From: a virus | Direction: 5' to 3' (one strand) | IMG/VR virus record: IMGVR_UViG_3300010885_004898 | Coordinates: 1 to 34,878 of that record | DNA: 34,878 bases | In this document: positions 1 through 34,878 of the stretch, one piece after another | Numbering within the stretch: position 1 is the stretch's first letter | How the letters are laid out: each line of letters opens with the position of its first letter | Made by a program: the position numbers and the translations under genes | The notes under the pieces: generated by a model | Seen by the model: only the letters and a program-made list of their open reading frames with translations | Told to the model about the DNA's origin: nothing | Database searches by the model: none

Positions 1-127
1 CGTTTGGCGCAAGGCTTGCGACAATCTCGGCAGCGTTTTCGAGAATCGCCTTGGCGTAGTTAGTGCTTGCCCCTTCGGCGGCAATGAGCGCAGAATCGGC
101 AGCGATAGCGGTAGTGAATGCGTACAT
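1..127 (-). CDS. Small hypothetical protein, first gene of the leftward operon (cut by window start)
   Basis: The ATG at 127-125 is preceded at six bases by a clear AGGAG (138-134 on the - strand). The frame stays open for 42 codons to base 2, then leaves the window. The product begins MYAFTTAIAADSALIAAEGA and looks like a short, alanine-rich, mostly helical protein. I do not recognise it. A good sigma70-type promoter lies 55-83 bases upstream, so this is probably the first gene of the leftward (early-type) operon. If the window is circular, the frame continues at 34878 and stops at 34853, giving a complete 50-residue protein ending in VLIEHINL. Function unknown. Confidence 0.6.
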   Translation of the reverse strand, partial: MYAFTTAIAADSALIAAEGASTNYAKAILENAAEIVASLAPN

Positions 128-132
128 GATTT

Positions 133-148
133 TCTCCTGTTCGGTAAT
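133..148 (-). promoter_or_regulatory. Leader element with Shine-Dalgarno, copy 1
   Basis: Read on the - strand this is ATTACCGAACAGGAGA, ending in the ribosome binding site of the gene starting at 127. The leader of the annealing-protein gene (33441-33456) carries ATTACAGAACAGGAGA, identical at 15 of 16 bases. The match reaches about ten bases beyond what a Shine-Dalgarno alone would explain. Confidence 0.5.
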
Positions 149-181
149 GGGCTCGGGGTAGTTCCTTCGCCTCATGAGAAC

Positions 182-210
182 AATCTACGGCATTCCCGTA
201 TCTATGTCAA
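182..210 (-). promoter_or_regulatory. Leftward sigma70-type promoter
   Basis: On the - strand TTGACA (210-205) is followed after exactly 17 bases by TAGATT (187-182). The -35 box is a perfect match and the -10 box matches TATAAT at four of six positions. Transcription would start near 175, giving an untranslated leader of about 48 bases before the ATG at 127. It would drive the leftward gene cluster, across the window ends if the genome is circular. Two dyad operators and a perfect palindrome lie just upstream. Confidence 0.6.
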
Positions 211-233
211 AGACTCCCGAGTTCGTCGTGTCG

Positions 234-304
234 GGTATGTCTAGCACTAGACAATGAATCCTGCCGGACTTTCATCAGGTATGTCTAGACCTATACAAGA
301 ATCC
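234..304. promoter_or_regulatory. Tandem pair of dyad operator sites
   Basis: Two imperfect direct repeats of 27-28 bases (234-261 and 278-304) each begin GGTATGTCTAG and end GAATCC. Each contains a dyad: TGTCTAGCACTAGACA at 238-253 (7-base arms, perfect) and TGTCTAGACCTATACA at 282-297 (one arm mismatch). The centres are 44 bp apart, close to four helical turns. This is what paired repressor or activator binding sites look like. They sit upstream of the leftward promoter, in the space shared with the rightward genes. The binding protein is unknown; candidates in the window are the ribbon-helix-helix proteins and the HTH protein at 33495-33818. Confidence 0.6.
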
Positions 305-325
305 CCCACGGTATCCCCCATCTGA

Positions 326-343
326 AAACCTCACGTGAGGTTT
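326..343. promoter_or_regulatory. Perfect 18-bp palindrome, copy 1
   Basis: AAACCTCACGTGAGGTTT is a perfect palindrome around CACGTG. Nineteen bases (325-343) recur exactly at 31687-31705. Here it lies between divergent transcription units and is not behind any gene, so a protein-binding site fits better than a terminator. Confidence 0.6.
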
Positions 344-410
344 ATCCCCGACGGGCAGCCACGACCGCCAGCCCATAGCGATACACGCGGACACCCTATA
401 TAGAGAAACA

Positions 411-435
411 TCTCCCCTCCCCCCTCCCCCCCACC
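411..435. other. Polypyrimidine / G-quadruplex-capable tract
   Basis: The + strand has runs of 4, 6, 7 and 2 C separated by single T or A bases (414-417, 419-424, 426-432, 434-435). The - strand therefore carries closely spaced G-runs able to form a quadruplex. The tract lies in the control region between the leftward promoter and the first rightward gene. No gene is visible in 128-561. Confidence 0.5.
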
Positions 436-520
436 TCACACCAATAACAGAACCTAGCCTCTACTCTCCCTCTCGCCTACTTTCCCCAATTCGTGAGGCA
501 ACACGCTGCGATTCTTTGAC

Positions 521-552
521 GGGGGGGCTGCCTAGGCACGCCCTGGGGGGGG
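521..552. other. G-run region with TGCCTAGGCA palindrome, candidate packaging site
   Basis: Seven G (521-527), the 10-bp palindrome TGCCTAGGCA (529-538) and eight G (545-552) lie together, about 540 bp upstream of the terminase gene. Phage cohesive-end sites are often GC-rich, partly symmetric sequences just upstream of the terminase genes, so this is a positional candidate. Nothing in the sequence proves cleavage. Confidence 0.25.
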
Positions 553-596
553 TATCTACTTATGCGTTGGGGTGGGTCCTGTCATATGGGTTGCAT

Positions 597-628
597 CTCC
601 ACTACATGCTCCACTACACTCCACTACA
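597..628 (+). repeat. Three copies of the 10-mer CTCCACTACA
   Basis: CTCCACTACA occurs at 597-606, 609-618 and 619-628, the last two directly abutting. The array ends on the A of the ATG at 628. It could be a binding site for the ribbon-helix-helix protein it precedes (autoregulation) or an iteron-like site for packaging or replication. It also removes any purine-rich ribosome binding site in front of 628. Confidence 0.45.
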
Positions 629-1023
629 TGGCTGGTAATGACTACAGGGGTGATCGGCGGCAGGTGTCTTTTGTGGTTGATACGAGTTTGTGGGGTGCAG
701 CGAAGGGTGTGGCTGTGGCTCGTGGTTGGTCGGTTACTCGTTTGATTACTGAGTTGTTGGAGAGGGAGGTTGGTTGTGGTGTTGTTGGAGTTGGATCAGG
801 AGATAGTGAAGGGTCTGGAGCGTCGGGCGGCTTTCACGGAGCACACAGTGTCGGAGGTAGCGGAAGCGATACTGTCCCAGGTACTGCTAGACGAGGAGTA
901 GCCGTAACGCCTAACGGCACAAAACAACCTGACTGGGACGCAATCCTTGCGAGCGGGTTTGCCGCAAAGTCTGTGGTTCGTGGCACTATGTCAGATGTTG
1001 ATCCTATTGAGGAGATTGCCTGA
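628..1023 (+). CDS. Ribbon-helix-helix (Arc/CopG-like) protein with unusual C-terminal extension
   Basis: The open frame extends back to an ATG at 562. The ATG at 628 is preferred because the residues before it are low-complexity and overlap the CTCCACTACA repeats, although neither start has a normal Shine-Dalgarno. Residues 11-50 have the ribbon-helix-helix pattern: a strand RRQVSFVVD, then a helix beginning SLWGAAKGVAVARG, then a helix WSVTRLITELLEREV. Such proteins bind DNA as dimers through the strand pair. From about residue 50 to 91 this frame becomes Gly/Ser-rich and looks non-coding, while the +1 frame encodes a second ribbon-helix-helix domain. From residue 92 the product again looks protein-like (KQPDWDAILASGFAAKS). 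Frame 1 has no start codon between 769 and 987, so this tail is reached only by translation from upstream or by frameshifting. It may act in regulation or in terminase-associated DNA recognition. Confidence 0.5.
   Translation: MAGNDYRGDRRQVSFVVDTSLWGAAKGVAVARGWSVTRLITELLEREVGCGVVGVGSGDSEGSGASGGFHGAHSVGGSGSDTVPGTARRGVAVTPNGTKQPDWDAILASGFAAKSVVRGTMSDVDPIEEIA
776..901 (+). CDS. Nested second ribbon-helix-helix domain in the +1 frame
   Basis: This frame lies wholly inside the previous ORF. A GTG at 776 follows GGGAGG (764-769) at six bases, giving 41 residues: VLLELDQEIVKGLERRAAF then TEHTVSEVAEAILSQVLLDE, ending at TAG 899-901. The alternating hydrophobic strand (VVLLEL), helix (DQEIVKGLERRAAF) and second helix (VSEVAEAILSQVLL) are a convincing ribbon-helix-helix fold, more protein-like than the overlapping frame. 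It may be a separately started small protein, the second half of a tandem-domain protein reached by a +1 frameshift near 769-776, or evidence of an assembly indel. The sequence alone cannot decide between these. Confidence 0.5.
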   Translation: MVLLELDQEIVKGLERRAAFTEHTVSEVAEAILSQVLLDEE

Positions 1024-1103
1024 TGCCACTTGAGATACTGTTGTTGCAGGCTTACTACCAGTATCTTGAAGACGGCGGAAGGCCATTGAGTGAAGAAAGT
1101 TGA
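1023..1103 (+). CDS. 26-residue hypothetical peptide
   Basis: The ATG at 1023 overlaps the preceding stop (TGATG) and has GAGGAG upstream (1010-1015). The product is MPLEILLLQAYYQYLEDGGR followed by PLSEES, a single amphipathic helix with an acidic tail. It ends 14 bases inside the terminase gene. The coupling on both sides suggests it is translated, perhaps as a terminase partner, but I know no family for it. Confidence 0.45.
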   Translation: MPLEILLLQAYYQYLEDGGRPLSEES

Positions 1104-2943
1104 TTTAGACCGCTGGCAGAAGTATTTTGATTTCCGCAATGATGGTATTGCTGTAGAGGCTGCTGCTAAGAAGTCTCGTATATCTGCGTCTACTGCGTAT
1201 CGTTTTGAGCGTGGCGATCAGTCGTCGGGTGGCCTGGAGGCTGCTTCCATTCTGGGTTACAACATGGTGGCAGGAAACTTGGTGTCCCAACCGTTGTCCC
1301 AGGAGGCCATGCAAGCCCTTGAGGACTTCAGTTATTTCCGCATGAGGTACTTTGGTCGCCGCTCTATGCCGTGGCAGGAGAGAGCCGCCTACGAGGTTCT
1401 GAGGTCCATTGACATCCCTGATCGGGAATATGTGGTCATGAATGAGCCTCCTGGCTCTGGCAAGTCCACCCTGTTCACTCACGACATTCCTTGCTGGCTT
1501 ATTGCTAGGGATCGCCGTATCCGCATCATGATTGGTTCCCGTACCGAGCGACAGGCGAGGATGTATGTTGGACGAATCAAACGATCCCTGGAACGTGACG
1601 CACCACTCCGTGCCGCCTCTGATGACTTGGACAGGGGCATCGCGCATGATGCTGAAGCCTGCCTCCAAGATGACTTCGGGGCGTTTAAGCCTGAGGGCCG
1701 TACTGATCTTTGGCGTGGTGAAGCCCTTGTGGTCCGTCAGTTGGACGGGGTGCAACTCGATGACAAGGAACCTACGGTCTCCGCATGGGGCCAAGACAGC
1801 GGCTTCCTTGGTGGCCGTTTCGACTTTGTTCTTTGGGATGACCTTGTTGACAGGAAGAACACTAAGACGGCTGAATCAAAAGAGATGATCCGTGAGTGGT
1901 GGGACAGCGAGGCTGAGTCCCGCCTTGAGCCTCGTGGCACTCTGTTGCTTCAGGGCCAGCGTATTCAGCACGATGACTTGTACCGCTACTGCTTGGACAA
2001 GAAGACACTGGACGAAACCCCCAAGTACCGCCATGTGGTGTACAAGTCCCATGATGAAGAGATTTGCACGGGCGACCATGACAACCTGGATGCTTGGCCT
2101 AAGGGTTGCCTCCTTGACCCCCACAGACTGCCTTGGAAGCATCTAGAAACCCTCAAGCACAACAACCCCCGCTCGTTCTCTATCATGTACCAGCAGGAGG
2201 ACGGCGATGTCATTGGCGGCTTGGTTGATATTGAGTGGATTACGGGCGGCATTGATGCTGAGGGCTACCCTGCTCCTGGTTGCCTAGACAAGCAACGCAT
2301 GTTCCTTGACCCTCCAGAGAACCTTCTTAACGGCAACGGCTGGTCTTTTATTACGGTGGACCCATCCCCAACAGAGTGGTGGGGAGTCATCTGGTGGCTA
2401 TACGACCCCGAATCAGGCAACCGCTACATCATTGATTTGCACAAGCGCCGCATGAACCCTGAACAATTCTTGTCCCTTGACCTCAATACTTTTGACTGGA
2501 GTGGACTCATACATGAAATGTACTTTGACTCTTGCGACCTAGGTATCCCTATTACTCATGTTGTAGTTGAAGTTAATGCTGCCCAGCGTTGGCTTTTGTC
2601 TCAACCCCATGTCCAGAAGTGGTCAGCCATGACGGGCGTATCGTTTGTTCCCCACACCACTAGCGTTAATAAGCAAGACCCTAAATACGGTTTGGAATCC
2701 ATTGGTGATCTGTTCCGACAGGGCATGATTCGCATACCTTGGGGCGATATGGTTTCTCGTACTAGGTGTCAACATCTAATAGATGAGGCAACGAGATACC
2801 CTGATTACGACACGACCGATCTCATTATGAGTACATGGTTTGGTAAATTAGCGGTAGAGAACCACTACACTCCACGTAGGGAAGGGTTATACCAGTTGAA
2901 CAGACCTGGATGGATGGGCTACGCCCGAAGGGGTATTGCATGA
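1090..2943 (+). CDS. terL: Terminase large subunit with N-terminal HTH
   Basis: This 617-residue protein is the packaging motor: an ATPase that pumps DNA into the prohead and a nuclease that cuts concatemers. Residues 119-126 (EPPGSGKS) are the Walker A loop. Residues 244-251 (FDFVLWDD) are Walker B followed by the catalytic acidic residue. The RNase H-like nuclease begins at WSFITVDPSP with Asp424; Glu494 in VVVEVNA is a likely second metal ligand. Residues 8-43 form an apparent helix-turn-helix (GIAVEAAAKKSRISASTAYR), a feature normally carried by the small terminase subunit. No conventional small-subunit gene is visible upstream. The start is GTG with GGAAGG upstream. The stop overlaps the portal start (ATGA). 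Confidence 0.93.
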   Translation: MKKVDLDRWQKYFDFRNDGIAVEAAAKKSRISASTAYRFERGDQSSGGLEAASILGYNMVAGNLVSQPLSQEAMQALEDFSYFRMRYFGRRSMPWQERAAYEVLRSIDIPDREYVVMNEPPGSGKSTLFTHDIPCWLIARDRRIRIMIGSRTERQARMYVGRIKRSLERDAPLRAASDDLDRGIAHDAEACLQDDFGAFKPEGRTDLWRGEALVVRQLDGVQLDDKEPTVSAWGQDSGFLGGRFDFVLWDDLVDRKNTKTAESKEMIREWWDSEAESRLEPRGTLLLQGQRIQHDDLYRYCLDKKTLDETPKYRHVVYKSHDEEICTGDHDNLDAWPKGCLLDPHRLPWKHLETLKHNNPRSFSIMYQQEDGDVIGGLVDIEWITGGIDAEGYPAPGCLDKQRMFLDPPENLLNGNGWSFITVDPSPTEWWGVIWWLYDPESGNRYIIDLHKRRMNPEQFLSLDLNTFDWSGLIHEMYFDSCDLGIPITHVVVEVNAAQRWLLSQPHVQKWSAMTGVSFVPHTTSVNKQDPKYGLESIGDLFRQGMIRIPWGDMVSRTRCQHLIDEATRYPDYDTTDLIMSTWFGKLAVENHYTPRREGLYQLNRPGWMGYARRGIA

Positions 2944-4799
2944 AGACAGTTGATGAAATTATTTCGCTTTACAAGCAGAGGGTAAATTTCTACGGCCCAA
3001 TTCATTCCAAGATGAAGATGATCCAGCAAATTTACAATGGGTCATTTGAGGTTCCGCTGCCCGACATGGAGCAAAACTCCATCCCCTCTACTCCCAACCT
3101 TTTGGCTGCTGGTGTTGACCAAATGGCAGGCCGCATTACTTCCGTCATCCCTGCTGTGAATTTTTCCAGCATGAAGCCTGGAACCCGTTACTACGATCGT
3201 CTTGCCCAAACTGCCTCCCGCACTATTACGGGATGGTGGCAAGAAGACCGCGTGCCAATGAAGATGAAGCAGCGAGGCCGTCACCTTATTGCTTATGGAA
3301 TGTCACCTGTGGTTATTCGGTGGAACTCGCAAGAACAGATTCCCACTTGGCAAATTCGTCACCCACTTGAGACTTACCCATCTACTGATGTTATCCCTGG
3401 GAATGTCACCCCTACCGACTGCATATTTGCCTACCGTCGTTCTGTTGGATGGATGCGATCAAATGGCTATGGAGACAAACTGTATGCACTTATGGGTCGC
3501 GGGGACATGCCTAATGATGCCAGTGTGCTTCTTATTGAATACATTGACGCTGACGAAACACATTTGCTTGTAGCGGGATATAAGACAACTGACCCTTATA
3601 CGGCACAGTACGAACTGTCGTTTACGGGAGACAGTCTTAGAGGTGTAACCCTAGAGCATTATCTTAATGTTGGGGAAGAATGCCCTGTTGTTGTGCCCAT
3701 GCGTATTACTCTTGATACGGCAGCGGGACAGTTTGACAACATGGTTGGCATGTATTACCAGCAAGCCAAACTTATGGCCCTAGAAGTTATTGCTGTTGAA
3801 AAGGGCATTTTCCCTGATACCTACTTGGTATCACGACCTGGAGAAATCGGTCGTTTTCTTGACGGTCCACATGACGGTCGAACGGGCATGGTTAACATTA
3901 TTGCTGGCGGTGATCTTAAAGAAATACAATCACAGCCTGGTTACCTTACTAACCCAACTATTGACCGTCTTGAGCGCAACCAACGTGTTACGGCAGGCAT
4001 CCCTGCTGAGTTTGGTGGCGAGTCTGGGTCAAACATTCGTACGGGTCGCCGTGGCGATGCTGTACTTTCCGCAGTTATTGATTATCCCGTCGCTGAGGCT
4101 CAAGAAACATTTGCTTACTCATTAGAAGAAGAAAATGAGATTGCAATTTCTTTGTCAAAGATGTGGGCTGGAGATAAAGAAAAAACTATTTATGTTGGTA
4201 CAGGTAACGCTTCGCGCCCTGTAACTTATACTCCAAATAAGACATTTGAAACTGATGAACATACAGTTTCATATCCTGCTTCTGGTACAGATATTAACAG
4301 TCTTATTATTGGTATTGGTCAGCGTGTGGGTCTTGGCATTATGTCTAAGCAGACCGCAGCAACTCTTGACCCATATATTGACAACCCTGAGATGGAACAC
4401 GACCAGATTATTGCTGAAGGTCTTGAGCAGGCTCTTATGGCTGGGCTACAGCAGCAAGCAACTAGTGGTCAGATTCCTCCGTTAGTTCTTTCTAAAATTA
4501 TGTCTCTTGTTTCTAATGACAAGATGGAACTTGCTCAGGCTCTTAATACTGTGACAGAAGAAGCAATGAAGGAGCAACAGAAGCAGCAGTCTGCGGATGG
4601 GGGTCAGCAACCAATGACTCCTGACCAGGCTACTGCTGATACAACTGTTGCGGCTATGGCTGGTGGAAACCCGCAAGGGCAGTCTCCTATCCCTGGTGTT
4701 GGTCCTGGAATGTCTTCTCTTGGTGACATGTTGTCTAGCCTGCGTCGTCCTGCTCAAACGATTCAACCAATGCGTGGAGTACAGAGAGGAGCGGTTTAA
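2940..4799 (+). CDS. Portal protein
   Basis: A 619-residue protein immediately follows and overlaps the terminase (ATGA), the usual place for the portal. Portal subunits form the dodecameric ring at one capsid vertex through which DNA enters and leaves. The ATG at 2940 is chosen over one at 2910 because it gives the translational coupling. The central part (GMYYQQAKLMALEVIAVEKG, then the IDRLERNQRV region near residue 345) is helical, as in portal stem and wing domains. The C-terminal 90 residues are Gln/Pro/Gly-rich and probably flexible. Identification rests on size, position and general character rather than on a diagnostic motif. Confidence 0.8.
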   Translation: MKTVDEIISLYKQRVNFYGPIHSKMKMIQQIYNGSFEVPLPDMEQNSIPSTPNLLAAGVDQMAGRITSVIPAVNFSSMKPGTRYYDRLAQTASRTITGWWQEDRVPMKMKQRGRHLIAYGMSPVVIRWNSQEQIPTWQIRHPLETYPSTDVIPGNVTPTDCIFAYRRSVGWMRSNGYGDKLYALMGRGDMPNDASVLLIEYIDADETHLLVAGYKTTDPYTAQYELSFTGDSLRGVTLEHYLNVGEECPVVVPMRITLDTAAGQFDNMVGMYYQQAKLMALEVIAVEKGIFPDTYLVSRPGEIGRFLDGPHDGRTGMVNIIAGGDLKEIQSQPGYLTNPTIDRLERNQRVTAGIPAEFGGESGSNIRTGRRGDAVLSAVIDYPVAEAQETFAYSLEEENEIAISLSKMWAGDKEKTIYVGTGNASRPVTYTPNKTFETDEHTVSYPASGTDINSLIIGIGQRVGLGIMSKQTAATLDPYIDNPEMEHDQIIAEGLEQALMAGLQQQATSGQIPPLVLSKIMSLVSNDKMELAQALNTVTEEAMKEQQKQQSADGGQQPMTPDQATADTTVAAMAGGNPQGQSPIPGVGPGMSSLGDMLSSLRRPAQTIQPMRGVQRGAV

Positions 4800-5179
4800 T
4801 GCCTCGTGGTGGAAAGCGTGAAGGAACTGCTGGTAAGGCTTACGTCAATCGCACCGATCTAGCAGTTGACTACAATAATTCTGGTTCTGCTGCTGCTGGC
4901 GGTATTCAGGCTCCCGCAGATTCTTCTCCAGTACAGATGCCCGTTTACCCCGATCAAATCCCATCTCTTAGTACCCCTACGCAACGTCCCAATGAGCCAA
5001 TCTCTGATGGACTTCCGTCTGGTCCTGGGCGTGGGCCTGAGGCTCTTACTAATTTTGATCCTCGCCAAACAGAAACTCAGGCTCTTAAGAAATGGCTACC
5101 TTTGTTAGAGCCAATGATTGACGATCCTTCTACTCCTGAATCAGCAAAAATTCTTGTTCGTTACATCCGTGGGAGTTAG
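4799..5179 (+). CDS. Hypothetical virion-associated protein (126 aa)
   Basis: It starts at TAATG with the portal stop. The N-terminus is basic (MPRGGKREGTAGKAYVNRTD), the middle is Pro/Ser-rich and likely disordered, and the last 40 residues (ALKKWLPLLEPMIDDPSTPE onward) form helices. I do not recognise a family. Its position between portal and the very large virion protein suggests a head or ejection accessory role. Confidence 0.7.
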   Translation: MPRGGKREGTAGKAYVNRTDLAVDYNNSGSAAAGGIQAPADSSPVQMPVYPDQIPSLSTPTQRPNEPISDGLPSGPGRGPEALTNFDPRQTETQALKKWLPLLEPMIDDPSTPESAKILVRYIRGS

Positions 5180-5181
5180 TC

Positions 5182-5352
5182 ATGTTTATGCGTAACCTTG
5201 CAGCATTTACAGACGCATTAGGAGTCCAGCACGCCCCCACTATTTTTGCTCTTTCTCAAATTCCTTGGCCTAGCGATAATGATCGCAACCAATTTATCCT
5301 TGACCTTACTGGTGTAAGCATTAAGACGAAGGGCACGTATGTCCAGCCGTAA
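5182..5352 (+). CDS. Hypothetical protein (56 aa)
   Basis: The ATG at 5182 (with a second ATG two codons on) opens a 56-residue frame, MFMRNLAAFTDALGVQHAPT to the end KGTYVQP. It begins two bases after the previous stop codon and overlaps the next gene by 14 bases. The tight packing and normal composition support coding. Function unknown. Confidence 0.6.
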   Translation: MFMRNLAAFTDALGVQHAPTIFALSQIPWPSDNDRNQFILDLTGVSIKTKGTYVQP

Positions 5353-8300
5353 TGATAAGAAGCCTAAGAAGGGGCTTTCGACTGCTTCTGAATTTCTTAC
5401 TACGCATAACTGGACGGCTGAAGATTTTAACCTTGGGTCTTCAACTGCGCCGCCTGCACAAATTGGTACGCAACCAATTACTCCGCTTGGAACAGTTAGC
5501 AATACAACTGCCAATATGTCTACTCCGTTGGATCGAGCAAAAATTCAGCAAGTTCTTCAGAATCCTGAACAAATTAAAGCGGCTGAAGGTCCAGTTGCCG
5601 CAGCAACAGGTTTTTTAGCAAAACTGTTTGACTACAGCGATACTCAAGACAATCCCATTGAATGGGCATGGGATGGAACATGGCGCACCCTTGGTTGGGG
5701 CTATGACCGAATTAACCAGGGAGCATCATGGGCTGTGTCAGCCGCTCCTGGAGGAATACAAACTTTTTCTTTAGACCAAGCAGGACAAATCTCCTATGGT
5801 CAAGCAGCACTTGCTGCTGGTGCAGAAAATGTTAAAAACTTTGGACCAATGGGTCAAGCACTTAACGTAGTCACTAGCCCATTTAGTCTTATTGGTGGAG
5901 CCTTAGCCCAAGGTGATATGGCTGGCCCACTTGGTAAAAAAGGATTTGATGTAACTAACGTTGAAGACCGAAAGGCTGCTTTTGAAGATTCCGCTGTAGG
6001 GAAATGGGCTTCTGGTTTATCGGATGCAGTATTCAGTACTGTCGCTGATCCTTTGTTGTTTGCTGGCAAATTCTCTTCTCTTGCTAAATTGAAATACCTT
6101 GACAACATTTATCAGGGTTCTAAAGGAATTGATCGTCTGCGTGCAGATTTTGTAGCAAGCGCAGGAAAAGACTTTGCGGAAAAGGCTCCTATTGCCCAAT
6201 TTGCTGCACGCACAGCAGCAGTTGATGCAGTTACTGGGAAAAAGGTTTTGTCTTATCAGGAAATTGCAACACGCTTGAGAGGGGCAACGGGGCAAGAAGA
6301 ACTTGCTTCGGCTTTGTATCACAATACTGACGAGCATGTAGCCGAACTAATCATGCGCTATGGTTTTAATGACATTGAAGCGGGAGCAGAACTTACCGCT
6401 CGCCGTCCTGCCATTGGTTTGGCTGTGGTACGTAAACAGCGTGAAAGAGCAATGGAAATTGTTGCCCGTGAACCAGAGCAACGTGCCTACTGGAAGAAGC
6501 AGGCTTTAGATTCCGCTACAGCACTTGATGCTGAAATGAAAAATGTTGCTGAGGGAAGCGACGTTTGGAATCAGTTGCGGCTGGCTAGGGATAACGCCCA
6601 GGAAACCTATTCTGCGATTGTTGATAATCGACTTCATGAGATTGATAACGTCACAACTACCCCTGAGGTAGAGGCTCTTCTGGGTAGGGAACTTGATGAT
6701 CTTGTTGCCAACAATGGATCACTGAGAAAGTTTCTTGGTGATGAAATGGCTCGTGTTTCTGAAACATCTAATTCTTTTGTTGGATCAACTAGAGGTTTTT
6801 CTGTAAACAATAGATTTGGTCGTGCGGTTGAAAAGTCAAGAATGAAACGCGTGGAGCAGGCTGTGCAAACTGCTGGAACCCGTGGAGCAATGAAGGCTAC
6901 GGGCCGCAAGATTACTCTTGAAGATGGTTCTACCGCTGACGAGATGCGTCGTCTTAAGATTTGGGATCGTAACGAATTTGGGGCAAATGGTTTTACTCGT
7001 GCTGTTCGAGTGTGGCGTTGGTTTGGAGAGGAAAACCCTTCAGGTTTTATTACGACTAAGGGTACGGGGGCGCTTGATTCTTGGCGTGAGATCAAGGCAG
7101 TTCTTGATGATGTTGATATTTACAGCGGTCAATCACGCAATATCACACTTAAGGATGGGTCATCTATTGCAGTAGGCGGTCTTGAGAACAAAAACAAAAT
7201 GGTCGGTTGGTACATGGATGCTGTACGTAATAACACGGCTGGTAATGAGGCTGCCCAAGTAGCCCTTGCCCGAATTGAAGACCAGATTTTTAAGGATATC
7301 TCTGCGTGGCATGGCATTAAGCCTGAAATTGCTAAAGCACTACAAGCAAAGGCTGCGGGTAAACGAAATCAAGTCATGTCTGACATGGCAGATAAGAACA
7401 AGGCTTTTTGGATTGATGATGATGGGACTAAGAACAAGGCTCCGTGGCTTGAGTCACAAATCCAAAATGGTACTTACATGTTGAACTATCGCTCCTACAA
7501 CAAACTTGCTCGTATGCACAGCGAATCTCCTTTTATCAAAAGCATTGATGAAAAAGTTCAATTTGTTGGGGATAACGCTAAGAACGCCTATGACATATTT
7601 AATGAATTGTGGCGACCTGCTGTTTTGTTGCGCCTTGGCTACACGCAACGTAACGTCATGGAAGGTTTATTCCGTTCAACTGCGTATGCGTTTAGCCTTG
7701 ATCCAATTAGAATGGCAGCAGTACAGGCAGGGCTTAGCCCTCGTAACGCATATATGAAGTATGCCATTCGCAAGGCTGGCGATAGGGCAGAAGCAATCGC
7801 AAAAGCAGGGGAACACGCTGCTAGTGGACTTGTCCAGTCACCAAGATATGCAAAGTGGCTTACTAATGAAATAAAGAATCGTGATTTAGAGACTCTAAAG
7901 TTTGAGGAATACATTAGCGCTCCTGGTGGGTTAATTGAGGACACTAGTGAAGAAGCAAAAAACTTCATGGTGGATTTTTACAACAGCCAGCAAAAGCGTT
8001 ATTTGGACGCGCACGCAGCAGCACGCAAGGCTGGGGCAGGTACTGACGAATTGTCAGAGATTAAGCACATGGCAGATCGGGCAGGTGCAGAATCCAGCCG
8101 TGTCTCTAAAATTAATTCTTTTACAGGCGAAACAGCCGATTCAATGCAAACTTTAGATAACCTTCGCTATTTAGATACTTGGCTTAATGACTCTATTGCT
8201 CGCCGTGAAGCCCTTAACAATCCGCTTTCAGCCGCTGATTTATTTCGACAGCAGGGAGCAGCAAAGAGAAGAGTCTATGATGGGGTGATACAAGCCCCTG

Positions 8301-10747
8301 ATGGAACAGTATTGCATCAGGCGTTTAATCCTGAGAGTGGATATGCAGATATTGCTCTTTCTAATCTGTCTGCCGATGGAACTACTAAATCAATGTCTAT
8401 CAGTGCGGGAGACACTTACAACAGTGCAATTCGTGCTTACCGTAAAAAGAACTATGTAGACGTTAACCCTGATGATCCAACATATTTTTCTGGTGTTGCT
8501 TCTGCTCTTGCCCAAATGAAGTATTCGGATCTAGGTGCTCGTATTATCCGTGGCGATTCTCTAGATGATGTTGCTGATTTCCTCTATCGAGATAACGAGG
8601 GTCGGCAAATCTTTGAGTTTATTGTTCATGGCGAAAACGCTGTAGGCCGAAAACTAGAACTAACTCAAGAAGTGGCATATCAAATTGCTGCGCAGACACG
8701 TACCCGATACATGCAGATAGCCCCATCTCCTGAACTTCAGGACTATATGCGTGGCATGTTAATCAGTAAAGATTTTTACAACGGCGAGACTGTGAAAAGT
8801 TTTCTGTCTAAGTCTGGAGCAGATGGAACTCCACTATACGAACTGAAGCCAGTGGTTGGACATATTGCCGAAGAACTTGGAACTAAGAGTGTTCGTCAAA
8901 CAATCAACCACATTACTCAGGCTGGAATGAAATGGCTTGGAACAATCCCTGAGGACGCTTTTGTTCGCGCACCGTTTTATGGAAAGCGGTATGAGGACAC
9001 CCTAAAGCAAATGATTAAAAATCTTCAGGAACAAATTGGTGAAGAAGGCAAAATTACTTGGAAGGAATATCAAATCCTGATGAGGAGCGCACATCGGCGT
9101 GCTCTGAAGGATACTAAGGAATGGATGTTCACTATTGAACGTCGCACAAACCTTGGTATTTATGGTGAGGTTGCTATTCCGTTTGTTAGCGCAACCCAAA
9201 ACTCTGTAACAACTGTTGGTCGTCTTTTGTGGAAAGACCCAACTGTTGGTGTCCTAATGACTGATCTTTACCGTACCCCTGACCGAATGGGTATTAAAGA
9301 CGATCAGGGAAATATTATTATTCCAATCCCACATTCGCTTCTTCCCGATGGACTTGAGGAGCGGTTGGGTATTGAAAATCAAGATAGTTTGAAATTTAGT
9401 CTTAGCAGTGTGAATCTAATTTACCCTCAGTTGGAACAAGGAACTCTTTTCCAATTTGGACCTATTGTTGCAGTACCAACAACTATGTTTGTTAATGCTG
9501 GATTGTTTGGCACTCCTGATACTCCAGGTCCTTTGAAGGTGATTCCTGGTGGTGAAGCCTTGTGGAATATTTATAAAGATCACACATTTGGTAGTGGTGG
9601 TTCGCAGGGAATCCCTACCGATATTTTGACTTCGCTTTTTCCATCTACCGCTAATCGTCTTATCCAGTTGCTGCAAAAAACTGACAACAGAACGTATGCA
9701 ACGTTGTATAACGCTAATATGCACGCTGAGATTCTTAAGTGGCGAGCAGGTATGCGGGATGAGCCGACAAAGGGCGAAATAACAACAATGACAGATAACC
9801 TGACAATGTTGAAATTGTTTGCTAATGCTGGTTCTGCGTTCCCCCCACAGTATGAGAATAACCTTGGTCTTGTTACTGATTTGTATACGTCATACCAAAC
9901 TAAATATGGTGACGATGCAGATAAGATGTTTGTGCAAAACTATGGTGCAGACCTTTTGATTGCTAAGAATTTGGGTATGTCTAAGAGTCCAGTTCAAGCC
10001 AATGAGGGAATGGCTACTACAGCCAGAAAGTATGACTCTCTTATTGGTAGCGTCGCAGCAGAGTTAGCAGATCGTGGAGACCTTTCGGTCCTCTCAGTTC
10101 TTTTTAACGATAACCCAAATGCACTATTTGATGGGTCTATCTACTCCTGGCAGATGTCTAATAACATTCCAGGAGTAAGCGAACTATGGCGGCAGCGGCT
10201 TACTCCCGAAGAAGCATTGCTTAATGACTCTAAGAATGCAGGCTGGACTAAGAGTCTTCAGTACATAGAGCAACTAGATGCTCGCCTTGCTTCAATGGGT
10301 TTGTCTTCCTATGACTATGCGCCAGGTCTTAAGGCGGAAAAGGATAACTTTATTGCTGGAATGGCGGCTGATCCGTTGTATTCCGCGTGGGCGCGAGACT
10401 GGCAGGAGAATGGGGCTAGCCGTACTACTAGCACGGTAATGCTTATGCAGTCAGCCCTAAAGGACCCAACTTTCTTGAAAGACCATATGGAATCTCCTGT
10501 TTGGAATGCCGCTTCTCAATACCTTCAGGGAAGAGCGCAGGTGCAAAATGCTCTCTTAGCGACTGGTGGAGGAAGTATTGATAGTAATGTAAATACTGGG
10601 ACAAAGCAGTGGTGGGATTCATTTAGGGCTAGCCTTAAGAATACAATTCCTTCCTGGGCGCCGTTTGCAAATCGGTTCTTAGATGGGGATGACGATCCGC
10701 AGAATCCTGGAATCTCATTTGGTACGACTCTGGTTGGAGGACGGTAA
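5339..10747 (+). CDS. Very large virion protein, candidate internal/ejection protein (1802 aa)
   Basis: This gene fills about 15 percent of the window. The N-terminal 80 residues are polar and low-complexity. The region around residues 90-250 is rich in Gly/Ala amphipathic and hydrophobic stretches (DAVFSTVADPLLFAGKFSSL). The rest is mostly helical with long charged segments. Residues around 1250-1290 (ALKDTKEWMFTIERRTNLGI then YGEVAIPFVSATQNS) resemble a conserved block I associate with very large phage virion proteins. I see no lysozyme, transglycosylase or polymerase motif. In short-tailed phages such proteins are packed in the head and injected to build a channel through the cell envelope. 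Its place between portal and scaffold supports a virion role; the ejection role is inference. Confidence 0.75.
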   Translation: MSSRNDKKPKKGLSTASEFLTTHNWTAEDFNLGSSTAPPAQIGTQPITPLGTVSNTTANMSTPLDRAKIQQVLQNPEQIKAAEGPVAAATGFLAKLFDYSDTQDNPIEWAWDGTWRTLGWGYDRINQGASWAVSAAPGGIQTFSLDQAGQISYGQAALAAGAENVKNFGPMGQALNVVTSPFSLIGGALAQGDMAGPLGKKGFDVTNVEDRKAAFEDSAVGKWASGLSDAVFSTVADPLLFAGKFSSLAKLKYLDNIYQGSKGIDRLRADFVASAGKDFAEKAPIAQFAARTAAVDAVTGKKVLSYQEIATRLRGATGQEELASALYHNTDEHVAELIMRYGFNDIEAGAELTARRPAIGLAVVRKQRERAMEIVAREPEQRAYWKKQALDSATALDAEMKNVAEGSDVWNQLRLARDNAQETYSAIVDNRLHEIDNVTTTPEVEALLGRELDDLVANNGSLRKFLGDEMARVSETSNSFVGSTRGFSVNNRFGRAVEKSRMKRVEQAVQTAGTRGAMKATGRKITLEDGSTADEMRRLKIWDRNEFGANGFTRAVRVWRWFGEENPSGFITTKGTGALDSWREIKAVLDDVDIYSGQSRNITLKDGSSIAVGGLENKNKMVGWYMDAVRNNTAGNEAAQVALARIEDQIFKDISAWHGIKPEIAKALQAKAAGKRNQVMSDMADKNKAFWIDDDGTKNKAPWLESQIQNGTYMLNYRSYNKLARMHSESPFIKSIDEKVQFVGDNAKNAYDIFNELWRPAVLLRLGYTQRNVMEGLFRSTAYAFSLDPIRMAAVQAGLSPRNAYMKYAIRKAGDRAEAIAKAGEHAASGLVQSPRYAKWLTNEIKNRDLETLKFEEYISAPGGLIEDTSEEAKNFMVDFYNSQQKRYLDAHAAARKAGAGTDELSEIKHMADRAGAESSRVSKINSFTGETADSMQTLDNLRYLDTWLNDSIARREALNNPLSAADLFRQQGAAKRRVYDGVIQAPDGTVLHQAFNPESGYADIALSNLSADGTTKSMSISAGDTYNSAIRAYRKKNYVDVNPDDPTYFSGVASALAQMKYSDLGARIIRGDSLDDVADFLYRDNEGRQIFEFIVHGENAVGRKLELTQEVAYQIAAQTRTRYMQIAPSPELQDYMRGMLISKDFYNGETVKSFLSKSGADGTPLYELKPVVGHIAEELGTKSVRQTINHITQAGMKWLGTIPEDAFVRAPFYGKRYEDTLKQMIKNLQEQIGEEGKITWKEYQILMRSAHRRALKDTKEWMFTIERRTNLGIYGEVAIPFVSATQNSVTTVGRLLWKDPTVGVLMTDLYRTPDRMGIKDDQGNIIIPIPHSLLPDGLEERLGIENQDSLKFSLSSVNLIYPQLEQGTLFQFGPIVAVPTTMFVNAGLFGTPDTPGPLKVIPGGEALWNIYKDHTFGSGGSQGIPTDILTSLFPSTANRLIQLLQKTDNRTYATLYNANMHAEILKWRAGMRDEPTKGEITTMTDNLTMLKLFANAGSAFPPQYENNLGLVTDLYTSYQTKYGDDADKMFVQNYGADLLIAKNLGMSKSPVQANEGMATTARKYDSLIGSVAAELADRGDLSVLSVLFNDNPNALFDGSIYSWQMSNNIPGVSELWRQRLTPEEALLNDSKNAGWTKSLQYIEQLDARLASMGLSSYDYAPGLKAEKDNFIAGMAADPLYSAWARDWQENGASRTTSTVMLMQSALKDPTFLKDHMESPVWNAASQYLQGRAQVQNALLATGGGSIDSNVNTGTKQWWDSFRASLKNTIPSWAPFANRFLDGDDDPQNPGISFGTTLVGGR

Positions 10748-11547
10748 TGGCAGGACCAAATATTGGATATACCCCTGGGGTTCCTTATGCTCCATATAAA
10801 ACCCCAGCGCTTCCGCCTATGGGTGGGACAGGAACTCCTGCGCAAGGTATACCAAGTCAGCCTCCTATCGGAGCTAACCCTAACTACAACGCTTTTATTT
10901 ATACACAAAATGGACAGCCTGTTTATTGGGATGTTAGTAGTGGCAAAAAGCGTTTTGACATTCTGAACAGGGAGCAGCAGGACAACCTTATTGCCAGTAT
11001 GGATAGTGCTTATGGCAAGGGTAAGTGGAAATACGCAGATATGCGTAAGGGCTGGGATGCTGCTCTTGACATGTCTGCCAGTTACAAGGCTGCATATGGG
11101 CAAGACGTTTCAGTCTTTGATACTTTTGCTGCTCGCGCGAAGGCTAACTCATCTAACGGCATGACGATGGGTGGCGTTCTTGGTGGCGGTGGTGCTGGTG
11201 GAGTTAGTTCATCTATTAGCAAATCAGTTCAATTAACTGATCCAACTACAGCGCGTGGTCTTATTGATAATGCCTTATCGTCTTATCTTGGCCGTAAAGC
11301 CAATACTAAAGAACAGCAGGCATTCTTTAAGGCTCTTAATGTTCAAGAGCAGAGAAATCCAACTATTACTAGTACGACTTCAGTTAGTGGTAAAGGTTCG
11401 TCAAGTAGTTCTTCTACTACAACTGGAGGGTTTAGTCCCTCAACATTTGCTCAAGAATGGGCTGCTGGGCAGGAAGGTTCTGGAGAGTTTCAGGCCGCAA
11501 CTTCTCTATTGGACACGTTTATTAAGTCGATTGGAGCGAAAGTCTGA
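10747..11547 (+). CDS. Hypothetical virion protein (266 aa)
   Basis: It starts at TAATG after GGAGG. The N-terminus is Pro/Gly-rich (GPNIGYTPGVPYAPYKTPAL). Residues about 60-120 look like a compact helical domain. There follow a glycine linker (GGVLGGGGAGG, about residue 143), a helical domain, a serine-rich run (SGKGSSSSSSTTTGG) and a short helical tail. Domains joined by Gly/Ser linkers suit a structural or ejection-associated protein. It belongs to a coupled set of three genes (10747-13609) behind the giant virion protein. No family recognised. Confidence 0.7.
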   Translation: MAGPNIGYTPGVPYAPYKTPALPPMGGTGTPAQGIPSQPPIGANPNYNAFIYTQNGQPVYWDVSSGKKRFDILNREQQDNLIASMDSAYGKGKWKYADMRKGWDAALDMSASYKAAYGQDVSVFDTFAARAKANSSNGMTMGGVLGGGGAGGVSSSISKSVQLTDPTTARGLIDNALSSYLGRKANTKEQQAFFKALNVQEQRNPTITSTTSVSGKGSSSSSSTTTGGFSPSTFAQEWAAGQEGSGEFQAATSLLDTFIKSIGAKV

Positions 11548-12584
11548 TGGTTGCGCCACGTAAGACACCTCAGAGAATGACTGCTAAGCAGCAGCAGGCT
11601 AAGCGTGATGCTAAAGCAGGCGGATACATAGATAAGAATCTTGATGGGGTTGTTGATGTTGATCCGTTAAGTCGTGAAGAAATGGCTGCCCAGTATCAGT
11701 CTGCGCTTGGTTTGATTTATTCGGTTCCTGAGATTACTGATATTTTTGATAAGGCCGTTAAGCAGCAATGGGTAGGTGCTGATGGTCAAGCCAAGTTTAA
11801 TGCGGCTGTTCAAAACAGTAACTGGTACAGAACTAACAATAGTTATTTTCGTACGGCTTGGGCTTCTGAGCATTTTGGCATGAAAGATGGTCAGCCAAGT
11901 GCTGACTGGCAAACGTCCGTTGATGCTGCTCATCAAGCAGTCCAAAATCGAGCAAACCAAATAGGTTCTGATCTTTCACCTGAAGAGGTTAATGCTCTTT
12001 CCCGCCGCTACTTGTATGAGGGATGGGGTGAGCAAGGTCGCGGTAATCTTTTGGATCAGGCTCTTAGCGAAGAAATTACTTATCTTCCTGATGGTCGTGG
12101 CGTTGCCAGCATGAAGGGTTCTTCGGGAAATCTTTATGACGATCTCAAGGCTGTTGCTACCGCTAATGGCATGAACTACAGCGATAACTATTACTTGTCT
12201 GCGGCTAAGTCCGTTGCTTCTCAACTCACTACTACTGATGACTGGTTGCGGGATATCCGTGAACAGGCAGCGGGAATGTTTCCTGTATATGCAGACAAAA
12301 TTAGTAAGGGGGTAAATGTTTCTGATTTGGCCTCTAACTATGTCAACACAATGGCGCAGGAACTAGAGATTGACCCCAATACTATTAGCCTGAATGACCC
12401 GTATATTAGGTCTGCTCTTACAGGAAATGACCAGAATGGTGCTCCTGTTGCAATGAGTCTTTGGGATTTTCAGCGTAAGTTGCGGGATGATCCACGTTGG
12501 ATGAATACAAATAAGGCACAAAATGATGTTACGTCTGCTGCTGGAAAGATCATGCAAATGTTCGGTTTAATGGGTAGGGGTTAA
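11547..12584 (+). CDS. Hypothetical virion protein (345 aa)
   Basis: It is coupled to the previous gene by TGATG. The N-terminus is basic (PRKTPQRMTAKQQQAKRDAK) and is followed by a YIDKNLDGVVDVDPLS stretch that resembles a calcium-binding-type Asp loop. The body is helical with many Trp/Tyr pairs (NWYRTNNSYFRTAWASEHFG) and ends in DPRWMNTNKAQND. I recognise no enzyme motif. With its neighbours it probably forms an internal-core or ejection complex. Confidence 0.7.
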   Translation: MVAPRKTPQRMTAKQQQAKRDAKAGGYIDKNLDGVVDVDPLSREEMAAQYQSALGLIYSVPEITDIFDKAVKQQWVGADGQAKFNAAVQNSNWYRTNNSYFRTAWASEHFGMKDGQPSADWQTSVDAAHQAVQNRANQIGSDLSPEEVNALSRRYLYEGWGEQGRGNLLDQALSEEITYLPDGRGVASMKGSSGNLYDDLKAVATANGMNYSDNYYLSAAKSVASQLTTTDDWLRDIREQAAGMFPVYADKISKGVNVSDLASNYVNTMAQELEIDPNTISLNDPYIRSALTGNDQNGAPVAMSLWDFQRKLRDDPRWMNTNKAQNDVTSAAGKIMQMFGLMGRG

Positions 12585-12586
12585 TT

Positions 12587-13609
12587 GTGGCTACGAAGCA
12601 GACTAGATTTGAGAATCCGTTTGGGCTTACGGGTCTTGACAATTACATTACTCAGGATGTTCCAGATGTCCCTACAGGGAATACTGAGGTGGTAGATCCT
12701 AACTCTGCTTCTGCTGTGCAAACCCAGGCTGATACGGCGGCTAAGGCGCGTCTTGATGCTCAGTTGGCTGCTGATGCGGAGGCAAGGGTTACTCAGGAAA
12801 CTACTCGCCAAAATAATGCTATTCAGGTTGTGCAGGCACTTCTTGCGCAATATAACCTTAGTTCGCTATATAATACTGTAGTTAATTATGTCAAGAGTGG
12901 ATATGATCCTGAGGCTATTTCCGTTCTTATTAGAACTACACCCGAATATCAGCAACGGTTTCCCGCAATGGCAGCACTCTCCTCTAAAGGGCGTGCTATC
13001 TCTGAGGCTGACTACATTAATTTTGAGCAGCAAGCATCAGGTCTAGAACGCCGATATGGACTTCCTGAAGGAATGCTCATGGGGAATGTTACGGAACTTT
13101 TGACTAATGAAGTTTCTGCTACAGAACTTAATGACCGTGTTGTCTTGGCTTCAGCGGCTTCAATTCAAGCGCCCCAAGAAATCAAGGATACGTTCAAGAA
13201 TTATTATGGGATTGATTCAGGCGGCATGACTGCCTATTTCCTTGATCCCGATAAAGCCATTCCTCTTCTAGAAAAGCAATTTGCTTCTAGTGTTATTGGA
13301 AGTGAGGCAACCCGCCAGGGCGTGGGAATTGACGTATATGGCGCTGAGAACCTTCAAAGTCTAGGTATCACTCAGGACCAAGCCCGTAGCGGTTTTGGGA
13401 CTGTAGCGGCTTCTAAGGGGCTTACAGCAGGTGCTGGAGACACAGTGTCTCAACAGGAACTTGTTGCTGGAACTCTTGGCAAGGATCAGGCCGCTCAACA
13501 AAACATTGAACGAGCCGCTTCTTCCAGAGTTGGCAGGTTCCAAGGTGGCGGAAACTTTGCCCAGCAGAATGGTCAGAATGTTGGCCTAAGTTCTTCTGAG
13601 ACACGCTGA
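12587..13609 (+). CDS. Hypothetical virion protein (340 aa)
   Basis: It starts with GTG two bases after the previous stop, with AGGGG upstream. Residues 55-90 are a strongly charged helix, probably coiled coil (KARLDAQLAADAEARVTQET). The segment TTPEYQQRFPAMAALSSKGR ending in ISEADYINFE is a pattern I associate with phage virion or internal proteins, though I cannot name the family. The C-terminus is Gln/Gly/Ser-rich. It is the last gene before a 237-base gap that precedes the scaffold gene. Confidence 0.7.
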   Translation: MATKQTRFENPFGLTGLDNYITQDVPDVPTGNTEVVDPNSASAVQTQADTAAKARLDAQLAADAEARVTQETTRQNNAIQVVQALLAQYNLSSLYNTVVNYVKSGYDPEAISVLIRTTPEYQQRFPAMAALSSKGRAISEADYINFEQQASGLERRYGLPEGMLMGNVTELLTNEVSATELNDRVVLASAASIQAPQEIKDTFKNYYGIDSGGMTAYFLDPDKAIPLLEKQFASSVIGSEATRQGVGIDVYGAENLQSLGITQDQARSGFGTVAASKGLTAGAGDTVSQQELVAGTLGKDQAAQQNIERAASSRVGRFQGGGNFAQQNGQNVGLSSSETR

Positions 13610-13669
13610 TAGTAAGCCTCTTGCACTAATTGCTTTTAACGTGCATACTTCAGGTAGTGCTTGACTTGG

Positions 13670-13686
13670 CCCTGCCGAAAGGCGGG
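13670..13686 (+). terminator. GNRA-tetraloop hairpin (processing site or weak terminator)
   Basis: CCCTGCCGAAAGGCGGG can pair as CCUGCC/GGCGGG with one G-U pair around a GAAA loop, or as CCC/GGG plus GCC/GGC with a bulged U. There is no U-tract after it, so it is either not a classical intrinsic terminator or an RNA-processing or stability element between the accessory virion genes and the capsid genes. Confidence 0.35.
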
Positions 13687-13740
13687 TGTGCTAACTCAGA
13701 GCCTTTCCAGTGCGGCGTTGGCCTGTCGTGTCTGCGTATC

Positions 13741-13768
13741 TTGGCTATTCATTAATTCTGTTTATGAC
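13741..13768 (+). promoter_or_regulatory. Possible promoter for scaffold-capsid genes
   Basis: TTGGCT (13741-13746) and TATGAC (13763-13768) are separated by 16 bases, a modest match to sigma70 boxes. It lies in the only sizeable gap within the structural operon, 79 bases before the scaffold start. Internal promoters for capsid genes are common, but the match is weak. Confidence 0.3.
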
Positions 13769-13846
13769 ACCTTGTTATAGGCATCCACGTTATACCTCCG
13801 TCCAGTTCTCCCGATTGGGCGTGTAAAGGAAAGGGAAGGGCAAATT

Positions 13847-14320
13847 ATGTCTGACAACTACATTGAAGACGACATCGAAACTGACGACATTGAAGATTCA
13901 GCCAACGATGGAAGCCCCCGTGGTCTCCGCCGTGCAGCGAATAAATCAAAGAAGTTGGAATCGGAACTCGCAGCAGCACGCCGCGAACTAGCGTTTACGA
14001 AGGCAGGAATCAATCCTGATGATCCACGAATGAAGTATTTCGTTCGCGGTTATGACGGAGAGATGACAGCAGATTCGGTACGCCAAGCGGCTCTTGACGC
14101 GGGTTTTCTAACATCACAGGCTTCTGAAAATAGCAGGGTTCAGCAACAGGCAGCCGCCTCGCAGGATCGGGTTATGACGGCGGCAGCAGGCGCAATTATG
14201 GAGGATTCCTCCGAAGAAGCAGCCTACGCCCGTATGGAAGCAGCGATGGAGGAGGGCGGAGTCGATGCAATGTTAGACGTTGCCCGACAGTACGGAATCC
14301 CAATCGCTACCGAACAGTAA
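13847..14320 (+). CDS. Scaffolding protein (putative)
   Basis: This 157-residue acidic protein lies directly before the major capsid gene, the classic position of the scaffold that guides prohead assembly and is then removed. The N-terminus is very acidic (MSDNYIEDDIETDDIEDSAN). Residues 25-50 form a charged coiled-coil-type helix (RRAANKSKKLESELAAARRE), then a Gln/Ala-rich helix and a Glu-rich segment. Composition, length and location all fit a scaffold; there is no sequence signature. The ribosome binding site is the purine-rich AAAGGAAAGGGAAGGG. Confidence 0.7.
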   Translation: MSDNYIEDDIETDDIEDSANDGSPRGLRRAANKSKKLESELAAARRELAFTKAGINPDDPRMKYFVRGYDGEMTADSVRQAALDAGFLTSQASENSRVQQQAAASQDRVMTAAAGAIMEDSSEEAAYARMEAAMEEGGVDAMLDVARQYGIPIATEQ

Positions 14321-14330
14321 AGGAAATACA

Positions 14331-15368
14331 ATGCCTGCTGGTACTGGAACCGCTGGTTCTAATCAGAACGGCCCCGCAACGTCCCCAATGTACTCACCTG
14401 GTGAGATCGTTACCGCTGCTGGTCCGTTGTCCATCAATGCCCCTGCCCCCATTGTCGATATCACCCTTGGTAGCCAGTTTGTTACCAAGGCATACGACCT
14501 TGCGGTCTACCCCGCTCTGCGTCCCGAACTCATTTTCGATCAATTCGCAACGGTTCGCGCAACCAACACCACCCACCGTGGCGGTTCGGTTCGCTTCTCA
14601 TTCGTCGATGACATCAGCGAGCAGACTACTCCGCTCCTTGAGAACCTTGACGTTGACTCCGTAACCCTCAACAGCAAGGCACTCACCGTGTCCATGCGTG
14701 AGTACGGCACGGCAGTCACCAACACCGCCCTCATCCGTGGCACGAGCATGATCTCGCTCGATCCGCTGATCGCAGAGCGCGTGGGCTACAACGCTGGCCT
14801 GTCAATCGACACCCTGTGCCGTACGGCTCTTGATGCCACCACGGTCACCTACGATGACGGCTCCACGGCCACCATCGGTTCCATTGGCACTACGGCCACC
14901 CCGCTTTCGGGTGCGACTCTGCGCCAGGGTGTTGCGCGACTGCGTGCAGCCAACGTTCGTCCGTTGCGTGGCGGTAACTATGTTGCTGTCATTAGCCCGT
15001 ACCAGGCTCAGCAGATCATGTCAGAGACCACTGACACGGGCTGGCGCTGGATGGTTGGATACTCCAACAACGATGCACCGTCAGGCAACAGCGTGTTCAT
15101 GGGTGAAGTTGGAACCTACGAAGGTGTTCGCATCATCGTTAACAACCACCTCACGAACCAGGGTCAGGGCTACCTGATGGGTGCTGAGGCACTTGCTAAG
15201 GCGTTCTCTACGGCTCCTAACTTTGGGCCGAACCCGAAGACTGTGGTTTCTCCCGTAGTCGATAAGTTGAGGCGTTTTGCATCCGTTGGCTGGTACCACC
15301 TCGTTGGGTACTCGGTCTTCCGTGCAGAGGCTCTGCTTCAGATCAAGACTCAAGCAACGCTGGTCTAA
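14331..15368 (+). CDS. Major capsid protein (N4 gp56-like)
   Basis: The ATG at 14331 with GGAA upstream is chosen over an in-frame ATG at 14280 that lies inside the scaffold gene. The 345-residue product has the layout of the N4-gp56-type capsid family: a flexible N-terminus, then DLAVYPALRPELIFDQFATV, a beta segment GGSVRFSFVDD, the SMREYGTAVTNTALIRG region, and a C-terminal domain with GEVGTYEGVRIIVNN. It would form the HK97-fold shell. Codon choice is visibly different from the genes before it, with many C-ending codons, as expected for the most highly made virion protein. A strong hairpin follows 8 bases after the stop. Confidence 0.8.
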   Translation: MPAGTGTAGSNQNGPATSPMYSPGEIVTAAGPLSINAPAPIVDITLGSQFVTKAYDLAVYPALRPELIFDQFATVRATNTTHRGGSVRFSFVDDISEQTTPLLENLDVDSVTLNSKALTVSMREYGTAVTNTALIRGTSMISLDPLIAERVGYNAGLSIDTLCRTALDATTVTYDDGSTATIGSIGTTATPLSGATLRQGVARLRAANVRPLRGGNYVAVISPYQAQQIMSETTDTGWRWMVGYSNNDAPSGNSVFMGEVGTYEGVRIIVNNHLTNQGQGYLMGAEALAKAFSTAPNFGPNPKTVVSPVVDKLRRFASVGWYHLVGYSVFRAEALLQIKTQATLV

Positions 15369-15376
15369 TCTGGTCC

Positions 15377-15419
15377 GACCCCTCCCTCTTCTTTACTCCC
15401 GTTCGGGGAGGGGGGGGTC
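15377..15419 (+). terminator. Strong hairpin after the capsid gene
   Basis: GACCCCTCCCTC (377-388) pairs with the G-rich strand ending GGTC at 15419 to give a 12-bp stem with one wobble pair. A smaller CTCCC/GGGAG hairpin can form inside. No T-tract follows. It would act as a partial terminator or as a 3' stabiliser of capsid mRNA. Confidence 0.5.
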
Positions 15420-15452
15420 ACTCCAAAACTTTGATACTGGGGAAGGTAAGCA

Positions 15453-16592
15453 ATGGCTCCGAAGGATAAGAACTTTCCGATGGCTGGAAAACTTGGCGGC
15501 ATGGGTGGCAAGTACGGTCGTAAGGCTGAGAACCTGACTGCTAAGGAATTGAAGAAGGCTGGTGGCAGTAAGGCTGCTGCTGGTCCTAAGGTATCGATTC
15601 AAGACACTCGCCGCGATTACAGCCGTGGTATCACTCTTGGCCCTAAGGGTAAGCCACTTACGGGTAGCGTCACTCTTGGTAACGGCAACACTGCTGTTTA
15701 CAGGGCTGGCAAGCGCGTCATGAAGGCTACCGCGTTTACCCCCAAGCGCGACGGTGGTGGTGGTGGCGGCGATGGTGGCGATAGTAGAGGAAGCAAAACC
15801 TATAAAGCCCCATCAAAGAATTTGGTAAAGAAAACTGTTTCTGGAGCAGGACGATCTTCTGGTTCATCTGCTGCGGCTGGTATCAGTGGCAGACGCATGG
15901 TTGGCAAGACAACCGCTCCTGGTCCAAAATCTGGTTCTTCTGCTGCTAGTGGCATTGGTAGTTATAAGCCGTCTGTTAAGAAAACTTCTGCTCAAGGTGG
16001 TCCTGCTGTTTATTTAGGTGGTGGGCGTGCTGGAACTTCACAACGTAAGGGTTATACCCCAGATGCGTGGGATATGGATAAGCCATATAGCGCCGCCCAA
16101 GTAGCGGATAAGGCTTTGCTTGTTGCTTCCTTAATTCCTGGTATTGGAGTTGCTGCAAAGGGTGCAAGAACAGCAATGGCAGCGCGCGGTTTGGCTAAAG
16201 TTGGGCTTAAGGGAGTTTCTGGCCGTGCAGCAGATGCTCGTGTTGCTTCTGCTATTAAAGGTTACAAACCAAAGCCTGCTACTTCTTCTGCTAAGCCTGT
16301 TCCCAAAAATCCTGCACCAATTAGACCTGCTGGTTCTAAGCCAGTTCCTAATGCTGGGCCGAAGCGTACTCCACAAACGTCTACTCCTGATAAGCCTGTG
16401 GTAAAGACTCCTGCTCAAAAGGCTGCTGAGACTCGTGCAACTAATAAGGCTAACAAGGCTGCGGAAGCAGCAAAGCAATCTAAGAAGCGTGCTGGCAATA
16501 TTGCCGCGTACAGGCGAAACAGTCTGACTCCCGCTCAGAGAGCGGCTGCTACTCGTAAGGCTAACGCCGCAAAGAAAGGTGGAAAGAAGTAA
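15453..16592 (+). CDS. Very basic Lys/Ala/Gly-rich protein with a hydrophobic segment (379 aa)
   Basis: The ATG at 15453 follows GGGGAAGG. The product has an N-terminal basic part, a glycine run (DGGGGGGDGGDSRGS), Ser/Ala/Gly repeats each holding a G-S-S-A-A-x-G-I core, a hydrophobic, possibly membrane-active stretch at about residues 214-250 (DKALLVASLIPGIGVAAKGA), and a histone-H1-like C-terminus full of K, A and P (KAAETRATNKANKAAEAAKQ). It should bind nucleic acid by charge. Its position right behind the capsid gene suggests packaging with the genome or delivery with it. No family recognised. The next gene starts within its stop codon (TAATG). Confidence 0.75.
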   Translation: MAPKDKNFPMAGKLGGMGGKYGRKAENLTAKELKKAGGSKAAAGPKVSIQDTRRDYSRGITLGPKGKPLTGSVTLGNGNTAVYRAGKRVMKATAFTPKRDGGGGGGDGGDSRGSKTYKAPSKNLVKKTVSGAGRSSGSSAAAGISGRRMVGKTTAPGPKSGSSAASGIGSYKPSVKKTSAQGGPAVYLGGGRAGTSQRKGYTPDAWDMDKPYSAAQVADKALLVASLIPGIGVAAKGARTAMAARGLAKVGLKGVSGRAADARVASAIKGYKPKPATSSAKPVPKNPAPIRPAGSKPVPNAGPKRTPQTSTPDKPVVKTPAQKAAETRATNKANKAAEAAKQSKKRAGNIAAYRRNSLTPAQRAAATRKANAAKKGGKK

Positions 16593-17062
16593 TGGCTATT
16601 GGTGATCCGATACAGAAAAAAATTTCTCAACGGGTTAAGGCTGGCCCTGCTGGTCGTGGTGCTAAGAAGACGATGCCAGTTAAACTCAAGGCGCGTGGTT
16701 CTGCTCCTAAGGTTGCTAAGCCTAAGAGTGAGGCCGCTAAGCAGTTGAGTGTTCTTACTAAGAAGCCTACTGCTATTGCCGCTAGAAAGGCTGCTCTGGC
16801 TAATAAGGTGCAGAGCATGAAGGCTGTTCGTGGTCGTGCGGCTGCGGCATCTGTTCCTACTGGTCGTGGCGCTTCTGGTGCTGCGGCTGGGAAGAAGACT
16901 CCTGGTACAACGACTCGCGGTCAGAGCAACTTTGTTCTTGACGCTCTCCGCAATGCAGCAAACAGTATGACTGGTAATCGTGAGCGTCTTCAGAACGAGC
17001 GTTACAAAAAGGTTATGACTAGCAAAAAGGCTGCTTCTAAGGCTGCAAAGAAGGGTTACTAA
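16592..17062 (+). CDS. Basic histone-tail-like protein (156 aa)
   Basis: Nearly every segment is made of K, R, A, G, S, T and P (GRGAKKTMPVKLKARGSAPK). A short helical piece, NFVLDALRNAANSMTGNRER, lies near the end, followed by a lysine-rich tail. It has no hydrophobic core and is probably disordered when free. It belongs to the run of basic proteins at 15453-17641 and may neutralise packaged DNA or bind host nucleic acid on entry. Function not established. Confidence 0.7.
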   Translation: MAIGDPIQKKISQRVKAGPAGRGAKKTMPVKLKARGSAPKVAKPKSEAAKQLSVLTKKPTAIAARKAALANKVQSMKAVRGRAAAASVPTGRGASGAAAGKKTPGTTTRGQSNFVLDALRNAANSMTGNRERLQNERYKKVMTSKKAASKAAKKGY

Positions 17063-17064
17063 CT

Positions 17065-17214
17065 ATGTGTATGAAGTGTGGATGCTGCACCCCTAACGAT
17101 CATAAGACTGGTGCTACTGACTACGGCAACAATGGTGGTTCCGCTAAGAACGGCATCATTGTTCCTGCTTCGGACACTAAGCCTGGTGGTTACGACGGGA
17201 ACAACGGCTACTAG
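17065..17214 (+). CDS. Small Cys-rich N-terminus protein (49 aa)
   Basis: The ATG at 17065 lies two bases after the previous stop. The product starts MCMKCGCCTPNDHKTGATDY, placing four cysteines and a histidine in the first 13 residues, a likely metal-binding knot. The rest is Gly/Asn-rich (GGYDGNNGY at the end). The stop TAG overlaps the GTG of the next gene. Unknown function. Confidence 0.6.
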   Translation: MCMKCGCCTPNDHKTGATDYGNNGGSAKNGIIVPASDTKPGGYDGNNGY

Positions 17215-17483
17215 TGGCTACTCCTGCGTGGCAGCGGTCTGAAGGCAAGAACCCTAAAGGGGGTTTAAATGCTAAAGGTCGTGCGTCTTACAAGAAAGCA
17301 ACTGGTGGGACTTTAAAGCCTCCTGTTAAGAAGGCTGAAGCGAAGAAGTCTCCTAAGTCTGCTGCCCGTAGGAAGTCTTTCTGTGCCCGTATGGAAGGCA
17401 TGAAGAAAGTTAATACTTCTGCTAAGACTGCAAAGAATCCAAATAGTCGTATCAATAAATCGTTGAGAGCGTGGGATTGCTAA
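17214..17483 (+). CDS. DUF6321-like small basic protein (89 aa)
   Basis: It starts with GTG overlapping the previous stop (TAGTG). The sequence TPAWQRSEGKNPKGGLNAKG, then a GGTLKPPV segment and RRKSFCARMEGMK, with a tryptophan and cysteine at the end, matches my memory of a conserved small phage protein annotated as DUF6321 and common in aquatic phages. It is strongly basic. The biochemical role is unknown. It sits in the basic-protein cluster behind the capsid gene. Confidence 0.7.
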   Translation: MATPAWQRSEGKNPKGGLNAKGRASYKKATGGTLKPPVKKAEAKKSPKSAARRKSFCARMEGMKKVNTSAKTAKNPNSRINKSLRAWDC

Positions 17484-17641
17484 TGAAGAAGGTTGCTTTT
17501 TGGGATAAGCCAAACCCGAAGAAGAAGTCAACTCCGCTATCGCCTAAGCAGAAATCTGCGGCTAAGTCTCGCGCCAAAGCAGCGGGTCGCCCATATCCAA
17601 ACCTTATTGATAATGCTGCTGCTAAGCGGGGTAAGAAGTGA
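17483..17641 (+). CDS. Small basic protein (52 aa)
   Basis: TAATG coupling opens a 52-residue frame, MKKVAFWDKPNPKKKSTPLS to AAAKRGKK. The motif KAAGRPYPNLIDNAAAKR is of a type seen in short conserved phage proteins next to the DUF6321 family, and may be a split-off part of such a protein. It is very basic. Its stop overlaps the GTG of the next gene by four bases. Confidence 0.65.
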   Translation: MKKVAFWDKPNPKKKSTPLSPKQKSAAKSRAKAAGRPYPNLIDNAAAKRGKK

Positions 17642-17970
17642 CTGTTCAGCAGCAACTACTTGGTCGTGGCACATACGGTCCTCGTGTCGTTACTGGTGCT
17701 GATGTTTCTCCGCTGTGGCAGTTTTTTCTTGCTCCTCCTGCCCAGAACTCTATTTTGATTTATAACAATGGCGATGTTGTTGAACAGGCTACTTTTGTAA
17801 ACGATGTTATTAAAGACCCTGACGTTCATACTTATATTCTTGGTGGTACGGATTTTCGTACTGATGTAGGTACGTTTGATTACGATGCGTTGACTGCGGC
17901 TGGCTACACTTGGCGTGATGTGTATAGCGACAATGTTTATGGCGTGCAGTACGACAGTCCGTATAATTAG
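17638..17970 (+). CDS. Hypothetical protein (110 aa), probable head or tail completion role
   Basis: The GTG start at 17638 overlaps the previous stop (GTGA). In contrast to its neighbours the product is acidic and beta-rich (DFRTDVGTFDYDALTAAGYT), with many Tyr and Asp. It is not recognised. Its position before the fibre gene suggests a structural part. Confidence 0.65.
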   Translation: MTVQQQLLGRGTYGPRVVTGADVSPLWQFFLAPPAQNSILIYNNGDVVEQATFVNDVIKDPDVHTYILGGTDFRTDVGTFDYDALTAAGYTWRDVYSDNVYGVQYDSPYN

Positions 17971-17979
17971 GAGTTTGTA

Positions 17980-19575
17980 ATGCCTTCAATTAATTTGCCT
18001 ACACCGAATAAGACTCCTGGTGATGGTGCGCCTGCTGGCGATATGAATCTTGTTATTGAAGGTATTAATACTCTTAACTCTGCTGTTATTGGTATTCCTG
18101 CTGGGCCGACTGGGGCGGAAGGTGCTACTGGTCCGACTGGACCAACTGGTCCTACAGGCGCGGCTTCTACTGTTACTGGACCTACAGGTGCTCAAGGTTC
18201 TCAGGGTGTGACTGGGCCTACTGGCGGTCAGGGTCCTATTGGTCCGACTGGTGCGCAGGGACCTACAGGTGTTCAGGGCTATCAGGGTATTCAGGGACCG
18301 ACTGGTGCTACAGGTCCAACGGGAGCGCAGGGTGTTTCTGTCACAGGGCCAACTGGTCCTACGGGCGCACAGGGTCCTTCTGGTAATGCTAACGCGCATG
18401 ACTCTGCGCATTTGGCTACAACGACTGTGCTTCCTAACTCCCCTGTTTATACTGCTGGAACTTTGGGTGCTGATGGTGGCTACGGTGTTGGGGCGACTAT
18501 TACCGCGACAACAAATGGTCGCCTTAATCTTGATGGTTCTAACGCTCTTAATTCTGAACGGATTCTTGTTAAGAACCAGGCAACTGCTACACAGAATGGT
18601 ATTTATGTAGTTACTGCTCAGGGTTCGGGTAGTTCGTTGTGGAAGTTGACTCGTGCTACAGATTATGACAATCATGTCGCTGAGCAAGTTGACCAGGGAG
18701 ATTATCTTCTTGTCTCCACTGGAGCCGTAAACGGTGGCAGTTCTTGGATCATGAACGTAGCAGGAACTGGCACTAATGGTTCAATCATTATTGGTACTGA
18801 CGACATTCAATTTGCACAGACTGGCGGAATAGGTCCTACAGGTCCAACTGGCCCTACTGGAGCAACTGGTTCTGCGTCTACCGTGACTGGACCTACAGGT
18901 CCCGTTGGTGCAACTGGCCCAACTGGATCTCAGGGTCCTACGGGTGCTCAGGGTATCCAGGGCATTCAGGGTAATACTGGTCCTACTGGTGCGACTGGTC
19001 TTACTGGCGCGACTGGTCCAACTGGTGCTGTTGGTGCAGCGTCTACCGTTACAGGCCCGACTGGTCCTGCTGGCGCTGCTGGGCCAACTGGCCCTACTGG
19101 TGCTGCTGGGGCGGCTTCCACCGTTACTGGTCCCACTGGACCTACAGGGGCTGCGGGAACTAACGGCACGACTGGTCCTACAGGACCCACTGGTGCGGCT
19201 GGGGCAGCATCCACTGTGACTGGACCTACTGGTCCTACTGGTCCTCAGGGAACTCCTGGTACTGCTGGTGGTACTGGCCCTACGGGTCCTCAGGGTGCTA
19301 TCGGTCCAACAGGTGCTGCTGGCGCTGATTCTACCGTCATTGGGCCTACTGGACCCACAGGTGCTTCTGGTGCAGCAAGCACCGTTACGGGACCTACGGG
19401 ACCCACAGGTGCTTCTGGTGCTGCCTCTACTGTCACAGGACCAACGGGTCCAACAGGACCGACTGGTGCAGCCTCTACGGTTACAGGTCCAACTGGTGCA
19501 ACTGGCGCTACTGGACCAACTGGACCATCTGCTGCTGATCCTTTTAGTGTTGTTTTAATGCTAGGCGGCATGTAA
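17980..19575 (+). CDS. Collagen-like fibre protein (531 aa)
   Basis: TTAGGAG lies upstream of the ATG. Residues 1-41 form a head domain. Residues 42-135 and 285-517 are Gly-X-Y collagen repeats, mainly GPT and GAT, broken repeatedly by an A-STVTGP unit seen about nine times. Between them (about 136-284) is a globular domain with [20 protein letters not shown] and [11 protein letters not shown], a pattern I associate with tail-fibre or fibritin-type domains. The C-terminus ends [14 protein letters not shown]. Collagen repeats form trimeric rods, so this should be a stiff trimeric fibre on the tail or capsid. The next gene, overlapping its stop, is a glycosyltransferase that may decorate it. 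Confidence 0.85.
18103..18384 (+). repeat. Collagen-like coding repeat, block 1
   Basis: Imperfect 9-base periodicity encoding Gly-Pro-Thr, Gly-Ala-x and Gly-x-Gln triplets, residues 42-135 of the fibre. The DNA varies at third positions, so protein rather than DNA is under selection. Confidence 0.85.
18832..19530 (+). repeat. Collagen-like coding repeat, block 2
   Basis: Residues 285-517 of the fibre, with about eight recurrences of a module of the form [14 protein letters not shown]. Near-identical modules in the last third (19360-19500) suggest recent duplication and scope for length variation by recombination. Confidence 0.85.
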
Positions 19576-20624
19576 TGAAAATTGCTGTCTACGCTATTGC
19601 CAAGAATGAAGCACAGTTTGTGCAACGGTGGTTTGATTCCGCTAAGGAAGCCGATTCACTGCATATCCTAGATACTGGTTCATTTGATAACACTGTCACT
19701 CTGGCTCGTGACTTAGGTGTTGATGTGGCGCGGTGGGAGATTAGTCCGTGGCGGTTTGATAAAGCACGAAACATGTCGCTTGATCTTGTCCCTGAGGACA
19801 CTGATTTGTGTATAGCACTAGACATGGATGAAGTTTTGGTTGAGGGCTGGCGGGAACATTTAGAGGCTGCCTATGCTGACGGTGTTACGCGCCCCCGATA
19901 CAAGTACACATGGTCCTGGGTAGGTAGCAATCCTGGGCTGGTGTATGGCGGAGACAAAATTCATGCCCGTCACGGCTATTACTGGAAACATCCCGTCCAT
20001 GAGGTCATTACCCCTAAGGACCCTGAACGAGAGGTACAAGGCTGGTATGGGCTGGAAATCCATCATCACCCTGATAACACAAAGTCTCGCGGTCAGTATC
20101 TCCCCCTTCTTGAACTTGCTGTCAGTGAAGACCCAGAAGATGACAGGAACTCTCATTACCTTGCGCGGGAATACTTCTTCGCTGGACGATTAGATGAGGC
20201 AAAGGCTGAGTTTCAGCGGCATCTAGGTTTGGAGTCGGCTAGGTGGGGTGCCGAGAGGGCGCAGTCGTACCGTTACTTGTACAAGATTGATAAGCATCAT
20301 CTGTGGTTAGCGCGTGCGTTGGAGGAGGACCCTGGCCGCAGGGAGACTCTTTTGGACTATGCGTTCTACTGGTATACGTATGAGAACTGGGCTGAGTGCC
20401 TGAAGTATGCGACCGCTGCTTTGACAGTCAAGGAGCGGCCTTTGGAGTATTTGACTGAGGCTGAAGCATGGGGGCCGCTGGCTCATGACTTGGCTGGCAT
20501 AGCGGCATTTAAATTGGGTTATTACCAGCAGTCTGCTTATCACGGCATGGAAGCGTTAAAGTTGTCACCTTATGAGGATAGACTTGTCAATAATCTAGAC
20601 CAGTATAGGAAGGCAGCGGCATGA
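19575..20624 (+). CDS. Family 2-like glycosyltransferase with helical-repeat C-terminus
   Basis: A 349-residue protein. Residues 5-12 (VYAIAKNE), 32-40 (LDTGSFDNT) and the acidic ALDMDEV (81-87, with the DxD-type D83/D85) are the hallmarks of a GT-A, GT2-type fold that uses a nucleotide sugar and a metal. Residues from about 200 are helix pairs resembling TPR repeats (NSHYLAREYFFAGRLDEAKA), usual for protein-binding. It overlaps both neighbours (TAATG at the fibre stop, ATGA at the next gene), so it is made with the structural proteins. Glycosylation of the collagen-like fibre is the simplest reading of this context but is inference. Modification of a host glycan is the alternative. Confidence 0.8.
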   Translation: MKIAVYAIAKNEAQFVQRWFDSAKEADSLHILDTGSFDNTVTLARDLGVDVARWEISPWRFDKARNMSLDLVPEDTDLCIALDMDEVLVEGWREHLEAAYADGVTRPRYKYTWSWVGSNPGLVYGGDKIHARHGYYWKHPVHEVITPKDPEREVQGWYGLEIHHHPDNTKSRGQYLPLLELAVSEDPEDDRNSHYLAREYFFAGRLDEAKAEFQRHLGLESARWGAERAQSYRYLYKIDKHHLWLARALEEDPGRRETLLDYAFYWYTYENWAECLKYATAALTVKERPLEYLTEAEAWGPLAHDLAGIAAFKLGYYQQSAYHGMEALKLSPYEDRLVNNLDQYRKAAA

Positions 20625-21508
20625 CAACGATGCGCGATTTGATCTCTGATACTCGCCGCATGGCGTATGGGTCGCTGCATGACCAGATCAATCTCGTGGC
20701 TGCTCCTTATACTGCTGGTGCAACTACGTTGACACTTGATATGGATATTACGGGCATTACCCCTGGTATGTCTTTGAGTAGCGATTTGAACGTCTGGTAT
20801 GTAAAAGGAACTGAATCCTCAACTAACAGTGTTTTTGTTATCCCTGGTTTTGACAACTCACCACAAAGAGACGTTGCTGTAGGACAATTCGTTTTCATCA
20901 AGCCTCGCGTAACTGACTGGTACATGTTTGAAACAATGAACCAGGAGATTCTACGTCTTTCGACTCCTGAGCATGGCCTTTACCAGATTTCTTCATGGAC
21001 TGTACCTGTTGACCCAACATGGCAGACTTATGTAATTCCCGATACTGCATATGCAGACATGGTTGGAATTCTTCGTATCCGCTATCGCCTTCCTGGTTCT
21101 CCTGATGTGTGGATGGAAATTCCAGAAAAGTCATATCGCATTCAATTCACTGATGGAGTTTCGCAAATTCGTTTGCTCCGTAATATCCCTAGCGGTACTG
21201 ATGTGCAATTTATCTATAAGGCCACGTTCCATCAGGCAGAAAACCTTGATGACAATGTAAACACTGTGTGTGGTCTATCCGCAACAATGGTAGATATTCC
21301 CACTCTTGGTTGTCTTGGAACGCTTCTACGTACTACTGAGTCTCGCCGTAACCAAGTTCAGCAGCAGGGTGATGCTCGTCGCGCTGGTGAGGTTGCTGGC
21401 GGCTCAAACATGGCTATCGCAGCAAGGATTGAGAAGGATCATCAGATGCGTATCTGGGAGGAAGCAGCGCGATTGATTCAGCGTGTGCCAATCGTTAGGA
21501 GTCTGTAA
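20621..21508 (+). CDS. Connector / tail-tubular-A-like protein (295 aa)
   Basis: It is coupled by ATGA to the glycosyltransferase. The product begins MTTMRDLISDTRRMAYGSLH and has an alternating helix and beta layout, with helices at both ends (SRRNQVQQQGDARRAGEVAG near the C-terminus). It precedes a large beta-rich protein in the order gp11-gp12 of T7-like phages, where gp11 forms the adaptor ring under the portal. Similarity is by position, size and general pattern; no strong motif is visible, so the assignment is moderate. Confidence 0.55.
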   Translation: MTTMRDLISDTRRMAYGSLHDQINLVAAPYTAGATTLTLDMDITGITPGMSLSSDLNVWYVKGTESSTNSVFVIPGFDNSPQRDVAVGQFVFIKPRVTDWYMFETMNQEILRLSTPEHGLYQISSWTVPVDPTWQTYVIPDTAYADMVGILRIRYRLPGSPDVWMEIPEKSYRIQFTDGVSQIRLLRNIPSGTDVQFIYKATFHQAENLDDNVNTVCGLSATMVDIPTLGCLGTLLRTTESRRNQVQQQGDARRAGEVAGGSNMAIAARIEKDHQMRIWEEAARLIQRVPIVRSL

Positions 21509-23380
21509 ATGGTTCAGATTACTAACCCGTTTGACCAGCCATATTCTGAACGCACTCAGGCTCTCCCCTCATATTTCTCGCCTTCTGTCATAGGAATTGC
21601 GGGTGTGCCGTATCTGATTGATACGTCATCGGATTACACGGGTGCGGGTAGGTTTAAGCGTGAGGCTATGGATGTTGTGCAGCAGCGCAATACGAATAGT
21701 CAGCGAGATTTATTGCTTCTTCCGCAGGATGTGTGGAGGCAGCAGGTTGAGTCTTGGCATCAGGGTGCGGGTCAATCAAATCTTGATCGTGATGATGCTT
21801 TGCAGTATCGCTATGAGGATTCATTTGGTATTAATCCTTGGACTCATTGGCAGTTAAACCTTTTACCCGATACACAAAAGATGGGTTCTTATTCAGGTTC
21901 CGTTTGGGTTACTACTTATGACACGTATCTGGCTGTAGTAAACGGTTCTTCCATTTATTGGTATAACAATGTTTCTGCGTCAGCAACTGTTGGATCTACT
22001 TCAGCGGGTAGCGTATCTGTTGTCGCTATTGCTGATAGTGCGCCGTATGTTACTACTCTTACTTCTGATGGTGCTGTAAAAACTACTGCGAGTCCATCAT
22101 CAAGCCCAGCATTGGTTGGTATTTGGCCTGACGCAAACTTTGTAGCATATGTTAAGGATTACATGATCCTTGGGCAAACTAATAAACTTTATAACATTAC
22201 TGCGGGTTCTCCAGGGGTACTTGTATATACGCATCCAATATCAGCATTTCGCTGGCAAGCGGCGACGGCTGGAAATTCTTGCATTTATTTAATCGGCGGG
22301 GTTGGCGATAAAAGCGTTATTCATCGGGTTGGGATTAAGCAAGACGGCACTGGTTTATCTCCAGCAATTGTTGCTGCAACTCTTCCTGATGGTGAAATTG
22401 GTTATTCGATTAGCGAGTATCTAGGTTTTATTTTGATTGGTACGGATAAGGGTGTCCGTGTTGCTACGGAAAATAACGCTAGTGGAGATTTGACTCTTGG
22501 CCCAATAATTCCAACTTCTGCTCCTGTGTTTTGTTTTGAGGGCCAGGATCGGTTTATTTGGTATGGCATGAGCAAAATGAATTCTACTTACGGTGACACA
22601 GAGGTAGATATTTTCCCGAACGGAACTGTCTGTGGTCTTGGGCGCATGGACCTGTCTACCAGCACCACAAGTAGTCTTACTCCTGCTTACGCTTCCGATA
22701 TTTGTGCTATTACAGAAACAAATAAGACAGTCCATTCAGTTGTAACTTTCCAGGGTAAACGGGTTTTTAGTATTGATGGTTCTGGCGTGTGGGCTGAAAA
22801 TACTAATCTTATGCAGGGTGGTTGGTTAAAACAGGGAACTATGTCGTTTTCTGTGGAAGACCTTAAAACTGGTTTGTACATGCAAACTAAGTGGCTTCCG
22901 CTTGTTGGAGAGATTGATCTAGACGTTTCCTATGATTCTTATGGATATATCCGTTTAGCAAACTTTATTCAGACAGGCACAATTCGTTCTGGAAATACAA
23001 GTATTAACGGGACTCAGTTTTCCCGTATCAATGTTCGCTATGTTCTTAAGCGGGATAGCAGCGTGACAACCCAGGGTCCCACTATGACCCGTTGGGAAGT
23101 TCGCGCTATTCCTGTAAAGGGCAGGGCTTCCCGTTGGACTCTCCCAATTATGAACTATGAGGAGATTGAGATTGACGGGGTTAAATATACTCGTGATCCG
23201 CTGGCAGTTTACGACACGCTTATAGATCTAATTGAGAACAGCACTCTATTTACTCTGCAAGAATCAGGTAGGGCATATCAGGTACATGCTAAGGATTTCC
23301 TTTGGCAACCTGAGAAACTTAGTATTAATGGTAGGGCTTGGGAAGGTACGTTCGTGCTAGTTGTGGAGGAAGTGCAATGA
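21509..23380 (+). CDS. Tail-tubular-B-like / nozzle protein (623 aa)
   Basis: It starts directly after the previous stop (TAAATG) with AGGAG upstream. The sequence is almost wholly beta with repeated blades such as GSVWVTTYDTYLAVVNGSSI, AYVKDYMILGQTNKLYNITA and LGFILIGTDKGVRVATENNA, as in the beta-propeller of T7 gp12, which forms the nozzle of short tails. The C-terminal part (TMTRWEVRAIPVKGRASRWT) forms another beta domain. Length is somewhat shorter than T7 gp12. Its pairing with the preceding adaptor-like gene supports the call. Confidence 0.65.
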   Translation: MVQITNPFDQPYSERTQALPSYFSPSVIGIAGVPYLIDTSSDYTGAGRFKREAMDVVQQRNTNSQRDLLLLPQDVWRQQVESWHQGAGQSNLDRDDALQYRYEDSFGINPWTHWQLNLLPDTQKMGSYSGSVWVTTYDTYLAVVNGSSIYWYNNVSASATVGSTSAGSVSVVAIADSAPYVTTLTSDGAVKTTASPSSSPALVGIWPDANFVAYVKDYMILGQTNKLYNITAGSPGVLVYTHPISAFRWQAATAGNSCIYLIGGVGDKSVIHRVGIKQDGTGLSPAIVAATLPDGEIGYSISEYLGFILIGTDKGVRVATENNASGDLTLGPIIPTSAPVFCFEGQDRFIWYGMSKMNSTYGDTEVDIFPNGTVCGLGRMDLSTSTTSSLTPAYASDICAITETNKTVHSVVTFQGKRVFSIDGSGVWAENTNLMQGGWLKQGTMSFSVEDLKTGLYMQTKWLPLVGEIDLDVSYDSYGYIRLANFIQTGTIRSGNTSINGTQFSRINVRYVLKRDSSVTTQGPTMTRWEVRAIPVKGRASRWTLPIMNYEEIEIDGVKYTRDPLAVYDTLIDLIENSTLFTLQESGRAYQVHAKDFLWQPEKLSINGRAWEGTFVLVVEEVQ

Positions 23381-23901
23381 GAAGGTCTTACGCTGGTGCT
23401 GCTCAGGCGGCACAACTTACAACTGCTCTTGGCGGTTCTACTGCCAACCTTACTATTTACTGTACCGATTGCTCTAACTGGCCTACGGGTACAGGCGGTT
23501 TCCCGTTCTTTGTTGTTATCGACCGAGGTAAGCCCACTGAGGAAAAAATTCTTTGTTCTTCCCGTAGCGGTAATGTTCTTACAGTTTATGACGATGGTAT
23601 TACTAATGGTCGTGCTGCCGATGGTACGAGTATCACTACCCATGCGGCTAATGCTGTAATTGAGCATTGCATGACTGCTACAGACGCTAACGAGGCTAAC
23701 CTTCACGTAAATACCTCGCCTCTTCATGTGACTATCTGTACTTCCGCAACTCGTCCTGCTAGCCCTACGGCTAATCAAACCATTTTGGAAACAGATACTA
23801 AACTTCTTTACTGCTATATTGGCAGCACTTGGCAAGTCATATCACCACAACTAGCAATAAATGACAGCAGCGTGAATGCCATGCTGCTTATGGGAGGATA
23901 A
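23377..23901 (+). CDS. Tail fibre / adhesin component (174 aa)
   Basis: The ATG at 23377 overlaps the previous stop (ATGA), and is preferred to an ATG at 23338. The protein is beta-rich. It has YDDGITNGRAADGTSITTHA, resembling repeats in phage fibre proteins where a timed or parameter string precedes a hydrophobic position. Near the end, TRPASPTANQTILETDTKLL followed by YCYIGSTWQ is a known fibre-type motif. It ends NAMLLMGG, close to the VVLMLGGM ending of the collagen-like fibre, which hints at a shared C-terminal docking element. Confidence 0.65.
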   Translation: MRRSYAGAAQAAQLTTALGGSTANLTIYCTDCSNWPTGTGGFPFFVVIDRGKPTEEKILCSSRSGNVLTVYDDGITNGRAADGTSITTHAANAVIEHCMTATDANEANLHVNTSPLHVTICTSATRPASPTANQTILETDTKLLYCYIGSTWQVISPQLAINDSSVNAMLLMGG

Positions 23902-23903
23902 AA

Positions 23904-24239
23904 ATGGCAACAACCTATAAGCGGCTGGGCGCAATCGCCTCTACTGGGACGATTGGAACTGCCGATACTTTGTACACAGTGCCAGCAGCAACGGCGGCGG
24001 TCGTATCGTCAATCGTAGTATGTAACACTGCGGCGACTACGGCTACGTTCCGTATTGCAGTTAGCACTACTACTTCGTTTGTAGCGGCTGGCTACTTGTT
24101 CTATGGTTTGACTGTAGCGGCTAACGATACGGCTGTCTTTACTCTCGGTGCAACGCTTGATGCTACGAATAAGTATCTGCTTTGCTCTGCATCAGCAAGC
24201 ACCGTGTCATTCTCTGCCTTTGGGTCGGAGATTGCATAA
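23904..24239 (+). CDS. Small beta-sandwich fibre-associated protein (111 aa)
   Basis: GGAGG lies seven bases before the ATG. The product (ATTYKRLGAIASTGTIGTAD, TLYTVPAATAAVVSSIVVCN) is a compact, Ala/Thr-rich beta protein of a kind often found beside phage fibre genes. Probably a fibre or capsid decoration subunit; it has no catalytic residues. Confidence 0.65.
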   Translation: MATTYKRLGAIASTGTIGTADTLYTVPAATAAVVSSIVVCNTAATTATFRIAVSTTTSFVAAGYLFYGLTVAANDTAVFTLGATLDATNKYLLCSASASTVSFSAFGSEIA

Positions 24240-25174
24240 TGACTCTTGCTCTTGGTTCTAATGCTGGGGCACAGCGTGGACTGGTAAAGCAGACCAGCGC
24301 GGTAAACGCATTGAGTGTGAATGGATATGCCGCTCCTGGAACTTTTTCGAACGCGGTTACTGGAACCTATTCCTCTTCGGGAATCAACTACTCCTACGTG
24401 TCATTTCTTGCATCATCAACACTAGAGGTAACCCGACCAGGATTATTTGATGTTTTAGTTGTTGGCTCTGGTGGTGGTGGCGGATCGGGTCTTACAACTG
24501 CCGCAGTTAATGGCGGCGGCGGCGGCGCAGGCGCAGTTATCCTTCTTGAAAATCTTTATGTCCCCGTTGGTAGCCACACTGTGGCAATTTCGGCTGGCGG
24601 TGCGGCAAACGGTACGGCTGGAGGCGTAACCACTTTTAGCACCTACTCCATTGCTCCTGGCGGTGGTGCTGGCGGTGGATACCAGTCAAACACAACACCG
24701 TCGCTGAGGATGCGTGGCGGAAGTGGCGGTGGTGGAATGGCTATCTTAACCAGCAGTTTCCAACTTGGTGGTTTCGGAACGGGTGGTTACGGAAATAACG
24801 GCGGTGCTGGCGAAAATACCACTGCCGCAGGTTCTGGTGGCGGTGGTGGGGGTGGTTACTCCGCTGTCGGTTCCACAGGGACAACCAGTGTTGGTGGTGC
24901 TGGCGGTGCTGGATACACAACCAGTATTGCTGGTTCAACGCCGACAACTACTTGGACAACTGGTTCTTTCACATTTGCTGGCGGAGGTGGGGGGGCAAGA
25001 AACTCTGGTTCCGCTGGTGCTGGTGGATCAGGCGGAGGCGGTGCGGGTGGCACTACTGGTGTTGGTACTGCTGGAACCGCTAACACGGGTGGTGGCGGTG
25101 GTGGTTCTTATTCAACTACTGCTGGCGGTGCTGGCGGTAGCGGAATCGTAATTGTGCGAATGAGGACAAACTAA
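24239..25174 (+). CDS. Glycine-rich adhesin-like protein (311 aa)
   Basis: The ATG at 24239 couples to the previous stop (TAATG) and is preferred to an upstream ATG at 24182. An N-terminal 70-residue domain leads to TRPGLFDVLVVGSGGGGGSG and then many glycine runs of 3-7 residues separated by short variable loops, ending GGAGGSGIVIVRMRTN. Polyglycine-II sandwiches with variable loops are known from phage receptor-binding tips such as T-even gp38. The fold and role here are inferred from composition. Confidence 0.75.
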   Translation: MTLALGSNAGAQRGLVKQTSAVNALSVNGYAAPGTFSNAVTGTYSSSGINYSYVSFLASSTLEVTRPGLFDVLVVGSGGGGGSGLTTAAVNGGGGGAGAVILLENLYVPVGSHTVAISAGGAANGTAGGVTTFSTYSIAPGGGAGGGYQSNTTPSLRMRGGSGGGGMAILTSSFQLGGFGTGGYGNNGGAGENTTAAGSGGGGGGGYSAVGSTGTTSVGGAGGAGYTTSIAGSTPTTTWTTGSFTFAGGGGGARNSGSAGAGGSGGGGAGGTTGVGTAGTANTGGGGGGSYSTTAGGAGGSGIVIVRMRTN

Positions 25175-25419
25175 TGGCATACAAGAATGCTCACGCTGCA
25201 AAGATTGAAGACGGTGTAGTTACTCAAGTTATCGTTATCCCGTTCTGCAACGATGACGATGCAGAGGTGACCGCGTACTGCAACGGTATTGGCCTTGAAG
25301 GTACTTGGGTAGATACCTCGTACATCGGTAGTCGGCGTGGCAAGTATGCGGGTGTTGGTGACACCTGGGACGGCGAGAACTTTGTCAGCCCCGTAGTTGA
25401 AGTACCTGCTGAGTCGTAA
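25174..25419 (+). CDS. Small conserved-type phage protein (81 aa)
   Basis: TAATG coupling on both sides. The product (MAYKNAHAAKIEDGVVTQVI, then CNDDDAEVTAYCNGIGLEGT) is of the kind often found after fibre genes, with GKYAGVGDTWDGENFVSP near the end, typical of fibre-associated or base-plug proteins. Function unknown. Confidence 0.65.
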   Translation: MAYKNAHAAKIEDGVVTQVIVIPFCNDDDAEVTAYCNGIGLEGTWVDTSYIGSRRGKYAGVGDTWDGENFVSPVVEVPAES

Positions 25420-25649
25420 TGCCTGACTGGTTAGATACACCTGGTGAGTTCCTCGCTGTCATCACTATCACTTCGATAGTGTTGGCGGCTCTCATATGGC
25501 TCATTCGGGCAGTATCCGCCATCCAGCATGAAACTAAGCCCAACAGCGGTATGTCGATGAGGGATTCAATAAACCGTATCGAGAGTAGTGTAGACAGGTT
25601 GAACGATAAACTGGATGGTCACATTACGTGGCATCTGGATAAGGAGTAG
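25419..25649 (+). CDS. Single-span membrane protein with coiled-coil tail, lysis-associated (76 aa)
   Basis: It starts at TAATG. Residues 11-32 (EFLAVITITSIVLAALIWLI) are one transmembrane helix. The remainder is a short charged helix (SMRDSINRIESSVDRLNDKL). The layout matches small phage membrane proteins placed next to holins. It may be a holin partner, antiholin or a spanin-like spacer. Confidence 0.65.
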   Translation: MPDWLDTPGEFLAVITITSIVLAALIWLIRAVSAIQHETKPNSGMSMRDSINRIESSVDRLNDKLDGHITWHLDKE

Positions 25650-25651
25650 TT

Positions 25652-25846
25652 ATGTTGGACAAGATTCCCGCTGAGGTTCGCCATATCCTCATCATGCTGC
25701 TGGCCGCTGTCCTTGGTTGGGCTTCGGACAATGTGCTCAACCTTGGTATCAGTCCGCTGTTGGCTTCTCTTCTAGGCGTGGTCCTGGGAACCCTGATCCT
25801 TTATGTAACCCCTCTTACCCGCCAGTATGGTGTAGGTAAAGGATGA
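25652..25846 (+). CDS. Putative holin (64 aa)
   Basis: AAGGAG lies upstream of the ATG. Two hydrophobic helices (HILIMLLAAVLGWASDNVLN and SPLLASLLGVVLGTLILYVT) are joined by a short turn, with a basic C-terminal tail (RQYGVGKG). Size, topology and the overlapping endolysin gene behind it (ATGA) identify a class II-type holin that would open the membrane at lysis. Confidence 0.7.
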   Translation: MLDKIPAEVRHILIMLLAAVLGWASDNVLNLGISPLLASLLGVVLGTLILYVTPLTRQYGVGKG

Positions 25847-26337
25847 CTACCTCACTGAACGGCTGGCCTGTACCGCCTAGGAAACTGGTCACTAAGAAGG
25901 TTCCTGGCGCGGATAGGCGACTCACGCTCGCTGTCGATGCTGCCCCTTTACTGCTTGCTGTAGCGGCTGACTACAACAAGACCGTTAAGCGGATTGATGT
26001 GGGCAAGGTTGATGAGGGCGGCTACAACGACCGTGACGCTAATGGTGCTCCTGGTAGAAAATCTAATCATGCTTCGGGGACAGCGATTGATCTGGATTGG
26101 AGCGAGGAGGGGGCGCAGGGTTCCGCTTGGGGCAAGAAGTTCTTCGCTCAGGCCAAGGTCCGTCTTGCTATCGCTGTGATGAAGAAGCGGTATGGGAAGT
26201 GGGTCCAGTGGGGTGGGGATTGGCGTGCCCAGGATTTTATGCACTGGGAGATTAAGCCTGGTGTGACTGCGATTGATGTGAAGGCTGCCTGCTACAAGTT
26301 GGGCATTGATGCTGATGGTGTTAGGAAGGGTGCATAG
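25843..26337 (+). CDS. Endolysin, M15-family peptidase
   Basis: A 164-residue enzyme with the M15 (VanY/D-Ala-D-Ala carboxypeptidase-like) zinc signature: His76 and Asp83 in SNHASGTAIDLDW, and His134 in FMHWEI. It should cut peptide cross-links of peptidoglycan. There is no signal peptide and no separate cell-wall-binding domain, so export depends on the holin-like gene that overlaps its start. Confidence 0.85.
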   Translation: MTTSLNGWPVPPRKLVTKKVPGADRRLTLAVDAAPLLLAVAADYNKTVKRIDVGKVDEGGYNDRDANGAPGRKSNHASGTAIDLDWSEEGAQGSAWGKKFFAQAKVRLAIAVMKKRYGKWVQWGGDWRAQDFMHWEIKPGVTAIDVKAACYKLGIDADGVRKGA

Positions 26338-26339
26338 TT

Positions 26340-26798
26340 ATGGCTGAGGAAATGATGGAAGAGGTGACTCTTGCTGAGTGTCTGAAGACTCTTCTGGGCA
26401 ACGAGGTTGCTATGTATTTGAAGGCGCATGGGTTTCATTGGAATGTTGAGGGGCCTATGTTCTCTCAGTTTCATGAGTTTTTTCAGGAAATTTATGAGGA
26501 TGTGTATTCCAGTATTGATCCGACTGCGGAGAACATTCGTAAACTGGATCAGTTCGCTCCTTTTACGTTGCCAACTTTGGATCGTCTTCGTGAGGTAAGC
26601 GATAACAAGACTAGTACTGATCCTATAGCAATGTGTGCTGACCTGTTAGAGGCTAACGATATGCTTCTCGAGTGTATTGATGAGTGCTACCAGTTGTCTC
26701 AAGATGAGAACCAGCAAGGCATCGCTAACTTCCTGGCTGAGCGTGACAACATGCACAAGAAGTGGCGTTGGCAGTTGAAAGCAACTCTCAGGAATTAG
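26340..26798 (+). CDS. dps: Dps-family ferritin-like protein
   Basis: 152 residues. His33, His45, Asp60 and Glu64 (in HWNVEGP, FHEFF and SSIDPTAE) have the same spacing (12, 15, 4) as the E. coli Dps iron-site residues H51, H63, D78 and E82. Dps dodecamers oxidise ferrous iron with peroxide and protect DNA. The usual lysine-rich DNA-binding N-terminal tail is absent; here the N-terminus is acidic (MAEEMMEEVT). It starts two bases after the endolysin stop, so it is probably expressed late. It is likely an accessory (moron-type) gene protecting the infected cell or supplying iron chemistry. Confidence 0.9.
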   Translation: MAEEMMEEVTLAECLKTLLGNEVAMYLKAHGFHWNVEGPMFSQFHEFFQEIYEDVYSSIDPTAENIRKLDQFAPFTLPTLDRLREVSDNKTSTDPIAMCADLLEANDMLLECIDECYQLSQDENQQGIANFLAERDNMHKKWRWQLKATLRN

Positions 26799-26808
26799 TT
26801 GTTGTTTC

Positions 26809-26846
26809 TCCTGTTACTCCTGTTACTATGCGTCAAGTAGCGCATA
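26809..26846. promoter_or_regulatory. Tandem 9-mer and small inverted repeat
   Basis: TCCTGTTAC is repeated head to tail (26809-26826), followed directly by TATGCG...CGCATA (26827-26832 and 26841-26846). This lies in the 64-base gap behind the Dps gene and may be a weak terminator or a control site for the gene at 26863. AAGGGG before 26863 is a good ribosome binding site. Confidence 0.35.
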
Positions 26847-26862
26847 ACTTTAAGGGGTAAGT

Positions 26863-27096
26863 ATGGCGTTGAAGGATGCTTTAGTCGCAAATATAGGTGC
26901 AAAAAAGGGTCCAGTATGTACGGCCTGTATCGCAATCAACTCTATGACAGAGGAAGATCAGCGGGACCTAAAGGTTGCTTTAGATGATCCAGTTTATACC
27001 TCTATGGGGATAGCGCGTGCTTTGAAGGCTGAAGGCTATGAGGTATCGGGCCAGACGCTCCAGCGGCATCGCCGTGGCGATTGTTTCAAGAAGTGA
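26863..27096 (+). CDS. Small HTH-type protein (77 aa)
   Basis: The product contains a CTACIAINSM segment with two cysteines, and ends with a helix-turn-helix-like region MGIARALKAEGYEVSGQTLQ then RHRRGDCFKK. Such a small DNA-binding protein ahead of a phosphoesterase gene suggests a working pair. Its stop overlaps the GTG of that gene (GTGA). The target is unknown. Confidence 0.65.
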   Translation: MALKDALVANIGAKKGPVCTACIAINSMTEEDQRDLKVALDDPVYTSMGIARALKAEGYEVSGQTLQRHRRGDCFKK

Positions 27097-28112
27097 GTAT
27101 CGGTCAGCGCCTAGAGGTGCAGGATGAGATTGACGATCTTCGCTCTACCTTGCTCAGGACTCAACGGGAACTAAAGAAGGCTAAGGCTAGGGACGACCAT
27201 CTAGTAGCCGCTACCCTTCAGGCGGCCCATGACGCTACTTTAGCCCGACCCCTTCCCCCACTACCAAAGCCTAATAAAGATGTCCGTAAGAAGGCTCCAG
27301 AGGTCGCCTTGTGGCATCTGACAGACTGGCAGGGAGCCAAGTTAACTCCCTCCTACAATTCTCAGGTTATGCACAGCCGTGTCCACAAGTTTGTGGATAA
27401 GGCTATCCGAATAACGGACATCCAGCGGGAAGATCATCCCGTGAGAGACTGCCACATTGTCCTAGGTGGGGACATGATTGAGGGCATCTTCAACTTCCCC
27501 ACCCAGCCGTATGAGATTGACGCGACCCTGTTTGAGCAGTTTGTGAACGTGTCGAACCTACTAGTTGAAGTGACTAGGAGGGCTTTGGCTTATTACGAAA
27601 AGGTAACGGTCACCGCTGAGTGGGGTAACCACGGCAGACTAGGGTCCAAGCGGGATGCGGTAGTTAAATCAGACAATGCGGACAGGATGACGTATGAACT
27701 CGCCAGACAAATCCTTGCCTCCAGCGGAGCAAAGAATCTCACATGGGATGATTGCCCAGAGGACATCCAACGAATTGAGATCGGTAACTACCGTGCCCTC
27801 GCTATCCACGGAGATGAAGTCGGACGCAACGGATTCGCTTCAGGAAACACCATCGTCAACCATGTCAACCGCTGGCGGTCAGGTTCCTATCCTTGGAAAT
27901 TTCGAGATGTTTACGTCGGTCACTACCACACCCACTACCAATACTCGCTCGCGGACGGAGCAGGAGCGGTCTACGGGACGGGCAGCACAGAGTCAGACAA
28001 CCGCTACGCCTCAGTCGGGCTTGCCTCTTCAGCGGTCCCTTCTCAAAGGCTCCACTTCATCAATCCAGAAGCGGGGAGAGTTACAGCCCAGTACCAAGTC
28101 TGGCTTGACTGA
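27093..28112 (+). CDS. Calcineurin-like (Mre11/SbcD-type) metallophosphoesterase
   Basis: The GTG at 27093, overlapping the upstream stop, gives 339 residues. Residues 5-40 are a charged coiled coil. The five metal motifs of the calcineurin-like superfamily are in order: HLTDWQG (Asp78), GGDMIEG (125-131), GNH (178-180), HGD (239-241) and GHYHTH (276-281). Members cut phosphodiester bonds, and nucleases such as Mre11/SbcD belong here. I infer a DNA end-processing or host-DNA role, but an RNA or nucleotide substrate cannot be excluded. No SbcC-like ATPase partner is in the window. Confidence 0.85.
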   Translation: MSIGQRLEVQDEIDDLRSTLLRTQRELKKAKARDDHLVAATLQAAHDATLARPLPPLPKPNKDVRKKAPEVALWHLTDWQGAKLTPSYNSQVMHSRVHKFVDKAIRITDIQREDHPVRDCHIVLGGDMIEGIFNFPTQPYEIDATLFEQFVNVSNLLVEVTRRALAYYEKVTVTAEWGNHGRLGSKRDAVVKSDNADRMTYELARQILASSGAKNLTWDDCPEDIQRIEIGNYRALAIHGDEVGRNGFASGNTIVNHVNRWRSGSYPWKFRDVYVGHYHTHYQYSLADGAGAVYGTGSTESDNRYASVGLASSAVPSQRLHFINPEAGRVTAQYQVWLD

Positions 28113-28113
28113 T

Positions 28114-28233
28114 ATGGATAAGTTGCAGTCTGAGGCTGACAGGATTAGTAACGAACTATTGGTACTTAGCGGCCATGTCCGCGCTTTGGTATCACAACTG
28201 CGGCTCTGGCAGGTACGTCATGGCGTTCAGTAA
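28114..28233 (+). CDS. Small coiled-coil protein (39 aa)
   Basis: The ATG at 28114 lies one base after the phosphoesterase stop. MDKLQSEADRISNELLVLSG and the following HVRALVSQLRLWQ show leucine heptads over nearly the whole length. It overlaps the next gene by 14 bases. Probably an oligomerising adaptor; function unknown. Confidence 0.55.
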   Translation: MDKLQSEADRISNELLVLSGHVRALVSQLRLWQVRHGVQ

Positions 28234-28423
28234 AAGCATCATTGTCAAACTGTCCTACGGTGATTTAAAGATGGAGTTTACCGCTGAGGGTGCTTCATGG
28301 AATCCTGACGTAGCGGACGACTTCATTCGTAGAACTAAAACCTTGTGGCGTGACGCTCTGGAATCAATGATGGAGACGAATGCTTGGGATGAGGTAGACG
28401 CTTCGGAGATTGAAGATGAGTGA
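28220..28423 (+). CDS. Hypothetical acidic protein (67 aa)
   Basis: The ATG at 28220 with a weak AGG upstream is chosen over an upstream start that lacks one. The first half is a beta hairpin (SIIVKLSYGDLKMEFTAEGA), the second a helix and an acidic tail ending DEVDASEIEDE. No family recognised. It overlaps neighbours on both sides. Confidence 0.6.
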   Translation: MAFSKSIIVKLSYGDLKMEFTAEGASWNPDVADDFIRRTKTLWRDALESMMETNAWDEVDASEIEDE

Positions 28424-28526
28424 CATTGATATCCGCTGCCAGGATTGTGGCGCGTCAGATGCTCGCGTCTATCGGGGTTGGTCGCTGCTGTGTGTGAAGT
28501 GCGCTAGGGAGCAAGACGAGGATTAA
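28416..28526 (+). CDS. Zinc-ribbon micro-protein (36 aa)
   Basis: The ATG overlaps the previous gene. RCQDCGASDARVYRGWSLLC followed by VKCAREQDED gives two CxxC pairs 16 residues apart, a minimal zinc ribbon. Small ribbons of this type bind nucleic acid or partner proteins; which one applies here is unknown. Confidence 0.6.
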   Translation: MSDIDIRCQDCGASDARVYRGWSLLCVKCAREQDED

Positions 28527-28554
28527 GAATAGTAGATAACTCCTGGAGGTAAGC

Positions 28555-29409
28555 GTGAATATTTTTATTAGTGGAGATGCTGGATTTGTTGGCTCCCATT
28601 TCAAAAAGTTTTGTTTAGAAGCAGGATACACGGTACGGGGCTGCGACATTAAATACGGCGAAAACGTTATGGATTGGTTTGGTACCGCTACTGGTGTTGA
28701 TTTGTTTATTCATTGCGCTGCCAACGTCGGAGGAAGATTAGCGATAGACAAATCTCCTCTATGGGTGGCTGCTAATCTTGCTATAGATCAAGCCGCTTTC
28801 GATTGGGTCGCTAAAACCCAAACTCCCATGTTGTATTTCTCTTCGTCTGCGGCCTATCCAGTGTGGCTACAAGAAGGCAATCCTGACAGGATACTTCAGG
28901 AAAGCGACATTACTTTGCTACCCACTATGGGAACCCCAGACTCTACCTATGGCTGGTCTAAACTGACTGGCGAATACATGGCTGAAATCGTTAAATCGAC
29001 AGGTGTTCCCGTATATGTTGTGCGCCCATTTAGTGGCTACGGCTCCGACCAGTCGTCCGACTATCCGTTTGGTGCGTTTAGGGATCGGGTGGTTAGCGGT
29101 GAGGACCCGTTCCAGATTTGGTCAGACGGCACCCAGAAACGTGACTGGATACATATTGATGACATTATTGCGGCCTGTATGAAGATTGTGGAAGCCGACT
29201 ATCGGAAACCCGTTAATCTTGCCACTGGTAGGGGAGTTTCGTTCGTGCAGTTGGCTGAAATGTTTGGGGCTGAAAACGTTGAACTGCTAACCGATAAGCC
29301 GCGTGGATGTTCTTACCGCGTAGGTTCATCGGACCTCATGCGCCAATTCCACATACCGCAAATAACAATAGAGCAGGGCATAGAACGTGCCCTCAGGGAG
29401 AACCGATGA
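28555..29409 (+). CDS. NAD-dependent sugar epimerase/dehydratase (extended SDR)
   Basis: GTG start with a perfect GGAGGT at 28545-28550. The 284-residue product has the Rossmann dinucleotide loop GDAGFVGSH (7-15), the SSSAAYP stretch, and the catalytic Tyr132-x3-Lys136 (YGWSK), then RPFSGYGSDQ and WIHIDDI, all typical of extended SDR enzymes acting on nucleotide sugars (UDP-glucose epimerase/GDP-mannose dehydratase family). The exact substrate cannot be read. The overlapping downstream gene is a glycosyltransferase, so it probably makes a modified sugar for transfer. Confidence 0.85.
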   Translation: MNIFISGDAGFVGSHFKKFCLEAGYTVRGCDIKYGENVMDWFGTATGVDLFIHCAANVGGRLAIDKSPLWVAANLAIDQAAFDWVAKTQTPMLYFSSSAAYPVWLQEGNPDRILQESDITLLPTMGTPDSTYGWSKLTGEYMAEIVKSTGVPVYVVRPFSGYGSDQSSDYPFGAFRDRVVSGEDPFQIWSDGTQKRDWIHIDDIIAACMKIVEADYRKPVNLATGRGVSFVQLAEMFGAENVELLTDKPRGCSYRVGSSDLMRQFHIPQITIEQGIERALRENR

Positions 29410-30095
29410 TAACTGTCTGCACAACTCTAGCGACTTTCGCTATGGACTCTCCTGAAGTTTGGGGGTCTTGGATGGGTAACGCTGAACAAGTCCGTGAAAA
29501 CAGTGACACACCAGTGGACTATTTTGCTGCTATTCAAACTGACGCTAGAGGGCTGGAGCCGTTTGCCCCGTTCATTGAACGGTTAGAGGCTATCGGGGGA
29601 CAGTATTGGACTTACGTGTTTGACGACGGCAGAACCAATGTTGATATGAGTAATCGGCTGCGGCATTTGACGTTGGGGCAAAACATTTGCACTGAGTACA
29701 GCACCGCTAAGAGAGCAACACATATGCTGTTCATGGCCGCTGACTGTATGCCACCAGATGACATTATGCCCCGCATGTTGGAACTGAACCATCCTCTTTG
29801 CGCCCCATACATTAATACTTATGGGCTTACTGGTCCTGATGTGGAGGGTCATCCGTTCCCAGTTATGGACACGATGGCGTCTGCTGCCTGCATTTTTATT
29901 AGCAGCGACGTGTTTAGACGTTTACGGTGGCGTTCCGACTATGAGGATGGCAGTGATGATCCCTGCTACCACAAGGATGCTAAAGAGTTATTGAACATTG
30001 ATACTTATATTAGGAAAGATGTGATTGCTAAACATTATCCTGAAGCAGTAGGGGACTATGCGTCACGCGGCTACGACACTACTGTGGTGCGCTAA
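29406..30095 (+). CDS. Putative glycosyltransferase (229 aa)
   Basis: The ATG overlaps the epimerase stop (ATGA). The start MITVCTTLATFAMDSPEVWG, the central HMLFMAADCMPPDDIMPRML (a DxxxPP-type acidic site in the position of the DxD of GT-A enzymes) and the later SAACIFISSDVFRRLRW match the general plan of small GT2-like transferases. The motif is not canonical, so the call rests also on the neighbouring epimerase. Last gene of the rightward unit. Confidence 0.55.
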   Translation: MITVCTTLATFAMDSPEVWGSWMGNAEQVRENSDTPVDYFAAIQTDARGLEPFAPFIERLEAIGGQYWTYVFDDGRTNVDMSNRLRHLTLGQNICTEYSTAKRATHMLFMAADCMPPDDIMPRMLELNHPLCAPYINTYGLTGPDVEGHPFPVMDTMASAACIFISSDVFRRLRWRSDYEDGSDDPCYHKDAKELLNIDTYIRKDVIAKHYPEAVGDYASRGYDTTVVR

Positions 30096-30145
30096 GCGCT
30101 ACCTGCTTACTTGGGTGTATCGGTTTTCTGCCTATGTTTATTCCG

Positions 30146-31195
30146 TCATACTGCGAATACATTTGACCACTCCTCTGCTCTGGCTTCGATGCTCCAATTC
30201 CGTGACACGGTGTCACGAATCCTCGAGGATTCCTGTTTCCTATTGTTGTAGTCCAGTAGATAGGTGGCTTGCTGCCGCCAATCATCTGCCGTGATAGCGA
30301 GATGCCCTACCCCATCTTCATGAAGAAGACGATACTCAGGAAGATCACTAGCGATGAATGGGATTCCATTTGCTGCGTATTCTAAGCCTTTAATGTTGGA
30401 CTTGGCGTGGTTGAATGGGATGTCGCTGAGGGGGACTATCCCTATATCGAATTGGAAGGCATCAGGGTAATGGGTAATGGGGAGAAGGGGACTAGTCCTC
30501 ATACGGTGCGGATTCACTCCTGTTATGTCGTGAAACGCGGGAGCCTGGTCAGAGTGGCCTGCATGGTGAAACATAAGATCATTTTCATCCAAGAACGCTG
30601 GTAGCCAGTCCCGTAACTGCTCCAGGTCGCTGTTCCTGAAAGATGTTGCCCCTGTCCAGCCGATAATGGGCTTGCCACTGTTGAGTGGGCGACGGTGGAA
30701 TTGTCTGGTATTGACCCCGTTCCTAACGAGGTACACGTTGTCTCGCTGTGCCTGATGGTAGTCTCTGAGGAAGGGTGTTGAGACTGTGACTACATCGGCG
30801 GCTGCGATTACTTTCTTATAGATTTCTCTGTTCGTACGCTTGTTGCTGTCAGGGTGGGTGATGTCGTAGGCGGCGTTTGCTGGGGTTAATCCTTCGTAGT
30901 GGTCGTCTATATCTACAATGATCCGTTGCCCTAATGATTGGGCGATCTCTATTTGCTTGGGTGTCCAGCGGTCCATAATGAGTTTCAAAACTACTGTAGA
31001 AAATCCGAATACTCCTGTAGATTCAGTGTCCCTAATTCCAAATCCCCGCATGGGGTCCCAGGCCATTCGACCTGCGTGTGCGCGTTGCCCACAGACAAGC
31101 ATGGGGAGAATGCACCTGTAGTAGCCACATCCCCCTGGGGAGAGTGTCATGTTCTCGCTGACACTAAAGTCGCTAGAAATGAAAGCAATGCTCAC
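30146..31195 (-). CDS. GT-B (family 4-like) glycosyltransferase
   Basis: GTG start at 31195, overlapping the upstream stop (GTGA). 349 residues. The N-terminal half holds RIIVDIDDHYEG and VVTVSTPFLRDYH. The linker region starts the second Rossmann domain with KPIIGWTGATSFRNS. The C-terminal donor domain contains SNIKGLEYAANGIPFIASDL, the E-x7-E-type site of GT4 enzymes, and EYRLLHEDGVG. It is transcribed towards the epimerase/transferase pair but may act in the same sugar pathway. Near its 3' end two perfect palindromes abut (30201-30232). Confidence 0.8.
   Translation of the reverse strand: MSIAFISSDFSVSENMTLSPGGCGYYRCILPMLVCGQRAHAGRMAWDPMRGFGIRDTESTGVFGFSTVVLKLIMDRWTPKQIEIAQSLGQRIIVDIDDHYEGLTPANAAYDITHPDSNKRTNREIYKKVIAAADVVTVSTPFLRDYHQAQRDNVYLVRNGVNTRQFHRRPLNSGKPIIGWTGATSFRNSDLEQLRDWLPAFLDENDLMFHHAGHSDQAPAFHDITGVNPHRMRTSPLLPITHYPDAFQFDIGIVPLSDIPFNHAKSNIKGLEYAANGIPFIASDLPEYRLLHEDGVGHLAITADDWRQQATYLLDYNNRKQESSRIRDTVSRNWSIEARAEEWSNVFAV
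30201..30232. repeat. Two abutting perfect palindromes inside the glycosyltransferase gene
   Basis: CGTGACACGGTGTCACG (30201-30217, 8-base arms around one base) shares its last G with GAATCCTCGAGGATTC (30217-30232, 16-bp perfect palindrome). They lie 55-86 bases from the gene's 3' end, close to where rightward and leftward transcripts meet. They could form hairpins in either transcript or bind a protein. Confidence 0.6.
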
Positions 31196-31386
31196 TTCTC
31201 TATCTCTTTCGCTAAGAGTGCGACTGTATTGCTGGGACCAAAAAGGTTGTTCTCATACTTAGCGGTAATATCAAATGCCACATCTGGGTAGTGTCGGCTA
31301 AGCATTTTCGTGAAGATGTCAGTTGATAATTCTGGCGATTGCTCCCACATCTGCTTGGTCACAATCATGAAGTATTCAATGCTCAT
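31192..31386 (-). CDS. Hypothetical protein (64 aa)
   Basis: The ATG at 31386 overlaps the previous stop (ATGA), and is preferred to one at 31410 inside the neighbouring gene. The product (MSIEYFMIVTKQMWEQSPEL then STDIFTKMLSRHYPDV) is helical with no recognised motif. Coupled on both sides within the leftward operon. Confidence 0.6.
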   Translation of the reverse strand: MSIEYFMIVTKQMWEQSPELSTDIFTKMLSRHYPDVAFDITAKYENNLFGPSNTVALLAKEIEK

Positions 31387-31661
31387 CCGATGAACTCGTG
31401 ACACCCACACTTACAGGTCCCAGCCTTGTGTGCATGGTTACAAGCGATGCACTTGGTAACCACCACAGGCGCAACTTCTATGGGGGCTTCTTGCGTTTGT
31501 TGCGGTTGAACAGGGGATGGGGTTTGGAATCCGTTGGGGGCGTAGCATTCGCTGTCGTCCCATTCAGTAGCAATCATGTGTTTTCCTGTGTGGCCTGCGG
31601 GGTGGTCACATCGGTTGCCTGCGACGTTGTATGCCCAGCATTGGCGTATTTTTTCAGTCAC
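31383..31661 (-). CDS. Small double zinc-binding protein (92 aa)
   Basis: GTG start with a strong AAGGAG. The N-terminal part has CWAYNVAGNRCDHPAGHTGK and a following H, a Cys/His site of the HPAGHTG type seen in small actinophage proteins. The C-terminal part has CIACNHAHKAGTCKCGCHEF, a second Cys/His cluster. The Pro/Gln linker between them is disordered. Probably two small zinc modules for nucleic acid or protein binding. Perfect palindrome copy 2 lies just upstream. Confidence 0.7.
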   Translation of the reverse strand: MTEKIRQCWAYNVAGNRCDHPAGHTGKHMIATEWDDSECYAPNGFQTPSPVQPQQTQEAPIEVAPVVVTKCIACNHAHKAGTCKCGCHEFIG

Positions 31662-31686
31662 GGTTTCTCCTTAAAAGTTTTAGTTT

Positions 31687-31706
31687 AAAACCTCACGTGA
31701 GGTTTT
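31687..31706. promoter_or_regulatory. Perfect 20-bp palindrome, copy 2
   Basis: AAAACCTCACGTGAGGTTTT is perfect over 20 bases and matches copy 1 (325-343) over 19. It lies 26 bases upstream of the zinc-protein start, a typical operator distance. As RNA it could also fold as an 8-bp stem with an ACGT loop ending in U residues, so a terminator role at this copy is possible. Confidence 0.6.
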
Positions 31707-31715
31707 TGGGTTGGT

Positions 31716-31755
31716 GGTGGGGGAGAGCGAACAGGAGAGAACTCTCTCCCCCACC
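31716..31755. terminator. GC-rich hairpin behind the exonuclease gene
   Basis: GGTGGGGGAGAG (31716-31727) and CTCTCCCCCACC (31744-31755) form a perfect 12-bp stem around a 16-base loop. It lies 47 bases downstream of the exonuclease stop on the - strand. No T-tract follows, so it is either a weak terminator or an mRNA-stabilising hairpin. Confidence 0.45.
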
Positions 31756-31801
31756 TTCTCAACCTGTTAGCGCCATACGGGGGGTGGCGGCATACAGGGA
31801 G

Positions 31802-32743
31802 TTATCGGGCGCGTACCTTGCGAATGTCCAAACGGGTGTACCCCTGCTTGTCAAACGATTCTACGCGGCTGGGCTGTACTTCTACCCATCGTACCTGCCA
31901 GGAGCCTGTGGAGCCGTTAACTCCAGCGAGCATGGCTCCTGCCTCGTCTTTCATTTGCTTGGCTGTCTTCTCCATGCCACGGGCTTCTGTGTACATGTCT
32001 ACGGCTGAGAGCAGTTCAGGATCGCTAATCTGTTCTCCTCCGTCGTTGATTGCTAGTCCTCCACGGCAGGCTGTGAAGTAGGAGCAGATACGCTCACATA
32101 CCGCAGATGGTATATCGCGGGATGCGTCTTGGTTGTGCATAACGGCGTACGTTACATCGGTTACCCAGGAGTCGATCTCGTCGGTGAGTGTGGGGTCCCA
32201 CAGTTCGGTGTCTGTGAGGATTCCTTCGTCTTTGCCTGAGCGGTCAAGGAAGGCGTTGCCCACGTAGAGGGGCTTGTCTGGGTTGAGTAGCCCTTCCGCT
32301 ATTGCTCCCAGTACGTACAGGTGGCGCTGGTACTTGTGGGAGAGCGATGCTCCCTCACGCTTAGCCCATGCCAGACCGTCCTTGGTCTTGAGGTCTAGCA
32401 GGGTGTTGTCCTCAGGGATGATGATGTCGGGGTGACCGCTGATTGTCGCTCCTGAGGGGAGGGTAGCGGTGACCTTGATGTGGTCGATGCTGCCCAGTAG
32501 CCAGTTGGGAAACATTTTTTTCATGGCTTTCTCTGCATAGTCATGAATTGCTGTTCCGATAGCAGCAGGCATGATTGGCGTGGAGTCGGTCTGTTCTACT
32601 CCCTTGACCATGAGGACTGCCTTCTGTCGGCAGAACCCAATATCGCTGGGTCCCAGAATGCCGTGGTTGCTTTGGATAGAGCGGTCGCTGCCGTCGCTGT
32701 AGGCGCGGATAGCAGCACCGATGAGTTCTCCGTAGTTCTTCAT
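31802..32743 (-). CDS. RecB/Cas4-like PD-(D/E)XK exonuclease
   Basis: The ATG at 32743 overlaps the annealing-protein stop (ATGA), and is preferred to one at 32785. 313 residues. Motifs: GTAIHDY (His67), SGHPDII (Asp106), LLDLKTKDG (Asp117, Lys119) and QRHLYVL, the order of the RecB-type nuclease core. Cys38 and the C-terminal CERICSYFTAC (Cys216, 220, 226) resemble the iron-sulphur cluster of Cas4/AddB nucleases, with a slightly different spacing. Together with the annealing protein it should form a Red-like recombination pair: resection then strand annealing. Confidence 0.85.
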   Translation of the reverse strand: MKNYGELIGAAIRAYSDGSDRSIQSNHGILGPSDIGFCRQKAVLMVKGVEQTDSTPIMPAAIGTAIHDYAEKAMKKMFPNWLLGSIDHIKVTATLPSGATISGHPDIIIPEDNTLLDLKTKDGLAWAKREGASLSHKYQRHLYVLGAIAEGLLNPDKPLYVGNAFLDRSGKDEGILTDTELWDPTLTDEIDSWVTDVTYAVMHNQDASRDIPSAVCERICSYFTACRGGLAINDGGEQISDPELLSAVDMYTEARGMEKTAKQMKDEAGAMLAGVNGSTGSWQVRWVEVQPSRVESFDKQGYTRLDIRKVRAR

Positions 32744-33435
32744 GCTGATGCCTTCCCCACGTTCGCTACTGCCTTGTCTAGCCACTTAGCGAGAGTCACG
32801 CCGCCGTACACCCAATCAGTTACACCTTCAGCGTTCATGCGCTGCTTGATAGCAAGCAGGTTGATGGTGTCGCCTTCAGAGATGGAGGCTTTCATTTCCT
32901 CAATCCACACGCCAGCGCCAGGGTTGTCCTGCACGCCGCCCGAGTTCTCTGTCACAAGAGGTGCGGGTGCGCCTTCTGGCGGGGTGTCACGATCTAGGGT
33001 CTTGCCAACTACGTCAGCGGTTGCCCCGTCGTTGTATAGGGATAGACCGAACTGGGTTCCCAGGTTGATTGCTGCTCGCTTGAGCGCGTCTGACTCAGCA
33101 GTTTTGACTGCCATGTCGTGGGCTTCGCCGCGTTGCGGTAGTGATGCTGATCCGACAGCGGCTTCCGTGTAGGTGCAGTTAAGTGATGGGATGGATAGCC
33201 GCAAAACTACTTTGTAGCCAACATTCCATTGGGCTTTCTCGTTCTTCTCCTCAAATGCCATGTGCGAGCCTATGACTTCGGCTGACCAGCCACCGAACCC
33301 GAAAATGCGGATGAGGTGGGCTTTGACATCCCAGGCTTCTAGGTAACTGAGGCTACGTCCTGCCTGTGATCGTTTGGCAATTCTGCTGCCGTTGAGGGGC
33401 TTGAGCAGTTGCTCGTATTGTGCATTAGTAAGCAT
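32740..33435 (-). CDS. Rad52-like single-strand annealing protein
   Basis: 231 residues. Residues 31-51 (YLEAWDVKAHLIRIFGFGGW) and 88-134 (TYTEAAVGSASLPQRGEAHD, then KTAESDALKRAAINLGTQFG and LSLYNDG) are the Rad52/Rad22 family core, including the highly conserved ESDALKRA helix. Such proteins form rings that anneal complementary DNA. The C-terminal 95 residues are a Pro/Gly linker and a small helical end (GGVTLAKWLDKAVANVGKAS). The start has AGGAG. Its leader shares a 16-base element with the gene at 127. Confidence 0.9.
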   Translation of the reverse strand: MLTNAQYEQLLKPLNGSRIAKRSQAGRSLSYLEAWDVKAHLIRIFGFGGWSAEVIGSHMAFEEKNEKAQWNVGYKVVLRLSIPSLNCTYTEAAVGSASLPQRGEAHDMAVKTAESDALKRAAINLGTQFGLSLYNDGATADVVGKTLDRDTPPEGAPAPLVTENSGGVQDNPGAGVWIEEMKASISEGDTINLLAIKQRMNAEGVTDWVYGGVTLAKWLDKAVANVGKASA

Positions 33436-33440
33436 GGTAC

Positions 33441-33456
33441 TCTCCTGTTCTGTAAT
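33441..33456 (-). promoter_or_regulatory. Leader element with Shine-Dalgarno, copy 2
   Basis: ATTACAGAACAGGAGA on the - strand, one base different from the element at 133-148. It places the two leftward units under a common leader sequence. Confidence 0.5.
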
Positions 33457-33468
33457 TGTTTCCTTAAC

Positions 33469-33495
33469 TTTATACCCGCTGGGAGTCTAAGTCAA
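33469..33495 (-). promoter_or_regulatory. Possible leftward promoter for the recombination genes
   Basis: TTGACT (33495-33490) and TATAAA (33474-33469) on the - strand have a short 15-base spacer; a 17-base alternative uses TAAAGT. The -35 box overlaps the start codon of the divergent gene at 33495, so binding there would couple the two genes' control. Confidence 0.4.
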
Positions 33496-33818
33496 TGGCA
33501 TCGAATTATAACTATTTTTACGCTGAGGTTCAGTCCATTGTGGATTCCATAAATCATGACGCTGACTCAGCACAACGCCTATCTAACTTGCAACGTCTGA
33601 CAACAGATATCCGCAGAATGCTTATCGACTCCAGGGATGATGCCGCCTACAGTCTTCGTTCTAGATACAGCAGCGAGGATGCTTCCAAGGTCGTTGGGAT
33701 TTCTTCGCAGTATGTTGACTATTGGGCTAATCGCTGGCGCAAGAAGAACGGTCTTGAGCCTTTGAAGCGGAAGAAGCGTATTGACCTATCGAAAGTAATA
33801 GACCTGAGTGGAGAGTAG
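33495..33818 (+). CDS. Small HTH protein, candidate regulator (107 aa)
   Basis: The only + strand gene among the leftward genes. GGGAG lies nine bases before the ATG. Residues 1-55 are helical (NYNYFYAEVQSIVDSINHDA). Residues 55-85 (RYSSEDASKVVGISSQYVDY and the following WANRWRKK) are a helix-turn-helix. The tail is basic (PLKRKKRIDLSKV). A lone divergent gene facing the recombination promoter suggests a Cro- or repressor-type regulator. The family is not identified. Confidence 0.6.
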   Translation: MASNYNYFYAEVQSIVDSINHDADSAQRLSNLQRLTTDIRRMLIDSRDDAAYSLRSRYSSEDASKVVGISSQYVDYWANRWRKKNGLEPLKRKKRIDLSKVIDLSGE

Positions 33819-33842
33819 TCTTCCCATTTACCTACTCCCCAC
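33808..33842. terminator. Hairpin between convergent genes
   Basis: GTGGAGAGTAG (33808-33818) pairs with CTACTCCCCAC (33832-33842) over 11 positions with one mismatch. It spans the stop of the + strand gene and lies six bases before the end of the convergent HNH gene. It may serve as a terminator for both transcripts, though no T-tract is present. Confidence 0.4.
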
Positions 33843-33847
33843 CCAGA

Positions 33848-34192
33848 TCAGCCAGGAGAGGCGGTACTAAGCGTACCGTCTACATTCAGGATGAACCATC
33901 CATCCCATAGTCTGACAGGGATGATAGCGGAATTGTCTTGGGCTGCGACCAGCCACCCGTTTTTGTAAGCGTCTGAACGGTTACGTTCGACTCGCTCGTG
34001 GCATTTTGGGTGAAGGAAAAGCGCATTATCTGCCCGTCCCACTTCTTCCCTAGAAGTTCCGCCCATACGTCTTGGATTCCTGTGATGAAACTGTCCGTAA
34101 TGGGTAGGGACTCCGCATATCTCGCATCGTCCTTTCGCTCTTTCGAGAACCATCTCTTTCGTTTTGTCATTGAATGCTCCCGTTCTTGTCAT
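33848..34192 (-). CDS. HNH endonuclease
   Basis: 114 residues with the zinc-finger type HNH layout: CxxC (Cys23, Cys26), FHHRNP (His36, His37), Asn56, His61 and a CH pair (Cys64, His65). HNH enzymes near phage termini often assist the terminase in cutting, but this one lies in the leftward early-type operon. Free-standing (homing-type) activity is an alternative. It starts three bases after the upstream membrane peptide's stop. Confidence 0.85.
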   Translation of the reverse strand: MTRTGAFNDKTKEMVLERAKGRCEICGVPTHYGQFHHRNPRRMGGTSREEVGRADNALFLHPKCHERVERNRSDAYKNGWLVAAQDNSAIIPVRLWDGWFILNVDGTLSTASPG

Positions 34193-34195
34193 TGT

Positions 34196-34312
34196 CTATC
34201 CCTTGGGGCGGCTAAATATTTTTACTATAAGAACCATGACTCCGTAGATGATGCAGCCGATGCTTCCGATAAGAAATATTCCGTACTCAAGTGGAGAAAT
34301 CATGTCAGGCAT
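34196..34312 (-). CDS. Single-span membrane micro-protein (38 aa)
   Basis: The ATG overlaps the resolvase stop (TAATG). After a short polar start (MPDMISPLEY) there is one hydrophobic span, GIFLIGSIGCIIYGVMVLIV, then a basic end (KIFSRPKG). Coupled on both sides. It may act on the membrane early in infection; role unknown. Confidence 0.6.
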   Translation of the reverse strand: MPDMISPLEYGIFLIGSIGCIIYGVMVLIVKIFSRPKG

Positions 34313-34665
34313 TATTTATATCCTGCTTCTTTGAGGAGTTGCACGAGCATCCCGAGTGGGAGAGTGGCGTATTGCTCTGCTGCGTCTGTGGTTCCGTGCT
34401 TCTTATGAATGACAGCGCCGATACTTCCTCCTGCATTGTCAACTTCGATGTGAAGTTCATTGATCCACCCTGGGAGGTTGTCCCTTCTATGGTTTTTACA
34501 CTCGAACGTAAAAGGACTCCCAGTAGATGACTGCACTCCATGTATGTCTCCACGGTCATCGGACCAGCCAGCACGAGTTCTATCAACTGTGAAACCGATG
34601 TCTCGTAAGTAGTTGACGATTGATCTTTCATAAGCACTCCCCTTATTTTTCTGTGGATTACTCAA
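34312..34665 (-). CDS. Holliday-junction-resolvase-like PD-(D/E)XK nuclease
   Basis: TTG start at 34665, eight bases inside the upstream gene; no ATG or GTG in this frame is better placed. 117 residues: KGSAYERSIVNYLRDIGF (Glu13), DDRGDIHG (Asp40) and FECKNH (Glu55, Lys57) make up the PD-(D/E)XK active site found in small archaeal/phage resolvases. It probably resolves branched DNA made by recombination or during packaging. The weak start hints at reduced or coupled translation. Confidence 0.75.
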   Translation of the reverse strand: MSNPQKNKGSAYERSIVNYLRDIGFTVDRTRAGWSDDRGDIHGVQSSTGSPFTFECKNHRRDNLPGWINELHIEVDNAGGSIGAVIHKKHGTTDAAEQYATLPLGMLVQLLKEAGYK

Positions 34666-34759
34666 AATGTATCTCTTTCGATACTTTGCGACGTTTCCAT
34701 TTCATGATCCAAGCATGACGCTTCTTGGACCACTTCCATTTACCCACGAGTCGCTTCAT
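34658..34759 (-). CDS. Very basic Lys/Trp-rich peptide (33 aa)
   Basis: The ATG overlaps the previous stop (ATGA). MKRLVGKWKWSKKRHAWIMK then WKRRKVSKEIHFE has four tryptophans and about 14 basic residues. A charge pattern like this suits a nucleic-acid or membrane-binding peptide. Unknown function. Confidence 0.5.
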   Translation of the reverse strand: MKRLVGKWKWSKKRHAWIMKWKRRKVSKEIHFE

Positions 34760-34845
34760 GCGAACCTCCCTAGAAAGAATCCGAAAGCAATTCCGAACCA
34801 GAAGAATCCCTGAGTAATTAGAATGGGTCTCCAGAATTCACTCAT
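34756..34845 (-). CDS. Hydrophobic micro-protein (29 aa)
   Basis: GAGGA lies a few bases before the ATG. MSEFWRPILITQGFFWFGIA then FGFFLGRFA is one membrane span with seven phenylalanines. Coupled to the next peptide by ATGA. A small membrane-acting early protein is possible; no family recognised. Confidence 0.5.
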   Translation of the reverse strand: MSEFWRPILITQGFFWFGIAFGFFLGRFA

Positions 34846-34852
34846 CTTTTCC

Positions 34853-34878
34853 TCACAAGTTGATATGTTCAATTAAGA
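34853..34878 (-). CDS. C-terminal end of the gene at 1-127 if the window is circular
   Basis: Read on the - strand from 34878, in the frame left open at base 1, are codons for VLIEHINL followed by TGA (34855-34853). The stop is followed directly by GGAAAAG and the ATG at 34845, the same tight spacing used elsewhere in this operon. Confidence 0.5.

Follow-up and report, generated by a model that had tools for sequence, protein, structure and literature searches.

Basic proteins encoded behind the capsid gene of a small aquatic phage as candidate internal head proteins

Genes and features of the post-capsid locus

The window analysed here, i.e. the whole 34,878-bp IMG/VR virus record IMGVR_UViG_3300010885_004898, is a 34.9-kb fragment from a small aquatic phage, and as relatives reach 43.9 kb, the phage genome is probably larger than the window. 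On the + strand, the window encodes a terminase, a weak portal match, a 1,802-aa protein, an acidic 157-aa protein and the major capsid protein, and this series is continued on the same strand by a block of five genes, an acidic 110-aa protein, a collagen-like fibre and more structural genes (Table 1). Judged by its position before the capsid gene, the acidic 157-aa protein is likely the scaffold, and it is a possible partner of the basic proteins described below. The capsid protein is 68-92% identical to those of 13 aligned relatives, and its ORF would be longer if it began at the upstream TTG at 14280. An actinobacterial host appears likely, since a MAG contig labelled Actinomycetales encodes an 84%-identical capsid protein and carries the same kind of basic cassette at the same spot. 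Elsewhere in the window, a ferritin-like (Dps-type) protein is encoded at 26340-26798 (Pfam Ferritin, E=8e-18), a glycosyltransferase-like gene at 19575-20624 (phrog_13126, E=1e-103) lies within the structural operon and adjoins the collagen-like fibre gene with its long Gly-Pro-Thr repeats, and a Rad52-family annealing protein is encoded on the - strand near the window end (32740-33435, E=1.5e-25). An Rfam scan of the whole window gave no match.

Table 1. Positions of the capsid gene, the basic gene block and neighbouring features in the window
Feature	Positions	Strand	Remarks
Acidic 157-aa protein	13847..14320	+	pI 4.3, net -14; phrog_7813, E=2e-13, function unknown there
Major capsid protein	14331..15368	+	phrog_1357, E=7e-41; Phage_capsid_3, E=3e-10
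Capsid N-arm segment LGSQFVTKAYD	14466..14498	+	GSQFVTK.YDL invariant in 14 aligned capsid proteins
GC-rich hairpin	15377..15419	+	15-bp outer stem; MFE -34.2, z -2.9
Gene 1	15453..16592	+	379 aa, net +60, Lys/Ala-rich tail
Gene 2	16592..17062	+	156 aa, net +32, Lys/Ala-rich
Gene 3	17065..17214	+	49 aa, neutral, begins MCMKCGCC
Gene 4	17214..17483	+	89 aa, net +20, DUF6321 (PF19846)
Gene 5	17483..17641	+	52 aa, net +14, YPNL[IV]DN module (phrog_34011)
Acidic 110-aa protein	17638..17970	+	downstream border of the cassette; marker in every locus examined

The block consists of five consecutive + strand ORFs (15453-17641) that follow straight after the capsid gene and either overlap or lie 0-2 bases apart. 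The products of genes 1, 2, 4 and 5 have a pI of 11.0-11.8 and a net charge of +15.8 to +26.9 per 100 aa, whereas the others among the 28 genes of the window that were examined stay at or below +5.5 per 100 aa, with mostly acidic products from the structural genes. In comparisons with relatives, third-codon-position changes dominate (first, second and third positions: 7/5/38 for gene 4 versus relative L024, and 2/1/14 for gene 5 versus L002), which identifies the ORFs of the block as real genes. Codon-position statistics moreover reveal a protein-level constraint on genes 3-5 and a fast evolution of gene 1.

Gene 1 has an N-terminal module (VSIQDT...LGPKGKPLTGSVTLGNGNTAVYRAGKRV) in common with relatives, and its residues 217-235 form a hydrophobic segment (VADKALLVASLIPGIGVAA, KD19 1.65). 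Hydrophobic 19-residue segments also occur in one larger basic cassette protein of each of the relatives L006, L007, L011, L016, L017 and L022; there is little sequence similarity between the segments of gene 1 and of these six proteins, and a membrane role of the proteins that carry them is possible. Homologues of gene 1 were not found in isolate phages, nor were homologues of gene 2 among the other 24 cassettes that are introduced below. A weak match of the C-terminal end of gene 1 to phrog_12582 ('head protein') was given no weight, because it covers a low-complexity Lys/Ala stretch, and genes 1 to 3 matched no family in a Pfam scan. The family of gene 3 comprises 35-51-aa proteins that start with MCxxCGC, and the CxxCxC motif of gene 3 possibly binds metal. 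The start codon of gene 5 is most plausibly ATG 17483 and not GTG 17471, and the gene product matches phrog_34011 over the full length (E=5e-24, profile positions 2-54 of 55).

Gene 4 is a full-length, stand-alone member of the DUF6321 family (E=1.2e-24, 87.1 bits, with a curated cut-off of 28.5) and is 75-97% identical to the DUF6321 proteins of the other cassettes; the PHROGs on this domain are 4689, 727, 11180 and 3477. In an alignment of 43 sequences, the conserved core GGLN..GR, C57.R and PNSRINK.LR.W.C is present in gene 4, and Cys 57 and Cys 89 are invariant. AlphaFold2, supplied with these 43 sequences, confidently models DUF6321 as a compact helical domain (mean pLDDT 89.4), and gene 4 is therefore predicted to encode a folded basic domain rather than a histone tail. 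Foldseek returned no match of the model to the PDB at E<=10, and a profile search for a structural homologue in the PDB gave none either. In a viral structure library, Foldseek matched the model almost only to DUF6321 proteins; a weak match in this library was a viral ferritin/DPS protein. It is thus the charge of the cassette proteins that suggests DNA binding, since the Pfam scan at E<=1 detected no HU, H-NS, histone-like or other known DNA-binding domain, and since DUF6321 matched no solved structure. The cassette did not match PADLOC models of defence or anti-defence systems, and a literature search on DUF6321, DUF5872 and DUF6496 yielded no paper naming DUF6321 and one incidental mention of DUF5872.

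The preliminary description of this DNA had portrayed four of the five products as basic and histone-tail-like, one of them with an additional hydrophobic segment, and the fifth as a Cys-knot protein. The basic character, which sets these genes apart from the other genes of the window, and the hydrophobic segment, which is that of gene 1, were borne out. The comparison with histone tails may be apt for genes 1 and 2, but it does not suit the folded DUF6321 protein of gene 4 or gene 5 with its conserved family. For a cystine-knot miniprotein, six or more cysteines in knot spacing are required, and as gene 3 has four cysteines only, all of them within MCMKCGCC, no such knot is possible.

In all 24 loci tested, including the window, the capsid stop codon is immediately followed by a GC-rich hairpin, the stem sequences of which differ. 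The z-scores against mononucleotide shuffles are between -2.3 and -7.3 in the 23 relatives and -4.2 in the cyanopodovirus P-SCSP1k, and as the stems are not in register in a MAFFT alignment, these values and the hairpin claim as such refer to separate folds of each hairpin. A generic terminator scan did not call the hairpin of the window. Such a structure may cause partial termination, or it may stabilise the mRNA.

Conserved and exchanged modules in the cassettes of relatives

A capsid-protein search of viral contigs gave 25 related loci, 24 of which have downstream sequence; together with the window, these represent 25 cassettes with 134 genes. In each relative, 4-8 small ORFs are situated between the capsid gene and the gene of the 110-aa acidic protein. 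Basic genes make up 121 of the 134, and the net charge per cassette ranges from +43 to +213 (mean +109), whereby the gene tiling was scored in favour of Lys/Ala/Gly-rich frames and may therefore be off for single starts and for a few genes; the named families are unaffected, because they do not depend on the tiling. DUF6321 is found in 23 of the 25 cassettes, the Cys family of gene 3 in 22, the YPN module of gene 5 in 14, DUF6496 in 8, and other modules in 2-6. Modules of the Pfam families DUF6496 and DUF5872, the latter with a match slightly below the curated cut-off, occupy the same position in cassettes of relatives and are absent from that of the window. Genes 3-6 of the relatives L003 and L018 are 97-100% identical, while their genes 1-2 are largely unrelated, and this pattern characterizes the cassette as a mosaic of swappable modules. 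In the Streptomyces phage FlowerPower, which has a related capsid protein, acidic genes follow directly after the capsid gene and there is no basic cassette, and the cassette is therefore not a trait of the whole capsid lineage.

A short LGxxFVTKSY-type leader, which resembles the capsid N-arm segment, is present on 13 proteins in 13 of the 25 cassettes, and the cassette of the window has none. In the small cassette ORFs, the motif is found near the start, at residues 6-9. A six-frame translation of 1.25 Mb of fetched DNA contains 40 copies of the pattern F[VIL]T[KR][SA]Y, a count in which L047 repeats a contig already counted, and all copies are in capsid proteins or small cassette ORFs, always on the + strand. 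A longer leader pattern was detected in 12 stretches of all IMG/VR, ten of them on contigs of our set; the two others are L116 and L123, and L123 has no such cassette. The leader precedes quite different bodies, namely YPN, HPGF, KLDG, VKADYGD and two further ones, and the same body can exist with or without it (YPN in 4 versus 10 cases, HPGF in 2 versus 3, KLDG in 2 versus 2). A 17-residue ORF at L015:2304-2357 comprises the leader, in the form MASLAETFVTKSYEKGK, but lacks a body, and it may be a remnant or a mini-gene. As leader and capsid gene differ in codon usage within one genome, the leader is a kept peptide and not a fresh copy of the capsid N-arm. An AlphaFold2 model of the capsid protein had a mean pLDDT of 43, and its N-terminal half was unusable for placing the FVTKAYD segment.

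DUF6321 in other phages and its possible presence in virions

DUF6321 is encoded in 477 phage records, mostly of cyanophages, and it matches at least 600 stretches of viral contigs, as does the YPN module; phrog_34011 has relatives in at least 504 viral stretches. A tblastn search with gene 5 against 50,697 isolate phage records gave no match, and no DUF6321 was found in the plasmids searched. Gene 5 is a full-length member of phrog_34011, and only the arrangement is different, as four relatives have this module joined to the leader. Gene 4 is a stand-alone DUF6321 protein, whereas cyanomyoviruses have the domain at or near the end of proteins of 430-990 aa. On 80 further viral contigs, DUF6321 was encountered near YPN (16), DUF5872 (11) and DUF6496 (10) modules. 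Among 57 large upstream neighbours of DUF6321 on other viral contigs, the major head protein is the commonest family; portal, terminase and adaptor families as well as endolysins are also represented. In the Pelagibacter phages HTVC033P, HTVC035P and Lederberg, DUF6321 is found by lysis-type genes (peptidase, amidase) and no annotated capsid gene adjoins it.

A parallel in gene order is offered by the MPP-C cyanopodoviruses of the P-SCSP1 group. In P-SCSP1k and P-SCSP1u, whose genes at this site are identical, DUF6321 comes directly after the capsid gene and is followed by a second tiny basic gene, and the complete order is capsid gene, hairpin, tiny Lys-rich ORF, DUF6321, tiny basic gene and tail gene. 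The Lys-rich ORF in the interval between the capsid gene and DUF6321 is unannotated and has 23 codons (L112:5876-5947 in P-SCSP1k, identical in P-SCSP1u; MPYGKGTYGSKVGRPPKKKKKKK). Both phrog_11180 and phrog_28131 match DUF6321 as well as the second module of P-SCSP1, and these two modules are linked by the fact that other phages fuse both in one protein. The P-SCSP1 group differs from our clade by its unrelated T7-like backbone and by other partner modules, and neither a leader nor a Cys protein was seen in it.

The presence of a DUF6321 protein in virions is supported indirectly, via a label in another phage. ORF29 of S-SCSM1 (517 aa) has a C-terminal DUF6321 domain (E=3e-22) and is labelled 'virion protein' in the record. 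According to the S-SCSM1 study, 45 virion proteins were detected by MS (PMC9602691), and as the record contains about 48 such labels, which is close to this number, the label probably marks MS detection. The DUF6321 protein of S-B43 is annotated as structural. The virion of S-SM1 was also analysed by MS (PMC3037559), but the DUF6321 protein of this phage, GC 119, has no label other than 'hypothetical' and was thus apparently not detected. The cryo-EM capsid of P-SCSP1u has no decoration protein (PMC10575957), and as this phage has the DUF6321 gene, an ordered exterior role of DUF6321 as decoration is disfavoured. A virion-associated protein need not be inside the head, since the DUF6321 gene of cyanomyoviruses is located beside tail-fibre and terminase genes.

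Possible roles of the cassette proteins

Phage T4 packages small, basic internal proteins that are poorly conserved among relatives, with about 360 copies each, and its capsid targeting leaders of about 10 residues are able to bring nearly any protein into the head (PMC9026906, PMC7697877). The cassette is similar to the T4 ip locus (IPI, IPII, IPIII) in that several small, basic and poorly conserved proteins are encoded per genome, in that about half of the relatives carry a short N-terminal leader on different bodies, and in the size and charge of genes 2, 4 and 5 (52-156 aa, net +14 to +32), with gene 1 being larger. With this locus as the closest model, we propose with moderate confidence that the block encodes packaged internal head proteins, which would work like those of the T4 ip locus and be unrelated to them in sequence; Pfam and PHROGs scans at E<=1 indicated no homology to IPI, IPII or IPIII. 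There are also differences: the cassette lies directly behind the capsid gene, its leader resembles the capsid N-arm and is missing in the window and in about half of the relatives, and no head protease was recognised in the window, which makes a cleavage of the leader doubtful.

From these comparisons, we infer how interior location, DNA binding, leader function, hairpin effect and injection might be connected. Capsid gene and cassette would share a transcript, in which the GC-rich hairpin between them may reduce the output of the cassette. The basic proteins would be drawn into the prohead by an affinity for either the acidic scaffold-like protein or the inner capsid surface, aided in about half of the relatives by the leader. 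Inside the head, they would neutralise some of the charge on the packaged DNA. With a net charge of about +126 per set and an assumed 400 copies of each protein, some 50,000 positive charges would face about 86,000 phosphates of a genome of about 43 kb, which is an upper-end value of roughly 60%; with an assumed 60 copies of each, it would be less than 10% of the phosphates. Injection along with the DNA might then allow some of the proteins to act in the host, and this would account for the rapid swapping of many modules. Beyond this, the N-arm-like leader could be part of a modular payload system of small podoviruses that interchangeably loads small basic proteins around a conserved DUF6321 core protein with a new fold, as an independently evolved counterpart of T4 targeting, but this extension is tentative.

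The preliminary description had also proposed a packaged nucleoprotein set, and the data are compatible with this proposal. Conservation of the block, which had been named beforehand as a check, was found in all 24 readable relatives and partly strengthens the idea, as do the DUF6321 genes that directly follow the capsid gene of unrelated phages and the virion label in S-SCSM1. A uniform histone-tail character and the supposed rarity did not hold: what was thought to be unusual for a phage this small is seen in all related loci and in the 37.8-kb P-SCSP1 phages.

What alternatives exist for internal head proteins? The cassette proteins might be packaged primarily to act in the host, as anti-defence factors or by nucleoid or membrane targeting, with basicity serving to bind host nucleic acid. 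The fast swapping of modules, the lineage-specific gene 2 without homologue in the 24 relatives, the hydrophobic segments in gene 1 and in a larger basic protein of six relatives, and the precedent of T4 IPI as a small injected restriction inhibitor (PMC9026906) would agree with such effectors, but DUF6321 (23/25) and YPN (14/25) are strongly conserved, DUF6321 is, unlike typical arms-race effectors, shared by phages of very different hosts, and the cassette has neither a PADLOC match nor an enzymatic domain, which makes this explanation unlikely. We regard it as quite improbable that the proteins are nucleic-acid chaperones or nucleoid modifiers that are made late in infection and never packaged. 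Co-expression of basic proteins at a late stage, the 'hypothetical' label of S-SM1 GC 119 and the DUF6321 genes by lysis-type genes in HTVC033P, HTVC035P and Lederberg can be reconciled with this idea, but the labels in S-SCSM1 and S-B43, the strict post-capsid position in this clade and in P-SCSP1, and a leader that is like the capsid N-arm all point to the virion.

Small genes right behind a capsid gene often encode decoration proteins, and the cassette proteins could thus act as cement on the outer capsid surface. However, their very high positive charge and the variable combination of several modules, which is ill-suited to a lattice-matched cement, render such a role highly unlikely, and P-SCSP1u has DUF6321 together with a second basic gene after its capsid gene, yet no decoration protein on its cryo-EM capsid (PMC10575957). 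The fast divergence of gene 1 and the restriction of gene 2 to the phage of the window within our set could be taken as signs that the block consists of low-complexity Lys/Ala/Gly ORFs that have no function and drift at their post-capsid site. For the block as a whole this is barely credible, as it is present in all loci with DUF6321 proteins that are 75-97% identical across cassettes, and for genes 3-5, with their strong third-position bias, functionless drift is refuted.

Among the unexplained genes of aquatic phages, those of DUF6321 and its neighbour modules are frequent, and the link to a post-capsid locus, a virion label and an undecorated cryo-EM capsid converts a 'hypothetical protein' into a testable claim on proteins that are packed with the DNA. 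If internal head proteins are indeed what the cassette encodes, the protein payloads of small podoviruses would follow a logic comparable to that of T4, with the N-arm-like leader as a candidate cargo tag.
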